From IMG/VR virus record IMGVR_UViG_3300049617_000275, positions 64,001-108,371 of that record: DNA of 44,371 nucleotides; one strand, 5' to 3'. Source of the stretch: a virus. The notes beneath the pieces are model-generated. The model was not told where the DNA came from and made no database searches. It saw only the letters and a list, made by a program, of their open reading frames with translations. The translations under genes and the position numbers were made by a program. Shown piece by piece: positions 1 to 44,371 of the stretch (within the stretch, counting starts at the first letter, position 1; every line of letters starts with the position of its first letter).

Positions 1-1239
1 GAGGTAATCTAGTTTACCTGAAGTCTTTATGCCCTCTTCGAGGTTGAAAAGTCCTTCGCAGATCTGGAGAATACGAAGCAGGCGGGTGAGCCCGTTCTCT
101 ATGTTGAAAGTCCGGGAAAGATGCAATTCTTTCTCTAACTTATCCACAGCCTCTGCATATGCTGCAAGCTGTTTCTTGGAAGATTCAACCTCCAGAACCT
201 CCGGCGGGTTGTCTGTAAAACCCACCATATCACTCTTTCTTCCCCGGATCATAACGCACTCCAAGAATGCTTGGAGTTTGTCCTCGTTCTTTGTGGAAAC
301 CTTTATAGGAACGTAATACAAAATCTTTCCGTTCTTGCGGACAGGCATTGTTGCAAGTATTTCGCGGTATTGATTCAGGAAGTCTGTCTTCTCCCCCGCG
401 AGCAGGGGAGAGATAAGGTGTAGGACTCCCCACAGGTTCTCTATGTTGACCCCTATGGGAGTTGCGGACATCCCCAATATATGCCCGTTCCTGCTCTCTA
501 CATCTCGAGCAATTTCGAATATATCTTTGTGGAGTTGGGTTTCTGGATTCCTTACAATATGGATTTCATCCAGAATCAGCATATCCGGCTTGCGCAAGCC
601 GGTGTCAAAGAGATACTTTGCAGATTCGAAAGTTGCATATACACATCTCCACCCTTCTACTCCTATTCCCGGATACTCTCTTTGCGGATACGGAAGGAGT
701 TTCTTTCTGGACTCCGGCGAGCTTCCCCAATATATAAAGAGTTCTTCTCCTAGGATCTCCCTTACTTCTGCTTTCCAATTTGTCTTAAGCTTCTTAGGGC
801 CGACAATTAGAATGTCTTTGCATCCTAGCTCCTCCGCCCGGAGGAGAGAAGTAAAAGTCTTGCCTGTACCTGTGGGAAAAGAAAGGAGAAGGTTTCTCTT
901 CTCCGGCGAAAGTCCCACAACAGGAATTTGGTGGGCTTTCAGTTCCCACCCGTTCTTGGATGTAGCTTTCGGCGGAGTCACATCCAAAGTATGTACAGGA
1001 GTATTAAGCCTCTCTACTGTATACTGTAATTCTCTGGCGTTCTTCCACCTTACCTGGAATTCCCTTTCGAGCTGACAGGCCGATGTTACGGGCATACTCC
1101 AAGCCCTAAATGTATCATCCCGGATTATTGCAATCCGCCCGGAGTACTCCTGGAGAGAGTCTTTGTCGCGGGAGTAGAACTTCTCCTCCGGCACTGCCCG
1201 AACCCACAGCCTATTCTTTACACACTCGATCTCTATCAA
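1..1239 (-). CDS. SF2/SNF2-like DNA helicase (3' end cut by window edge)
   Basis: An uninterrupted frame of 413 codons runs off the left edge. It shows superfamily 2 ATPase motifs: Walker A FPTGTGKT (Lys about residue 127), the DEIH box at residues 224-227, motif III MSATP, and near the cut end GKLDYL, typical of the start of the second RecA-like lobe of SNF2-type enzymes. The first ~110 residues are an N-terminal domain I do not recognise. The start is inferred as TTG at 1239, because it overlaps the TGA of the upstream gene as TTGA, an arrangement repeated elsewhere here. Expected role: ATP-driven DNA remodelling or unwinding in replication or recombination, like UvsW-type phage helicases. 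That role is inferred from family only, since the C-terminal lobe is missing. Confidence 0.85.
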   Translation of the reverse strand, partial: MIEIECVKNRLWVRAVPEEKFYSRDKDSLQEYSGRIAIIRDDTFRAWSMPVTSACQLEREFQVRWKNARELQYTVERLNTPVHTLDVTPPKATSKNGWELKAHQIPVVGLSPEKRNLLLSFPTGTGKTFTSLLRAEELGCKDILIVGPKKLKTNWKAEVREILGEELFIYWGSSPESRKKLLPYPQREYPGIGVEGWRCVYATFESAKYLFDTGLRKPDMLILDEIHIVRNPETQLHKDIFEIARDVESRNGHILGMSATPIGVNIENLWGVLHLISPLLAGEKTDFLNQYREILATMPVRKNGKILYYVPIKVSTKNEDKLQAFLECVMIRGRKSDMVGFTDNPPEVLEVESSKKQLAAYAEAVDKLEKELHLSRTFNIENGLTRLLRILQICEGLFNLEEGIKTSGKLDYL

Positions 1240-1556
1240 AATCCAGCTTCGTCCTGTTGGGAGAACTTACATATATCCTTATCGATCTGCGGCAATCCTT
1301 TGTCGAACTGAGCGCGCCCTAGGTCTGTGAATCTCCAACCGTGGAAATTGCTGTCCCACCAAATCTCGTCTCTGTCTACCTTCGTAGACACCCACGCCGG
1401 AGGCATATTTTCTGTAGGAGAGACAATAACATAGGGATTATAAAATGTAAAAACCGAACCGGAAAATACTTCGGTTATTTCTCCTACACAATAGGGAATA
1501 TGGGCGACACTTTCGTAAATTTTGTCTCCCTTTTCGGGATGATAAGTTGTATGCAT
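1236..1556 (-). CDS. Hypothetical protein, 106 aa
   Basis: Unrecognised small protein. It opens with a KGDKIYESV-type strand, then aromatic and beta-rich sequence (FTFYNPYVIVSP), resembling the small KOW/SH3-like proteins elsewhere in this phage. Its stop overlaps the TTG of the helicase, which supports translation. The ATG lies inside the preceding gene in another frame (73-nt overlap) with a weak ribosome site, so the true N-terminus is uncertain; a frameshift joining it to the upstream gene is possible. Confidence 0.6.
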   Translation of the reverse strand: MHTTYHPEKGDKIYESVAHIPYCVGEITEVFSGSVFTFYNPYVIVSPTENMPPAWVSTKVDRDEIWWDSNFHGWRFTDLGRAQFDKGLPQIDKDICKFSQQDEAGF

Positions 1557-1678
1557 TTAGTCGCCCCAGTCCCGGAGGTCCACCCGCCATCTCTTTCCTT
1601 ATCTATAAAATTCCAAAATTGGGTAATAGGGGTTGCGAGAAACTTCTCTACGTTAAACTTGGGTTTTACTTCAAACAC
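1484..1678 (-). CDS. Hypothetical protein, 64 aa
   Basis: Small unrecognised protein with an excellent ribosome-binding site (AAAG-GAG, 5-6 nt before ATG), directly downstream of the glycosyltransferase gene. Its last 73 nt overlap the next gene in a different frame. Either both are real overlapping genes, or a frameshift links this N-terminus to the downstream frame. No motifs are visible. Confidence 0.55.
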   Translation of the reverse strand: MFEVKPKFNVEKFLATPITQFWNFIDKERDGGWTSGTGATKCIQLIIPKRETKFTKVSPIFPIV

Positions 1679-1735
1679 ATCTATCTCCTTTACAAGGTAT
1701 TATCTTCTCTATCTTACTTCAACTCCTGCCAGGAG

Positions 1736-2563
1736 TCAAGTATTTCTGTGCAATCTCTCTTTCCTTGCTCTATCGAAATCTTCGTAATTTCGGAGATCCT
1801 GCGAAACAGAAAGGTGTCTGCTGTGCATTGCTTCCAAATCTGTCAGGCCGTTGAAAAAGTAATGTTGTACTCCCTTGGACTCGCGTATATCGGAGACAGG
1901 AATGCGAGGAAGTATTCCCAGCTTCCGGTGAATACAGGCAGGCCAAGGAGCAAGGTTCCAATGTATCAGAGACATATTGTCTTCCCATTCCAAGAGCTTG
2001 TCCTCGCCTCCGGCGAGCCCTTGAACGGAGTGCCTTCCGGGGGAGTAATTTCCGTGTTCTAGATTATGCACAAACCGATGAAAACGGGGCATCGCTTGAA
2101 CATGTGGAGGAAGATCTACGCTCCTGTACCCCCAGAAATGATGCTTTATATCTACAGGAAGACCGGAGGTGTCCCCGGAGTCTATGAGACAGTAAGAAGG
2201 GAATCCGAAGGCTCTGACTCCGGGGTTATTTTGTATTTGTTCCTGGAGGTGTTTCTTCCAATCTGGATGTAAGATCCATTCCGTTGCGTTGAGCGTAAGT
2301 TTCCAATCCAAAGAGGAGCAGGGAAGAGTCTTCTCCCAATCTATAACTTCTAGATCTACTTCTAATGCATTGAAATCCTCCCGGCGGCTCTTTACAATCT
2401 TCCACTCCGGAGCAAGCTCCCGGACGATATCCAAGCTCCGGTCTGTAGATCCGTCGTCTATGATCAAAAATGTGTCAAACATGTCGCGGTGATTGCGAAC
2501 AAAACCTTCGATCAGAAGTGCTTCGTTCCGAATGTGGGATATTCCGTGGAGGCTAATGCTCAT
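1736..2563 (-). CDS. Glycosyltransferase family 2-like protein
   Basis: 275 aa. The N-terminus shows the GT-A pattern of family 2 enzymes: a short beta strand and basic residues (ISLHGISHIRNEA), then FLIIDDGSTDRSLDIV, where IDDGSTD is the nucleotide-sugar-binding signature. Later His- and Trp-rich sequence (HRFVHNLEHG; IHWNLAPWPA) resembles the acceptor half of phage and LPS-type family 2 enzymes that use a single domain. Likely transfers a sugar from an activated donor to a phage or host glycan; the substrate cannot be read from sequence. ATG at 2563 overlaps the preceding stop by 11 nt. One of several glycan genes in the window. Confidence 0.8.
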   Translation of the reverse strand: MSISLHGISHIRNEALLIEGFVRNHRDMFDTFLIIDDGSTDRSLDIVRELAPEWKIVKSRREDFNALEVDLEVIDWEKTLPCSSLDWKLTLNATEWILHPDWKKHLQEQIQNNPGVRAFGFPSYCLIDSGDTSGLPVDIKHHFWGYRSVDLPPHVQAMPRFHRFVHNLEHGNYSPGRHSVQGLAGGEDKLLEWEDNMSLIHWNLAPWPACIHRKLGILPRIPVSDIRESKGVQHYFFNGLTDLEAMHSRHLSVSQDLRNYEDFDRARKERLHRNT

Positions 2564-2744
2564 TTCTTGTCTTGTCCCACAGGATTTCTTCCTCTATCTC
2601 TAACGTATCCCAGAACTTAGAGTCTACTTCGGTTGCAATACTCATCTCCGCCGATTTCCGACTCACATGCGCACTTTGGACCATATTTATGATTCCGTGA
2701 TGCAGGGAAGTACATATTACAAGATACACTTTTCCTACTTGCAT
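2553..2744 (-). CDS. Hypothetical protein, 63 aa
   Basis: Unrecognised. Short hydrophobic start (KVYLVICTSL), then an acidic C-terminus. ATG at 2744 overlaps the previous stop, and its own stop overlaps the glycosyltransferase start, so it sits in a tightly coupled string of genes. No known motif. Confidence 0.6.
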   Translation of the reverse strand: MQVGKVYLVICTSLHHGIINMVQSAHVSRKSAEMSIATEVDSKFWDTLEIEEEILWDKTRNEH

Positions 2745-2920
2745 AAAGACGCCTCCGGTAGGGTTACAGGAACATAGGTTTCGTATCTACAGTATATACA
2801 TTTTTGTATAGATACAAGTCCTAGAGAGGTAAGTTCCCAGCCTACTACTTCGGATACATGATCGCAGAGCGAGGAGTAATCTTCCGGATCTTGAGGATGT
2901 TCGTTACTCCCCATCTTCAT
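2735..2920 (-). CDS. Hypothetical Cys-containing protein, about 61 aa
   Basis: A longer frame exists upstream, but it would overlap the zinc-ribbon gene widely. ATG at 2920 (or 2914) has GGAG 5 nt upstream and gives only a short overlap. Contains one CIYC pair, possibly half of a metal site. Function unknown. Confidence 0.55.
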   Translation of the reverse strand: MKMGSNEHPQDPEDYSSLCDHVSEVVGWELTSLGLVSIQKCIYCRYETYVPVTLPEASLCK

Positions 2921-3170
2921 ACTCCATCTCCCGGCGTTCCCTGTCTCGACGATATCTATCTTCTGCCTCTTCTGATGCCCATTTTCTTTCGCAATAAGCG
3001 TCGTACTCTGCATTCGATCCTTGTCCCCAGTAGTCGCACAGGATCTTACAATCGGGACAGTATTCGCGAGAGGTTCTTTCTACAAAATTCTTGCTCCCGC
3101 AGTTAGGACAAGGACGTTTTGGATATACTTTATCCTCGTATATCTCTGCGAGTTCTCGGTATGTGGGCAT
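2904..3170 (-). CDS. Zinc-ribbon protein, 88 aa
   Basis: Starts MPTYRELAEIYEDK. Two Cys pairs, CPNC and CPDC, about 20 residues apart form a plausible zinc ribbon (residues ~19-42), followed by a very charged helix rich in Arg, Glu and Asp. ATG at 3170 has AAGGAG that is part of the preceding gene's last codons, and only 2 nt separate the two genes. Such proteins often bind nucleic acid, but no specific role can be assigned. Confidence 0.75.
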   Translation of the reverse strand: MPTYRELAEIYEDKVYPKRPCPNCGSKNFVERTSREYCPDCKILCDYWGQGSNAEYDAYCERKWASEEAEDRYRRDRERREMEYEDGE

Positions 3171-3172
3171 AT

Positions 3173-4372
3173 TTACTCCTTTTTCAGACTTTCTACGAGC
3201 ACTCTTTTCCAATCTTTCCCGTCTAACCTTGCAAACAATACTCCCGGCTCTACTACCGACTGAGATTTAAGAGCTTCCCGAGCATATATCCTTCTGAGTT
3301 CTCTGTTCTGCCCAAATCCTTCTCCGCCGTGGGTTCTGTAGAACCATTCCACAAATCTCTCTTTGGATTCAAGCTCCTGCCGAAGATACAGAGCAAGTTC
3401 GGCAGTTGCGTCCTGTACTTCCTCCGGCAGGAGCTTTATCCAAAAAGAATCCCCTTCGGTTCCTTCTATACTATCATAGAACAGGATATTGTCCAGCACA
3501 AACTCTTTCCTTTTCTCCGGCGTGTTGTAGGAATCAAGGAAGCGGTTGAGTGCCAAATACCACGTAGTCTTGAACTTAAGACGGTAACAGTCCTTGGAGG
3601 AGTATTCGAAAGTTTGGAGAGGGGGCTGAGTAGATTTAGGAAATACTGCAACAAACCCTTCTGTGTTCGATAACTTTTGGGATTCTTTACACAGGAAAGA
3701 TATGCTGTAATCGAAGCTCCGCGGGTGTTTCACCTCCAAAAGCTCTGCAAAGTACTCCAGCATCTCCGGAGTGTAGAATATATCCCCCTCGGCAGCGGAA
3801 CGAATTCCTAAGAGGTAGAGCCCATTCTCTTTGTCCGTGCATCTCATCATAGGATCTTCCGAAATGCGGATCTCGAAACAATACGTATATCCTTCTGCGG
3901 CAGCAAGGTCCAATTTCTCCGGAGGAAGATATTCCCGCGCCTTGTCTATATATATGTTCGTAAACGAGCACTTTGTTGTATAAAGCCACTCCCCGTCTAC
4001 ATTGTTGATACTCAACAAAGATCCATCTATCTTCTCGTACACGACCGGATGAGTATTCCGTTCCTGTTTTACTCTCTTTTCGTAAGCCTCCAGCAAAGCA
4101 GGCTTGTTTTCTTCAACTTCATTGAAGTTAAAGAACTTAGGGAAAGGATTGCATACGCACTCTCCGTCGGACAGTCTATATACGTGACCCCGCGCAGAGT
4201 TAAGAAGAAAGCTGTCCCACTCTGTCTTCTTCCAAAACACTTCTTGGGCGTAGCAAACAACAATATATCTGCCGCAAGGAGAGATACGGGTTTTAACCTT
4301 TCCTTCTGATTCATAGTTATTTATCTTCTGTATGTTTTCTGGAAGAACACCGGCGGTGTTTGTATCTATCAT
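3173..4372 (-). CDS. RNA ligase, T4 Rnl1-like
   Basis: 399 aa, close to T4 RNA ligase 1 (374 aa). Nucleotidyltransferase motif I is EKIDGSLLS with the expected AMP-accepting lysine at residue 114. FEIRISE (motif III/IIIa-like), EGFVAVFP (motif IV) and LKFKTTWYL (motif V, KxK-like) follow in order. Such enzymes join 5'-phosphate and 3'-OH RNA ends using ATP. T4 Rnl1 reseals host tRNA cut by the PrrC anticodon nuclease. The gene lies in a run of overlapping genes with a metallophosphoesterase and a second, unrelated RNA ligase, suggesting an RNA-repair module; no Pnkp-type end-healing enzyme is seen in the window. Confidence 0.88.
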   Translation of the reverse strand: MIDTNTAGVLPENIQKINNYESEGKVKTRISPCGRYIVVCYAQEVFWKKTEWDSFLLNSARGHVYRLSDGECVCNPFPKFFNFNEVEENKPALLEAYEKRVKQERNTHPVVYEKIDGSLLSINNVDGEWLYTTKCSFTNIYIDKAREYLPPEKLDLAAAEGYTYCFEIRISEDPMMRCTDKENGLYLLGIRSAAEGDIFYTPEMLEYFAELLEVKHPRSFDYSISFLCKESQKLSNTEGFVAVFPKSTQPPLQTFEYSSKDCYRLKFKTTWYLALNRFLDSYNTPEKRKEFVLDNILFYDSIEGTEGDSFWIKLLPEEVQDATAELALYLRQELESKERFVEWFYRTHGGEGFGQNRELRRIYAREALKSQSVVEPGVLFARLDGKDWKRVLVESLKKE

Positions 4373-4668
4373 TCCTCACTCCGTCTATTTTTTGTACTTA
4401 ATAGCCCGTCGCACATACCATTGTATATACCGAAAAACCTGCTCCGGGGCTCTATGGACACCATGCAGTTGTCGGTAGCTCCTGTGCTCCATCCTGCCTT
4501 GTGAAGTTCTTTTACAATTTTCTTTCGGAGAACAGGGTCGGGCACCGTCCTGTAAGTTCCTCCGGAGTTTATAACTTTACTCCACTCCTCTAGTTCTTTG
4601 GAGATAAGAGCATCTCTTTTAAATCGTCTTCCATTATCCTCTATCTCCTTGTTCTGGACCACAGGCAT
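4369..4668 (-). CDS. Hypothetical protein, 99 aa
   Basis: Unrecognised charged protein. Its stop overlaps the ATG of the RNA ligase as ATGA, indicating translational coupling. The start at 4668 overlaps the preceding gene by 35 nt and has a poor ribosome site, so the N-terminus is uncertain. No motif seen. Confidence 0.6.
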   Translation of the reverse strand: MPVVQNKEIEDNGRRFKRDALISKELEEWSKVINSGGTYRTVPDPVLRKKIVKELHKAGWSTGATDNCMVSIEPRSRFFGIYNGMCDGLLSTKNRRSEE

Positions 4669-5005
4669 TCAGGAGATTTACAAACTCCGGCGAGCTTCCC
4701 CAATATTTGCAATAGGCTCTCTGCGGACGCATTCCTCTTTTTCTACACATGAAAAGGTCTTCCCAAATAGGCCATTCTGCTTTCATGAACTTACAATCTT
4801 CCTTTGTCTGATTGATCAGAGGAATATCTTCGAAATCGACATCCACGGAGTCTGCTGCCGCCCAATAAAATAAATCGTTGGCGTTCAGAGTGCACATAAT
4901 TTCTCTTGTCTTCGGGTCTATAAAGAAAGAGCACCGGAAACCTCCGTCGCCGTCTTCAAAGATCTCCATAAGTTGATAGACTTCTTCAAAGGTACTCAAC
5001 GCCAC
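4634..5005 (-). CDS. Hypothetical protein, about 123 aa
   Basis: Unrecognised. GTG at 5005 is chosen because AGGAG sits 8 nt upstream, giving a 10-nt overlap with the phosphoesterase gene; TTG at 4999 is an alternative. Asp/Glu-rich in the middle, with a Cys near CRKRG and a C-terminal YWGSSPE segment encoded by a 23-bp stretch identical to one in the helicase gene at 711-733. Confidence 0.65.
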   Translation of the reverse strand: MALSTFEEVYQLMEIFEDGDGGFRCSFFIDPKTREIMCTLNANDLFYWAAADSVDVDFEDIPLINQTKEDCKFMKAEWPIWEDLFMCRKRGMRPQRAYCKYWGSSPEFVNLLNACGPEQGDRG

Positions 5006-5652
5006 TGCAAATTCTCCTGTATAAGTTTGTAAACCTCCGCGCCGGTGTAAGGAGACATATTGCCTGACCCGTCTATTCCTACATCTATGCATAATCTTCC
5101 ATGCTCTGTCCAAATATTTCGTTCCGGAGGTCTGTGTCCGTGCCCACAAAGAAGAACATCTTCGATGGAGGGTTTTGGGCGGTGCTCTAGGAAGCGTAGC
5201 TCATGTGGGTCTATTCCTTCAAGGACCGGCGGGGCATAGGGAAAGTGACACATTTTTACAATTACGTCTCCCAGTTTTGCAATAACCTGTTCATAAAACA
5301 TGACCTTGCAGAAAACCGATCCCTCTTCTCCGTAGATACTCTGAATCTCTTTTTGGATTTTCTCTCTCTTGCTGCGTTTAAAGAATTTATCGTGGTTTCC
5401 TCCGAGCCAAATAAAGTTTCTGAACACAAGCTGCGGTAGAAACTCGAATACTGCTGCGCCGGAGAGGGAGAAATCTCCGAGAAAGAATACATCTGTCTGC
5501 GGGGAACTCTTCGCATTGAAATTATCTACAAGAGCTTTGTTCATCTCTTCTACTGTGTCAAAAGGACGGCTACAGTAAGAAATAATATTCCTATGCCCCA
5601 GATGAAAATCACTCGAAAACAGCACAGAGTCTAGGTTTTCGATTTCTAACAT
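4996..5652 (-). CDS. Calcineurin-like metallophosphoesterase
   Basis: 218 aa from ATG 5652 (AGGAGG 5-6 nt upstream). All hallmark metal-binding blocks are present in order: SDFHLGH (DxH, residues 15-17), GDFSLSG, GGNHD, CHFPYAP and CGHGH. Such enzymes use two metal ions to hydrolyse phosphomonoesters or phosphodiesters. Lying between two RNA ligase genes, it may process RNA ends (for example cyclic phosphate or 3'-phosphate removal) before ligation; that is inference from position. Overlaps both neighbours by a few bases. Confidence 0.88.
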   Translation of the reverse strand: MLEIENLDSVLFSSDFHLGHRNIISYCSRPFDTVEEMNKALVDNFNAKSSPQTDVFFLGDFSLSGAAVFEFLPQLVFRNFIWLGGNHDKFFKRSKREKIQKEIQSIYGEEGSVFCKVMFYEQVIAKLGDVIVKMCHFPYAPPVLEGIDPHELRFLEHRPKPSIEDVLLCGHGHRPPERNIWTEHGRLCIDVGIDGSGNMSPYTGAEVYKLIQENLQWR

Positions 5653-5918
5653 AAGTCCTCCTGTTCTACAAACATACCGCATGATGCATGTACATCTTCT
5701 CCTACTCTCGGAACTATCTTACATTTAAACCCCCAACCCTGTATACACTCTTGGATATGTTTTACCTCTCTCTCCGACAGCTCAAAAGACAAAGAGTTAG
5801 GAGAGTTGTAGCGGATCCATAGATCCGGTTCTTCCTCTTTGGAATCTCCGCGATAACCCTCCACAAGTTTCTTGTGCTCCCGGAGCCTCTGTTCTATTTC
5901 TTCTAGGTAGCTCAGCAT
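5646..5918 (-). CDS. Hypothetical protein, 90 aa
   Basis: Unrecognised. The N-terminal third is a predicted charged helix (YLEEIEQRLREHKKL); the C-terminal half has three Cys. ATG at 5918 overlaps the ligase stop (TGATG), and its stop overlaps the phosphoesterase start, so it is co-translated with the RNA-repair-like genes. Confidence 0.65.
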   Translation of the reverse strand: MLSYLEEIEQRLREHKKLVEGYRGDSKEEEPDLWIRYNSPNSLSFELSEREVKHIQECIQGWGFKCKIVPRVGEDVHASCGMFVEQEDLC

Positions 5919-7009
5919 CAGTGAAACTCCGTGTTGCCCTTTTGAAGGAGATATTCTTTGTTGATAGCCCGGAGTATCTTACGGGGAAGAAAAGGAGTTG
6001 ACTCCTCTCCGGAGGACCGGAGAACAATTCCCTCTTTTATGGGTTGGTCTCCTAGAGCGGAAGGGCCTTGTCGGAGTTTCTCTATAAGCTCCGCAGAGAA
6101 CTTTACGTTGTCCGCAAGGCAAGGAACTGTCTCTATACTCCTCTCTTTACATATATCAAAGAACTCCCGCGGGGTCAGATACTTTCCGTTTTTCTTTATA
6201 TCAAAAGCAAGAAATGTGGGAACAGAGAATCCGTAAGTATAGTTCTTCTGAATGCCTGGTCCTACGATCTCTCCTGCAAGAATCTCTCCCGGCAAGAGTT
6301 TATCTGCAAGTTTTTGCCGGGTAAACGTATCCCCGTATAGATTGCCGGTGTTTTCTACGTGACAGTTACGGGACGATGTCACAATCTCGTATCGGGTATA
6401 GATACCTATCTTCTGTAAGATACCCCAAAATAAATTGGTCTCTCTCCGCGGAACCTTTGCTAGAAGAGCATTACAACCGTGGAGCTTTTCTGAGACGTTT
6501 ACAAGATCTCCCTCGGAGAATACATTCGGATGTTTTTCGATGTGTTCCAGATCGCAAAACTTGCCCACTAAGGGGTGATGCTTGACCTGTTTCATTCCTT
6601 TCCAGAACTCCGGCGCCGGAGGCTCATACTTGGAGATCCCTAGTATAGCTGTTACATCGTCTCCGGCTCTCTTTCCTGCAAGATCCGGGTAAAAAGCAAG
6701 AAGTTCTGGATCTATGGCAATGACCATACCTTGACTGTAAACTCCGCGAATCTTCGCGGTTTTGACCCTGCTCTTCGAGAGAGTTACTTTGCTTCCCGGA
6801 GGAAAGAGGATGGTTTCTAGTTTATCCGGAAGAACGGAGTCTATAGGAATGTAAATACACTCTCCGCCGACTCCGAATCTATGTAAGCCTGTCGGAGTTT
6901 TGGAGGTTATGCAGTGCCACCCATCTACCTGTACGATGGATAGCCTATCTGCATTGGGATGGTCGACCGCGGAGGCAATACGGGATATCTTTACACTGAG
7001 TTCACTCAA
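5918..7009 (-). CDS. RNA ligase, DRB0094 (Rnl5) family
   Basis: 363 aa. The N-terminal ~110 residues match the OB-like domain of this family (a HPNADRL segment, then VDGW, then IPIDSVLP). The nucleotidyltransferase domain carries motif I EKLHGCN with the adenylated Lys at about residue 175, then GEIVG and FLAFDIK (motif IIIa region) and KEGIVLR (motif IV). Deinococcus DraRnl of this family seals 3'-OH/5'-phosphate nicks with ATP. TTG at 7009 is taken as start: AAGGAGAG lies 5 nt upstream and it overlaps the previous TGA as TTGA. A longer in-frame version would run back into the neighbour. Two RNA ligases of different families so close together is unusual. Confidence 0.87.
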   Translation of the reverse strand: MSELSVKISRIASAVDHPNADRLSIVQVDGWHCITSKTPTGLHRFGVGGECIYIPIDSVLPDKLETILFPPGSKVTLSKSRVKTAKIRGVYSQGMVIAIDPELLAFYPDLAGKRAGDDVTAILGISKYEPPAPEFWKGMKQVKHHPLVGKFCDLEHIEKHPNVFSEGDLVNVSEKLHGCNALLAKVPRRETNLFWGILQKIGIYTRYEIVTSSRNCHVENTGNLYGDTFTRQKLADKLLPGEILAGEIVGPGIQKNYTYGFSVPTFLAFDIKKNGKYLTPREFFDICKERSIETVPCLADNVKFSAELIEKLRQGPSALGDQPIKEGIVLRSSGEESTPFLPRKILRAINKEYLLQKGNTEFH

Positions 7010-7407
7010 TTTATCTCTCCTTCTGAAGGCTCCAGCGCGGAGTAAGTTTCTATGAAGTAATCTATATAGTCTGACACTGCTTGAGCCAGCTCCGGCGATC
7101 CGTACTTCGTATGCATATATCTGTCTCTTATTGGTCCAGTCCATCCGCAAGGATAATAAAGGAAATCCCTCAGAGGGTAAAAATGCCCAAGATATTCTAC
7201 TATGATACCATCTATACCCAGGAGTTTTTCCGCTTCTTCAGGGATGTCAAAATTGCGGGCCTTATTTCCCTCCAAAATGCAGGCCCATCCCGCAATACAG
7301 GCTACTGTTCCGCAGTCTTCGTCTTGACCTCTCCAGCAATCCATAACCACTCTCTTTGGATCTTCTAGAATATGGGACTGGATTCGACGGAACAATTCTA
7401 TATTCAT
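7006..7407 (-). CDS. Hypothetical protein with CGTxACIAGWA motif, 133 aa
   Basis: ATG at 7407 has GGAG upstream and overlaps the previous stop. Contains CGTVACIAGWAC, a segment I recognise from an unnamed small-protein family found in phages and bacteria; the N-terminal pattern (IQSHILEDPKRVVMDCW) also fits that family. Function unknown. A related core recurs more loosely in the genes at 24355, 24689 and 26244. Confidence 0.7.
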   Translation of the reverse strand: MNIELFRRIQSHILEDPKRVVMDCWRGQDEDCGTVACIAGWACILEGNKARNFDIPEEAEKLLGIDGIIVEYLGHFYPLRDFLYYPCGWTGPIRDRYMHTKYGSPELAQAVSDYIDYFIETYSALEPSEGEIN

Positions 7408-7601
7408 ACTTTCTCCATAAACTTCTCTCGAACTACCGTATCCAGTCCTTCCAGACCATAGATCCGCCTGTCTCCATCCGGAAGACCCCAAGGCAGAAGA
7501 ACGCTACTCCGGGACGTTACGGTAAATACTCCGGGACGGTTTAACGCCTCCACCAGCTTTACGTGGTCGCCGAGAGAAAACTTATACTCTTCTTCGCTCA
7601 T
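7404..7601 (-). CDS. Small KOW/SH3-like hypothetical protein, 65 aa
   Basis: Has FSLGDHVKLVE then alternating beta-type residues, the pattern of a small SH3-like barrel. ATG at 7601 has GGAG 8 nt upstream and overlaps the preceding TGA (ATGA). No specific function can be given. Confidence 0.65.
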   Translation of the reverse strand: MSEEEYKFSLGDHVKLVEALNRPGVFTVTSRSSVLLPWGLPDGDRRIYGLEGLDTVVREKFMEKV

Positions 7602-7774
7602 ATCTCTACTCCTAATATTCGTCCGGTGTTGGGTTCAACCTGCACCGCCCGGTCGTCGTATAGCTTCCACATGTGGAAGTCTTTCTTACATGTAATTGGG
7701 ACAACTTTTCCCAGGTGTTTTTCACACCACTCTTCTAGGAGTTCTTTTAATGTAGGTCCATCATCATACTCCAA
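7598..7774 (-). CDS. Small hypothetical protein, 58 aa, TTG start
   Basis: Reads MEYDDGPTLKELLEEW... after a TTG start at 7774, with GAGGAG 7 nt upstream; the TAG of the methyltransferase gene ends 1 nt before it. It ends in an ATGA overlap with the next gene. It fills an otherwise empty 180-bp gap and has protein-like composition. Function unknown. Confidence 0.65.
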   Translation of the reverse strand: MEYDDGPTLKELLEEWCEKHLGKVVPITCKKDFHMWKLYDDRAVQVEPNTGRILGVEI

Positions 7775-7775
7775 T

Positions 7776-9026
7776 CTATATCTCCTCTACAGTTACTTCA
7801 GGAACATAAGACACAAGCTTACCCGTAACTCCGGCGGTTCTAAGCCTCTGCAATATCTCCGTTTTGAAATTGTGTGCTCCGCACACGACCGTTAGATCCT
7901 TTTCCTCCCAATCCTCATCTACCACCATATTCTGAACCTGTTCCAAGGAATATACAGGAATAAGAGTTCCTGGAACATATCTTCCTTGTTTGAGCGGAGC
8001 GTCGTCTATAACCCCCTCCACCCATTTGTCCCACGGAGTATCATAAGGAGAATTTAAAAGGGTAGTGCATTTTGCGGACGCTCCATAGAAAAACACCGGC
8101 AATTCCGAAGAGGATACAACGCTCCGGAGTTCAGAAATATTTTTCTGTACCTCTTCTCGAAAAGAGGTATATCTTTCCTCTCCGTAGACTCCATTCCCCA
8201 TCTCGAAGAGGATTCTCGAATTTATTCCCGAAGGAGCCAGAGGATCTTCTTTGGACGACAGAACAAACCGTCCGGTGCCGCCATGAATATCGGGGAAATA
8301 GGAGAACTTTTCTACCGCCAATCCTACTTCTTCGCAGAGCCGGAGGAAAGAATAAGAGGTAAAGTAGGAAATGTGTTCGAAATATATCTGTCCAAAGTCC
8401 CGGGATACTAACGTATTAGAAAACAGGGGGAATTCAAGAAGTATCCTTCCCTCCGGTGCTAGTACTCTCTTGCAGCCTCGAAGAAAAGACTTGGGATCAG
8501 GAACATGCGCCAAACAATTTAGGACTGTAATCAACCGGAATTTCATTCCTAAGACGAAGCTGTTTACATCCTTCCAATACATAGGGAATACGGAATGTCC
8601 CTTTGCACGGGACAACTCCCGGAGGTTCTCTGCTGGTTCACATCCGAAGACATTTGTATAGCCTCCGGCGGAGAATGCTTCAATAAGGCTTCCGTCATTG
8701 GACGCAATATCCAAAACTCTATCGAAGGCCGAGGAAAGAAGCCCTTCCCGCTCCGCAAAGGACACAAGATCTCCAAAGTGTTTCCTCAGAGTCTCTGTTG
8801 TTCCGGATACATACAGATACTCGGAAAACAGTTTCTCCGGCGAGACTGTGACTGCAAGCTGAGAGTGGAAGCAGGACGGGCAGCGATTAACTCGAAGACT
8901 CTCTCTGTCTGCGCCGGTATCCGGAAAAGGAGAGAAGGCATTTGTGCGTGCAGGTTGTAAACCCAGATCTATGACCTCCCGGAGGTCCCCGGAGTTACAT
9001 ATAAGACAGGAAGATAGGTTACCCAC
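7776..9026 (-). CDS. SAM-dependent sugar C-methyltransferase
   Basis: 416 aa with the three-part build of NDP-hexose C-methyltransferases (TylC3 type): an N-terminal zinc-binding segment (CLIC...NRCPSCFHSQL), a central Rossmann fold with SAM motif VLDIASNDGS, and a C-terminal FFYGASAKCTTLLN / GVIDDAP segment. Expected to add a methyl group to a nucleotide-bound deoxysugar. GTG start at 9026 with AGAGGTG upstream. Together with the epimerase at 10729 and two glycosyltransferases it suggests the phage makes or alters a glycan (surface, virion or DNA); the final acceptor is unknown. Immediately downstream of a tRNA-like element. Confidence 0.85.
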   Translation of the reverse strand: MGNLSSCLICNSGDLREVIDLGLQPARTNAFSPFPDTGADRESLRVNRCPSCFHSQLAVTVSPEKLFSEYLYVSGTTETLRKHFGDLVSFAEREGLLSSAFDRVLDIASNDGSLIEAFSAGGYTNVFGCEPAENLRELSRAKGHSVFPMYWKDVNSFVLGMKFRLITVLNCLAHVPDPKSFLRGCKRVLAPEGRILLEFPLFSNTLVSRDFGQIYFEHISYFTSYSFLRLCEEVGLAVEKFSYFPDIHGGTGRFVLSSKEDPLAPSGINSRILFEMGNGVYGEERYTSFREEVQKNISELRSVVSSSELPVFFYGASAKCTTLLNSPYDTPWDKWVEGVIDDAPLKQGRYVPGTLIPVYSLEQVQNMVVDEDWEEKDLTVVCGAHNFKTEILQRLRTAGVTGKLVSYVPEVTVEEI

Positions 9027-9041
9027 TTTACTTCACCTCTT

Positions 9042-9128
9042 TGAATAGTGGGATTCAAACCCACGCAGCTACTTAAATTCCACCTTCGCATTAGCAAATG
9101 CGACACCTTTGACTCAGCCACCTATCCA
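9042..9128 (-). tRNA. tRNA-Ser-like gene (anticodon GCU), aberrant
   Basis: Minus-strand cloverleaf in normal order: acceptor TGGATAG pairs with CTATTCA (7 bp, one G-U), T-loop TTTGAAT closed by TGGG/CCCA, and a long variable region (about 22 nt) as in class II tRNA-Ser. The anticodon stem TCGCA/TGCGA closes an 8-nt loop reading TTTGCTAA, one base longer than the canonical 7; GCU follows a proper U33 and precedes AA. The T-stem has only 4 bp, the D-arm lacks the usual GG, and no CCA is encoded. Could be a divergent functional tRNA or a decaying one. Confidence 0.6.
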
Positions 9129-9175
9129 CGCGTTATAGCATCTCACACCTAGTGATCTCAATTTCCCTAGTGATC

Positions 9176-9403
9176 TCAATCCTTTTTATATTCGTACAGA
9201 GAATCCCAAAGACTTTTGCATCTGTATTCCAATTCTTCAAAGTTTTCTTGAAAGTCCGCAAGTATGTCGTAATCGTCCATCTCTTCTAATCCTTCAATCT
9301 CTACTCCGGCGGACTCTACCGCGGAAAGAAGAGAATCTGCTTCGAATACAAGACGGGAAAGTTCTAGGACAACATTACTGTATTTCTGTGCTCGTGTCAA
9401 CAC
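9176..9403 (-). CDS. Hypothetical acidic helical protein, 75 aa
   Basis: GTG start at 9403 with AGGAGG 6 nt upstream. Strongly acidic and helical (LEEMDDYDILADFQENFEELEY), possibly a coiled coil. Overlaps the upstream gene by 29 nt. Unrecognised. Confidence 0.6.
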   Translation of the reverse strand: MLTRAQKYSNVVLELSRLVFEADSLLSAVESAGVEIEGLEEMDDYDILADFQENFEELEYRCKSLWDSLYEYKKD

Positions 9404-9605
9404 CGGCGACCTCCTGTTCTAAAGCGGACAGATCCATATACATGAGCCATGCCTTTTTCTTACACTCCAATACATCTGCAAGAGAAGGAACAATAACTCC
9501 GGGATCGCCCAAGTAGTCCTGGAGCCAATATACATCGTTTTTTAAGTCTGCGCACATATGCCGAAGAACGGACTCCAGTTTCTGTATATGCCTACGGGTT
9601 AACAT
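9375..9605 (-). CDS. Hypothetical helical protein, 76 aa
   Basis: Start taken at ATG 9605 (GGAG 8 nt upstream) rather than a longer frame that would overlap the neighbour heavily. Mostly helical, with CADLKNDVYWLQDYL and ALEQEV. Unrecognised; in a string of four overlapping small genes after ThyX. Confidence 0.6.
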   Translation of the reverse strand: MLTRRHIQKLESVLRHMCADLKNDVYWLQDYLGDPGVIVPSLADVLECKKKAWLMYMDLSALEQEVAGVDTSTEIQ

Positions 9606-9789
9606 TTGTTTCTCCGTTACGGAGACTCTTTGCACACTCTATTACCCACAGAAGTTCGTCTTCGGACAGGTCTATGCAAGCCTCCCGGAGTAGATCAGGC
9701 AAGTTCTTTCCTCCCTGTCTCTCTACAAAGGGATTCCATTCCCAAAGCTTCTCCGCGAGGCTAGGGGACACTTTCTTCTGTTCTTTCAT
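9592..9789 (-). CDS. Hypothetical protein, 65 aa
   Basis: Unrecognised; helical and Leu/Glu rich (DLLREACIDLSEDELLWVIE). ATG at 9789 with a weak AGGA site; overlaps both neighbours (14 and 29 nt). Confidence 0.55.
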   Translation of the reverse strand: MKEQKKVSPSLAEKLWEWNPFVERQGGKNLPDLLREACIDLSEDELLWVIECAKSLRNGETNVNP

Positions 9790-9970
9790 TCGTGTGAGAT
9801 CCTACAAATGCCTTATGTACTTCTTTGTCTAACAGTATTCCTATTTGCTCGGTTCCAGGCCAAAAACCGAACTTTCCTGGAGTCTCTACTCCCTGGCACT
9901 GGAGGACAACCCAGCGGAGATTGTTGTCGACCTCTTCTCCAGTATTCATATAATGAACGGCATCCCCCAC
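9761..9970 (-). CDS. Hypothetical protein, 69 aa (N-terminus uncertain)
   Basis: GTG at 9970 has GGGGAG 6 nt upstream and is taken as start. The same frame stays open for 33 more codons back to the ThyX stop codon and reads like protein (GGDWAFIVRN... then GEPKVGDAVHY), so a longer product from a non-standard start or stop readthrough is possible. Function unknown. Confidence 0.5.
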   Translation of the reverse strand: MGDAVHYMNTGEEVDNNLRWVVLQCQGVETPGKFGFWPGTEQIGILLDKEVHKAFVGSHTNERTEESVP

Positions 9971-10069
9971 CTTAGGCTCCCCATATAGGAGAATTCCGTA
10001 ATGAATAAATCCTCTGCCGGATATAGGACAGACATTCCTTACAATAAAAGCCCAATCTCCCCCAAACCG

Positions 10070-10729
10070 TTACTCCGCCCACTTCAATGCCTCCGCAGTA
10101 AAGGGAAATTCCTGAACAAATATTTTCTTGATTTCCTCCGCGACCTGTCGATGTTCTAGCTGTGTATCGGGTGCAGTACGGACTTGGAGATAATGAATCC
10201 AAGTTCTAACGGAGCCTTTCATGCACAAAGTAGTTCTAGAAGACAGCGGAAGGAGAAAACGAGCACATTCTTTTGCAATGCCCATTTCTATAGCTTTGTT
10301 GTAAGCTTGAAAAGCCTCTTTTGTCAGCCAATCCTGCATATCTGCAAACCATTCTTTGGTTGCCTCTGGGAGGTCATCTATTGAATTCTGTCTGTTTTTC
10401 TTGTCTTGTCTTCGGGCGAATACCGGCTCTACATCCGTTACAATGGCATAGCGCTGGGAAAATTCTTGAATTTTCAAAGAGAAGTGACGAATGATCTGCG
10501 CCGATATGGCGCGGGAGGTAACAACCTCCACTGTCATATCCGCTTGATCAAAAACAGACCAATGGCGGTTGTCTATGCAATGTCCCAGGAGTTTAGGTCC
10601 TGTCGCAAAATTCAATCCGTTGTTGGGGTTACTCCGGCGGGCACAGTAAACAAGGATATCCTCTGCCATCTTTGCGTGTTCCGCAAGATCCCCTGCCGGG
10701 GCTGTCTTTGCAATAAGTTTTACTTGCAT
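10070..10729 (-). CDS. thyX: FAD-dependent thymidylate synthase ThyX
   Basis: 219 aa, normal for ThyX. Makes dTMP from dUMP using methylene-tetrahydrofolate and FAD/NADPH. The signature region reads RHFSLKIQEFSQRYA (residues 81-95); the third residue of the classic RHR is Phe here, while the QEFSQRY part seen in phage ThyX is intact. The LEHRQVAEE segment near the C-terminus is also typical. ATG overlaps the epimerase stop (TAATG). With ribonucleotide reductase and dCTP deaminase it forms a dTTP-supply set. Confidence 0.92.
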   Translation of the reverse strand: MQVKLIAKTAPAGDLAEHAKMAEDILVYCARRSNPNNGLNFATGPKLLGHCIDNRHWSVFDQADMTVEVVTSRAISAQIIRHFSLKIQEFSQRYAIVTDVEPVFARRQDKKNRQNSIDDLPEATKEWFADMQDWLTKEAFQAYNKAIEMGIAKECARFLLPLSSRTTLCMKGSVRTWIHYLQVRTAPDTQLEHRQVAEEIKKIFVQEFPFTAEALKWAE

Positions 10730-11682
10730 TAGGCATCTCTCCTAAATTTAACCGGATTGTCCTTTACTTTCTCCCAATCTATCCGTAGACAGTCCTCCAC
10801 AATATCCCCTAGGCTCTGCGTCGGAGACAGCCCAAATATACTTTGAATCTTTCTCATACTCTGTTCAAAAGAGTAAAGAGAGTTGTCCTCCGGAGACGTA
10901 AGTAGAGGAACACCTGTGTATTCGGATATCTTCTGTGCAAGATCTCCTATACTTCCGGATACACTTCCTAGATTGTAAACCCCCGGCGCATATACAGGAG
11001 AAGCGAGGATTCCGGATATGTACCAGCAGAGATCTCTCATCCCAAGCAATGTCCGATAAGCTGCCGGAGAAGATACTCTTGCATATCCTAATGTCTTCCA
11101 AGAATAAAGAAGGGAAGGTACGAAGACATCTATTCTTGGGTTCGGGGAGTATCCGCATACTGTTCCGAACCGGAGGGAATAAGCGTTGAGACTCCCAGTC
11201 AACCCTAGGAAACGGTCGTTTGTTTGTTTTGTCCAGTCGTAATAAGACACCGGCGGGTGTAACTCTGTTCCCTCCGAGATGTAGAGGAAGTCTTTTCCCT
11301 GTTTTCCGTAAACGGAAGCAGAAGAGGCATACAGAAGTTTCTTCTTTCCTCCCAACGCTCGAAAAGATTCCGGAAGAGAGTTACAGAACTCTACGAAATC
11401 CGAAATAGAGGCTCCAGCACGGTCCAGATCTTTTCCCTGCCCTACAGAAGAAACTCCTCCGAGGTAGATTACATGCTCGAAAGTGTCCAGATACAGAGGG
11501 TTAAATCTCAGATCGCGAACGAAGTGGACATCGTTCTTGTAGTAAGGGTAATTCTTTCCTGTTCGGTCTTTCCCTATGACATGAGTCTCCCACCCCTCTT
11601 GGGTCAGGTGCTCTTTTACGGCCGAGCCTATGTATCCTGCTCCTCCGACAATAAGCAGTTTTCCGTTCTTCTTTTCTCCCAT
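10729..11682 (-). CDS. NAD-dependent sugar epimerase/dehydratase (extended SDR)
   Basis: 317 aa from ATG 11682 (AAGGA upstream, 2 nt after the previous stop). The N-terminal Rossmann motif GGAGYIGS binds NAD(P). The catalytic set of extended short-chain dehydrogenases is visible: YASSASVYG (Ser) and YYDWTK (YxxxK). Later RFGTVCGYSP and the VYNLGSVSG region are typical of nucleotide-sugar epimerases and dehydratases. Likely converts an NDP-hexose as part of deoxysugar synthesis with the C-methyltransferase at 7776; the precise substrate is not readable. Confidence 0.87.
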   Translation of the reverse strand: MGEKKNGKLLIVGGAGYIGSAVKEHLTQEGWETHVIGKDRTGKNYPYYKNDVHFVRDLRFNPLYLDTFEHVIYLGGVSSVGQGKDLDRAGASISDFVEFCNSLPESFRALGGKKKLLYASSASVYGKQGKDFLYISEGTELHPPVSYYDWTKQTNDRFLGLTGSLNAYSLRFGTVCGYSPNPRIDVFVPSLLYSWKTLGYARVSSPAAYRTLLGMRDLCWYISGILASPVYAPGVYNLGSVSGSIGDLAQKISEYTGVPLLTSPEDNSLYSFEQSMRKIQSIFGLSPTQSLGDIVEDCLRIDWEKVKDNPVKFRRDA

Positions 11683-11683
11683 C

Positions 11684-11917
11684 TTATTCCTTACGCTTTC
11701 TATCTGTACGTATAAGATCTTCTTCGCTGAGACACCAATACTCCGGACATCTGTATTTAGTCTCCCACCACCACAACTTATCCGTATACGCAACATATAT
11801 GTTGCCCTCAGCATCCGATAGATCCATAGCTGAGCAGGTATCTAAAATCTCCGAGACCCTATTGGGACGAGTATCTCCAACTACCTTTACAAGATCTCCT
11901 ATTTCAGGCAGATACAC
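11684..11917 (-). CDS. Small KOW/SH3-like hypothetical protein, 77 aa
   Basis: Begins YLPEIGDLVKVVGD, then a beta- and Trp-rich body (VAYTDKLWWWET), again the small barrel-like pattern. GTG start at 11917 with GAAGG upstream, 5 nt after the previous stop. No function known. Confidence 0.6.
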   Translation of the reverse strand: MYLPEIGDLVKVVGDTRPNRVSEILDTCSAMDLSDAEGNIYVAYTDKLWWWETKYRCPEYWCLSEEDLIRTDRKRKE

Positions 11918-11922
11918 TACCT

Positions 11923-12195
11923 TCAGTTCTTCTTGCTCCGGGCGGCTTCTTTCTTTGTGTAGAAAAGTTCAACTGCTCTGTCTATAACCGTCGCAAGCCC
12001 TACTTTGTCCCACAGATCCTCGTTCTCTAAGTCAAATACCTTATCGGATCGTAAGAAGCACTGCTCCCCTACAACGGGAAGAGACTGGGAAAGGTGACTG
12101 CGAAGATCAAAGGGTTTTTCGTGTACTCCGGCTTCCGTAAGTGCAAGCGCGGCAGAGGTAAGGATTGTTTTTGTATCGGGTTTTTGTTTTCTCAA
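11923..12195 (-). CDS. Hypothetical protein, 90 aa, TTG start
   Basis: TTG at 12195 overlaps the TGA of the upstream phosphoesterase (TTGA), with GGAG 6 nt before it. Basic ends and helical middle; unrecognised. Confidence 0.6.
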   Translation of the reverse strand: MRKQKPDTKTILTSAALALTEAGVHEKPFDLRSHLSQSLPVVGEQCFLRSDKVFDLENEDLWDKVGLATVIDRAVELFYTKKEAARSKKN

Positions 12196-12944
12196 TTTGT
12201 TCTCCGTCCGGCTTCAATATCGAAACAGGTAATAGGGTTTATAGCCTTGTATCCTTCAGTGCATATTGCCACATTGTAACACTGCATCTCTGGACGGTCA
12301 ACCCCCTCGGGAAGTTCTTCGCCATAGGCGGGAAAGAAGACAGTGTTTTGGTGTCCTTGTGTATGCGTATGTCCGGTTATAAGTAGTCGAGGTTTGATTA
12401 TCCCTTTGTCTAACACCGCCCGAAGCCCTGGATCTCCTACATGATTTGTTTCTCCCGGACGCACATATGAGTCGGGAATGAGATCCAATATTCCTTTTGC
12501 TGGGCCATGGGAAAGAAGGATGTCCATATCTCTCCATTGCCTGGACTTAGAAGTCTCTGTCCACCACTTCTCTTCTGTACCTCGGGGGATTTGAAAAGCC
12601 CATCCTCTTCCAAAAGCAGGCGTCCAAGGCACTCCGGCAATCTTCAGCCCATCTATCCACATAATTTGGTTTACGAGAAAATCGACTCCGGCATCTAACA
12701 GCTGTTTACGACAAAACTGCGTCTCATTCTCCATATAGATGCAGTGATTTCCCGGAATCAAAACTACATTCTTAAATTGAGAACGGATACGTCGGAGTTG
12801 ATCTAAAAACTCTGCGAATTCTAAAGCTCTTCCTCCAGAAAGACTATCTCCAGCGATGAACAAAAAATCTGCTTCTACATTTCTTAATAGTCTTTGAAGG
12901 GTAATCTGAAGATGGGTATCAGAAATAGCAATACATGATTTCAA
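12192..12944 (-). CDS. Calcineurin-like metallophosphoesterase (second)
   Basis: 250 aa. Metal-site blocks: SDTH (residues 8-11), AGDSLSGG, PGNHC (Cys where Asp or Glu is usual), LSHGPAKG and TGHTHTQGH. TTG start at 12944, 2 nt after the stop of a 27-aa gene whose last codons supply GGAG. A different subgroup from the enzymes at 4996 and 30450. Substrate unknown; could be nucleic acid ends or a nucleotide. Confidence 0.85.
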   Translation of the reverse strand: MKSCIAISDTHLQITLQRLLRNVEADFLFIAGDSLSGGRALEFAEFLDQLRRIRSQFKNVVLIPGNHCIYMENETQFCRKQLLDAGVDFLVNQIMWIDGLKIAGVPWTPAFGRGWAFQIPRGTEEKWWTETSKSRQWRDMDILLSHGPAKGILDLIPDSYVRPGETNHVGDPGLRAVLDKGIIKPRLLITGHTHTQGHQNTVFFPAYGEELPEGVDRPEMQCYNVAICTEGYKAINPITCFDIEAGRRTN

Positions 12945-12946
12945 TG

Positions 12947-13030
12947 TTATTCTTCTCCGGCGAGCTTTATCATCCTATGCAGGTAATCCAAAGACACCGG
13001 CGGAGTTTTACTGTTCGAGTCCACGGACAT
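12947..13030 (-). CDS. Mini-protein, 27 aa
   Basis: ATG at 13030 with AAGGAG 6 nt upstream and a TAA 2 nt before the next start. Reads MSVDSNSKTPPVSLDYLHRM... ending KLAGEE. It fits the gap between the sigma factor and the phosphoesterase, and its spacing and ribosome site look genuine; no function can be assigned. Confidence 0.5.
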   Translation of the reverse strand: MSVDSNSKTPPVSLDYLHRMIKLAGEE

Positions 13031-13050
13031 ATGTTTCTCCTTGAAAGAAT

Positions 13051-13911
13051 TTACTCCAGCTCGTAATTGCTTTCTTCTATGTTAGCACTCTCCCGGAGTC
13101 TGTCAAGTATATTTTTCTCCCGGAGGCGTGCTTCTTTCAGAGGAGTGCCCAGATAAGACGCCATCTCCCTCGGAGTCCGTTCTTTGAAATCCAGGAACCC
13201 GAAGCGCAAGCGAAGGAAGTTTGCATCCTCTTCCGGAAGAGAGAAAAGGAGTTTCTCTATGTAATCCCTGTCTCCGGCGGTCTCTGCTCCGGCTTCGCTG
13301 TCGGAGGTATCATCTGCAATAAAGGACACCATCGGCAGACTGTCCTCTTCGTCTCCCGATGTCTCGTCCAGACTCACATGCACATACTTGTAGCGGCCAA
13401 GCTCTTCTACTTTTTCCTTTGTAAGTTTCATAACTTCCGCAAGCTCGACGGAGTTAGGAGCACGGCAGTTGTCTTCGATGAACTTTATATATGCTTTGTC
13501 GAGCTGTGTGATTTCACCGGCAAGCTTCTCGGAAAGGCGGACGAGGCGTCCGCGGTAGTTGAGAGCCCTTCCGATTCTCTGTCTTATCCACCAAGTCGCA
13601 TATGTGGAGAGTTTACAGTTCTTGGAGAAATCCCACTTTTGGATTGCATGTACAAGTCCAGCAACTCCGTCCTGTACAAGGTCTTCGAGGGGGAATCCCC
13701 TCCCCATATATCTCCGGGCGTTCTTGATCACAAGCCGAAGATTCCTATCCACAAGCTCGGACATTGCTTTTGCACTTTCTTCCGGAGTTCCGCTGTGAAC
13801 CGCCCGGAGTAATACATATTCTTCTTCACGGGTAAGAAGTTGAAACCTCCCCGCCCGTTCCCAAAGATATTCGATTGCCTGCATCTCTTCAGATGCACTG
13901 TTGATTCCCAA
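13051..13911 (-). CDS. RNA polymerase sigma factor, sigma-70 family
   Basis: About 286 aa from TTG 13911, the first start after the preceding gene's stop (1 nt apart, AAGGA upstream); an ATG at 14028 would add 39 residues overlapping that gene. Region 2 is clear: NLRLVIKNARRYMGRGFPLEDLVQDGVAGLVHAIQKWDFSK then STYATWWIRQRIGRAL (regions 2.3-2.4). Region 3 (RLVRLSEKLAGEI) and region 4 (LFSLPEEDANFLRLRFG, then a helix-turn-helix) follow. Probably redirects host RNA polymerase to phage promoters that differ from the near-consensus host-type promoters at 17.1 and 21.0 kb. Confidence 0.9.
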   Translation of the reverse strand: MGINSASEEMQAIEYLWERAGRFQLLTREEEYVLLRAVHSGTPEESAKAMSELVDRNLRLVIKNARRYMGRGFPLEDLVQDGVAGLVHAIQKWDFSKNCKLSTYATWWIRQRIGRALNYRGRLVRLSEKLAGEITQLDKAYIKFIEDNCRAPNSVELAEVMKLTKEKVEELGRYKYVHVSLDETSGDEEDSLPMVSFIADDTSDSEAGAETAGDRDYIEKLLFSLPEEDANFLRLRFGFLDFKERTPREMASYLGTPLKEARLREKNILDRLRESANIEESNYELE

Positions 13912-13912
13912 T

Positions 13913-14158
13913 TTACTGTGTTTCCTTAAAATAGATAAAGCTATACTTGTCTGCGGGTTCGAAACAATTCCAACAGACCTGTCTAAAACAAGAGGAAGAG
14001 ATAGTACTGCATATAGAATCCCCCACATTCTCCCACTCCTCTATTCCACATGTCTTACAGAATGGGTGCTTTTCCCGCTGAGGAGATATGCGAACTACTT
14101 CCTGCTCCTCTTGGAATACAGATAGAGAGAATATATTTACCTCAAAACTAGTCCGCAT
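13913..14158 (-). CDS. Hypothetical Cys-rich protein, 81 aa
   Basis: ATG at 14158 overlaps the RuvC stop. Contains CKTC, then CSTISSSCF and CWNC, enough Cys for a zinc site. Accepting this gene implies the sigma factor starts at TTG 13911. Unrecognised. Confidence 0.5.
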   Translation of the reverse strand: MRTSFEVNIFSLSVFQEEQEVVRISPQREKHPFCKTCGIEEWENVGDSICSTISSSCFRQVCWNCFEPADKYSFIYFKETQ

Positions 14159-14612
14159 AATCTATTCCTTTTCTTTCCAAATGCACAAGCAGAAGAGCGA
14201 GCGCCTGCCACGCATCTGCCTTGAACCCTCGGAGTCTCCCCGGCTTCTTAAGAGTATATGTAGGTTCTACCTTCTCGATAACTTTGGCGCGGATCTTCGA
14301 GTCGTTAATCTTGTTGACTTTTCCTGTAAGATGTTTCTTAACATCTGGGCGAGAGATGTAGGTAAAAGGAATATTGTGGTTCGTACAGGTTTGATCCATG
14401 CGCCCGCTCCAGCGGATAGTAAGGATCAGAAATCGGGAATTACTCCCCTGATTCACAATATCCTCTATTACAACCTCGTCCGGAGTTTGAAGATCGATGA
14501 AATCTACTACCTGTTCGTTGATAATCTTGCTCCCCCAGAATTCTTTGGTTTCAGTATTGAAACAAGCCACCCCACTTTGGGTGGTTCCAGGATCTATACT
14601 ATAGATTATCAC
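14148..14612 (-). CDS. RuvC-like Holliday junction resolvase
   Basis: 154 aa. RNase H-fold endonuclease with the acidic residues expected for RuvC: Asp7 in SIDPGTTQSG, Glu50 in VVIEDI, and Asp133 in the KADAWQALAL helix, the position that closes the metal site. Expected to resolve branched DNA before packaging. GTG start at 14612 overlaps the preceding TGA (GTGA). Confidence 0.85.
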   Translation of the reverse strand: MIIYSIDPGTTQSGVACFNTETKEFWGSKIINEQVVDFIDLQTPDEVVIEDIVNQGSNSRFLILTIRWSGRMDQTCTNHNIPFTYISRPDVKKHLTGKVNKINDSKIRAKVIEKVEPTYTLKKPGRLRGFKADAWQALALLLVHLERKGIDYAD

Positions 14613-14902
14613 TTCTCTACCCCTAACTTTATTGGATACTCCACCAGAAACTCGCAGAATTCCAGATACTCTTTATTGGGAGTAAAGGGGGCAATGAAGT
14701 ATTCGGGACCGTAACAGCACTTCTCCGCGAGATGCCTGTAAGAGAATATCCCCTGTAATTCCCAAGTGCTATCTATATGTCTTCCACAAACCCACATCTC
14801 ACAGGTGGGTGGAGTTGTAGATGCCACGAGGGAAAGAGTAATCCTTTCCTGCTCTTTCTTGGATATTCCCACTTCCTTCACTCCTAGCACGGGCGAGTTC
14901 AT
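14609..14902 (-). CDS. Hypothetical protein, 97 aa
   Basis: Unrecognised. ATGA overlap with the GroES-like gene upstream and GTGA overlap with RuvC downstream. Contains CEMWVCG, and aromatic sequence towards the C-terminus (YFIAPFTPNKEYLEFCEFL). Confidence 0.6.
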   Translation of the reverse strand: MNSPVLGVKEVGISKKEQERITLSLVASTTPPTCEMWVCGRHIDSTWELQGIFSYRHLAEKCCYGPEYFIAPFTPNKEYLEFCEFLVEYPIKLGVEK

Positions 14903-15585
14903 TCTCTTACCACCTTACAGAGGACTTTATCCGTATCTATTACAAGGAACTTCTTGGTTCCTACAGTCACGGGAGTTCCTTCGTATCGGAGGAAATGTAC
15001 TCTGTCTCCGGGCTCCAGATCTGTATCGGGAATATATTCTCCGGTCTCTTTACAAAGAACTCCGGCGCCGACTTGAACTACTGTGCCTTCCGTAGGCTTA
15101 TCTGATCCAATGCTCTCCGGCAGGAGTATGCCTCCGGAGGAGACCTTTGGAGGTTCTACCGTCTCCAACACTACTCTGTTACCCAGCGGAGTTAAGAACT
15201 CTTCTGAGATGTGAACAATACAGAGAATGTCTTCCTCCCGGCAGCGTCCTACGGACGCAAGATCTGTTCTGTCCAGAGTCTCCTCGTCAAACAATACCAA
15301 CTCCACAAGATCGTTTTCCTGGACTTGGGAAGGTTTGTAGATATGTTCTGTTTTGAAGTGGGGGACAGGGCAGTATTCCCCGTCTTTGCAGTGTACTGCT
15401 CTTTTCTCTGTACGGAGAAAATGTCCTTTGTGTACGGCCTTTACTTTACACCGGCGGTTCTTGACATACTGCGTGTCAGGGAGTATGATCAAACTGTCTT
15501 CGGAAAGACGTGACCCCGCCGGGAGTCTCTCTACAATAATGTAGGGAGCAACGGGGCGCATATGTGGAATGTTTATCGAGGGCAT
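14899..15585 (-). CDS. Tandem GroES-like co-chaperonin
   Basis: 228 aa, more than twice a normal GroES (about 97 aa). The C-terminal half is a clear GroES: PLGNRVVLETVEPPKVSSGGILLP, a mobile-loop region, GTVVQVGAG, PGDRVHFLRYEG and FLVIDTDKVL. The N-terminal half repeats the pattern more loosely (RPVAPYIIVERLPAGSRLSEDSLIILP, then KVKAVHKG), so it looks like two domains in tandem. Phage GroES homologues (T4 Gp31) alter host GroEL so it can fold capsid protein. ATG at 15585 lies inside the end of the glycosyltransferase gene. Confidence 0.83.
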   Translation of the reverse strand: MPSINIPHMRPVAPYIIVERLPAGSRLSEDSLIILPDTQYVKNRRCKVKAVHKGHFLRTEKRAVHCKDGEYCPVPHFKTEHIYKPSQVQENDLVELVLFDEETLDRTDLASVGRCREEDILCIVHISEEFLTPLGNRVVLETVEPPKVSSGGILLPESIGSDKPTEGTVVQVGAGVLCKETGEYIPDTDLEPGDRVHFLRYEGTPVTVGTKKFLVIDTDKVLCKVVRE

Positions 15586-17066
15586 GTTTCTGTTTCCTTG
15601 TTTTCGAACGCGAACTGTTTCAATCTGTTCTTTGAGTCGCACAGATCGCAAAATACTTTGTAGAGTTTATGTATGTGGAATCTTTCCAGCCTATTCTCCG
15701 ACACATATTTGAAAGCCGCTGCTCCCAACTCCGCCCGGAGAGAATGATCTTGAATAAGGCGAGCAAGTTGATCCACGAACTCCTGCTGTCCGGTGTACAT
15801 AAGACAGTTTTCTCCGTCTTTCCAATGCCTTGCATATGTCTGGAAACGCGGTAACACCGCCGGAATTCCCCACGCTCCGTACTCTACGGCCTTAATGTCG
15901 CTCTTTGCCATGTTAAAAAGGGTAGGAGCAAGCGGGGCAATTCCTATGTCTAGGTTCCGAAGATTGAAAAAGTAGAGGTCGTATCCTGAATCGGGAATGT
16001 GATAGAGTCTCCGCGGGAGCTGACGTTTGTCGGAATCTGGAATCCAAGTTACCTTCTTCTCTCCTGTTTGTTCGTCTACATAGTGCGCAGGCTTGTATCC
16101 GGCATATTGTAAATGCCAATGCACAAACCTGTCCCAGCCTAAATACACAAACCAACAGTTCTGGGCAAAAGTCTCTATGATCTTCCCCCACCCGGACATT
16201 ATGCTGTTGAAATCCTGTCCCCAGTGTGTTACTGTAGAAGAGTAGCCTACACGAGGAAGAGGAATGATCTTGGAAGTATCCCACTCCCCTGATGCAGAGC
16301 CTGGGGGAAAAGAATATGCAGGAAGGTTTACAAGTCCTTGGTTTATAGGAATGTCCACCATCCCTGTCTGAGGATTTATAAAAGCTTGCTCCGGATCAAA
16401 TGCTCGAAAGGGGGGAACTTCCGAAATGTTGTTTTCCGACACAAAAATGTTCTTGTTGTAGGGGTAGAGGGTGCGTTTCAGCTCCTCCGTCGAGACTACA
16501 ACAAGATCCATCATCGAGATGATCTCTTTGTAGTTTTGAAGGCCGAGCTGTCTCACTTCTTCTATCTTCTGTTTGTTTTCTTCTATTGCCCGGACATACT
16601 CAGCATATTGCACAGGATCGTTCTGGGCTTCTCCGGCGAGCTTTACAAGTTTCTCATGTTCGAAGTGGCATGATTCTGTAATATTCTTGGGAATCATAGA
16701 AAGATAGGCAGGATTGTCCGGTTCAATGTGGAGGTAGTCATCATCCGTCTCGAATACAAGGGGAATATTGAGATAGTCACACGCCGACCGGAGTTGTCCT
16801 ACAATATTCCTAAAATAGCAGCGTTGGATAATTACAATATCATATTTGCTAAGCTCTGTTACCAGTAGGTGAAAAGGATCTGCTCCAGGAGCAGAGGGTA
16901 GCCACGCCGCCTCCTTATAGGTTACCCCTAAACTCCTCATTGCATTAAATTTAGTTAATAAACGGAAGTAGCGGCATCCTCCAAGATCGCCGCAGAATGC
17001 CGCCACTCTTAGGTTTCGGGACTTTTCTTCTTGTAATTCTGGGGTAGTAATCAATCTCTCTACCAA
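15573..17066 (-). CDS. Glycosyltransferase family 1/4-like (GT-B)
   Basis: About 497 aa. N-terminal RVAAFCGDLGGCRYFRL and VFETDDDYL, middle KIIETFAQNCWFVYLGW, C-terminal DIGIAPLAPTLFNMAKSDIKAVEYGAWGIPAV, where AKSxIKxxEYGAxGIP is the GT-B donor-site signature. TTG at 17066 is preferred: GGAAGGG lies 5 nt upstream, while the first in-frame TTG (17096) lies before the expected transcript start of the promoter at 17100-17128. First gene of the leftward operon that continues with GroES and RuvC. Confidence 0.8.
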   Translation of the reverse strand: MVERLITTPELQEEKSRNLRVAAFCGDLGGCRYFRLLTKFNAMRSLGVTYKEAAWLPSAPGADPFHLLVTELSKYDIVIIQRCYFRNIVGQLRSACDYLNIPLVFETDDDYLHIEPDNPAYLSMIPKNITESCHFEHEKLVKLAGEAQNDPVQYAEYVRAIEENKQKIEEVRQLGLQNYKEIISMMDLVVVSTEELKRTLYPYNKNIFVSENNISEVPPFRAFDPEQAFINPQTGMVDIPINQGLVNLPAYSFPPGSASGEWDTSKIIPLPRVGYSSTVTHWGQDFNSIMSGWGKIIETFAQNCWFVYLGWDRFVHWHLQYAGYKPAHYVDEQTGEKKVTWIPDSDKRQLPRRLYHIPDSGYDLYFFNLRNLDIGIAPLAPTLFNMAKSDIKAVEYGAWGIPAVLPRFQTYARHWKDGENCLMYTGQQEFVDQLARLIQDHSLRAELGAAAFKYVSENRLERFHIHKLYKVFCDLCDSKNRLKQFAFENKETETCPR

Positions 17067-17099
17067 ACTTTTCCCTTCCACGAACTTTATTACCAAATC

Positions 17100-17128
17100 A
17101 TTATATAAGAATAATCTAACAATGTCAA
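17100..17128 (-). promoter_or_regulatory. Consensus sigma-70 promoter
   Basis: On the minus strand TTGACA, a 17-nt spacer, then TATAAT: a perfect host-type promoter. It follows directly after the terminator at 17143-17172 and reads into the glycosyltransferase operon. Confidence 0.9.
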
Positions 17129-17142
17129 CTCCTCTCCAAAAG

Positions 17143-17172
17143 AAAAAAGCCCCGCCGGAGCAGAGCTTTTTT
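17143..17172 (-). terminator. Rho-independent terminator
   Basis: A 14-bp stem (A6 tract plus an 8-bp GC-rich part with G-U pairs) closes a TCCG loop and ends in T6. It terminates leftward transcription from the exported-protein gene. The A/T symmetry would let it work in both directions. Confidence 0.85.
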
Positions 17173-17190
17173 CCAGGTTGGTAGCCGTTG

Positions 17191-17218
17191 TTCTTTCTTT
17201 CTTTCTTTCTTTCTTTCT
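17191..17218. repeat. Tetranucleotide microsatellite, 7 x TTCT (GAAA on minus)
   Basis: Seven exact tandem copies of TTCT, right after the stop of the exported-protein gene and before the terminator. It is noncoding here; slippage would alter only the 3' untranslated region. Confidence 0.95.
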
Positions 17219-17223
17219 GTACT

Positions 17224-18090
17224 TTACTTCAGTATCTCTATTCTTTTGTCCTGTCTCCGGGCGGCGTCTGCATCGGAATCTTCTTCGGGAAAAGGAAGAG
17301 GAGGAAGGATATCCTGTGCGAAGCTATCTGCAAAGACTCTGTTCACAGTTTTCCCAAATTTCTCGAACTCCCCGGAGGTATAGAGAAAAAACTTAAGAGC
17401 GCACGTATCCTTCTCTTCTTCGAAAAGGGAATGGATCTGACTCCGGAACTCCCGGAGGTCTTGAATACATACGTTTGCTTTGTATTTGTGACGTTGAAGG
17501 AAGACGGAATTCAAACGGTTCGGAATGTTTCTGACTCCGTATACAGGAAATTGAGGCTCCGGCGCGTCTTCGAAGTATTTCTTTCCGAGCAGACTCCATA
17601 CCGTGTTCATCTGTCCATATACACGAGCGCCATAGCAGGCTTCCAAATCCAGTTCTTGGATTTGCTCCGGCGGGAAATAGTCGTTGATCCTGTTTACACA
17701 GTATCCTAGAGTTGCATATCTAGACACCGTCCGGGAAAGGTGTATTTTCCCTATGCTGGAATGCTGAACATATTCAATACATAGAAGGCCTTCTTCTGTG
17801 CCATGGGCATCGATATCTAAGATGATTTTCCTATTCCCAGCGCGGCTGCGCACTTTTTCCAAAAATGCCTCGAATCCTCCCCAACTCTCGGAGGTACACA
17901 GAAGATCTGTTCTGTTATCCCTCCAAGGCAGAAGACACACAAAATCTGAGCTTGCAAATACTGCTGTAAAAGGAATATCGTCCTCTACCTCCGCGGCATA
18001 CCCCGCCGGAGACATACATATGGATAAAGAAAGGAGGAGAGAAAGTATGTATCTCAGTTTATTCTTCTCCGTCGCGGTGTATATTGTCAT
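17224..18090 (-). CDS. Exported protein with caspase-like His/Cys motif
   Basis: 288 aa. The N-terminus has Lys/Arg, then a hydrophobic core (ILSLLLSLSICM) and a SPAGYAA cleavage-like region near residue 33, consistent with a Sec signal peptide. The body has IILDIDAHGTEEG (His96) and LDLEACYGA (Cys152): a hydrophobic strand then H-G, and later a strand then A-C-x-G-A, the spacing style of clan CD (caspase/CHAT) hydrolases. Function unknown; an envelope-targeted peptidase or inhibitor is possible. The ATG at 18090 has a poor ribosome site and overlaps the previous gene by 32 nt; a CTG downstream has a better one. Last gene before the terminator. Confidence 0.6.
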   Translation of the reverse strand: MTIYTATEKNKLRYILSLLLSLSICMSPAGYAAEVEDDIPFTAVFASSDFVCLLPWRDNRTDLLCTSESWGGFEAFLEKVRSRAGNRKIILDIDAHGTEEGLLCIEYVQHSSIGKIHLSRTVSRYATLGYCVNRINDYFPPEQIQELDLEACYGARVYGQMNTVWSLLGKKYFEDAPEPQFPVYGVRNIPNRLNSVFLQRHKYKANVCIQDLREFRSQIHSLFEEEKDTCALKFFLYTSGEFEKFGKTVNRVFADSFAQDILPPLPFPEEDSDADAARRQDKRIEILK

Positions 18091-18451
18091 CTAGGATAAA
18101 GAGTCTAACACAATCGTCTGCTTTGCAGCAAGATTCATAATGTTCTAAGACAGTGGGAATATACATCTTTTCTTCTCCTACAAGTTTTCCGCGGCTCTTT
18201 CCCACATCATTCCCCTGAACACAATATTTGCAGTGAAACTCCGGAGAATCGAAAACAGTTATGTACATTTCTTTGTCCGGATACTTATCCGACCACGCTA
18301 ATCTTACATCTCCGCCCGAAGACACAGAGATCCTAGGATATTCTATGGAAGACATCTCTACATGTTCTAAAACAAAGAACAGATGTTTATCTAAATACTC
18401 CGGAATATTCCAAAGCTCGTATTTGGGATGATTTCCTCTGTTAAGAACCAT
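18059..18451 (-). CDS. Hypothetical protein, 130 aa
   Basis: Unrecognised. Contains FHCKYC and ESCCKADDC Cys groups that may bind metal. ATG at 18451 overlaps the nuclease stop, with AAGGAG 4-5 nt upstream. Confidence 0.65.
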   Translation of the reverse strand: MVLNRGNHPKYELWNIPEYLDKHLFFVLEHVEMSSIEYPRISVSSGGDVRLAWSDKYPDKEMYITVFDSPEFHCKYCVQGNDVGKSRGKLVGEEKMYIPTVLEHYESCCKADDCVRLFILDDNIHRDGEE

Positions 18452-19214
18452 TTCTCTCCTTTAGATACTTACTCCGGGCGGCTATTACATTCTGCATGAG
18501 ATTCTCGGTCTTGTCAACATAAGAGGAGTACTTGATCTGCCTCTCGAATGTACATTTGTCTAACTCTCCGGGGTCCATTTCGTAGTTCACAAGCACAAGA
18601 ACTCCCGTATCCGAGATCGGAAGATTCCAATACTGTGTGCGGCGGAGGTGCCAGTGATAGACACAGAGTTGGACAATGTACGAATCCCACGTATGTTTGC
18701 AAGAATCGGACATCGAAGATCTGTTTTTCTTGAACTCGTGCCAATACTCGGTGTTTGTACTCTTTATCTCTACAGGAACGATCTCTCCGCGGAACACCAT
18801 ACAGGAATCTATGCTCCCCGAGCACCCCGATTCAGGGTCATGGAAAGGTATCTCCGGCCATCCGTCTACAATCTTCTTTTGAATACGTTCATTTTCGGGA
18901 AAACATACCGGCGGACACATACGGTCTGAAGCAAGAAAGTCTGCTTGGAGTTCGGCATGGATTGCCTTACCCCTCCGAGTCTTGTTGATTCCCGGCAGCA
19001 GCATCTCTTTTGGACCGGCTTCCAGTCCTTTTATATATTTCTCGACATCCAAGTTAAAAGATTTGAGCCCCGAAGGATACAGTTTGCACTCCGCCGGGTC
19101 CCAGATGTAGTTTTCTTTCCTTCTTACCTGTTCTGCAAGCCGTGCTCTGCGTACAGCAGGAATGTAAAGACTGCCGGAGGATTGGTCGTTGATTTGATCT
19201 TGGATGAAACTCAA
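18441..19214 (-). CDS. PD-(D/E)XK nuclease (RecB/Cas4-like)
   Basis: About 257 aa from TTG 19214 (TTGA overlap with the previous stop; a further upstream TTG at 19244 is possible). The nuclease core is visible: GKAIHAELQADF (motif I His about residue 86), then GSIDSCMVF with Asp136 and VPVEIKST with Glu149-x-Lys151. The order H...D...ExK matches RecB-family exonucleases. Next to RecA and another small nuclease, it probably processes DNA ends in recombination or replication. Three Cys in the middle do not form an obvious Fe-S cluster. Confidence 0.78.
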   Translation of the reverse strand: MSFIQDQINDQSSGSLYIPAVRRARLAEQVRRKENYIWDPAECKLYPSGLKSFNLDVEKYIKGLEAGPKEMLLPGINKTRRGKAIHAELQADFLASDRMCPPVCFPENERIQKKIVDGWPEIPFHDPESGCSGSIDSCMVFRGEIVPVEIKSTNTEYWHEFKKNRSSMSDSCKHTWDSYIVQLCVYHWHLRRTQYWNLPISDTGVLVLVNYEMDPGELDKCTFERQIKYSSYVDKTENLMQNVIAARSKYLKERNGS

Positions 19215-19462
19215 ATATCTATTCTCGGAGTGAACGGTCCCCAATGGGGCTCTGTATTATTGACCGGCAGCATACCGCGGAGTTCTTCTATCTCTTTTCT
19301 TAACTCCCTAATAGTAGTAGAAAGTGCTCCGTTCTCCAAACAAAACCTTTCCTTATCCGCCGCCAGTACAGCCATAGCGTCCTCTAAGCTCTGAATTTTG
19401 TTGGTGAGATAAGAAATGTAATCCTGTTCGTATTCAAATTTCTCTCGGGGTATCAGATTCAT
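19211..19462 (-). CDS. Coiled-coil protein, 83 aa
   Basis: Residues ~20-65 form heptad-like Leu/Ile/Glu sequence (IQSLEDAMAVL, then IRELRKEIEELRGML). ATG directly follows the stop of the upstream nuclease gene. Unknown role. Confidence 0.6.
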   Translation of the reverse strand: MNLIPREKFEYEQDYISYLTNKIQSLEDAMAVLAADKERFCLENGALSTTIRELRKEIEELRGMLPVNNTEPHWGPFTPRIDI

Positions 19463-19819
19463 CTATCTCTGCTCCTCAAGTAAGTCAAGTTCTTTGTAAG
19501 CCGCATCCAGGTTATTTGCCATATCTACAAAGTCCTGTTCCTGAAGGACAACAAATCTCCGGGAGTGTTCTACGAGATCTATTATCCAGAAAGGTTTCTT
19601 TCCCATCTGCCGGGCTTGGGAGATGGCTTTGGAAAGCACCTTTATGGAAAAGGAGTAAGAATCCTTCTCCGTGGCTTTGTTTTCTCCCCGCCACCCTTCG
19701 AATATACCCTGTCCTTCTATATCCATCTTCTCGAAAGGCCCCGCGCCAGAGGCAGCAACTTTCTTTCCGTAGATAGAGGCGGACAGTTCCTCGCTCTTTT
19801 CCCAATTCTTCTTAGGCAT
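19463..19819 (-). CDS. Small PD-(D/E)XK-type endonuclease
   Basis: 118 aa. WRGENKATEKDSYSFSIKVL gives an E-x-K followed by conserved Ser, then ISQARQMGKKPFWIIDL and RRFVVLQEQDF. This resembles a phage nuclease family with the pattern ExKxT..SY...K...A...GK.P. A Holliday-junction resolvase or recombination nuclease role would fit its place 1 nt after recA, but is inferred. Confidence 0.65.
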   Translation of the reverse strand: MPKKNWEKSEELSASIYGKKVAASGAGPFEKMDIEGQGIFEGWRGENKATEKDSYSFSIKVLSKAISQARQMGKKPFWIIDLVEHSRRFVVLQEQDFVDMANNLDAAYKELDLLEEQR

Positions 19820-19820
19820 T

Positions 19821-21002
19821 TTACACTCCTAACTCCGCGGAGACAGACAGTTTCTCGTCGAGGAAGAATTCGTTGCTTCGAGGAAGCAACTGTTTTTGGA
19901 TTTCCCAAAGTAACTCCGGGTGGCTTTCTAAATATGCTACGGCCTTGTCCATACCTTGGAACTTTTGATCCCCTACCGTATACCACGCTCCTCCTTGGAC
20001 AACTCCCGGAGACAGCAGAGAGACTGTCTTCTTGGATACAGGATCAACTGCCACGAAGTGGGAAGCATAATCGATTGTCTTTTCTGCATTATTGAATCTC
20101 CCGGTCTTAAAGTCCAGGTAAACCTTTGAAGTACGGAATGCATCGGAGTTTCCATACTTATTGCGAATCATTTGATAGGTTATATTGATCCCTATCTGGA
20201 TCTTAGCGTTTGTTGTAGGGTGTTTGTAAGGTAGTTTTCCGTCTGGGCCTTTCAAATACTCCGCTGTACCATCCACAAGAATACGAACCATCGACAGGAA
20301 TTCTTTGTTCCTTCCGCCGGAGGTTTTGAGAGTAAGTAGGTTAGTAGGAACAAAGGAGAAGCCTATGTTCGGGGATTCCTTGTAATGAGACACCATTACA
20401 AGGACGGCTACTGAAGCATACTTATAGAACTTTCCTATGAAAGGATTCATAATGTTCGCCAGTCCGGCAACAGGAGTGGATTCTCCAATATCCTTCTCAT
20501 CCGTTTTCTCAGGAATAAGGGTAGATACGGAATCAATCCCTATAAGCTTACATGCGGGATCTCGGGCCAATTCCATTGCTGAGTGAAGTGCTCCTTCTGC
20601 AAGGAGCTGTTTTGCTTTTGTGTCAGGGGTATAGCATCCTATGAGGACAAGTTTCTCTACATCTACTCCGGCGCGCTCCAGTCTATCTATATCTGGGAGT
20701 TCGGAGCACACAAGAACTACGGAACCTCTATGAGGATAGCGTTTCTGAGTTTCCACAATCATGGAATACAAAAGACTTGTTTTACCTACACCCGGAACAC
20801 CCATAATCTCCACGATGTCTCGTGCTCTGATTCCGCCATTACCTGTTACAGGATCTATCTTCCCTACTGCCATATCTACAGGAAATACTCCTGTGGATAG
20901 CACCGGGAGACCGTTTATGAAGTTGCGGAAAATGTTACCGGATATTCCTCCTACCTTATCTATGAGTTTCTCGTAGTCGGTACGTTCGTCTTTTGCCGCC
21001 AA
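19821..21002 (-). CDS. RecA/UvsX-like recombinase
   Basis: About 393 aa. RecA-fold ATPase: Walker A GVPGVGKTS (Lys about residue 74), VVLVCSELPDIDRL, the Walker B-like strand KLIGIDSVSTL, then LVMVSHYKESPNIG, where a loop 2-like segment would be. The C-terminal ~100 residues are an extra domain. TTG 21002 is the chosen start: GGAG lies 9 nt upstream. The ATG at 21032 overlaps the -10 box of the promoter at 21031-21059 and lies before the expected transcript start. Filament-forming strand exchange protein for phage recombination-dependent replication; first gene of an operon with two nucleases. Confidence 0.88.
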   Translation of the reverse strand: MAAKDERTDYEKLIDKVGGISGNIFRNFINGLPVLSTGVFPVDMAVGKIDPVTGNGGIRARDIVEIMGVPGVGKTSLLYSMIVETQKRYPHRGSVVLVCSELPDIDRLERAGVDVEKLVLIGCYTPDTKAKQLLAEGALHSAMELARDPACKLIGIDSVSTLIPEKTDEKDIGESTPVAGLANIMNPFIGKFYKYASVAVLVMVSHYKESPNIGFSFVPTNLLTLKTSGGRNKEFLSMVRILVDGTAEYLKGPDGKLPYKHPTTNAKIQIGINITYQMIRNKYGNSDAFRTSKVYLDFKTGRFNNAEKTIDYASHFVAVDPVSKKTVSLLSPGVVQGGAWYTVGDQKFQGMDKAVAYLESHPELLWEIQKQLLPRSNEFFLDEKLSVSAELGV

Positions 21003-21030
21003 TCTGTTCTTCTCCGGAAAATGTTCCTCC

Positions 21031-21059
21031 ATTATAACATGTTAACCTTTATTTTGCAA
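21031..21059 (-). promoter_or_regulatory. Sigma-70-type promoter of the recA operon
   Basis: Minus strand TTGCAA, 17-nt spacer, TATAAT followed by G. Same TATAATG layout as the promoter at 17100. The -35 box touches the hairpin at 21058-21073. Confidence 0.82.
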
Positions 21060-21090
21060 CTCCCGGCGGAGTTGGAGAACACACCTCCAA
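21058..21090 (-). promoter_or_regulatory. Two tandem hairpins upstream of the recA promoter
   Basis: Perfect 6-bp inverted repeats AACTCC/GGAGTT (loop of 4, 21058-21073) and TTGGAG/CTCCAA (loop of 7, 21072-21090) abut each other. The first covers the edge of the -35 box, so an operator or DNA-structure role is possible. Confidence 0.55.
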
Positions 21091-21123
21091 AAGCGAAAGC
21101 GCCACATAGCCGGTGGCGCTTTC
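21088..21123 (-). terminator. Rho-independent terminator after the tRNA-like units
   Basis: An 11-bp perfect stem (GAAAGCGCCAC / GTGGCGCTTTC), 7-nt loop, then GCTTTT. Ends the leftward transcript carrying the two permuted tRNA-like units. Confidence 0.9.
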
Positions 21124-21159
21124 TATGTAAATAAGTTTTTGACTTACTCACAGCCTTTT

Positions 21160-21298
21160 TAAGGGTAACGGCGTTTAATCCAAAGAATCAGATCTGTGCC
21201 AAGCTATTTTTCCGTTAAACTACCTTTCGAATTGGCCGAAAGGGCGAGAATCGAACTCGCATCTTCAGGAATTTTCTTTGGAGCTGGAGATACCCTTA
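21160..21298 (-). tRNA. Circularly permuted tRNA-like unit 2
   Basis: On the minus strand the 3' part comes first: T-arm GCGAG-TTCGATT-CTCGC (21260-21244), then acceptor CCTTTCG (21243-21237), then GCCA and ATT. The matching 5' part follows: acceptor CGAAAGG (21229-21223), TA, and D-arm GTTT...AAAT with AACGG loop (21220-21206). The acceptor halves pair perfectly (7 bp) but in inverted order. The flanks are also complementary: TTCTTTGGA with TCCAAAGAA (21179-21187 / 21274-21282) and TACCCTTA with TAAGGGTA (21160-21167 / 21291-21298). This would bring the outer ends together where an anticodon arm should be. I cannot identify the anticodon. Confidence 0.65.
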
Positions 21299-21346
21299 TC
21301 TGTGTTCTTGAAACTAGAGGAGATAGATTGAACTTTGTTTGAACTC

Positions 21347-21419
21347 CGGGCTGCCTTTACCGTTTGGCTACCGAGCCCTAAATGACTCGGGTGGGATTCG
21401 AACCGCACAAATTTACCCG
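21347..21419 (-). tRNA. Circularly permuted tRNA-like unit 1
   Basis: Minus strand, inverted order: CGGGT (21419-21415), a short variable stretch, T-arm with loop TTCGAAT closed by CCCAC (21408-21391, one bulged base), acceptor CCGAGTC (21390-21384), A-TTTAG linker, then acceptor GGCTCGG (21377-21371), TA, D-arm GCC-AAACGGTAAA-GGC (21368-21353), A26, and GCCCG (21351-21347). GGCTCGG pairs with CCGAGTC (7 bp, one G-U), and GCCCG with CGGGT as the anticodon stem (5 bp). A full cloverleaf forms only if the outer ends are joined. The anticodon loop is not obvious; U33 is not found at the expected place. Confidence 0.68.
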
Positions 21420-21480
21420 TTATTCTTCAACTTCTGCTTTTAGCTTCAGCTTATCCTCTTCGGATACTTTGTTTACGGGA

Positions 21481-22230
21481 TTACTCCGCGAGGAGGAACT
21501 TGAATAAGTCCTCTCCTATTTTTCTGTTTGGAACCTCTGCGAGGTTCGCTCTTTCTCGAGCACTCTTTACCGCATCGGACAGGGCGTTTGCTTTTTCCAA
21601 GAGTGCAGCTTTCCTATCTGCTGACATAGCTCCGGACAGCTTTACTGTCTCCCAGTGCCCTGCAATTACATCCCGTGTAATCACCTGGGCTTGTCCCGGA
21701 TGTTCCGGAGTAGGGGAGATAAGTACAAGACTTTCCTGAACCTTGTTCGTGCGGTGAGTCCGAATAGGAGCTGTTCGGTGGACAGCAGTATTACCCTGTT
21801 CTACATTCCAATCCTCCGCCGGGTCTAGGACAGGAAGTTTGGAAACAAACGTTCTCCAGTTATTCATCTCTTTCTCTAAAGAAAGAAGAGTGGTTGCCGG
21901 GAGGTCTGTTACTACACATGTCCCGTCTGCAAGGATGATGTCGGCTCGGGCTACGCAGTTTCCTGCGTCCTTGGCTGTCTCTACGTCTATTGTCTCTACG
22001 GTAGCCTTTACAGCGCTACGCAGCACATCTGCAACCGTAGCCTGGACTTTCCTGTTTTCAGGAGGAAATTGCTCCCCGTCGTCTGACAGAGGAAGATACT
22101 TGCGGCTCAAGCCGTTAAAAAGATCTGGCTTTTGGGTGAGGTGGTGGAGTTTGGAAATCTCTTCGTTGTTACGGGACTTTACTCCCTTTTCCATGGCAAC
22201 TACTTCGTGCAATCTACGGGTTTTTGACAT
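21481..22230 (-). CDS. Conserved phage protein (DUF7873-like)
   Basis: 249 aa from ATG 22230 (CCGGAG 7 nt upstream). Matches a conserved family I know from many phages: MSKTRRLHEVVAMEKGVKSR, an LTQKPDLFNGLSRKY segment, a KLPVLDPAEDWN segment, APIRTHRTNKV, and a helical C-terminus. The DUF number is from memory. Function not established. After its stop the +1 frame stays open for about 20 codons into the tRNA-like segment (ending LKLKAEVEE). Confidence 0.75.
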   Translation of the reverse strand: MSKTRRLHEVVAMEKGVKSRNNEEISKLHHLTQKPDLFNGLSRKYLPLSDDGEQFPPENRKVQATVADVLRSAVKATVETIDVETAKDAGNCVARADIILADGTCVVTDLPATTLLSLEKEMNNWRTFVSKLPVLDPAEDWNVEQGNTAVHRTAPIRTHRTNKVQESLVLISPTPEHPGQAQVITRDVIAGHWETVKLSGAMSADRKAALLEKANALSDAVKSARERANLAEVPNRKIGEDLFKFLLAE

Positions 22231-22323
22231 ATTGTTTCTCCGGCAGGTGTTAAACTTGAATTTCTCTGTAGGAATACAGGATAACACAGAAGAAGGAATG
22301 TGTCAGCTCCCGCTGGGAGTTCT

Positions 22324-22722
22324 TCAGAAAAGCTCTGCTAGTCTATATTTCTGGATAAGAGCAGCAGATTCGGAAGTAAACTTTACTTCCGCCCCCCGGA
22401 AGGCAATGGCATCTGTGTAATCCACAAGAAATTCCATCCAATCCTTGAAGGCCTTGTAGGGAATACCTTCGGAGACGTTTGTCTTCTCTTTCCAATTTTT
22501 ATCGGAGACAATCAGAGAGAGATTGTTCGAATATCTCTTTTTGGCCTTTCCGTTCTCTACAGAAGAGAACTCCGGCGCTGCAAGCGGGTGTCTGCCCCAG
22601 TTGCTTCGGAGAATTAGGTCTGCACATATTACAAGAGACATTCCCGAACCGGGAATCAGATGTGCGGTATAAGCGGCTCCCGGAAGTAGGGACTGCAACT
22701 TCCCGTACTCTTTCTTTGCCAT
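22324..22722 (-). CDS. Hypothetical protein, 132 aa (N-terminus may extend)
   Basis: ATG at 22722 with GGAG 8 nt upstream. The frame is open for 46 further codons upstream to a TAG at about 22863 and reads like protein there (VSLGEPTALILTTSGERAYL). A strong GGAGGT lies just before that TAG but with no standard start codon, so a longer product is possible. No known domain. Confidence 0.65.
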   Translation of the reverse strand: MAKKEYGKLQSLLPGAAYTAHLIPGSGMSLVICADLILRSNWGRHPLAAPEFSSVENGKAKKRYSNNLSLIVSDKNWKEKTNVSEGIPYKAFKDWMEFLVDYTDAIAFRGAEVKFTSESAALIQKYRLAELF

Positions 22723-22882
22723 TACCCACTCCTCCGCTTTCTTAGACAGAGGAACAATCTTGGAAAGGAAATCTTTTTGGGAGGAGTCTAAATATGCTCT
22801 CTCTCCCGAAGTTGTGAGTATCAGGGCTGTGGGTTCTCCGAGCGAAACTTTTTCTGTCCGCTATTCTACCTCCGCCCGGAGT

Positions 22883-22920
22883 CTGTATACAGAAAGGGGA
22901 AAGGTAATCACCCTTTCCCC
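22883..22920 (-). terminator. Hairpin, probable terminator of the 22986 gene
   Basis: 9-bp inverted repeat GGGGAAAGG / CCTTTCCCC with a 7-nt loop, then TTTCT on the minus strand; an adjacent CTGTATACAG palindrome (22883-22892) follows. The weak T-tract makes this less certain. Confidence 0.5.
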
Positions 22921-22985
22921 GGATATCTGCATAGCCTAATGGATTCCTACTCGGATTTCAAGGCCCGTACTTATATGTTAACATA

Positions 22986-23282
22986 TTACTTATGCTGTGT
23001 AAAGATCCAATATAGAAATCCCAGGAGGGTAGCTCCCGAGGGGAGACCTATCCAAGTGGTCAGGCGGTTGGCAAAATTTATTGTATGGTCATGTCCTTCT
23101 ACTTTCTTCTCCAACGGCTCTAAGCGTTTGAACATATCTTCCTTGAGGTTTTTGAGGTCCTCCCGAAGGAGGTCTCGGGTTTTGTCCAACTCCTCCCGGA
23201 TATGATGTTGATTATCCGATATTGTTTTGTGGATTTCGACAATATGGGATAGGTAATCTTTATCGGGGATCTGCTGTGACAT
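22986..23282 (-). CDS. Membrane protein, coiled coil plus C-terminal TM (holin-like)
   Basis: 98 aa. Residues ~10-60 are a charged helix or coiled coil (REELDKTRDLLREDLKNLKE, then LEPLEKKVEGHDHTI). Residues ~75-94 form a single membrane segment (WIGLPSGATLLGFLYWIF) near a short basic tail. This layout matches XhlA-type hemolysin/holin-accessory proteins. Near a lysozyme-like gene (25098), it is a candidate lysis component. ATG 23282 with AGGA upstream. Confidence 0.6.
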   Translation of the reverse strand: MSQQIPDKDYLSHIVEIHKTISDNQHHIREELDKTRDLLREDLKNLKEDMFKRLEPLEKKVEGHDHTINFANRLTTWIGLPSGATLLGFLYWIFTQHK

Positions 23283-23333
23283 GTTAAATCCTACAAAAGG
23301 AAAGGTAAAAAGAGGTAAGGGGCTTCCTGTATT

Positions 23334-23558
23334 TTACATTATAGGATAGGGGACAGACAATGTCTGCTCCGGGGACATCTCCAGTCGCCCGGTGTTGACC
23401 AGCGGCACTACCGCCGCCCGAATCCACCCTAATACCCACAACGGCCTTTGTTCGGAGACTTTTGCAGCCAACTCCGGGAGGGTCAACCCAGGAAACTCTT
23501 TTGCTGTTTCGAGCAGACAGATCTGGATTTGGCGGGTGATTTCATCTGCGGAATTCAT
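23334..23558 (-). CDS. Hypothetical protein, 74 aa
   Basis: ATG directly follows the upstream TAG. Contains LTLPELAAKVSEQRPLWVLGWIRAAV, possibly a small winged-helix-like region. Unrecognised. Confidence 0.55.
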   Translation of the reverse strand: MNSADEITRQIQICLLETAKEFPGLTLPELAAKVSEQRPLWVLGWIRAAVVPLVNTGRLEMSPEQTLSVPYPIM

Positions 23559-23816
23559 CTATCTGTACTTCTTTACATGCTTTCTCTTGTAGAGTATGTT
23601 CCTTATCCACTCCTCCGGGAAGTACTTCTCGACTTGATAGCGTATACTCCCTGAATACACCGGCACTCCGTACTTATCCGTATATTTCTTTGCAAGGTCA
23701 GCAATACAGGTAGTTTTCAAGTCTGCATAGAGCTGATCTAAGTCATTCAGAAAACTGTGCTTCGAGTAACTCCCGCGGGAGATCAGCGGAGCATTCTTGA
23801 ACTTTTTGACTGCCAT
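23559..23816 (-). CDS. Hypothetical basic protein, 85 aa
   Basis: Basic with a Lys/Arg-rich C-terminus (LYKRKHVKKYR). The middle (CIADLAKKYTDKYGVPVYSGSIRYQVEKYF) could be a DNA-binding helix pair like small phage regulators. Weak ribosome site. Role unknown. Confidence 0.55.
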   Translation of the reverse strand: MAVKKFKNAPLISRGSYSKHSFLNDLDQLYADLKTTCIADLAKKYTDKYGVPVYSGSIRYQVEKYFPEEWIRNILYKRKHVKKYR

Positions 23817-23827
23817 ACGAAGTTTTT

Positions 23828-24064
23828 CTAGAATCCGAAGTAAGAAGAGAATTTGCTAAGCTTCTGCTCTTCTTTTCGGTTCCGGAGAGAGCATATAAGC
23901 TCCCCTATTTTATCGTTATTAAAGTCTCGTGGATTAGGAGAAACAAGATCCAGTTCTTTCTTGGCTGTGAGACGGGAGACTCCGGCAAGCTTCCCTATCT
24001 TTGTAATGGAAAGTCCGGCATATCTTCCCCGGTATTCTCCTTTCTTCCTCTTTTCTTCTGGCAT
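23828..24064 (-). CDS. Small helix-turn-helix protein, 78 aa
   Basis: Residues ~19-41 (SITKIGKLAGVSRLTAKKEL) read as a helix-turn-helix. The ATG at 24064 starts 2 nt after the tRNA-like element, and its ribosome site GAGGT lies inside the T-arm/acceptor of that element, so RNA folding or processing there could control translation. Confidence 0.6.
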   Translation of the reverse strand: MPEEKRKKGEYRGRYAGLSITKIGKLAGVSRLTAKKELDLVSPNPRDFNNDKIGELICSLRNRKEEQKLSKFSSYFGF

Positions 24065-24065
24065 A

Positions 24066-24136
24066 CGCTACCTCACGGAATCGAACCGTGCATAACTACC
24101 CACACGGCAGACGGTCTACCCTTTACCTAAGGCAGC
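24066..24136 (-). tRNA. tRNA-like gene, possible tRNA-Thr(UGU), aberrant
   Basis: Normal order on the minus strand: acceptor GCTGCCT pairs with AGGTAGC (7 bp), D-arm GGT...ACC, T-arm CACGG-TTCGATT-CCGTG. 71 nt in all, no CCA encoded. Anticodon arm TCTGC-CGTGTGG-GTAGT would give UGU but with G instead of U33; a shifted pairing gives a 5-nt loop. Position 37 is G. It may be non-functional in decoding. Confidence 0.6.
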
Positions 24137-24138
24137 CT

Positions 24139-24354
24139 CTAGTTTACGTTCTTCCACACCGTCTCTACTCCGCCGGGGATATAGAACTTGGAATACTTAC
24201 TCTTTTCCGTATATACGAAGTTGTTGTCCATATATGTTGCATGGAAGGGCGGAGCAGTCCCTGCCGGAGACTCTACAAACTCTGTATAGAGAGGAGTTTT
24301 GTAGAGAAAGCGCAGATAGAGCTTCTTCTCCGGCAGGGTTTCTTCTGAGGACAT
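24139..24354 (-). CDS. Hypothetical protein, 71 aa
   Basis: ATG directly follows the upstream TAG, with GGAG in the previous codons. Tyr/Phe rich (FYIPGGVETVWKNV). Unrecognised. Confidence 0.6.
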   Translation of the reverse strand: MSSEETLPEKKLYLRFLYKTPLYTEFVESPAGTAPPFHATYMDNNFVYTEKSKYSKFYIPGGVETVWKNVN

Positions 24355-24696
24355 CTATACTCCGGCCAGTTCTCTTTCTGGTTCAATGACCCCGGACTTC
24401 TCCAGACACTCGATTCCGTAAAGCAGCGCCTTCTTGAAATTGACATCCAAAGTCCCGGACATAGAGTCGTTGATATCTGCGACTTCCGCAGCCCACCTCA
24501 TATTCCCCAATCTACACCCTACTTCTACAATGAAGTCGGAAGTCTCCGGCGAGGCTATGTAAAAGTCGTCTCCGCGCTGAGGGATTTGGAATCCAAGCGC
24601 CCGGAGTAAAGCCCCCATTGCGCAGAAGGAACTTCCAATCTGGTAGTACTTCCGACAGGGTTGTACGTTTAATTTCTCTCTGTCTAATTTATACAT
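24355..24696 (-). CDS. Hypothetical protein, 113 aa, distant member of a local paralogue family
   Basis: N-terminal SSFCAMGALLRALGF resembles the Cys-x5-Ala-x3-Ala-x-Gly core of the genes at 24689 and 26244. ATG overlaps the preceding stop. Likely arose by duplication; function unknown. Confidence 0.6.
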   Translation of the reverse strand: MYKLDREKLNVQPCRKYYQIGSSFCAMGALLRALGFQIPQRGDDFYIASPETSDFIVEVGCRLGNMRWAAEVADINDSMSGTLDVNFKKALLYGIECLEKSGVIEPERELAGV

Positions 24697-25096
24697 TACA
24701 TGTTACTCCGTTAATTTCAAACTCCGCCGGGAACGAGATCATTCCTTTCTTCCTCAGTGCTGAAAACAGCCTCTCCGCCGATAAAGATACTTCCCCGTTA
24801 TCGTATGGATGCCAAATATCCGTAGTGCCTACGTCAAAAAACTCTGAGAAGTCTTCTGCCCAGTATCCACTCCGAGATCCTATAGCAACCCGCAATCCTG
24901 TTTTAGAGTCTAATAAAGTGTATGTGTCGCTATCTCTACTATGAACACAGTTTCCAAATTTAAGCCCCATGGCCGCCAACGCAGCAGTTAAGATACACCC
25001 GGAACCATTCTCTCCTATCCAACCTCTCTGACACTTGGGATAGTTCATAAATGTATCCATGTCGAAAGTTCTTCCTTCAAACATATTATTTAGCAC
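24689..25096 (-). CDS. Hypothetical protein, 135 aa, paralogue of 26244
   Basis: Shares most of its length with the protein at 26244: FEGRTFDMDTFMNYPKC versus FENRTFDMEVFVNFPKC, then SGCILTAALAAMGL, WAEDFSEFFDV, and a KGMISFPAEFEI C-terminus. GTG at 25096 (AAGGAG 9 nt upstream) or ATG at 25084. A clear duplicated gene pair; function unknown. Confidence 0.7.
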   Translation of the reverse strand: MLNNMFEGRTFDMDTFMNYPKCQRGWIGENGSGCILTAALAAMGLKFGNCVHSRDSDTYTLLDSKTGLRVAIGSRSGYWAEDFSEFFDVGTTDIWHPYDNGEVSLSAERLFSALRKKGMISFPAEFEINGVTCNV

Positions 25097-25097
25097 T

Positions 25098-25673
25098 TTA
25101 TATATCTCCTTTTAACTGTTTGTAGACTACGAACGCTCCCGGTCGCATATCTACTGTCTCTATCTTTCTCCGCGGCCCGCCCTCTTTGAGGGGAGGGAGT
25201 GTTCCCTGTATTTTCATATGTAGATGCGCAGCATCATACCCATTCATAACATACGGAGAGGCATCTGCGGAGCCGTAGAACCTCCCGTTGTAACTCCAAA
25301 ACGTGTTCTTTACGTTCTCGTCTGTATCCCCTTTCTTGAGACCTGTCTTCATGCGCAGAAATGCTGCGGCAATATATGCTCCGTCTGCAAAGGCATTTAC
25401 TCCGGCCGCTGCAATATCTTCCGCCTCTGTTCGAGGAAGAGAAGTAAACTTACCCAACATCCACCGAATATAAGGTTCATCCGGAGGAGGATCAAATTGA
25501 AAACACCCGCCGGGTGTCCGGGGAGGAGAAACCGAGAAGGATTCTCTATACCACACCCCCGCAAGTACTTCCCAATCTATGGAGGAAGCCTCCGCCGCCT
25601 TCTCTAGAACTGTGCGGTTGAGTGCAACATGGCGGAGTTGGTCTGCGCCCAAGCGCAGTATTCCTGATGTCAT
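25098..25673 (-). CDS. Lysozyme/lytic transglycosylase-like endolysin candidate
   Basis: 191 aa. Residues ~26-60 read DWEVLAGVWYRESFS with Glu44 in the position of the catalytic Glu of lysozyme-fold transglycosylases, then PGGCFQFDPPPDEP. Later YIAAAFLRMK and the WSYNGRFYG motif (N-G near an aromatic) are typical of the substrate cleft. No signal peptide. Would cleave peptidoglycan for lysis. Overlaps dcd by ATGA; near a holin-like gene. Confidence 0.7.
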   Translation of the reverse strand: MTSGILRLGADQLRHVALNRTVLEKAAEASSIDWEVLAGVWYRESFSVSPPRTPGGCFQFDPPPDEPYIRWMLGKFTSLPRTEAEDIAAAGVNAFADGAYIAAAFLRMKTGLKKGDTDENVKNTFWSYNGRFYGSADASPYVMNGYDAAHLHMKIQGTLPPLKEGGPRRKIETVDMRPGAFVVYKQLKGDI

Positions 25674-26242
25674 ATTCCCTTGCTCCCTTGGGCTCCGGAC
25701 TGATGCTGATATCTATGCTTGGGAAGAGAGCCGTAAGGACTGAGACACTCGGCATGACTTTCAAAAACTATCTGCCCTATTTTCATCTTCGGACGGAGAA
25801 TAATATCGTTCGTAGAAGAGTTTTTGATTTCAAGGACGATTGTTCCTGCAAATCCTGGGTCAATCCAGGAGATTGTGATGTCGAGTCCTAATCTCAGCAA
25901 AGAGGATTTACCGTAAAGCCTCCCGGAGACGTATGTAGGAAACCTGACCCGTTCATACATCTCTGCGATTATAAATTCTCCTGATCGTAGAATAAGTTCG
26001 TGCTCTATGTCTTGGGAGGAAGTTACAAACGAGTCTGGGAAATAAGGATCTACAACAGATCTTCCAGTTGCGTAGAACAACTTGGAAGTAGGGCGGACAA
26101 CGTGTCCGGAAGGCACAATCTCTGCAACAGAGTGTCCCAACCTTATATCCAGAGAAGAGGGATTTACATTCTCCGGATCAAAAGGAGAAACTACTCCGGC
26201 TTCTCCTAGAGCAAGTATCTGGGTATCTACAAGAACAGACAC
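25670..26242 (-). CDS. dcd: dCTP deaminase
   Basis: 190 aa, typical length. Core GRLYGKSSLLRLGLDITISWIDPGFAGTIVLEIKN matches the trimeric dUTPase/dCTP deaminase fold, with the S-S-x-x-R nucleotide-binding segment and the catalytic Glu in LEIKN. The N-terminal INPSSLDIRLG-type segment (VNPSSLDIRLG) is also diagnostic. Converts dCTP to dUTP, feeding dTMP synthesis by ThyX. GTG start at 26242, 1 nt after the previous stop. Confidence 0.9.
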   Translation of the reverse strand: MSVLVDTQILALGEAGVVSPFDPENVNPSSLDIRLGHSVAEIVPSGHVVRPTSKLFYATGRSVVDPYFPDSFVTSSQDIEHELILRSGEFIIAEMYERVRFPTYVSGRLYGKSSLLRLGLDITISWIDPGFAGTIVLEIKNSSTNDIILRPKMKIGQIVFESHAECLSPYGSLPKHRYQHQSGAQGSKGI

Positions 26243-26243
26243 T

Positions 26244-26630
26244 CTACACCTTGCACAGGGTGCCGAGAACTTCGAACTCCGCCGGAGTCGAGATCATCCC
26301 CTTGGACCGCAAAGCTCCAAAAAGCACATCTACTGCTTCTATGGTTCTACCGAAATCATAAGGCTTAGTAATAAGATTCATATCAACACCAAAATACTCG
26401 GAAAAATGGTTTACCCAAAATTCTCTATCTCTGCCGGTAGATACATTTCCATCTGTTAAATGTACTCCGGGCATTGTACTGAAAGATAGATCCCAATACA
26501 AACCCATTGCTGCAAAAGCTGCTGTCAAAAGACACCCGGCGCCGCTACTTGTCTGCCAATTTTTTGTACACTTCGGAAAGTTTACAAACACTTCCATATC
26601 GAAAGTTCTGTTCTCGAAAATATTTTGCAT
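26244..26630 (-). CDS. Hypothetical protein, 128 aa, paralogue of 24689
   Basis: See the 24689 gene: the N-terminus, the central GCLLTAAFAAMGL core, HFSEYFGVD and KGMISTPAEFEVLGTLCKV all align. ATG 26630 with AAAGGAA upstream. The two copies flank the lysozyme and dcd genes. Confidence 0.7.
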   Translation of the reverse strand: MQNIFENRTFDMEVFVNFPKCTKNWQTSSGAGCLLTAAFAAMGLYWDLSFSTMPGVHLTDGNVSTGRDREFWVNHFSEYFGVDMNLITKPYDFGRTIEAVDVLFGALRSKGMISTPAEFEVLGTLCKV

Positions 26631-26642
26631 GTTTCTGTTCCT

Positions 26643-26768
26643 TTACTTTTTCTTCTTTGCAGGAGTTTTCTTTTTCTCCGCCGGGCGCTTGATGTTGCTA
26701 TCTCCGGTCTTTTCGGAAGACCGAGTTTTGGGCTTTGTCTTGGGTTTGGGCGGTTTCTTATCGGGCAT
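26643..26768 (-). CDS. Very basic mini-protein, 41 aa (histone H1-like composition)
   Basis: MPDKKPPKPKTKPKTRSSEK... ending KKTPAKKKK: almost half Lys, with Pro and Ala, like the tails of histone H1 or bacterial Hc1-type DNA compaction proteins. ATG 2 nt after the previous stop. Could bind DNA or RNA non-specifically. Confidence 0.6.
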   Translation of the reverse strand: MPDKKPPKPKTKPKTRSSEKTGDSNIKRPAEKKKTPAKKKK

Positions 26769-26770
26769 AT

Positions 26771-27025
26771 TTACACCGGCTCTCCTTTGTTGAAATCACA
26801 GTTACAGTCTACAATAAATTCATGGATCATGCAACCCCCTCGGGGAACCTTCTCCCGGATACATCCGAGGCGGTGATAATCTCCTTGATTCTGCCCACAC
26901 TCATCGCACTCCGAAGGCTCATTTTGTTTTGGCTTGATCTTAGCACGAACGTGCTTCTTTCCGTTGATCTTGTAGTACTTTATCTCTTTGATAAGTCTCT
27001 CCAGATCCGGAACTGACTGAGACAA
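26771..27025 (-). CDS. Hypothetical Cys-rich protein, 84 aa
   Basis: CDECG, HRLGC, a GGC and CNCD give enough Cys/His for one or two zinc sites; the first half is Lys-rich. TTG start at 27025 with GGAG 8 nt upstream. The N-terminal 86 nt overlap the end of the methyltransferase gene in another frame. Confidence 0.55.
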   Translation of the reverse strand: MSQSVPDLERLIKEIKYYKINGKKHVRAKIKPKQNEPSECDECGQNQGDYHRLGCIREKVPRGGCMIHEFIVDCNCDFNKGEPV

Positions 27026-27566
27026 TAGATTTACTCCGGCGGGGTTTGGAGGTTAGGAAATCCGACGCATATATTGTCTCGATCTTAGGAGAGTTTGCAA
27101 ACCACCACCTGTCTTTCTCCCAGGTAAGGATTACGGAAGGAAAAGGCGCGGAGTTATCCGAATTACCAAACCTCAGTCTTCCTACAATAAATGTAAGTTT
27201 CGAACACCGGAGTTCTCCTGTTTTTGGATCAGGAAGGACATACTTTCCCCATTCCCTGTTCGAAGAACGTACAGGAACCAGAAGATCCAAAACTGTATCC
27301 TCCGGAGAGGAGCTATACTCTTCCCATGCCTTACGGATGAACTCCGGCGCTAAAGTATAAGGAGGGTTACAGAACCCTCTTTCTTTTTTCCAACTCTGCT
27401 TTAAGGCATCCTGTTCTTCGGTATAGAACTTCCTGCAAAGAGCATTCTCCGGCGAAGCTGCAAGATCTACAGTGTAGTTTCTTTCTTCGTTGAGGTATCG
27501 GAAGAGAAGCGGCGGTGTTGACCACATGTCATTCCCAGAGGAAAATAGCTGCGCTTGACCTTTCAC
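26940..27566 (-). CDS. Phage N6-adenine DNA methyltransferase
   Basis: 208 aa. WSTPPLLFRYLNEERNYTVDLAASPENALCRKFYTEEQDAL is characteristic of the phage Dam-like family, then FCNPPY (catalytic DPPY-type motif) and LVPVR. Methylates adenine in DNA, probably for protection from restriction. GTG at 27566 with AGGA upstream. The last ~30 residues are Ser/Arg-rich and overlap the next gene by 86 nt, so a frameshift may have extended the C-terminus. Confidence 0.83.
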   Translation of the reverse strand: MKGQAQLFSSGNDMWSTPPLLFRYLNEERNYTVDLAASPENALCRKFYTEEQDALKQSWKKERGFCNPPYTLAPEFIRKAWEEYSSSPEDTVLDLLVPVRSSNREWGKYVLPDPKTGELRCSKLTFIVGRLRFGNSDNSAPFPSVILTWEKDRWWFANSPKIETIYASDFLTSKPRRSKSIVSVSSGSGETYQRDKVLQDQRKEARSC

Positions 27567-27574
27567 TTGTTTTC

Positions 27575-29683
27575 CTATTTCACCGGGCAGTATCCAGAAC
27601 TACAATCTACATCTAGTTCATCTTCAGTATATGTCTCGTTTTCGAATCTGTCAACTATCTCCGGGAGACTGTCCAAAATTTCCGAAGAGGGAAAATTCTG
27701 CATTAGTTCTTCATACCTCTCCGCGGTTATCTCTTCATAAGGCATCTGGGGGAAGGCATCTGTATATTTGGGAAGAAAAGCACATCCTACGACCTTATCT
27801 AAGTTATCATATACCTTGTCTGCTAGTTCTCCCCACTCTCTCTCTCCTACGGAGATAGTAATAGAACAGTTATGATCTACATAATGTTCCATAACATCTA
27901 AGTATCGTTGGAATTGAGACACCGCCGGTTCGTCTAGAGAAGACTGCTTTGCTGAGGTCTTTATAGGAAAAGAGAATACAATCCTTTCTGATTTGCCTCG
28001 ATCCGGTTCGTTTGCAATACCTATAGACTGTAAAGCCTTGCAAACAGGATCTATAGTGGATACGCGAATCCTTCTAATATAAAAAGGCGCATAGGCTCTA
28101 TGAATTCCACTGCTAACTGTTGGAAGTTGGCTCAGGCTGCCCTCCGGCTTAATACAAGTGACCAAAAGTGGCTCTGGGACTCGCATTTCGAATGCATAGT
28201 TTCGTGCTTCCTCTCTGGCTGCTTGCCGGAGTTTCCTAAATACCCAATTAATAGGATAATCAGACGGGAGATTATCCAGGAAATCCATAATGCCTGTAAG
28301 GGATATTCCTAAGAGTCTGTCTCTTTTCTGCACTGCGTCCCACTCTGGCAAGCTTACAGTAACGTTAGTTGCCCGAAGAGATATTCTGGAAGCAAGTTTC
28401 ACTGTATCTAATAGGGCATTTATATTCACCCGAGCATTTTTATCTACAAATGCTGCAATATTCACCGTGCATAAGTTGCAAAAGCCTTTTGAATCTAACG
28501 AAATCTCCAAACAAGGATTTCCTCCTTGGGCATTGGGTCTCCGGCGACGCATTTCTTCTAAATTTACGAACCCTGGCTCTCCGTTTGTACGGATTGTCTC
28601 GAAGATATTAAGGAAAGTACCTTTGTCCGGTATGTGCTCTAGAATTACAGAATTGTTAGACATTGTTCTTTGGAGATTATCTTTCCTTGTCCACAGATCT
28701 TTCTTTGCTTCAATAAACTGTATATCGTCTATACTCCCTAATGCGATCTGAGAACTCCGGCGCGTTCCTCCCACAATAACATTTTTTCCAATAAAGTTCA
28801 TAATATCCATTGCATCTACAGGCAAAAGTTTTCCTTTGGTTAATGCTGCTCTGTTTATTATTGTCGTAATGTTCCGGAACATCTCTATGAGACCATCCGG
28901 CCCCGGTGCTCTTCCTCCGAACCCCTTGATCCTCTCTCCTTCAGGGCGTATATTGTCGAAATTAAGTCTAATCTTATTATTATTAAGCCAAGTCGCAGCA
29001 CAGAGAAACTCCTGTAAAGCTCTGACCCATCCTTCTCTACTGTCCCCTATCTCTATATCCACCCAATCCCCATAAGAGGAATAGGATGTTTTTTCATATC
29101 TGTCTTCCTTTGCTTTTGGGGAATAAGGAACATATTCTACTTCTAGTCTACGACAATGAGTCCAGAAGCCGGGAAGTTTATCCACATCTTCTGTAAGTAC
29201 ACGAAACCCTACTCCACACCCACACAGCAGAAGTTGAAAAGCTTCCCAAAAAGCATTTAGCTCATCTACAACACAGAAGGAGCAGTTAAATGCGCTTTCA
29301 CCGAATTTCTCTACAGCTTCTGTTCCTCCTATCCATAGTGCTCTTCCAGCAGGAAGGAGTCTTAGATGGAACACCGCATCGAACATTTTCTCTGCTTCTT
29401 CTACAAGTTCCTCCGGCTTTCTGTGTCCGGAGTAAAGAGAGAAAGAGTACTCTACTACCCTTCTTACTGTCTCCCACCACCTCTCCCGGCGCTTCTCTTC
29501 TTCTATCCACCGACTGTAGGTACGAAGATATACAGGATAAAAAAGAAGTCCTTTATTCGCGGGCTGGAGGGTTTTGTAAGGTTCCAAGAAAGAGTCAGAT
29601 AGAAAAGGCACAACAACAACCTCCGCCGGTGTATGTAAAGAAGAGAAAACATCTATTGTAGGTCTTTCTCCGCCGGAGGTCAA
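27575..29683 (-). CDS. nrdJ: Class II (adenosylcobalamin) ribonucleotide reductase
   Basis: 702 aa, like monomeric Lactobacillus RTPR. NCSFCVV and LLLCGCGVGF in the N-terminal third, the active-site finger GGNPCLEISL (Cys and Glu of radical chemistry), FCNLC, TCIKPEGS (phosphate loop) and a C-terminal CSSGYC redox pair. Reduces ribonucleotides to deoxyribonucleotides using B12, needing no oxygen. TTG start at 29683 is weakly supported; no better upstream start is seen. First gene after the terminator at 29719-29752. Confidence 0.92.
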   Translation of the reverse strand: MTSGGERPTIDVFSSLHTPAEVVVVPFLSDSFLEPYKTLQPANKGLLFYPVYLRTYSRWIEEEKRRERWWETVRRVVEYSFSLYSGHRKPEELVEEAEKMFDAVFHLRLLPAGRALWIGGTEAVEKFGESAFNCSFCVVDELNAFWEAFQLLLCGCGVGFRVLTEDVDKLPGFWTHCRRLEVEYVPYSPKAKEDRYEKTSYSSYGDWVDIEIGDSREGWVRALQEFLCAATWLNNNKIRLNFDNIRPEGERIKGFGGRAPGPDGLIEMFRNITTIINRAALTKGKLLPVDAMDIMNFIGKNVIVGGTRRSSQIALGSIDDIQFIEAKKDLWTRKDNLQRTMSNNSVILEHIPDKGTFLNIFETIRTNGEPGFVNLEEMRRRRPNAQGGNPCLEISLDSKGFCNLCTVNIAAFVDKNARVNINALLDTVKLASRISLRATNVTVSLPEWDAVQKRDRLLGISLTGIMDFLDNLPSDYPINWVFRKLRQAAREEARNYAFEMRVPEPLLVTCIKPEGSLSQLPTVSSGIHRAYAPFYIRRIRVSTIDPVCKALQSIGIANEPDRGKSERIVFSFPIKTSAKQSSLDEPAVSQFQRYLDVMEHYVDHNCSITISVGEREWGELADKVYDNLDKVVGCAFLPKYTDAFPQMPYEEITAERYEELMQNFPSSEILDSLPEIVDRFENETYTEDELDVDCSSGYCPVK

Positions 29684-29718
29684 CCTGTAGAAAAGTATGG
29701 ACTTTTTTAACCCTAGAG

Positions 29719-29752
29719 AAACAAAAACTCCCGGTCGAAGCCGCGGAGTTTT
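29719..29752 (-). terminator. Rho-independent terminator
   Basis: Stem AAAACTCC / GGAGTTTT extended by CGG/CCG with one bulge, then TTTTTGTTT on the minus strand. Separates the polymerase/phosphoesterase transcript from the nrdJ transcript. Confidence 0.82.
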
Positions 29753-29789
29753 GTATATTTCTGTTTTGGTTTCTTAATTCATGTAGGAA

Positions 29790-29984
29790 TTATTTTACCT
29801 TGAGAACACAGGGAACGATTTCCTCTGCTGGGCCCTTATAAACCATCTCCCAATGATTGTTTAAAGGTCTATCAGGGTTGATATATATAGTTCTCCCGCC
29901 ATCGTTCCTAATCCTAAAAGCGAAAGAAGCAGCAGCCGCAACTACTGCAACAACATCTACATTCAGGCGGGTGTTCCATATCAC
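29790..29984 (-). CDS. Hypothetical protein, 64 aa
   Basis: GTG overlaps the previous TGA (GTGA). Contains a hydrophobic run (VDVVAVVAAAASFAFRI) that may be membrane-associated. Unrecognised. Confidence 0.55.
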   Translation of the reverse strand: MIWNTRLNVDVVAVVAAAASFAFRIRNDGGRTIYINPDRPLNNHWEMVYKGPAEEIVPCVLKVK

Positions 29985-30457
29985 ATACTCAATATGTTGG
30001 ATATTTTGTCTTTGACTCCGGCGGCACTTACAGTTATGTTCTGTGAAGCAGGAATACGGACAGCGTGGTCATATAAGGCACGTACTCTCTGTACTGTCTC
30101 CGCCGCCTCACTTCCTTCTGTTGAAGTTTCCGTCTTTTTTCTGGGAGTGTGGAACTCCGGGTCCAGAGAGAAAGTGAAGCGAGTTCCGGGGCGTTGGTTT
30201 TCTACTCTTGTATATTCCGCGTCAATACCTACCGTTGCAAACTCTTCTCGAATGCCGGAGTTTATCTCTTCGTTCCAATTATTTATCCTGTAGACATTCT
30301 TCCCAGAACGGAGATACTCTGAGGCACGTTGGACGTGATGTTCTATGGAATCTACAAGTTTGTCTCTGGAGGTTTTCTGTCTTTTCAAGATTATCGAGCG
30401 CAGCTCCTCCGCCGTAACTATCCCTTCCGCCCTGTTTGAATCCACCAACTTATGCAT
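29981..30457 (-). CDS. Hypothetical protein, 158 aa
   Basis: ATG 30457 with AAGGAG 2-3 nt upstream, overlapping the phosphoesterase stop. Helical N-terminus (EELRSIILKRQKTS), Thr/Ser/Glu-rich middle. Unrecognised. Confidence 0.6.
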   Translation of the reverse strand: MHKLVDSNRAEGIVTAEELRSIILKRQKTSRDKLVDSIEHHVQRASEYLRSGKNVYRINNWNEEINSGIREEFATVGIDAEYTRVENQRPGTRFTFSLDPEFHTPRKKTETSTEGSEAAETVQRVRALYDHAVRIPASQNITVSAAGVKDKISNILSM

Positions 30458-31223
30458 ACTCCTTCTTGATTTTCTTCATTCCTATATACCGGAAACTATC
30501 CACCTGTCCGTCTTCTAAATCTTCTAGAAGTACCACACCCCGCCACCAATATTTGTTCTCTCTTTCTCCGGCGTAGTCCGTATCAGACTCGAAATAACAC
30601 CCCGTTATCATGGAAAACTTCTCCTTGCCCGTGGCGTCGCATTTGAAAGCCATATCTCTTATGTGAGAATGTCCAGACATCGTCGACATAAAGGATTTGG
30701 ATAGTGTAAGTCGGGCTTGATTCTCTCCGCCGATTGCCTTGTTCATTCTCCCCGAGGTTATGTAGTGTTGAAAGACCGTATTCTCGATAATAAGGGGTTG
30801 AAGGTAGGGTATAGCCTTCCATCCGTAATCTCCGAATCTACAGTCCTTAGCAGTACCTATTGTGCCCTGGAGGATAGGGTTGTTCTCCACTTCTCTATCC
30901 GGGCGGTTGTCGTGATTTCCAAGAGTTATGGATAGGTCAGGAATGTACTTCTTCTTTCTCCCGGAGTTATACTTATCTATCTCTTCCTGAAAGACCGCAA
31001 GAGCTTCGTGTCCTGCGTCCAAATCGGCTTGGTAGCGAAGTCCTTCGTAAGCCCTCTTTCCTTTGATCTGAAAGCAGAGAGATTCAAAATTAAACCAATC
31101 CCCCGCGCATACCGTCTTGTCTGGCTTCAGATCACATATAAGTCGGGCTAACCACCTGAATCTATCTGAGCTTTCCCTGGGATCTGCATGGGGGTCAGGG
31201 ACGTGAAGAAGACTTATTGCCAA
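30450..31223 (-). CDS. Calcineurin-like metallophosphoesterase (third)
   Basis: 257 aa. Metal motifs PDPHAD (DxH at 10-12), CAGDWFN, TLGNHDNR and MSGHSHIRD. Subgroup similar to phage 'phosphoesterase' genes near DNA polymerase. TTG start at 31223 has no strong ribosome site. Possibly a DNA or RNA end-processing enzyme. Confidence 0.83.
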   Translation of the reverse strand: MAISLLHVPDPHADPRESSDRFRWLARLICDLKPDKTVCAGDWFNFESLCFQIKGKRAYEGLRYQADLDAGHEALAVFQEEIDKYNSGRKKKYIPDLSITLGNHDNRPDREVENNPILQGTIGTAKDCRFGDYGWKAIPYLQPLIIENTVFQHYITSGRMNKAIGGENQARLTLSKSFMSTMSGHSHIRDMAFKCDATGKEKFSMITGCYFESDTDYAGERENKYWWRGVVLLEDLEDGQVDSFRYIGMKKIKKEYA

Positions 31224-31263
31224 TTTATGAAGGTTCTCTTTGCGTTTCTATGTGTAAAGCTAT

Positions 31264-31295
31264 ACCTTAACATAAATCAACTTGACAGTCAAGTT
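31264..31295 (-). promoter_or_regulatory. Candidate promoter with palindromic operator
   Basis: Perfect palindrome aacttgacagtcaagtt (31279-31295) contains a minus-strand TTGACT; 17 nt downstream is TAAGGT (31264-31269), a weak -10. A repressor bound here would block the -35 box. Rest of the 31224-31355 gap shows nothing else. Confidence 0.5.
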
Positions 31296-31355
31296 TCTGT
31301 ATGCTTCTGCACATCTCCGCGTCTGCTTCTGCCTGCTCCAGCGGAACGGGACACC

Positions 31356-33680
31356 CTAAGCTTTGGCATCTGCCCAGTTCCTTGCATAGGCAGGTTTGGC
31401 CTTCACAGGAGCAAGTGTTATGAACTCCTCCGCCGCCTCTGTCATGGCATCCTGCATAAATTTCATACCCTTTTCTAGATTCTCTTCCGAGATCCGAAAC
31501 AGGAACTCATCGTGGATAGAAGCAATAGGCCCCTCTTCGAAAATATTCAGTCCCAACTCCCGAAGTTTTCTCCACCCCATTCTGTACATTGCCCTTTTCA
31601 TAATATTTGCAGCATCGCACTGCATGAGGTAGTTATAAGCCTCCCGCCCGATCATTGCAACTGTCTTTCTCCACTCGTTGTAAGAGGAGAATCTTTCCCG
31701 AACGGCAACTACTGCTCCTGTCTCCGGGTCCCGTTCTTCTACAATCTCCTTCACACGGTGATCCCGGTGAAGAGGGTGTTGGCGGGGGTCTCCGTAAACT
31801 CTCCGGCGAGCCATCTCTTCTTGAACAGCAGAGAGGTAGAAAGAGCGGTGAACACCTGTAAAAGGAGAGAAGACAGTAAAGATCGGCTTTCTCCCGGCGA
31901 ACTCTGCAAGAGAGTCGTGGCCGTCCAGCTTCCGTTCAATTGCAGCATCTACCTCTGCCATCTTGGCTTTGAGTTCCGGCATATCTTCAAAGAATCTGTT
32001 GAATCTCTCCTTTGCCTGTTCATCCGACCACTGAATTGGCTCCGGGTCATCTAGAGTATCTATGTACATACTGCGCTGAAGAGATCTCCAGGAGCATCTG
32101 TAATTCATCTTCAAATTCCCTATCTTTCCTACTTTCTCTCGTTCGTGAGAGCCTTTTGCGGGAATCTCCGGAAGATCAAGAAGGGACTGTGCCGTTAAGC
32201 CGTGGAAATCTACTCCGTCCCGGAATGCGCGTTGAAGGCGTTTACATCCGGTGATCTGCATGATGATCTTGGGTTCAATGTTGGGGTAGTCGCAGTCCAT
32301 AAGGCATTGTCCTAAGCGGCAGGTGAAAGCCTTGCGAAATAGCTCTCCGGCGTTGATCTCTCCGAAGAGTTTTTCTCGGGCAGGGATCTGCTGCATATTG
32401 GGGCCGGAGGAGGAGAAACGGTTTGTTTCCGTTCCTATCTGTCGGAAGGAGGCGTAGATACGCCCGTTCAGGTGCTTGAACCTAGGAAGCTTATATCCGA
32501 AATCCGAGAGGAGGTCGTCCGCCTTCTTGAATTTGAGAAGGAGATTTACAATAGGGTGATCTGCTCTATGTTCTTTGAGCGTATCGGCCTGGGTATTGGG
32601 TATATGGAGTTTGAGCGCAGCAAATATTCTCTGTAACTGCTGGGTACTCCGGGGGTTGACCTCCGGATAGAAGAAGACACGGGCTTTACCTCTCCCCTTA
32701 CCTATCTGTTTTGTATGGATCTTCTCCGGCGGGATATCGTTACACAGAGCTACGAAGTCTCTCCGGGACTCTCTTTCCTTTTCTTCTAGGAAGGGTATGA
32801 CTTCCCGGCGGTGGTATTCTTCATCGAAATCAATTCCTCGGAGTTCCATAAGGGCAACTTCGGGAATCAAGGAGCATTCGAACTTTATGTTGGAAAGAAG
32901 CTTACTCCGCGGATGTTTCTTGAGAAAAGCATCTATCTCTTTCTTTTGGTAATCATACACCCAGAAAGGTCTGCATACATCTCCGGCGCCGTATATAGCC
33001 TGACGGGCGGTTACGAAGTCTCCCCAGTTGGAAGTCTGCATTTCTCCTTTGTTCTTCTCGTCCTCTGTGTAAGAAGTTCCGAAGATCTCCGAATACAGAG
33101 AGAAAGGAATATATCTCCGGCAGCAGTCGATGAGTCCGGACTTATCCTTTCTCCCGGCAGTCAAAAGCTTATCTATGATCAGTGTGTCCCGGAGTTTTGT
33201 TTCATCCGGAAAAATCCCAAACTCTTTGAGGAGAAATAGACATTCGTAAACAAGGTTGTGACCTATGAGGTAGGAGTTTTCCAGCACTCTCCGGAGTTTG
33301 TTTCCTATATACTCCGCGCCAATACTCTTTACATCTATTACCCACTGCCTGTTGACAATCTGCGGACTACACCCAAGCTGAATGAGAGCGGCATATCCCT
33401 CTCTTTCCATCCTAAAAGTTTGACGGGTAAATACGTTACTGACCTCTCCGCAGTGGGACTCCGGGAGGTCTATTGGCTTAGGAACAGGATACTTTTCTTC
33501 GTCTGGGGGGAGAAGGGAATATGTCTCGAAGTCTATTCCTAACTGTGCGCATTTCTCCCAATACGGTAGGATCTCTTCCTTGTAAACAAGATCAAGTTCC
33601 GCCGGAGTTGAGATGAAAACAATATGTTCCGGAAGTTCGGAACTAAGATTCGGCTGTCGGAGAAGTGTTTCTGCTGTCAT
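31356..33680 (-). CDS. Family A DNA polymerase with 3'-5' exonuclease
   Basis: 774 aa from ATG 33680. Exonuclease motifs GIDFETY, LIGHNLVYE (Asp position divergent) and IYGAGDVC; polymerase motif A reads LMDCDYPNIEPKI (usual DYSQIELR), motif B VGKIGNLKMNYRCSW (Arg in place of Gly after Tyr), motif C ASIHDEF with the catalytic His-Asp-Glu. The catalytic Asp residues are kept, so it is probably an active replicative polymerase, though from a divergent branch. The start overlaps the Dam methylase stop by 38 nt. Confidence 0.9.
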   Translation of the reverse strand: MTAETLLRQPNLSSELPEHIVFISTPAELDLVYKEEILPYWEKCAQLGIDFETYSLLPPDEEKYPVPKPIDLPESHCGEVSNVFTRQTFRMEREGYAALIQLGCSPQIVNRQWVIDVKSIGAEYIGNKLRRVLENSYLIGHNLVYECLFLLKEFGIFPDETKLRDTLIIDKLLTAGRKDKSGLIDCCRRYIPFSLYSEIFGTSYTEDEKNKGEMQTSNWGDFVTARQAIYGAGDVCRPFWVYDYQKKEIDAFLKKHPRSKLLSNIKFECSLIPEVALMELRGIDFDEEYHRREVIPFLEEKERESRRDFVALCNDIPPEKIHTKQIGKGRGKARVFFYPEVNPRSTQQLQRIFAALKLHIPNTQADTLKEHRADHPIVNLLLKFKKADDLLSDFGYKLPRFKHLNGRIYASFRQIGTETNRFSSSGPNMQQIPAREKLFGEINAGELFRKAFTCRLGQCLMDCDYPNIEPKIIMQITGCKRLQRAFRDGVDFHGLTAQSLLDLPEIPAKGSHEREKVGKIGNLKMNYRCSWRSLQRSMYIDTLDDPEPIQWSDEQAKERFNRFFEDMPELKAKMAEVDAAIERKLDGHDSLAEFAGRKPIFTVFSPFTGVHRSFYLSAVQEEMARRRVYGDPRQHPLHRDHRVKEIVEERDPETGAVVAVRERFSSYNEWRKTVAMIGREAYNYLMQCDAANIMKRAMYRMGWRKLRELGLNIFEEGPIASIHDEFLFRISEENLEKGMKFMQDAMTEAAEEFITLAPVKAKPAYARNWADAKA

Positions 33681-34449
33681 TATTACAGTATATAACCTCC
33701 CGCGACATCTTCCTTGTTCCGTTACACTCACTTAAGAATTCAAAGGGAAGCCAGCTCGCTCCTTCCTGCTCACAAACAATGTACTGCGTAGGAACTCCGG
33801 GAGTCCACTCTATCCATCTTCCTAGCTCTCCGAAATCTATATCCTTGGAGGAGTACTTATACTTTCTCCCGGCGGAATTAGAATAAGGGGGGTCTATGAA
33901 CCAAGTACATCCTTGTTCGTACATCTCTGCAAGAGCAGGGTCGTAGGCATCGGCGGAGTTCTTTACAAAACAGTGGTTATCAGGAAAAGAGAAGTTAAAT
34001 ACTTTCCAATGTCCAATATAGGGTTTTTGGTCTAGGATTCTCTTCTTGACCTCAGGCCCCCACACCCAACACTTTCCGGAGTTTCTGTGCTCCTGTGCCC
34101 ATTTTGTAATTTTCTTGCAGGGGGAAGTTCCTGCTTTGTGAATCCAGAAGCCGATCAAATCTTTAGCTTCTTTACACATAGGAAAGTCATCTACATCTTC
34201 TACATAATCGGGGAGCTTTTGGATCTCCGCATCTTTACTCTCGATAAGGAATCTCCAAATTCCGGCGATGACTGGATCGGCGTCGTTGAGAACGATATTC
34301 CTATCCGGAAAATGAAGAGAGTAAGTAGCACTTCCTGCGAACGGTTCTATGATTGTTTGGAACTTCGGTTCGGGGTACTTGGGAATACTTCTCCACTTTG
34401 ATCCGTAGAACGAGAAGAAAGGTTTGAGAGCATTTTTAGGTCTAGGCAT
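33643..34449 (-). CDS. D12-class adenine-N6 DNA methyltransferase (Dam-like)
   Basis: 268 aa. FFSFYGSKWR and TIIEPFAGSATYSLHF (SAM-binding FxGxG motif), VLNDADPVI, and the catalytic TWFIDPPYSNS (DPPY). Methylates adenine, likely in a short palindrome such as GATC; specificity not readable. ATG at 34449 with GGAG 5 nt upstream. First gene of the long leftward transcript from the promoter at 34775, after a ~320-nt leader. Confidence 0.87.
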   Translation of the reverse strand: MPRPKNALKPFFSFYGSKWRSIPKYPEPKFQTIIEPFAGSATYSLHFPDRNIVLNDADPVIAGIWRFLIESKDAEIQKLPDYVEDVDDFPMCKEAKDLIGFWIHKAGTSPCKKITKWAQEHRNSGKCWVWGPEVKKRILDQKPYIGHWKVFNFSFPDNHCFVKNSADAYDPALAEMYEQGCTWFIDPPYSNSAGRKYKYSSKDIDFGELGRWIEWTPGVPTQYIVCEQEGASWLPFEFLSECNGTRKMSREVIYCNNDSRNTSPTAES

Positions 34450-34774
34450 TTTCTCCGTCTCGGTATCAATACTTGCGCACTCTCTATCTCAGGGGATTTG
34501 TCCTTCCTCTCTGTTACCGAAAGGAGATTCAAGAGCCCAGGGCGAACCGTCTTACTCGATTGAACCCTAAAGTGACTGGATATTTTCTTTGCTGGAGGGA
34601 CTCAAGGGATACCACATGAGTTACACCGTTTGTCTGACCCCGCGGTTTCCCGTCGGATGCGAAACCCCTACTCAGCTCAACAAGTCATTGATTTTGTGTA
34701 CAAAAGGTGGGGAGACGCCTTCTCCCCTTAGGATGCTTCTTAAAATTGTCGAGATTTCTTCGTTGCATGAAAAC
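34450..34774 (-). ncRNA. Long untranslated leader or structured RNA before the Dam gene
   Basis: No protein-coding gene is convincing here. On the minus strand it contains a 6-bp hairpin GGTTTC/GAAACC and a D-loop-like CAAACGGTG stretch; it is conserved-looking but I cannot match it to a known RNA family. Transcribed from the promoter at 34775-34803. A 34-codon frame starting at 34776 is rejected because its ATG lies in the -10 box. Confidence 0.4.
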
Positions 34775-34803
34775 ATCTTACTTCAACTCCGGCGACCTGT
34801 CAA
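34775..34803 (-). promoter_or_regulatory. Leftward promoter of the polymerase operon
   Basis: Minus strand TTGACA, 17-nt spacer, TAAGAT followed by G, the same layout as the promoters at 17100 and 21031. Drives the leader and the Dam/DNA polymerase genes. Confidence 0.75.
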
Positions 34804-34932
34804 GCCCTCGTTCCTAAAGAAAATGTTAAATCCTGGGCTGTGCTCCGGTGTATAGGAGTGTAAAGACTGTAAATATGTGTAGCGCAAGGGATTTAGAGAT
34901 TAAAATATCTGGAAAATTTAGATTTTTATGGG

Positions 34933-35016
34933 TAAAGATAATACCTATCCGAATTTTTCTTTTGGTATTCTGTCGGGAAGAAAGATAGAAAATATTTTGG
35001 ATAGGTATTATCTTTA
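34933..35016. repeat. Perfect 18-bp inverted repeat in AT-rich divergent region
   Basis: Arms taaagataatacctatcc (34933-34950) and ggataggtattatcttta (34999-35016), spacer 48 bp. Partial copies of the motif TTTTTCTTTTGG(N)AT recur at about 34953 and 35033. It lies between leftward and rightward transcription units, so it may be a regulator site, a promoter for the phage sigma factor, or a replication origin. The rest of 34804-35240 is AT-rich and noncoding. Confidence 0.7.
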
Positions 35017-35240
35017 CGGAGAAAGAAATATATTTTTCTTTTGGATAGATATTTTCAAGTAAGTATCTCTATACACTTCACTATGTCTCCTTTAGCGTGC
35101 ACGCGCACGCGTAATAAGAAAGCAAGATTAAAAAATTCTTACGGAAATAAAGCTTTTCTAACTTACGTGGTAGAGTATAAGAGTCGAGATTTTCTACAGC
35201 ATAATTTACAGAAGCAATCCCAAAAGGAAAATAAAATAAA

Positions 35241-36212
35241 ATGCCTAATTTCATGGACAAGATAGAGACCTCACGTCCTAAAGCCTCCGCCGTTCTTACC
35301 TCAGAGAAAGGTCCTTCTACTCCCCGCGTCCGTATGTTGGAAGCAGATAATCCCGCATATGTAGCTGTTCTCAACGAAACCATTGTAACATACATGAAGC
35401 ATTTCGGCAAAGGAATGCCTGTTTGTTCCAGGATGTTCTTTGAAGATTCGGAACTGGAAAGAATGGACAAAGACTTTTGTGAGCATGTTGCACATGAGTT
35501 ATCTCTATCTCTTACAACCATCTCTCCCGGCGACCTTTCCAAGAAAGTTGTGGAATACATTCACAAACTCTCCGAAGAACAGAGACAGGAGCTTGTAGAT
35601 AAAGGTTTTCAACCCTGTATTCACTGCCTGAAGCCGGGTTTCGGAGGGAAGGGTCTAGATAAGCCCCAGGAAACAAAGGGCATCCTAGGCTACGACTTTA
35701 CTCTTGTCGATGTCGAACGGGAATACGAGAAAGACGGGGAGAAGAAGAAATTCAAAGAAGATCCGATCAAAGTTTTTGAAGTTCCAAACAAGAACTCCGG
35801 AGAGTATTGGTCCGTTCTTACGGAAGCTAAGGAAGCCGGAGAGTTCCTTTTTTCTAACCAAGCAAAAGCAGAGGATCTGTCGATCCTAAGATTCCTGCGG
35901 AAGAAGAAACAGGGGGATATCCCAAACTCCGGCGGCTTGGCGAAGCCCGAGTTCTTGAATCGTATGCAGCTTCGCAGTCTTGCAGGAGGGAAGAATTCCA
36001 AGGATTCCCAATTCAAACTGGAAGTTCCGGTAGAAGTACTGGAAAAATGGAACAACAAGAGTCGCGGGGAGATGTACGGAGTAATCCTATCTGCCTACGG
36101 CGGAGTAAAGGAAAGAAGAGCATATCTAGAAGCCGGAGGAGTGATCTTCCCGGACACAGATAAGACTCCGGAAGAAGAGCCTGCTGCGCTGTCATCCTCT
36201 TTAGACGCATAG
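35241..36212 (+). CDS. Hypothetical protein, 323 aa, acidic C-terminus
   Basis: First rightward gene after the divergent region. Charged, with a Cys pair (QPCIHCLKPGF, residues ~125-135), Lys-rich middle, and a tail with PEEEPAALSSS acidic character as seen in single-strand DNA-binding proteins. No family match made. Its position next to the replication genes suggests a DNA-metabolism role, but this is inference. AAAGGAAAA lies upstream of the ATG. Confidence 0.75.
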   Translation: MPNFMDKIETSRPKASAVLTSEKGPSTPRVRMLEADNPAYVAVLNETIVTYMKHFGKGMPVCSRMFFEDSELERMDKDFCEHVAHELSLSLTTISPGDLSKKVVEYIHKLSEEQRQELVDKGFQPCIHCLKPGFGGKGLDKPQETKGILGYDFTLVDVEREYEKDGEKKKFKEDPIKVFEVPNKNSGEYWSVLTEAKEAGEFLFSNQAKAEDLSILRFLRKKKQGDIPNSGGLAKPEFLNRMQLRSLAGGKNSKDSQFKLEVPVEVLEKWNNKSRGEMYGVILSAYGGVKERRAYLEAGGVIFPDTDKTPEEEPAALSSSLDA

Positions 36213-36227
36213 AGCGCAAAGACAGAC

Positions 36228-36256
36228 TTGACTTTCTGAACAAAACGGAGTAACTT
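36228..36256 (+). promoter_or_regulatory. Candidate rightward promoter
   Basis: TTGACT, 17-nt spacer, TAACTT. Weak -10. It would start transcription just at the hairpin at 36259-36307. Confidence 0.4.
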
Positions 36257-36258
36257 AC

Positions 36259-36308
36259 AAAGAAGAGATCGCAGTCTGCATTGGAGTAGGAGTTCGGTCT
36301 CTTCTTTT
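36259..36308 (+). terminator. Hairpin after the 35241 gene, possible terminator
   Basis: 10-bp stem AAAGAAGAGA / TCTCTTCTTT around a 29-nt loop, followed by TTTTAA. The loop is longer than usual for a terminator, so a small RNA or leader structure for the next genes is equally possible. Confidence 0.4.
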
Positions 36309-36322
36309 AAGGAGAGGATAGA

Positions 36323-36427
36323 TTGGAAAAGAAAGACCTTCAGAGAATAAATTTAAAAGAGGTGCTCAAGGCGGAAGCAGAGAACAGCCCATTTCTTTCT
36401 GCTTCATCTTCTTCGGTAGGTTTGTAA
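36323..36427 (+). CDS. Mini-protein, 34 aa, TTG start
   Basis: TTG with AAGGAGAGG 6-9 nt upstream, ending in TAA directly before the next ATG. Reads MEKKDLQRINLKEVLKAEAE and a Ser-rich tail. Likely translated; function unknown. Confidence 0.55.
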   Translation: MEKKDLQRINLKEVLKAEAENSPFLSASSSSVGL

Positions 36428-36799
36428 ATGGAATATGAAATTAGAGGATTTGGAACTGTGGTAATCTCCGACGAAGAAGAAAGAGAAGGTAAGCTTACAG
36501 ATTTTGAGAAGCAACTGTTAGGATGGATGAAGGAGATGGGGGAAGACAGGAAAAATCTCCAAGCAGAGATCAGAAAATTGCATAAAAGAATAAAAGAGCT
36601 GGAGCCCGCCGGTGCTGTCCTTCAACCTCCTATACCTACAGACTCCAGAGAGCTTATCAAGAAGATCGCGGATCAAATAAATAGTAAGAATATAAAAAGA
36701 AAATTGTCCCCCGACGAGAAAAAGGAAAGAATTCGTCTGATTCAAGAATCAGGACACGATTGTAAATCGGGAGAGTATCCTTACCGGTGTAAATTCTAA
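36428..36799 (+). CDS. Hypothetical protein, 123 aa
   Basis: Acidic start, then a coiled-coil-like helix (RKNLQAEIRKLHKRIKELE), a Pro-rich hinge, and a basic C-terminus with SGHDCKSGEYPYRCKF. Begins right after the previous stop. Unrecognised. Confidence 0.65.
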   Translation: MEYEIRGFGTVVISDEEEREGKLTDFEKQLLGWMKEMGEDRKNLQAEIRKLHKRIKELEPAGAVLQPPIPTDSRELIKKIADQINSKNIKRKLSPDEKKERIRLIQESGHDCKSGEYPYRCKF

Positions 36800-37209
36800 T
36801 GGTGGTACACGCTGTAACTGGTAGGACTGTAGAAGCTGCTCTGTTTATCTTTGGGCGGCTTGTAGATTGTCTGGGAGACTTTGTTCTTCCTAAAGTAAAC
36901 ACAGACATCGGCGGAAACATAATCCTGGAATTCCAAGACGAACTTCAGGACGAAAGGAATCTTGTCCTGTATATACAGAGTTGTTCTGATCCTCCCGCAG
37001 AAGGTTTCGGACACTTCTCCTGCTCCTGGTACTTACAGGAAGATGGTGAAAGATCTCGGGGGCATACTTCCGATATAGATGAAGTAGTAAGTATTGTTTC
37101 TGAGTTTGACACCGGCGGACATATGCCCGGAGGAGGGCAGGTCATAACCGGTCCTTGGAAAGGATCTATAGGAGCAATCCTAGGTATCGAGGAATTTCCT
37201 CGGGAGTGA
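36799..37209 (+). CDS. Hypothetical protein, 136 aa
   Basis: ATG overlaps the previous TAA. Contains PGGGQVITGPWKGSIGAILGI, a KOW-like strand-turn pattern near the C-terminus, so possibly a small beta-barrel. Unrecognised. Confidence 0.65.
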   Translation: MVVHAVTGRTVEAALFIFGRLVDCLGDFVLPKVNTDIGGNIILEFQDELQDERNLVLYIQSCSDPPAEGFGHFSCSWYLQEDGERSRGHTSDIDEVVSIVSEFDTGGHMPGGGQVITGPWKGSIGAILGIEEFPRE

Positions 37210-37228
37210 ATCAGAACTCGAACAGCGT

Positions 37229-37366
37229 ATGGAAGAGTTGAGACGAGAAATTCGAGGCAGTATTGCTCAACTAGATGCCGGGCAAGGTATTCCGGCGGCG
37301 ACTGTACGCGAACGTGTTCAGCAAAGACGGGACAGAAATAAAATAGAGAAAGCAGAGAAAGTATAG
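37229..37366 (+). CDS. ParD-like antitoxin fragment, 45 aa
   Basis: MEELRREIRGSIAQLDAGQGIPAATVRERVQQRR resembles the C-terminal helix of ParD/RelB-type antitoxins (REIREGIxxLDxGEGI). The N-terminal ribbon-helix-helix half is absent, as is any adjacent toxin gene. The ribosome site is weak. May be a true small gene or the remnant of one. Confidence 0.45.
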   Translation: MEELRREIRGSIAQLDAGQGIPAATVRERVQQRRDRNKIEKAEKV

Positions 37367-37380
37367 AAAGTATAGAAAGT

Positions 37381-37440
37381 TTAAGAAGTGCCCGCGGCAG
37401 CCTGGAATACAAGTAGGGGTTCGAATCCTCACCTTCTTAA
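37381..37440 (+). tRNA. tRNA-like minihelix element
   Basis: Acceptor-like stem TTAAGAAG/CTTCTTAA (8 bp) and a T-arm GGGG-TTCGAAT-CCTC with canonical loop. Between them is only a TGCC/GGCA hairpin and a short link: there is no D-arm or anticodon arm in the normal sense. About 58-60 nt. It may be a tRNA remnant, an attachment-site fragment or an RNA mimic. Confidence 0.45.
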
Positions 37441-37470
37441 AAGAGAAAAAGTAGACGTTACGTACTTGAG

Positions 37471-37493
37471 GAGCCGAAAGGCTCTTTTCTCTT
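37471..37493 (+). terminator. Rho-independent terminator
   Basis: GAGCC-GAAA-GGCTC followed by TTTTCTCTTT on the plus strand. Ends the rightward unit that faces the primase-helicase operon. Confidence 0.85.
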
Positions 37494-37499
37494 TCCTAC

Positions 37500-40412
37500 C
37501 TACGGCAACGGTCTACAGAATTCTTCGAACGTAAGGGAGTCTGTTACGAGCAACGAAGGAAAGAACATATTGTTGAGAATGTACACGTGTCGTGCTTTGT
37601 CCGGTTTGAAGCGGAGACGGATAGCCTGTTGGGTGATTGCTGTAAGTATCTGTTTGCAGTATCTATACCAGTCGTTAGTAGGCTCCGGCGCCTTTATTGT
37701 AGGATAGAGGAAGACTCCGGCGGTGCCTGTGTCCCGAAGAGGCTCGATACGCCGGAGTCTTATATCCCAATTCTGCTCAATGGACGCTCCGTCTGGAACC
37801 GAGAAGGGAAATCTGTTCTGCAAGGTTCGGTAGTTCTGCTTCTTGCGGTGGTAATTTGCAACAGTTTTGTACTTGTAGGCACGCATCATTGTCTTCTTGG
37901 GAATCTCATACAGTGCTCCCAAGATAAATTGGAAAGAGTGATCGACGTATTTGTTTGTTCCCTTCTCTAGGACAGATATATCCGTGCGCTCTAGGACCGA
38001 AGGAAACTCCTCCGGGTGGTTACGGAAGAACTCTTTCACCCTTTCTACGTCTTCTAGCCTTACTACGCTTATCAGCCCTCTCTGATCTTCGTACATAAGC
38101 TCTATTCTCTCCCCGACAGCAAGGAGAGTTTGTTCCCAAACCTCCGGGTTCGAGTAGGAAGTAATAGAGCCGGTATGGTCTAGGACTTGAAAGACTTTGT
38201 TGTCTGGATGTATCCTGCGGTAGTCAAGTACCTGCTTCTTTCCGAAGACGTGGAGGCTGTCCAGTCCTGTCATATGCTTTATCAACTCCTCCGGTGGAGT
38301 TGCATCTGTGAATAGCTTTACAGGAATGTTGGGAATGTCGTACACGACCTCTATTCCCATGTACTTGTTGACTCTTCTTCCTTGGTTGTAGAATCTTACA
38401 AGGTCAGGAATACGGTAGGAAAGTCCCGCTGCAAGGACGAGGGATTGTATACGTTCTAAGTCTTCTTCCGGCGGAGACAATCTCCCGGAGGGTCTATCTC
38501 CTTTTATCCATTCAAAGAGACTCTCTGTCCAACCCGCTCCGAAATCTTTTATAATTTCTGTCTCTTCTTCGATCAGAGGGATATTCTTGTAGCAGGTATC
38601 TATGAACATTTCGTCGATAACAAGTAGATCGAACTTCTTGGACATTAACTTGTAGATAACTTCTGGAGTTGTAAAGTGAGCATGCTGCACAATTACAATA
38701 CGGTGGTGGTCTTCCATTACCTGCTCATACTGAGTAGGGTAGTAACATTTATCCGCAAAAGGACACCCGGCGCAGATGTCTTCTTTGATTTCGGAAGAGG
38801 ACACCCCCAGTCGAAGGCTACGTTGTATTTCTTCGAATTCAGGACAAGGAAAGGAAGAGATAGGGGGCTTGCCGTCTTTACCTTCGAAAATCGCCCGGTG
38901 TGAAGCAAGTATAAAGGAATGTGCTCCACAAGCATCAAACCTTTCTTTGTATTCCCGAGCAATATCTGTTGTAGGAGCAGCAATGAGTACAGATTTACCC
39001 TTGGCTGCTAACTCACAAGCTATTTCGGATACGAGTGTGGATTTTCCTGAGCCCAAAAATGTTGCAAGAAGAGCTGCCTTCCGGCGTTCTTCGTCGATTG
39101 CTTTGTGCAGAAACTCCTTTACTTCTGGGAATACAGTAAGGCGCACATCCTCTGCTGAAGTAAGCTCGACAAACTCTGTAAAGGTGCGGTCTAGAGTTTG
39201 CCCGTAGATAAACTCCTTCGGAGAAGAGACCACTCCGGCGAACTTACATCCTCCGCACTTGCCGAATTTGTCAGACATGGCTTGGCAGGAGAAGAATACA
39301 CGGTTGTGGTTGTCCTTGACTGTTTCGAAAGCCTCATCCCATCCGTGGTCCTCATCTGATCTCCACCTGTATTCGGAACGTATGCGCTTATTCCACTTCT
39401 TCCCGGCCAAGGATATCTGCCCTCGGCGGAGGTGGGTATTGTCCGCCCATGCCGCAAGTCCTGTAAAGGCCAGCCCACAGTTGTGATGGACCTCGCCGGG
39501 AGTTTGGATCATCCCGTTCGACACAATTTCTTTGGATAGTTCCGAATATGCAGGACAATTACGAAATACCGGCTGAAGTAACTCCGGAATGTCATCCATA
39601 TATAGAGGAAGATTCAGAGGTTTGAATACAAACCTTTTGAAATCGGATTTTGTAAAGGTTTTCTTTATATGTGTGGAGACAGGTTCGATCTGTAAGGATG
39701 CAAGAATCTCCGCCATTCTCTCTTCGGTCAGAACAGAGAGATCCAACCACTCTTTCATCGCTTCTACAGGATCTTCGCAGTAGTTTCCGTTTCGAAGAAT
39801 TAGAGGGTAACGCACCCCACCGCGTCTAAGGTGTCTTCCCAAGAATATACGGACGATTGTGTTGGGAAGGTTGATTCCGTATATCTCTTCAAACTCTCCG
39901 GAAGCAAAGCACTCGCCGGGAGAAGAGTATTTGTATACGTACATGAGCAAAGCTACAAGGAACTCTTTTGCAGTTTTCTGTGTACTCTGTACCCTTACCC
40001 AAATATGCCTGCGTTCGAGTTTATCTCCGCCGAGTTCTTCAAGGAACTCAATACCCTGTCTCTCGAACTCCCCGCGGAGTCCTGCGTCGAATTTGTCCGT
40101 GGCTTCGGCGGAGTCTAAATCTATACAGAACCACAGGAGGAATTTCTCCTCCATTACGGGAACAACTCCCAGACTCCCGGCGGTGTCCGAATAGAAGTGG
40201 GTAAAGAAGTGTTCCTGGGTTAATCCATTTTTCCACACTTCCCACTTGTATTTACCTTCGGCATCTATCTTTTGGAAAGAATAACGGGCGTTTCGCCCCA
40301 AGTAAAAAGAAGAGCAGAACTCCGGCCAAAGTTTGTGGAAATCGGCGGAGAAAGTAGGCGCCAAGTTTATCCTCTGACCGTGAAGATTTCGGAAGTCTGT
40401 GTAGAGTAACAC
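37500..40412 (-). CDS. Primase-helicase fusion (AEP-like primase plus SF2 helicase)
   Basis: 970 aa. The N-terminal half resembles archaeo-eukaryotic primases: WFCIDLDS (catalytic acidic pair) and RRHIWVRV (the S/R-x-H block of nucleotide binding). A Cys cluster around CGGCKFAG follows. The C-terminal half is an ATPase: ATFLGSGKSTL (Lys457), LLVIDEMFID (Asp600, DE box), plus CAGCPFADKC, a four-Cys pattern like the Fe-S cluster of XPD/DinG helicases. Would make primers and unwind DNA. GTG start at 40412 overlaps the upstream gene by 46 nt. Confidence 0.8.
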   Translation of the reverse strand: MLLYTDFRNLHGQRINLAPTFSADFHKLWPEFCSSFYLGRNARYSFQKIDAEGKYKWEVWKNGLTQEHFFTHFYSDTAGSLGVVPVMEEKFLLWFCIDLDSAEATDKFDAGLRGEFERQGIEFLEELGGDKLERRHIWVRVQSTQKTAKEFLVALLMYVYKYSSPGECFASGEFEEIYGINLPNTIVRIFLGRHLRRGGVRYPLILRNGNYCEDPVEAMKEWLDLSVLTEERMAEILASLQIEPVSTHIKKTFTKSDFKRFVFKPLNLPLYMDDIPELLQPVFRNCPAYSELSKEIVSNGMIQTPGEVHHNCGLAFTGLAAWADNTHLRRGQISLAGKKWNKRIRSEYRWRSDEDHGWDEAFETVKDNHNRVFFSCQAMSDKFGKCGGCKFAGVVSSPKEFIYGQTLDRTFTEFVELTSAEDVRLTVFPEVKEFLHKAIDEERRKAALLATFLGSGKSTLVSEIACELAAKGKSVLIAAPTTDIAREYKERFDACGAHSFILASHRAIFEGKDGKPPISSFPCPEFEEIQRSLRLGVSSSEIKEDICAGCPFADKCYYPTQYEQVMEDHHRIVIVQHAHFTTPEVIYKLMSKKFDLLVIDEMFIDTCYKNIPLIEEETEIIKDFGAGWTESLFEWIKGDRPSGRLSPPEEDLERIQSLVLAAGLSYRIPDLVRFYNQGRRVNKYMGIEVVYDIPNIPVKLFTDATPPEELIKHMTGLDSLHVFGKKQVLDYRRIHPDNKVFQVLDHTGSITSYSNPEVWEQTLLAVGERIELMYEDQRGLISVVRLEDVERVKEFFRNHPEEFPSVLERTDISVLEKGTNKYVDHSFQFILGALYEIPKKTMMRAYKYKTVANYHRKKQNYRTLQNRFPFSVPDGASIEQNWDIRLRRIEPLRDTGTAGVFLYPTIKAPEPTNDWYRYCKQILTAITQQAIRLRFKPDKARHVYILNNMFFPSLLVTDSLTFEEFCRPLP

Positions 40413-40750
40413 TCCGGAGGGATCATATCATAATCTATAATCCTTCGCAACTGAGCCTCTGCAAACTTGAGAGGACAGATCTCGTCTTTTCTGAGACTGT
40501 CGACCACATCCGGCCAGCTTGCCTTTACCCACTCAAAGAATGCTGTCTCGTCTATGGGGTTACGGGTCTGTGTTCTCCAACTTATATTCTCGAACTTTAC
40601 TCCGCTGCCGGCTGCCTGGAATTCCCGGAGGACCTGTTCCCGGAGAGACTCCTTCAAAGCATGTGCTTTATCCTCTGCAATCTTTGCCTCGATGAATTTC
40701 TTCATCGTATCTGTAGGACTGCGTTTTGCAGACGAAACTTTCTTTACCAC
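40367..40750 (-). CDS. Hypothetical protein, 127 aa, primase operon
   Basis: Start taken as GTG 40750 (GGAG upstream); a longer frame would run into the divergent terminase gene. Basic N-terminus, helical (KIAEDKAHALKESLREQVL), a WRTQTRNPIDE segment. First gene of the leftward primase-helicase unit. Function unknown. Confidence 0.62.
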   Translation of the reverse strand: MVKKVSSAKRSPTDTMKKFIEAKIAEDKAHALKESLREQVLREFQAAGSGVKFENISWRTQTRNPIDETAFFEWVKASWPDVVDSLRKDEICPLKFAEAQLRRIIDYDMIPPECYSTQTSEIFTVRG

Positions 40751-40795
40751 TGTAGAATAAACTCCGTAAAAGGAAAAGTAGAAACATTTTAACAT

Positions 40796-41323
40796 ATGGA
40801 ACTGAATAAAGAAAGAGAAGCATTCCTTATAGAGAACATTGCTTTTCGAAGGAATTCTCTTGCACAGGTTCGAGAAGACTACAACCGCATGTTCGATCAA
40901 TCTGTCTCCGGAGAGCAGATTTGGCAGTTTGTACAGACAAACAAGGCAAAGATAGAGGCATACGCCCGCCGGGAGCTAAATAACGTCCGAAAGGAACCTC
41001 TTGCCCACTGTAGGAACAGACTCTCTATCCTATACGAGATGGTACAGAGTGCCATGGTTCCTAAGGTGATCAAATCCTATCCTATTCACGCCGAAGGCAA
41101 AGAAGTAACTTACGAAACAGAGACAGCTCCCGATTACTCCGCCGTAGATAGGTTAATCCGCACAGCTCAGAACGAAGAATTCTTCAACAAAAAAGTGTTC
41201 CTGGAAATCAAGAAGATGGATCTCCTTCCTGAGGACGTTCAAGGAAAGTTGGATTCTGGATTCGAGGTTATCACGATCAATGACGGACTCAAGACTTTAG
41301 AGGACAGGAATGCCCAACAATAA
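40796..41323 (+). CDS. terS: Terminase small subunit
   Basis: 175 aa. Placed directly before the large terminase gene (14-nt overlap), helical, with LNNVRKEPLAHCRNRLSILYEMV and SAVDRLIRTAQNEEFFN, the pattern of phage small terminase proteins that bind DNA as an oligomeric ring. No distinct helix-turn-helix is obvious, so the call rests mainly on position and length. Confidence 0.68.
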   Translation: MELNKEREAFLIENIAFRRNSLAQVREDYNRMFDQSVSGEQIWQFVQTNKAKIEAYARRELNNVRKEPLAHCRNRLSILYEMVQSAMVPKVIKSYPIHAEGKEVTYETETAPDYSAVDRLIRTAQNEEFFNKKVFLEIKKMDLLPEDVQGKLDSGFEVITINDGLKTLEDRNAQQ

Positions 41324-44300
41324 GAAATTCCCGCCGGAGGAAGCAAAAAGGATATGGAAGGATTTACGGGAGAAGGGATTACAAATATGGCCTACTCCAA
41401 GGAATGGCATCCCTTACGGACCTACTCCTAAACAATGGGATGGGTTTTGTGTTTCTCATAAACATGACATCTCCGTGGATCTTTTTTACGGTGGCGGGAG
41501 AGGGAGTAAATGCCATAAAAAAGATTCTGAAGTACTTATGTATGATGGGACTATTAAAAAGGTTCAAGACGTAGAGGTCGGAGACCTTCTCATGGGTCCA
41601 GATTCGCAACCTAGAGAAGTGTTGTCTACCTCTAGAGGATACGGACCTATGTATGAGATCCGCCCCACTAAAAAAAATTACGAAAGTCTATTTGTAAACG
41701 GAGACCATATTCTTAGCTTGAAGTGTTGCATGATGAGTTCAAGAAAGGCTCCAAGAAAAAAAGGAGAGATCAGAACTGACCCTCGGTATAAACATGAATT
41801 TGTCAACATCTCTGTAGATGACTATTTTAATTGGGCGAATCATAAGAAAAAAGCCTATACTCTATGGAAGCCGAAGTGTATAGATTTTCAGTCTAATGGC
41901 AGCCAAGATTTAACTATAGATCCATATTTTTTAGGAGTATGGCTAGGGGACGGTCACTCCCGAATCGCGGGCATTACTAATATCGATCCTGAAATTATAG
42001 ATTATGTAAAAGAATATGCAAATCTTTTAGGATTAGAAGTCAGACAAACAGGAATATCATATTTTCTTCATAGTAGAAAGAGAAAGGCAGAAACAAACTT
42101 GACTGTGCGCCTTGTATCTGAGGATCTTCAAGGAAATAAACATATACCCCATAAATACCTGACAGCTTCCCGAGAGGTCCGTCTTCAGATATTAGCAGGA
42201 CTTATAGATACAGATGGCAGTATAGACGGAAAAGCCAAATCTTATTATAAGATTACCCAAAAAAATGATCGCCTGGCTCAGGATATAGTATTTCTTGCCC
42301 GTTCTCTGGGGTTTGGAGTTAATTTAAAAAAAATAACTGCTTCGTGCATGTATAAGGGATCTAAGAGAGAAGGCACCTATAACTCCATATCCATTTCCGG
42401 GGATATGTGGCATATTCCGGTAAAAATACCGAGAAAGAAAATAGCACAAGAAAACAGAAAATACAACCCTCTCCATTATGGATTCGAAATCATTCCCATA
42501 GGAGAGGAAGATTACTATGGCTTTGAAGTTTCCGGCGACCATCTGTATGTTATGGGGAACTTCTTTGTAACCCATAACTCGGCTCTAGCAGAGGCTATTA
42601 CGCTAAAGGCTACGTTTGAAACTCCTAGAATAGATATTATGGTGGGCTGTGAAAAGTTCAATCACCTTGAACGTACAACATTGAACGATTATAAAAAGTT
42701 TTTTTCTGTATTTTCAGATTGGGATTCTCCTCTTTTGGGGAAAGGATTTAACGAACGTAAAAAGAATTTCTCTCTTTACAATGGCTCTACGTACTGGTGT
42801 ATGCACTTCAAGGAGTTTGAGATACTCCGCGGAGCTAACCTTGCTTTAGCCCACATAGAGGAGGGGTCTCTAATCCAGGACGGAATATTTGTACTAGGAG
42901 AAATATTCCGTCGTATGTCTTCTACTCTTGTAGAACAGAAGAGAGTAATAGTTACTACCAACCCCGAAGAAGTCCATGGATGGGTTTATGAGTACTTTGA
43001 ATTGGAAAAATTCAAGCCTGGCTACTCCGGCGATCCGCCGCGCAGATGTGAGCCTATTGAAAGATATCCGAATCATCAATTTTGGGAAGAACGAGGATGG
43101 GATCTGTCTCAAAATTCTGGATTTTATGTAGGAAAACCTTGTAATTGTCAACTCTGTCAAGAATGCCTCAACAACTCCCGCGGAGAATTCGAGTATGTAG
43201 GCAATAACTGTCCTAACTGCAATGTTCCTAAAGGGAACAAATGCCCAGGTAATCAGTATTTCACCCGAGTTTTCTTCTTCGATCCCAAGGACAACCCTCA
43301 CTTAGATTCTTCCTACCGCCAGACCCAGAAACTTCTGGCCTCTTCCGAAGAAGAGTTTCGTCTCTATACGGAAGGGGAAGTAATGGAGTTGAAGTCTCAG
43401 TTCTGCTACCCCAAGTTCAACCATTCCAATAACGTTCTAAAAGAAGACGAACTCTTAGATTACTCCCGCCCGATGTTTTGGAACTTCGACTTCAATATTT
43501 CCTACCAATGCTCCGTTCTACTCCAAGAATTCCCTGATGCCTCCGGCGAGATTACGGCTCTTATGTTTGATGAACAGATTCTTGCCGAATCTGGCCCAGA
43601 TAAAGCTGCGTTGGATTGGCTTAAGCGCTATCACGATTTCGACGAGATTGTCTATATTGTCTTTGACCCCGCCGCTTTCAACCGTTCTGTGACCAACGAT
43701 GACGGAGGAATTCGGGTGAAGATGATCAAGGAAAGGCTGGAAAACCCAGAGAAGTACAGATTCGCGGAGACAGATGTGGAAAAGAAGAACCCGCTGTTTC
43801 CTGAATGTAAGCCCAAGAGAGTGATTCTCCTGACTATCAAGGAAGAAGGAAAGACAAAAGTAGAGGTCTCCGGGAGAGTTGATTCAGTCAACGAAGCCCT
43901 GGACAACGATAAAGGCTTTCACCGCATCAAGATCAATCCTAAGTGCAAGTGGACGATCCATAGCCTACAGAACGTCCGGTGGAAGATAGGAGAGAAATCC
44001 ATAACTCCCACAATAGATACTTCCGTAGACAAGATGGCTGCTAAGGCTATCAACAAGTCTCGTGTTCGCACTCTTACACATCCTACGGATGCTTTGGGAT
44101 ACTACATATACAAACGTTTCCCTCTTTTGGAAATCAAGAGGAAAGAAATGTATGCTTACCTCCCCGGCGAGAAGTTGTTGAAAACCTCCGCTTGTGGAAC
44201 CAAAGTAGAAGATCACCCCGATATCCCTCCTCAACCCAAGAAATGCCCTTGTTGCGGGAAAGAGTTCGCCGGAGGAGAGAAGTATTGTGATATTGATCTA

Positions 44301-44371
44301 AATCGCCTCGTTCTTCGAGACACAAAGAAGATCGAAGAGGAGTTCGCTGCCGATTACAAACACCCTCTTCT
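41310..44371 (+). CDS. terL: Terminase large subunit with intein (3' end cut by window)
   Basis: Open to the right edge. N-extein residues 1-67 end in GGGRGSK, the Walker A of phage terminases, cut by an intein; the C-extein resumes SALAEA. LALAHIEEGS (Walker B region), an inserted Cys cluster (CNCQLCQEC and CPNC), the nuclease acidic strand WNFDFNISYQC, later LTHPTDALGYY (nuclease Asp) and a C-terminal zinc ribbon CPCCGKEF...YC. Cuts and packages DNA using ATP. Splicing is needed to restore the ATP-binding loop. Confidence 0.92.
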   Translation, partial: MPNNKKFPPEEAKRIWKDLREKGLQIWPTPRNGIPYGPTPKQWDGFCVSHKHDISVDLFYGGGRGSKCHKKDSEVLMYDGTIKKVQDVEVGDLLMGPDSQPREVLSTSRGYGPMYEIRPTKKNYESLFVNGDHILSLKCCMMSSRKAPRKKGEIRTDPRYKHEFVNISVDDYFNWANHKKKAYTLWKPKCIDFQSNGSQDLTIDPYFLGVWLGDGHSRIAGITNIDPEIIDYVKEYANLLGLEVRQTGISYFLHSRKRKAETNLTVRLVSEDLQGNKHIPHKYLTASREVRLQILAGLIDTDGSIDGKAKSYYKITQKNDRLAQDIVFLARSLGFGVNLKKITASCMYKGSKREGTYNSISISGDMWHIPVKIPRKKIAQENRKYNPLHYGFEIIPIGEEDYYGFEVSGDHLYVMGNFFVTHNSALAEAITLKATFETPRIDIMVGCEKFNHLERTTLNDYKKFFSVFSDWDSPLLGKGFNERKKNFSLYNGSTYWCMHFKEFEILRGANLALAHIEEGSLIQDGIFVLGEIFRRMSSTLVEQKRVIVTTNPEEVHGWVYEYFELEKFKPGYSGDPPRRCEPIERYPNHQFWEERGWDLSQNSGFYVGKPCNCQLCQECLNNSRGEFEYVGNNCPNCNVPKGNKCPGNQYFTRVFFFDPKDNPHLDSSYRQTQKLLASSEEEFRLYTEGEVMELKSQFCYPKFNHSNNVLKEDELLDYSRPMFWNFDFNISYQCSVLLQEFPDASGEITALMFDEQILAESGPDKAALDWLKRYHDFDEIVYIVFDPAAFNRSVTNDDGGIRVKMIKERLENPEKYRFAETDVEKKNPLFPECKPKRVILLTIKEEGKTKVEVSGRVDSVNEALDNDKGFHRIKINPKCKWTIHSLQNVRWKIGEKSITPTIDTSVDKMAAKAINKSRVRTLTHPTDALGYYIYKRFPLLEIKRKEMYAYLPGEKLLKTSACGTKVEDHPDIPPQPKKCPCCGKEFAGGEKYCDIDLNRLVLRDTKKIEEEFAADYKHPL
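41511..42578 (+). mobile_element. LAGLIDADG intein in the terminase Walker A motif
   Basis: 356 residues beginning Cys1 (CHKKDSEVLMYDG, block A) and ending GNFFVTHN followed by Ser (blocks F and G). A VNGDHIL segment gives the block B histidine. Two endonuclease motifs are present: FLGVWLGDG (residues ~140-148) and LAGLIDTDG (228-236), so it probably still encodes a homing endonuclease. Insertion in the P-loop means the terminase is inactive until splicing. Confidence 0.93.

What the first reader, a model, noticed from the sequence alone, without database searches (positions are those of the whole stretch)
3173..7009. RNA-repair-like block: two unrelated RNA ligases around a phosphoesterase
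An Rnl1-type ligase and a DRB0094-family ligase flank a metallophosphoesterase in overlapping genes. In T4 Rnl1 mends cut tRNA. The window also has permuted and otherwise defective tRNA-like genes, so the ligases could close permuted tRNAs, mend host tRNAs cut by a defence nuclease, or both. The link is inference.
Basis: partly seen in the sequence, partly recalled or inferred. Interest (0 to 1): 0.72.

Follow-up and report, generated by a model that had tools for sequence, protein, structure and literature searches.

The report
Phage RNA ligases, unrelated tRNA-mimic pair
The phage really carries two RNA ligases with a phosphoesterase, an ordinary RNA-repair kit, but the odd 'permuted tRNAs' it was linked to are a separate thing: a pair of tRNA-mimicking RNAs that sit behind an uncharacterised gene (DUF7873) in phages and in many bacteria, and that I found described nowhere.

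Summary
The block is real. 3173-4372 is a divergent Rnl1-type ligase, 4996-5682 a calcineurin-like phosphoesterase, 5918-7009 a DRB0094/Rnl5-type ligase; motifs are intact. Isolated phages have similar sets (44RR2.8t, Cr30, 2L372X). It is best read as phage RNA repair, a known kind.

The proposed link to permuted tRNAs fails. The two units at 21183-21279 and 21330-21427 (minus strand) fold as a T-arm, closed acceptor stem and D-arm on an extended anticodon stem, the order of bacterial Y RNAs. They lie directly behind a DUF7873 gene. Among 80 viral and 80 bacterial DUF7873 loci found by protein alone, 74 and 79 have such a unit within about 1 kb, and 58 and 70 have two. A model built without the window finds both window units (E about 1e-16). 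Units occur without ligases (GodonK, Keelan, Klebsiella KpLz-2_45) and ligases without units (Cr30, 2L372X). No anticodon loop is recognisable. Rfam has no family for the units and no held paper mentions DUF7873.

So the finding splits: an ordinary ligase cassette, and a widespread, apparently undescribed protein-plus-two-RNAs cassette resembling Ro60/Y RNA. This record shows no Ro60, although Ro60 sometimes lies near DUF7873 elsewhere. Functions are inferred.

The parts
3173..4372 (-). Rnl1-type (T4 RnlA/gp63-like) RNA ligase, divergent
   Evidence: PF09511 E=1.1e-15, phrog_562 E=1e-36; TIGR02308 32.7 bits, below its equivalog cut-off of 242; motifs I, IIIa, IV, V intact against Cr30, 2L372X and 44RR
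4369..4668 (-). small ORF of unknown function inside the block
   Evidence: no Pfam or convincing PHROG match; overlaps the Rnl1 gene by 4 nt
4996..5682 (-). calcineurin-like metallophosphoesterase (phrog_547)
   Evidence: metal-site motifs intact and E=2.8e-13 to the phosphoesterase next to Rnl1 in Aeromonas phage 2L372X
5646..5918 (-). small ORF (90 aa) between phosphoesterase and second ligase
   Evidence: weak PHROG match only
5918..7009 (-). Rnl5/DRB0094-type RNA ligase: N-terminal OB domain plus nucleotidyltransferase; TTG start at 7009 overlaps the upstream stop
   Evidence: PF09414 plus PHA02142 OB, TIGR02306 E=6e-37 at 127 bits, cut-off 151, NgrRnl 5cot E=1e-16 over residues 19-331
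21481..22230 (-). DUF7873 (PF25283) gene, the constant upstream neighbour of the permuted units
   Evidence: PF25283 E=6e-83; conserved neighbour in 74/80 viral and 79/80 bacterial loci; AlphaFold pLDDT 93.5, no clear fold match
21330..21427 (-). permuted tRNA-like RNA unit 1: AC 3' strand, T-arm, 3' acceptor, 6-nt loop, 5' acceptor, D-arm, AC 5' strand, with extended basal stem
   Evidence: model R1 built without the window: 45.9 bits, E=8.7e-17; MFE fold shows exactly these helices (z=-2.4)
21183..21279 (-). permuted tRNA-like RNA unit 2, same order, different D-arm (TAGTTTAACGG), conserved TTAAACGCC downstream
   Evidence: R1 45.7 bits, E=1.1e-16; Rfam YrlA 25.6 bits, below gathering 69; T-arm and acceptor stem fold, the whole unit alone not more stable than shuffles

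Best explanation
Two independent things. (a) 3173-7009 is a phage RNA-repair cassette: an Rnl1-type and an Rnl5/DRB0094-type ligase seal 5'-phosphate/3'-OH RNA breaks after end clean-up, for which the phosphoesterase is a candidate, most likely undoing cuts made by host defence or stress RNases. The families are shown; substrate and purpose are inferred. (b) The 'permuted tRNA genes' are not its substrates. They are a tandem pair of tRNA-mimic RNAs made with DUF7873. The RNA keeps the T-arm, D-arm and a closed acceptor stem, has no anticodon loop, and stands on an extended stem as bacterial Y RNAs do. DUF7873 is the candidate protein partner, holding the RNA by the basal stem while the tRNA-like head engages tRNA-binding proteins. 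RNA structure and gene pairing are shown by comparative genomics; binding and function are inferred by analogy with Ro60/YrlA.
For: Block; precedents. Pairing: DUF7873 is the only same-strand gene shared by type-B contigs found purely by RNA pattern (11/12). Protein-only searches give units in 54/80 viral loci by strict descriptor against 1/80 upstream and 2 hits in 400 shuffles. R1 gives 75/80, or 74/80 after removing canonical-tRNA overlaps, 58 with two units. Bacteria: 79/80, 70 with two after the same filter. RNAalifold on 24 loci found by protein recovers T-arm, acceptor and D-arm of both units and a 9-pair basal stem of unit 2, with 33 compensated pairs. Independence from ligases. No anticodon loop: u1 reads GA where a tRNA needs Y32-U33, and in KpLz-2_45 a helix (GTCATCA/TGATGAC) runs through the position.
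Against: Nothing shows expression, binding or activity. The virus record is 108 kb and may be incomplete, so absence of Ro60 or of a kinase is not proof. Some association with repair genes exists: Ro60 within 2.5 kb of DUF7873 in 4/160 loci, an Rnl5 ligase next to DUF7873 in Streptomyces smaragdinus, Ro60 somewhere in 32/50 bacterial DUF7873 genomes, and Rnl1 more often in viral records with Ro60 (5/19 against 1/31, p=0.024). No AAA_33 kinase was found in this record, so the repair set may be incomplete.
Confidence: 0.72

Rival explanations
1. One reading: the ligases circularise or join the permuted units into working tRNAs, as for permuted tRNA genes of red algae and archaea.
For: Both lie in one phage; T-before-D order with paired acceptor strands; some units have NCCA after the 3' acceptor strand (window u2 GCCA; GodonK ACCA and TCCA).
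Against: Units without ligases and ligases without units; ligases not enriched with units; no anticodon loop or U33; NCCA in only 19/116 bacterial units; a continuous basal helix where a splice site would be.
Confidence: 0.06
2. The units are ordinary Y RNAs of Ro60, supplied by the host or by a missing part of this genome, and the ligases with Ro60 form one repair system, as in rsr-yrl-rtcBA operons.
For: Same layout as YrlA; sister type-A units sit with Ro60 (TROVE in 18/32 records with permuted units against 1/18 controls, p=0.0006); Ro60 near DUF7873 in some loci and in 32/50 bacterial genomes.
Against: No TROVE in this record even at E=10 and in 0/10 named DUF7873 phages; in bacteria the constant neighbour is DUF7873, not Ro60; no Rfam YrlA hit at gathering.
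Confidence: 0.22
3. The Rnl1-like protein acts in tail-fibre attachment (T4 gp63 has both roles) and is not part of an RNA-repair set.
For: PHROG annotation 'RNA ligase and tail fiber protein attachment catalyst'; no polynucleotide kinase family AAA_33 in the record.
Against: Ligase motifs intact; lies beside a second ligase and a phosphoesterase, not among tail genes; neighbours of the same kind in Cr30, 2L372X and 44RR.
Confidence: 0.1
4. The units are chance remnants of degraded or tandem tRNA genes.
For: Head-to-tail canonical tRNAs can imitate the pattern, and R1 can score 49 bits on them (L046).
Against: Canonical overlaps removed and 74/80 and 79/80 remain; compensated changes in acceptor and basal stems; fixed place behind DUF7873 in phages and several bacterial phyla.
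Confidence: 0.02

Closest known systems
T4-type phage RNA repair (Rnl1/RnlA with Pnkp); Aeromonas phage 44RR2.8t has an Rnl5-type ligase, rnlA and pseT within about 6 kb
   Same: Rnl1-type ligase near a DRB0094-type ligase in a phage
   Different: 44RR has a polynucleotide kinase and no phosphoesterase in the block; in this record a phosphoesterase but no AAA_33 kinase was found
Caulobacter phage Cr30 and Aeromonas phage 2L372X ligase clusters
   Same: phosphoesterase with Rnl1 (and in Cr30 a PF09414 ligase) within a few kb
   Different: both carry an AAA_33 kinase next to Rnl1; Cr30's PF09414 ligase lacks the OB domain
Rnl5 family (Deinococcus DraRnl/DRB0094, Naegleria NgrRnl)
   Same: OB plus nucleotidyltransferase architecture and motifs, E=1e-16 over nearly the full length
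   Different: below the TIGR02306 equivalog cut-off (127 against 151 bits)
Bacterial Y RNA YrlA (Rfam RF02553) with Ro60/Rsr
   Same: tRNA-like head with T-arm, closed acceptor and D-arm in permuted order on a stem made by the RNA's two ends (PMC8394870)
   Different: conserved partner gene is DUF7873, two units in tandem, no YrlA hit at gathering, Ro60 usually not adjacent
Permuted tRNA genes (Cyanidioschyzon, archaea)
   Same: 3' half before 5' half with paired acceptor strands
   Different: no anticodon loop or anticodon; continuous basal helix

Membership tests
Rnl1 (T4 RnlA-type) ligases | PF09511 domain above its gathering score | tested here: met
   58.5 bits against cut-off 28.3
Rnl1 (T4 RnlA-type) ligases | nucleotidyltransferase motifs with the catalytic lysine | tested here: met
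   EKIDGS, FEIR, EGFV, LKFKT aligned with Cr30, 2L372X and 44RR
Rnl1 (T4 RnlA-type) ligases | T4 RnlA equivalog (TIGR02308 cut-off) | tested here: not met
   32.7 bits against 242: family member, not a T4 RnlA equivalent
Rnl5/DRB0094 ligases | N-terminal OB domain plus PF09414 domain, full-length match to a solved member | tested here: met
Rnl5/DRB0094 ligases | TIGR02306 equivalog cut-off | tested here: not met
   127 bits against 151
T4-type tRNA repair system | polynucleotide 5' kinase and 3' end healing with the ligase | tested here: inconclusive
   phosphoesterase present; no AAA_33 kinase in a possibly incomplete 108-kb record
T4-type tRNA repair system | seals cleaved host tRNA in infection | not testable with these tools
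   needs biochemistry and phage genetics
Bacterial Y RNA (YrlA) | permuted tRNA-like domain on a stem formed by the RNA's ends | tested here: met
   description of YrlA in PMC8394870
Bacterial Y RNA (YrlA) | Rfam RF02553 gathering score | tested here: not met
   25.6 bits against 69; no hit in DUF7873 loci
Bacterial Y RNA (YrlA) | Ro60/Rsr gene present or adjacent | tested here: not met
   no TROVE in this (possibly incomplete) record or in 10 named DUF7873 phages; adjacent in a minority of other loci
Bacterial Y RNA (YrlA) | binds Ro60 | not testable with these tools
   needs binding assays
Permuted tRNA genes | a 7-nt anticodon loop with U33 and anticodon at the joined ends | tested here: not met
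   u1 has GA at the loop start; KpLz-2_45 has a continuous helix there
DUF7873 plus twin tRNA-like RNA cassette | DUF7873 gene followed on the same strand by one or two R1-type units | tested here: met
   window units 21330-21427 and 21183-21279 behind 21481-22230

The most novel reading that the evidence does not exclude
DUF7873 and its tandem permuted tRNA-like RNAs are an undescribed ribonucleoprotein of bacteria and their phages, a counterpart of Ro60/Y RNA built on an unrelated protein, in which two tRNA mimics with different D-arms recruit or sequester tRNA-binding factors, perhaps for RNA quality control or against tRNA-cutting defences.
Probability: 0.5. Interest if true: 0.85.

Novelty: new variant of a known kind. 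Interest (0 to 1): 0.62.

Why it matters
The ligase block alone adds one more phage to a known list. Following its supposed substrates showed that a structured RNA pair, absent from Rfam and unannotated in the phage records examined, accompanies a protein of unknown function (DUF7873) in Actinomycetota, Myxococcota, Planctomycetota, Acidobacteriota, Chloroflexota and phages. If the RNAs bind DUF7873, tRNA mimicry by Y-type RNAs is not tied to Ro60, and the long-open question of what the tRNA-like head of Y RNAs is for can be attacked in a second system with simple genetics, for instance in Streptomyces.

Tried and rejected
A close relative of this phage: single-protein scans with the ligase found none and with DUF7873 one distant contig. 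Reading the units as YrlA: only sub-threshold. Hidden Ro60 in this record: none at E=10. CCA-end processing of the closed acceptor loop as in two-piece tmRNA: NCCA is in only 19/116 bacterial units. DUF7873 by fold: no convincing PDB or viral match; the best VIA hit, 3kdq, has Z 8.8 but rmsd 8.5. R1 score alone as proof: rejected after seeing 49 bits on tandem canonical tRNAs, hence the overlap filter. DUF7873 or the ligases as PADLOC or NCBIfam defence proteins: no. PMC10870794 and PMC4201824 (Y RNA papers) are not held.
Full report
What was claimed. Two unrelated RNA ligases flank a phosphoesterase at 3173-7009, and the ligases might close permuted tRNAs at 21.2-21.4 kb.

The block. Pfam and PHROG matches confirm all three genes. 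The first is an Rnl1-type ligase. The last is a DRB0094/Rnl5-type ligase with its N-terminal OB domain: TIGR02306 E=6e-37 but below the equivalog cut-off, and Naegleria RNA ligase 5cot E=1e-16 over almost the whole length. Motifs of both ligases and of the phosphoesterase are intact. The genes overlap, with three small ORFs of unknown function between them. The set has precedents in isolated phages. 44RR2.8t has an Rnl5-type ligase, rnlA and pseT within about 6 kb. Cr30 has a phosphoesterase, a PF09414 ligase, Rnl1 and a kinase within about 7 kb. 2L372X has phosphoesterase, Rnl1 and kinase adjacent. A review of jumbo phages describes phages with any mixture of ligase families and argues that they mend RNA cut by host effectors (PMC7824862). 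The present block is one more such set, without a detectable AAA_33 kinase in the record. Its likely role is repair of RNA cut by host nucleases; this is inference from the families.

The supposed substrates. On the minus strand 21427-21330 folds, as minimum-energy structure, into T-arm, closed 7-bp acceptor stem, D-arm and an anticodon stem that runs on into a long helix. 21279-21183 has the same order with a different D-arm. This is the layout of bacterial Y RNAs, whose basal stem is made by the two RNA ends and whose head copies D-, T- and acceptor arms (PMC8394870). Rfam's YrlA model gives only 25.6 bits against a gathering score of 69.

Which gene goes with them. A pattern scan of viral contigs returned permuted units of two types after a pairing filter. 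Ro60 (TROVE) occurs in 18 of 32 such records against 1 of 18 tandem-tRNA controls (p=0.0006), whereas Rnl1 (5/32 against 1/18, p=0.40) and PF09414 (7/32 against 3/18, p=0.73) are not enriched. In the type like the window's, 11 of 12 contigs have one shared gene directly upstream, the DUF7873 family, and the window's units also follow a DUF7873 gene, 21481-22230.

Unbiased tests. Searching by DUF7873 protein only, 54 of 80 viral loci have a strictly defined unit within 800 nt downstream, against 1 of 80 upstream and 2 hits in 400 shuffled sequences. A covariance model from 28 units, window excluded, finds the two window units at 45.9 and 45.7 bits (E=8.7e-17 and 1.1e-16); canonical tRNAs of the same genome stay below 20 bits. 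It finds units in 75 of 80 viral loci and 79 of 80 bacterial loci. Because it can score tandem canonical tRNAs (49 bits in one case), hits overlapping ARAGORN tRNAs were removed: 74 and 79 loci remain, with two units in 58 and 70. RNAalifold on 24 actinomycete regions chosen by protein recovers T-arm, acceptor and D-arm of both units and a nine-pair basal stem of unit 2, with 33 pairs showing compensated changes. In the 28-unit alignment, T-arm and acceptor pairing was partly imposed by selection, so one search is the better evidence. The anticodon stem, not used for selection, pairs 5/5 in 73 of 116 bacterial units against 19 of 116 with a partner from another unit. Units also follow DUF7873 in the named phages GodonK, Keelan, NiceHouse, PA-SR01, Racecar, Pam2 and KpLz-2_45, where the annotation shows no RNA gene at those places. 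No held paper mentions DUF7873 and no Rfam family reaches its threshold on the units.

Why they are not tRNAs waiting for a ligase. There is no recognisable anticodon loop: unit 1 has GA where a tRNA needs a pyrimidine and U33, and in KpLz-2_45 a perfect 7-bp helix runs through that place. A CCA end is not conserved. GodonK, Keelan and KpLz-2_45 have units but no Rnl1 or PF09414 ligase above the cut-offs, while Cr30 and 2L372X have the ligases, ordinary tRNAs and no unit.

What remains of a link. Ro60 lies within 2.5 kb of DUF7873 in 4 of 160 loci, and an Rnl5 ligase sits next to DUF7873 in Streptomyces smaragdinus. Ro60 is present somewhere in 32 of 50 bacterial DUF7873 genomes, and Rnl1 is commoner in viral records with Ro60 (5/19 against 1/31, p=0.024, uncorrected). 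A shared theme of RNA quality control is therefore plausible, but the ligases are not part of the cassette.

How the cassette most likely works. By analogy with Ro60/YrlA, DUF7873 would hold the basal stem while the tRNA-like head engages a tRNA-binding partner. Two units with different D-arms suggest two partners or two states. Binding is not shown. The AlphaFold model of DUF7873 is confident (pLDDT 93.5) but has no clear structural relative.

Limits. The record is 108 kb, possibly incomplete. Sequence collections are redundant: 64 distinct first units among the viral loci and 79 among the bacterial ones. The 80-locus lists are the best-scoring relatives, so more distant DUF7873 proteins may behave differently; the strict descriptor found no unit for Rhizobium phage RHph_Y1_11, Microcoleus phage and L011, though R1 gives weaker hits downstream in RHph_Y1_11 and L011 (33.7 and 17.2 bits) and, in the Microcoleus phage, a 30.7-bit hit about 1.8 kb away.

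Noticed in passing
L279 1311-2381 (-), Streptomyces smaragdinus: A full DRB0094-family RNA ligase (TIGR02306, 418 bits) lies divergently next to a DUF7873 gene with its two RNA units.
   Followed up: partly
L034, L037, L047, L064, L113 and others: A second type of permuted unit (TAGCTCA D-arm), often in viral contigs that encode Ro60, also falls below Rfam's YrlA threshold in the loci scanned: likely uncurated phage Y RNAs.
   Followed up: partly
viral records G007, G013, G018, G020, G041: Rnl1-type ligase and Ro60 occur together more often than expected (5/19 against 1/31); in G018 they lie about 2 kb apart.
   Followed up: no
window 41310-44369 (+): A 1020-aa ORF running off the record carries Hint and LAGLIDADG homing-endonuclease domains, probably an intein in a large phage protein.
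   Followed up: no
window 34932-35017 (-): A nearly perfect inverted repeat (GTAAAGATAATACCTATCC and its complement) in a non-coding gap, matched only by chance to a plant microRNA model.
   Followed up: no
window 12192-12944 and 30450-31223 (-): Two more calcineurin-like phosphoesterases in the window, so the one in the block is tied to the ligases only by position.
   Followed up: no
window 9042-9127 (-): A tRNA-Ser(GCU)-like gene with a long variable arm that scores below Rfam's tRNA threshold.
   Followed up: no
window 14899-15651 (-): A Cpn10 domain at the end of a 250-aa frame with a long N-terminal extension.
   Followed up: no
L234, Candidatus Obscuribacterales: Its DUF7873 is the closest relative of the window's (57% identity, others 49% or less), a hint at the phage's host or a past gene transfer.
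   Followed up: partly

What the first reader, a model, noticed from the sequence alone, without database searches (positions are those of the whole stretch)
21160..21420. Two tandem circularly permuted tRNA-like units in a phage genome
Seen directly: twice in a row on the minus strand, a T-arm plus 3' acceptor strand is followed within 6-7 nt by the matching 5' acceptor strand plus D-arm (7-bp acceptor pairing each time: CCGAGTC/GGCTCGG and CCTTTCG/CGAAAGG). Unit 1 also has a 5-bp anticodon stem formed by its outer ends; unit 2 has 8- and 9-bp complementary flanks at its outer ends and an encoded GCCA. Permuted tRNAs are known from red algae and archaea, where BHB endonuclease and ligation remake them; bacteria lack that enzyme. 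If transcribed, circularisation followed by RNase P cutting at the acceptor linker would yield a tRNA-like RNA. No normal anticodon loop is identifiable.
Basis: partly seen in the sequence, partly recalled or inferred. Interest (0 to 1): 0.92.

Follow-up and report, generated by a model that had tools for sequence, protein, structure and literature searches.

The report
Paired tRNA-mimicking Y RNAs in phage
A phage genome carries two neighbouring small-RNA genes whose parts are those of a tRNA in rotated order, which is the known layout of bacterial "Y RNAs" (tRNA mimics that normally partner the Ro60/Rsr protein), although no Ro60 gene was found in this phage record.

Summary
Two minus-strand units (T arm, 3' acceptor strand, 6-7 nt linker, 5' acceptor strand, D arm) lie in the intergenic gap 21480-21033. 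Shuffled windows give about 0.01 such strict unit per window, and none of 200 gave an adjacent pair.

The novelty is mostly explained. This order is the anatomy of YrlA, the tRNA-mimicking bacterial Y RNA. Rfam YrlA is the only RNA family that ranks both units (25.6 and 14.1 bits). My detector finds the same units directly beside rsr/Ro60 (TROVE) genes in four IMG/VR phages, mycobacteriophage LinStu, a mycobacterial prophage and an Anaerolineales chromosome. These genuine rsr-linked units also miss Rfam's cut-off and score 50-61 bits with a model built from other phages; the window units score 53.8 and 40.9. Nothing requires circularisation, and neither unit has an anticodon loop. So: YrlA-like Y RNAs, probably a stable tRNA-shaped RNP or decoy. 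The partner is unknown, because no Rsr was found in the 108-kb record.

A by-product may be more novel: a large phage class with a CAGCAA stem motif, often a complete but split anticodon arm, and almost never Rsr.

The parts
21347..21419 (-). Unit 1 (upstream, YrlA-like): inner 5-bp stem CGGGT/GCCCG enclosing T arm, permuted acceptor stem and D arm
   Evidence: Sequence; fold recovers acceptor, D arm and inner stem, z -2.2; R1 model 40.9 bits; Rfam YrlA 14.1 bits
21371..21390 (-). Unit 1 permuted acceptor stem CCGAGTC - ATTTAG - GGCTCGG
   Evidence: 7/7 pairing
21391..21408 (-). Unit 1 T arm with TTCGAAT loop and one bulged C
21353..21368 (-). Unit 1 D arm GCC-AAACGGTAAA-GGC
21160..21298 (-). 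Unit 2 (downstream, YrlA-like) including nested Y-type basal stem TAAGGGTA/TACCCTTA and TCCAAAGAA/TTCTTTGGA
   Evidence: Rfam YrlA 25.6 bits, full length 1-114, E 1.4e-4 in the 108-kb record; R1 53.8 bits; nested stems 0/2000 shuffles
21223..21243 (-). Unit 2 permuted acceptor stem CCTTTCG - GCCAATT - CGAAAGG
   Evidence: 7/7 Watson-Crick
21244..21260 (-). Unit 2 T arm GCGAG-TTCGATT-CTCGC
21206..21220 (-). Unit 2 weak D arm GTTT-AACGGAA-AAAT
21287..21295 (-). GGGTATCTC, similar to the GGNTAYC motif in the 5' stem strand of rsr-linked units; weak evidence (6.8% chance per 60 nt, motif defined after the fact)
21089..21122 (-). Terminator-like hairpin AAAGCGCCAC-CGGCTAT-GTGGCGCTTT followed by CGCTTTT, just after unit 2
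   Evidence: read; not listed by the consensus scan
21481..22287 (-). Upstream gene, DUF7873 protein (unknown function)
   Evidence: Pfam PF25283, 278.7 bits
19821..21032 (-). Downstream gene, RecA/UvsX-like recombinase
   Evidence: Pfam PF00154, PHROG 97

Best explanation
The two units are genes for YrlA-type Y RNAs, small non-coding RNAs that mimic a tRNA. Each RNA starts and ends in a basal stem that sits where a tRNA has its anticodon stem; the acceptor stem is closed by a short loop, so the tRNA elbow (D and T arms) and the acceptor helix form without free tRNA ends. They are probably made as one minus-strand transcript from or behind the DUF7873 gene, ending at the hairpin near 21122-21089. 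By analogy with YrlA, the tRNA-like head recruits a tRNA- or RNA-handling partner (an exonuclease such as PNPase, a tRNA-modifying enzyme or a tRNA-cutting nuclease) while the stem binds an Rsr/Ro60-like ring protein. No such protein is found in the phage record, so a host Rsr, an unrecognised phage protein, or a stand-alone decoy role is required. Shown: the anatomy, its non-randomness, and identity of layout with rsr-linked Y RNAs. Inferred: transcription, partner and function.
For: YrlA is the only Rfam family that ranks both units. Rsr-linked controls: units of the same layout sit directly upstream of TROVE (Ro60) genes in L125, L126, L127 and L128 and in mycobacteriophage LinStu and prophage prophiGD43A-5; four units lie downstream of rsr in an Anaerolineales chromosome. 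Scores: controls outside the training set get 50-61 bits with model R1 and 26-43 bits with Rfam YrlA, all below Rfam's gathering 69; the window units get 53.8 and 40.9 with R1, which was built without them. Unit 2 has a Y-type nested basal stem, and unit 1 a 5-bp stem at the anticodon-stem position, as in YrlA. Tandem arrangement is common in phages. Literature: YrlA has a basal stem plus D, T and acceptor arms and tethers Rsr to PNPase (PMC8394870); Y RNAs are reported in mycobacteriophages (PMC12282133).
Against: No Rsr/TROVE gene in the 108-kb record with Pfam or with an Rsr profile made here; the second search had no built-in positive control, and the record may be incomplete. Unit 1 scores only 14.1 bits with YrlA, has a bulged T stem, and its longer basal stem is not significant by the nested-helix test (491/2000), though its 31 flank-bridging pairs are high (3% of shuffles). 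R1 also gives ordinary tandem tRNAs 24-41 bits, so R1 alone would not exclude tRNA pairs; the 7/7 acceptor pairing and absence of tRNAs do. No close relative of this phage was found, so covariation could not be tested in direct orthologues.
Confidence: 0.78

Rival explanations
1. True permuted tRNA genes: the RNA is circularised (perhaps by the phage's own RNA ligases) and cut at the acceptor linker to give a working tRNA.
For: Cloverleaf parts are present in rotated order; unit 2's linker begins GCCA (discriminator plus CCA); the phage encodes two RNA ligases at 5918-7150 and 3173-4372; many related phage units have a complete split anticodon arm.
Against: The window units lack a usable anticodon loop: unit 1 has no U33 and unit 2 no anticodon stem. 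The same layout is the ordinary form of rsr-linked Y RNAs. Most linkers of related units lack CCA. Phage RNA ligases have a well-known alternative role in tRNA repair.
Confidence: 0.07
2. Rsr-independent tRNA decoys: the RNAs act alone as tRNA mimics that occupy host tRNA nucleases, modification enzymes or RNA decay factors during infection.
For: No Rsr in this record nor in nearly all records carrying the related CAGCAA class (0 of 11 and 1 of 37). A competitive-inhibitor role of YrlA against an anticodon nuclease was proposed in PMC7790460.
Against: The window units lack the CAGCAA motif; unit 2 has a weak rsr-class motif. No direct functional evidence.
Confidence: 0.3
3. Relics of a broken tRNA array: the 3' half of one tRNA gene fused to the 5' half of the next by deletion.
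For: Phages carry tRNA arrays, and junctions of tandem tRNAs look superficially alike (R1 24-41 bits).
Against: Both acceptor stems pair 7/7, which unrelated halves would not do twice; unit 2 has nested basal helices (0/2000 shuffles).
Confidence: 0.03
4. Chance assembly of tRNA-like motifs in an intergenic gap.
For: Such motifs are short; unit 1's T stem is bulged and unit 2's D stem is weak.
Against: About 0.01 strict units expected per shuffled window against 2 observed side by side; R1 E-values 4e-15 and 5e-11.
Confidence: 0.01

Closest known systems
YrlA bacterial Y RNAs (Rfam RF02553; Chen 2014; Wang 2018, PDB 6CU1)
   Same: Order of elements (basal stem, T arm, closed acceptor stem, D arm, basal stem), tRNA elbow sequences, presence in phages
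   Different: No rsr gene found in the record; Rfam score below the curated cut-off (also true of the rsr-linked controls); unit 1's basal stem is poorly defined
rsr-linked Y RNAs of mycobacteriophages (LinStu/Bxz1 type, prophiGD43A-5)
   Same: Same permuted module found by the same detector; R1 scores of the same order
   Different: There the units lie directly upstream of a Ro-like protein gene; here they lie upstream of a UvsX-like gene
CAGCAA-class phage permuted units
   Same: Same permuted module, usually no TROVE gene in the record, often in tRNA-rich phages
   Different: The window units lack the CAGCAA motif and the split anticodon arm
Permuted tRNA genes of red algae and archaea
   Same: 3' half precedes 5' half, joined through the acceptor end
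   Different: Those carry a real anticodon and are processed to tRNAs; neither is shown here
T4 RNA C and RNA D
   Same: A tandem pair of stable phage RNAs of similar size
   Different: Not permuted: RNA D has no T loop and RNA C has a T arm at its 3' end only

Membership tests
YrlA Y RNA | tRNA-like module with T arm, D arm and acceptor stem closed by a loop, in permuted order | tested here: met
   Both units
YrlA Y RNA | 5' and 3' ends paired in a basal stem | tested here: inconclusive
   Unit 2 met (0/2000 shuffles); unit 1 has a 5-bp inner stem only, longer stem not significant by that test
YrlA Y RNA | Rfam RF02553 score at or above gathering (69 bits) | tested here: not met
   25.6 and 14.1 bits; but rsr-linked controls also fail with 26-43 bits, so the threshold does not discriminate in phages
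YrlA Y RNA | Gene linked to rsr/Ro60 (TROVE) | tested here: not met
   No TROVE in the 108-kb record; the record may be a fragment, and linkage is common rather than obligatory
YrlA Y RNA | Binds an Rsr/Ro60 protein | not testable with these tools
   Needs pull-down or binding assay
Permuted tRNA gene | Complete cloverleaf with anticodon arm after rotation | tested here: not met
   No 5-bp anticodon stem with a U33 loop in either unit
Permuted tRNA gene | Circular intermediate and mature tRNA | not testable with these tools
   Needs RNA-seq of infected cells
Canonical tRNA | 5' half before 3' half, detectable by tRNA models | tested here: not met

The most novel reading that the evidence does not exclude
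The window pair belongs to a broad family of phage-encoded RNAs built as permuted tRNA cloverleafs that work without Ro60. A CAGCAA-marked class with an outer helix that varies in sequence yet stays paired, and often a complete anticodon arm split in its 5' strand, is common in large tRNA-rich phages and almost never accompanied by a TROVE gene. These RNAs would be tRNA decoys, or split tRNAs, with a partner yet to be found.
Probability: 0.25. Interest if true: 0.85.

Novelty: new member of a known kind. Interest (0 to 1): 0.42.

Why it matters
It explains a striking pattern without a new splicing chemistry: rotated tRNA halves in phages are Y RNAs. It also shows that Y RNAs occur as pairs in phages with no detectable Ro60, so either host Ro60 is used or the RNAs act alone. 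Curated Rfam thresholds miss even the rsr-linked phage Y RNAs, and a simple permuted-tRNA detector recovers over a hundred units. These can be compared and tested in phage-host pairs, notably for protection against tRNA-cutting defences.

Tried and rejected
Close relatives of the phage: none by DNA or by the RecA-like protein in IMG/VR; DUF7873 gave one distant locus. An exact pattern for unit 1's acceptor gave one locus, L238, which I did not analyse separately.

T4 RNA C/D as possible homologues: rejected on sequence.

R1 as a stand-alone classifier: rejected, because tandem tRNAs score 24-41 bits.

Un-permuting units and calling them with ARAGORN: uninformative, since shuffled anticodon regions were called nearly as often (153 of 163).

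Constrained minimum-energy folds of flanks gave mixed results for many units and were not used as main evidence.

A hidden Rsr among unannotated proteins: ten ORFs scanned, none TROVE/vWA.

Named phages carrying the CAGCAA class: two 2.5-kb regions and one 121-nt composite query gave no hits.

Primary YrlA papers (PMC4201824, PMC6047535, PMC6281776) are not held, so statements on them rest on citing papers or memory.

Full report
What is there. On the minus strand, in the gap between a DUF7873 gene (ends 21481) and a RecA/UvsX-like gene (starts 21032), two units follow each other 147 nt apart. Each has a T arm, the 3' acceptor strand, a 6-7 nt linker, the matching 5' acceptor strand, TA, and a D arm with GG in its loop. 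Unit 1 has a 7-pair acceptor stem and a 5-bp stem GCCCG/CGGGT exactly at the anticodon-stem position. Unit 2 has a 7-pair acceptor stem and two nested flanking helices of 8 and 9 bp. A terminator-like hairpin follows at 21122-21089. No tRNA is called on either unit.

More than chance. A mechanical detector (T-loop motif and stem, 7-nt acceptor complement, short linker, D arm) finds exactly these two units in the window. In 200 dinucleotide shuffles it finds 0.175 loose hits per window, 2 strict hits in all, and no adjacent pair. Unit 2's nested helices were not matched in 2000 flank shuffles; unit 1's longer stem was not significant in that test, although in a constrained fold its flank-bridging pairs exceeded 97% of shuffles.

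What it is. The order basal stem, T arm, closed acceptor stem, D arm, basal stem is that of YrlA, the tRNA-like bacterial Y RNA: a 90-150 nt RNA with a basal stem that binds Rsr (Ro60) and a head with D, T and acceptor arms, which tethers PNPase (PMC8394870). In the search of 701 bases against 4227 Rfam families, YrlA ranks first (unit 2, full length, 25.6 bits) and also matches unit 1 (14.1 bits). In the whole 108-kb record the E-values are 1.4e-4 and 0.28. Both are below Rfam's cut-off of 69.

Test of that identification. A pattern scan of IMG/VR followed by the detector gave about 25 non-tRNA permuted units in other phages, often in pairs. Their T, acceptor and D helices covary strongly, although they were selected for acceptor pairing. 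Five of 14 of these phage records encode TROVE proteins. In the four where units were re-found in the fetched neighbourhood, they lie within about 0.7 kb upstream of the TROVE gene on the same strand (L125-L128). Independent controls agree. Mycobacteriophage LinStu has one unit just upstream of its Ro-like gene; prophage prophiGD43A-5 has three, one overlapping an annotated tRNA-Thr; and an Anaerolineales chromosome has four downstream of rsr. These rsr-linked units score 26-43 bits with Rfam YrlA and 50-61 bits with R1, a model built from 21 phage units excluding both the window and these controls. The window units score 53.8 and 40.9 with R1. A caution: R1 gives ordinary tandem tRNAs in T4 24-41 bits, so it supports but does not by itself prove the assignment. 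The acceptor complementarity and the lack of any tRNA do the rest.

Why not a permuted tRNA gene. After rotation, unit 1's anticodon loop would lack U33, and unit 2 has no anticodon stem. The layout is what Y RNAs normally look like, with no circularisation step. The phage does encode RNA ligases, so circularisation cannot be excluded, but nothing points to it.

Partner. No TROVE gene is found in the 108-kb record by Pfam or by a profile of five phage Rsr proteins, nor among ten further ORFs. The profile search had no positive control among its targets, and the record may be a fragment. The mechanism is therefore open between a host Rsr, an unrecognised phage protein and a stand-alone tRNA decoy. 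PMC7790460 proposed, as a possibility, that YrlA inhibits an anticodon nuclease competitively.

By-product. The phage units fall into at least two classes by the motif next to the outer helix. GGNTAYC-type units are found mainly in records with TROVE genes (10 of 15 records). Units with CAGCAA had none (0 of 12 records in the first set, two of them duplicates). A targeted scan gave 114 CAGCAA units in 95 records, each with an outer helix beside the motif; this set was selected for the motif, and the helix finder was permissive. In 37 mostly large records from that scan only one had a TROVE gene, in a GC-rich phage whose unit looks atypical. In 98 units the outer helix differs in sequence and stays paired, but pairing was again a selection criterion. 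In 50 of 97 CAGCAA units, and 9 of 15 of the other class, a complete anticodon arm (5 bp, 7-nt loop, U33, purine 37) can be assembled across the break, against 1.75 and 0.5 with shuffled flanks and 26.7 and 5.45 with mismatched 3' parts. I regard this as a lead, defined after the fact. The window units show neither the motif nor the split anticodon arm clearly.

Verdict. Real feature, correctly seen; its most exciting reading is not needed. It is a pair of YrlA-like Y RNAs in a phage without a detected Ro60.

Noticed in passing
IMG/VR loci such as L101, L114, L118, L173, L191, L242, L244, L279 (98 units listed): A common phage class of permuted tRNA-like units with an outer helix, then CAGCAA in the 5' strand, often a complete anticodon arm split near position 28/29, and almost never a TROVE gene in the same record (0 of 11 and 1 of 37). 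Not found in Rfam at gathering level in the loci tested.
   Followed up: partly
L352 1424-1502 (prophage prophiGD43A-5): The annotated tRNA-Thr overlaps the first of three permuted Y-RNA-like units just upstream of the Ro-like protein gene, so it is probably a misannotated Y RNA.
   Followed up: partly
window 9041-9128, minus strand: Looks like a complete tRNA-Ser (GCU anticodon, long variable arm, 7-bp acceptor) that ARAGORN and the Rfam tRNA search did not report.
   Followed up: no
window 24066-24136, minus strand: ARAGORN calls a tRNA-Thr (TGT) that the Rfam tRNA model does not confirm in this record.
   Followed up: no
window 5918-7150 and 3173-4372, minus strand: Two RNA ligase-like genes (PHROG 968/PF09414, and an Rnl1-like PHROG 562), suggesting tRNA repair capacity.
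   Followed up: no
L114 5852-6477 and L014 8971-9618: ROOL RNAs lie in the same tRNA-rich regions as permuted units in two phages.
   Followed up: no
L088 8566-8658: A 497-kb phage record carries a match to bacterial small SRP RNA (57.7 bits) next to a pair of permuted units.
   Followed up: no
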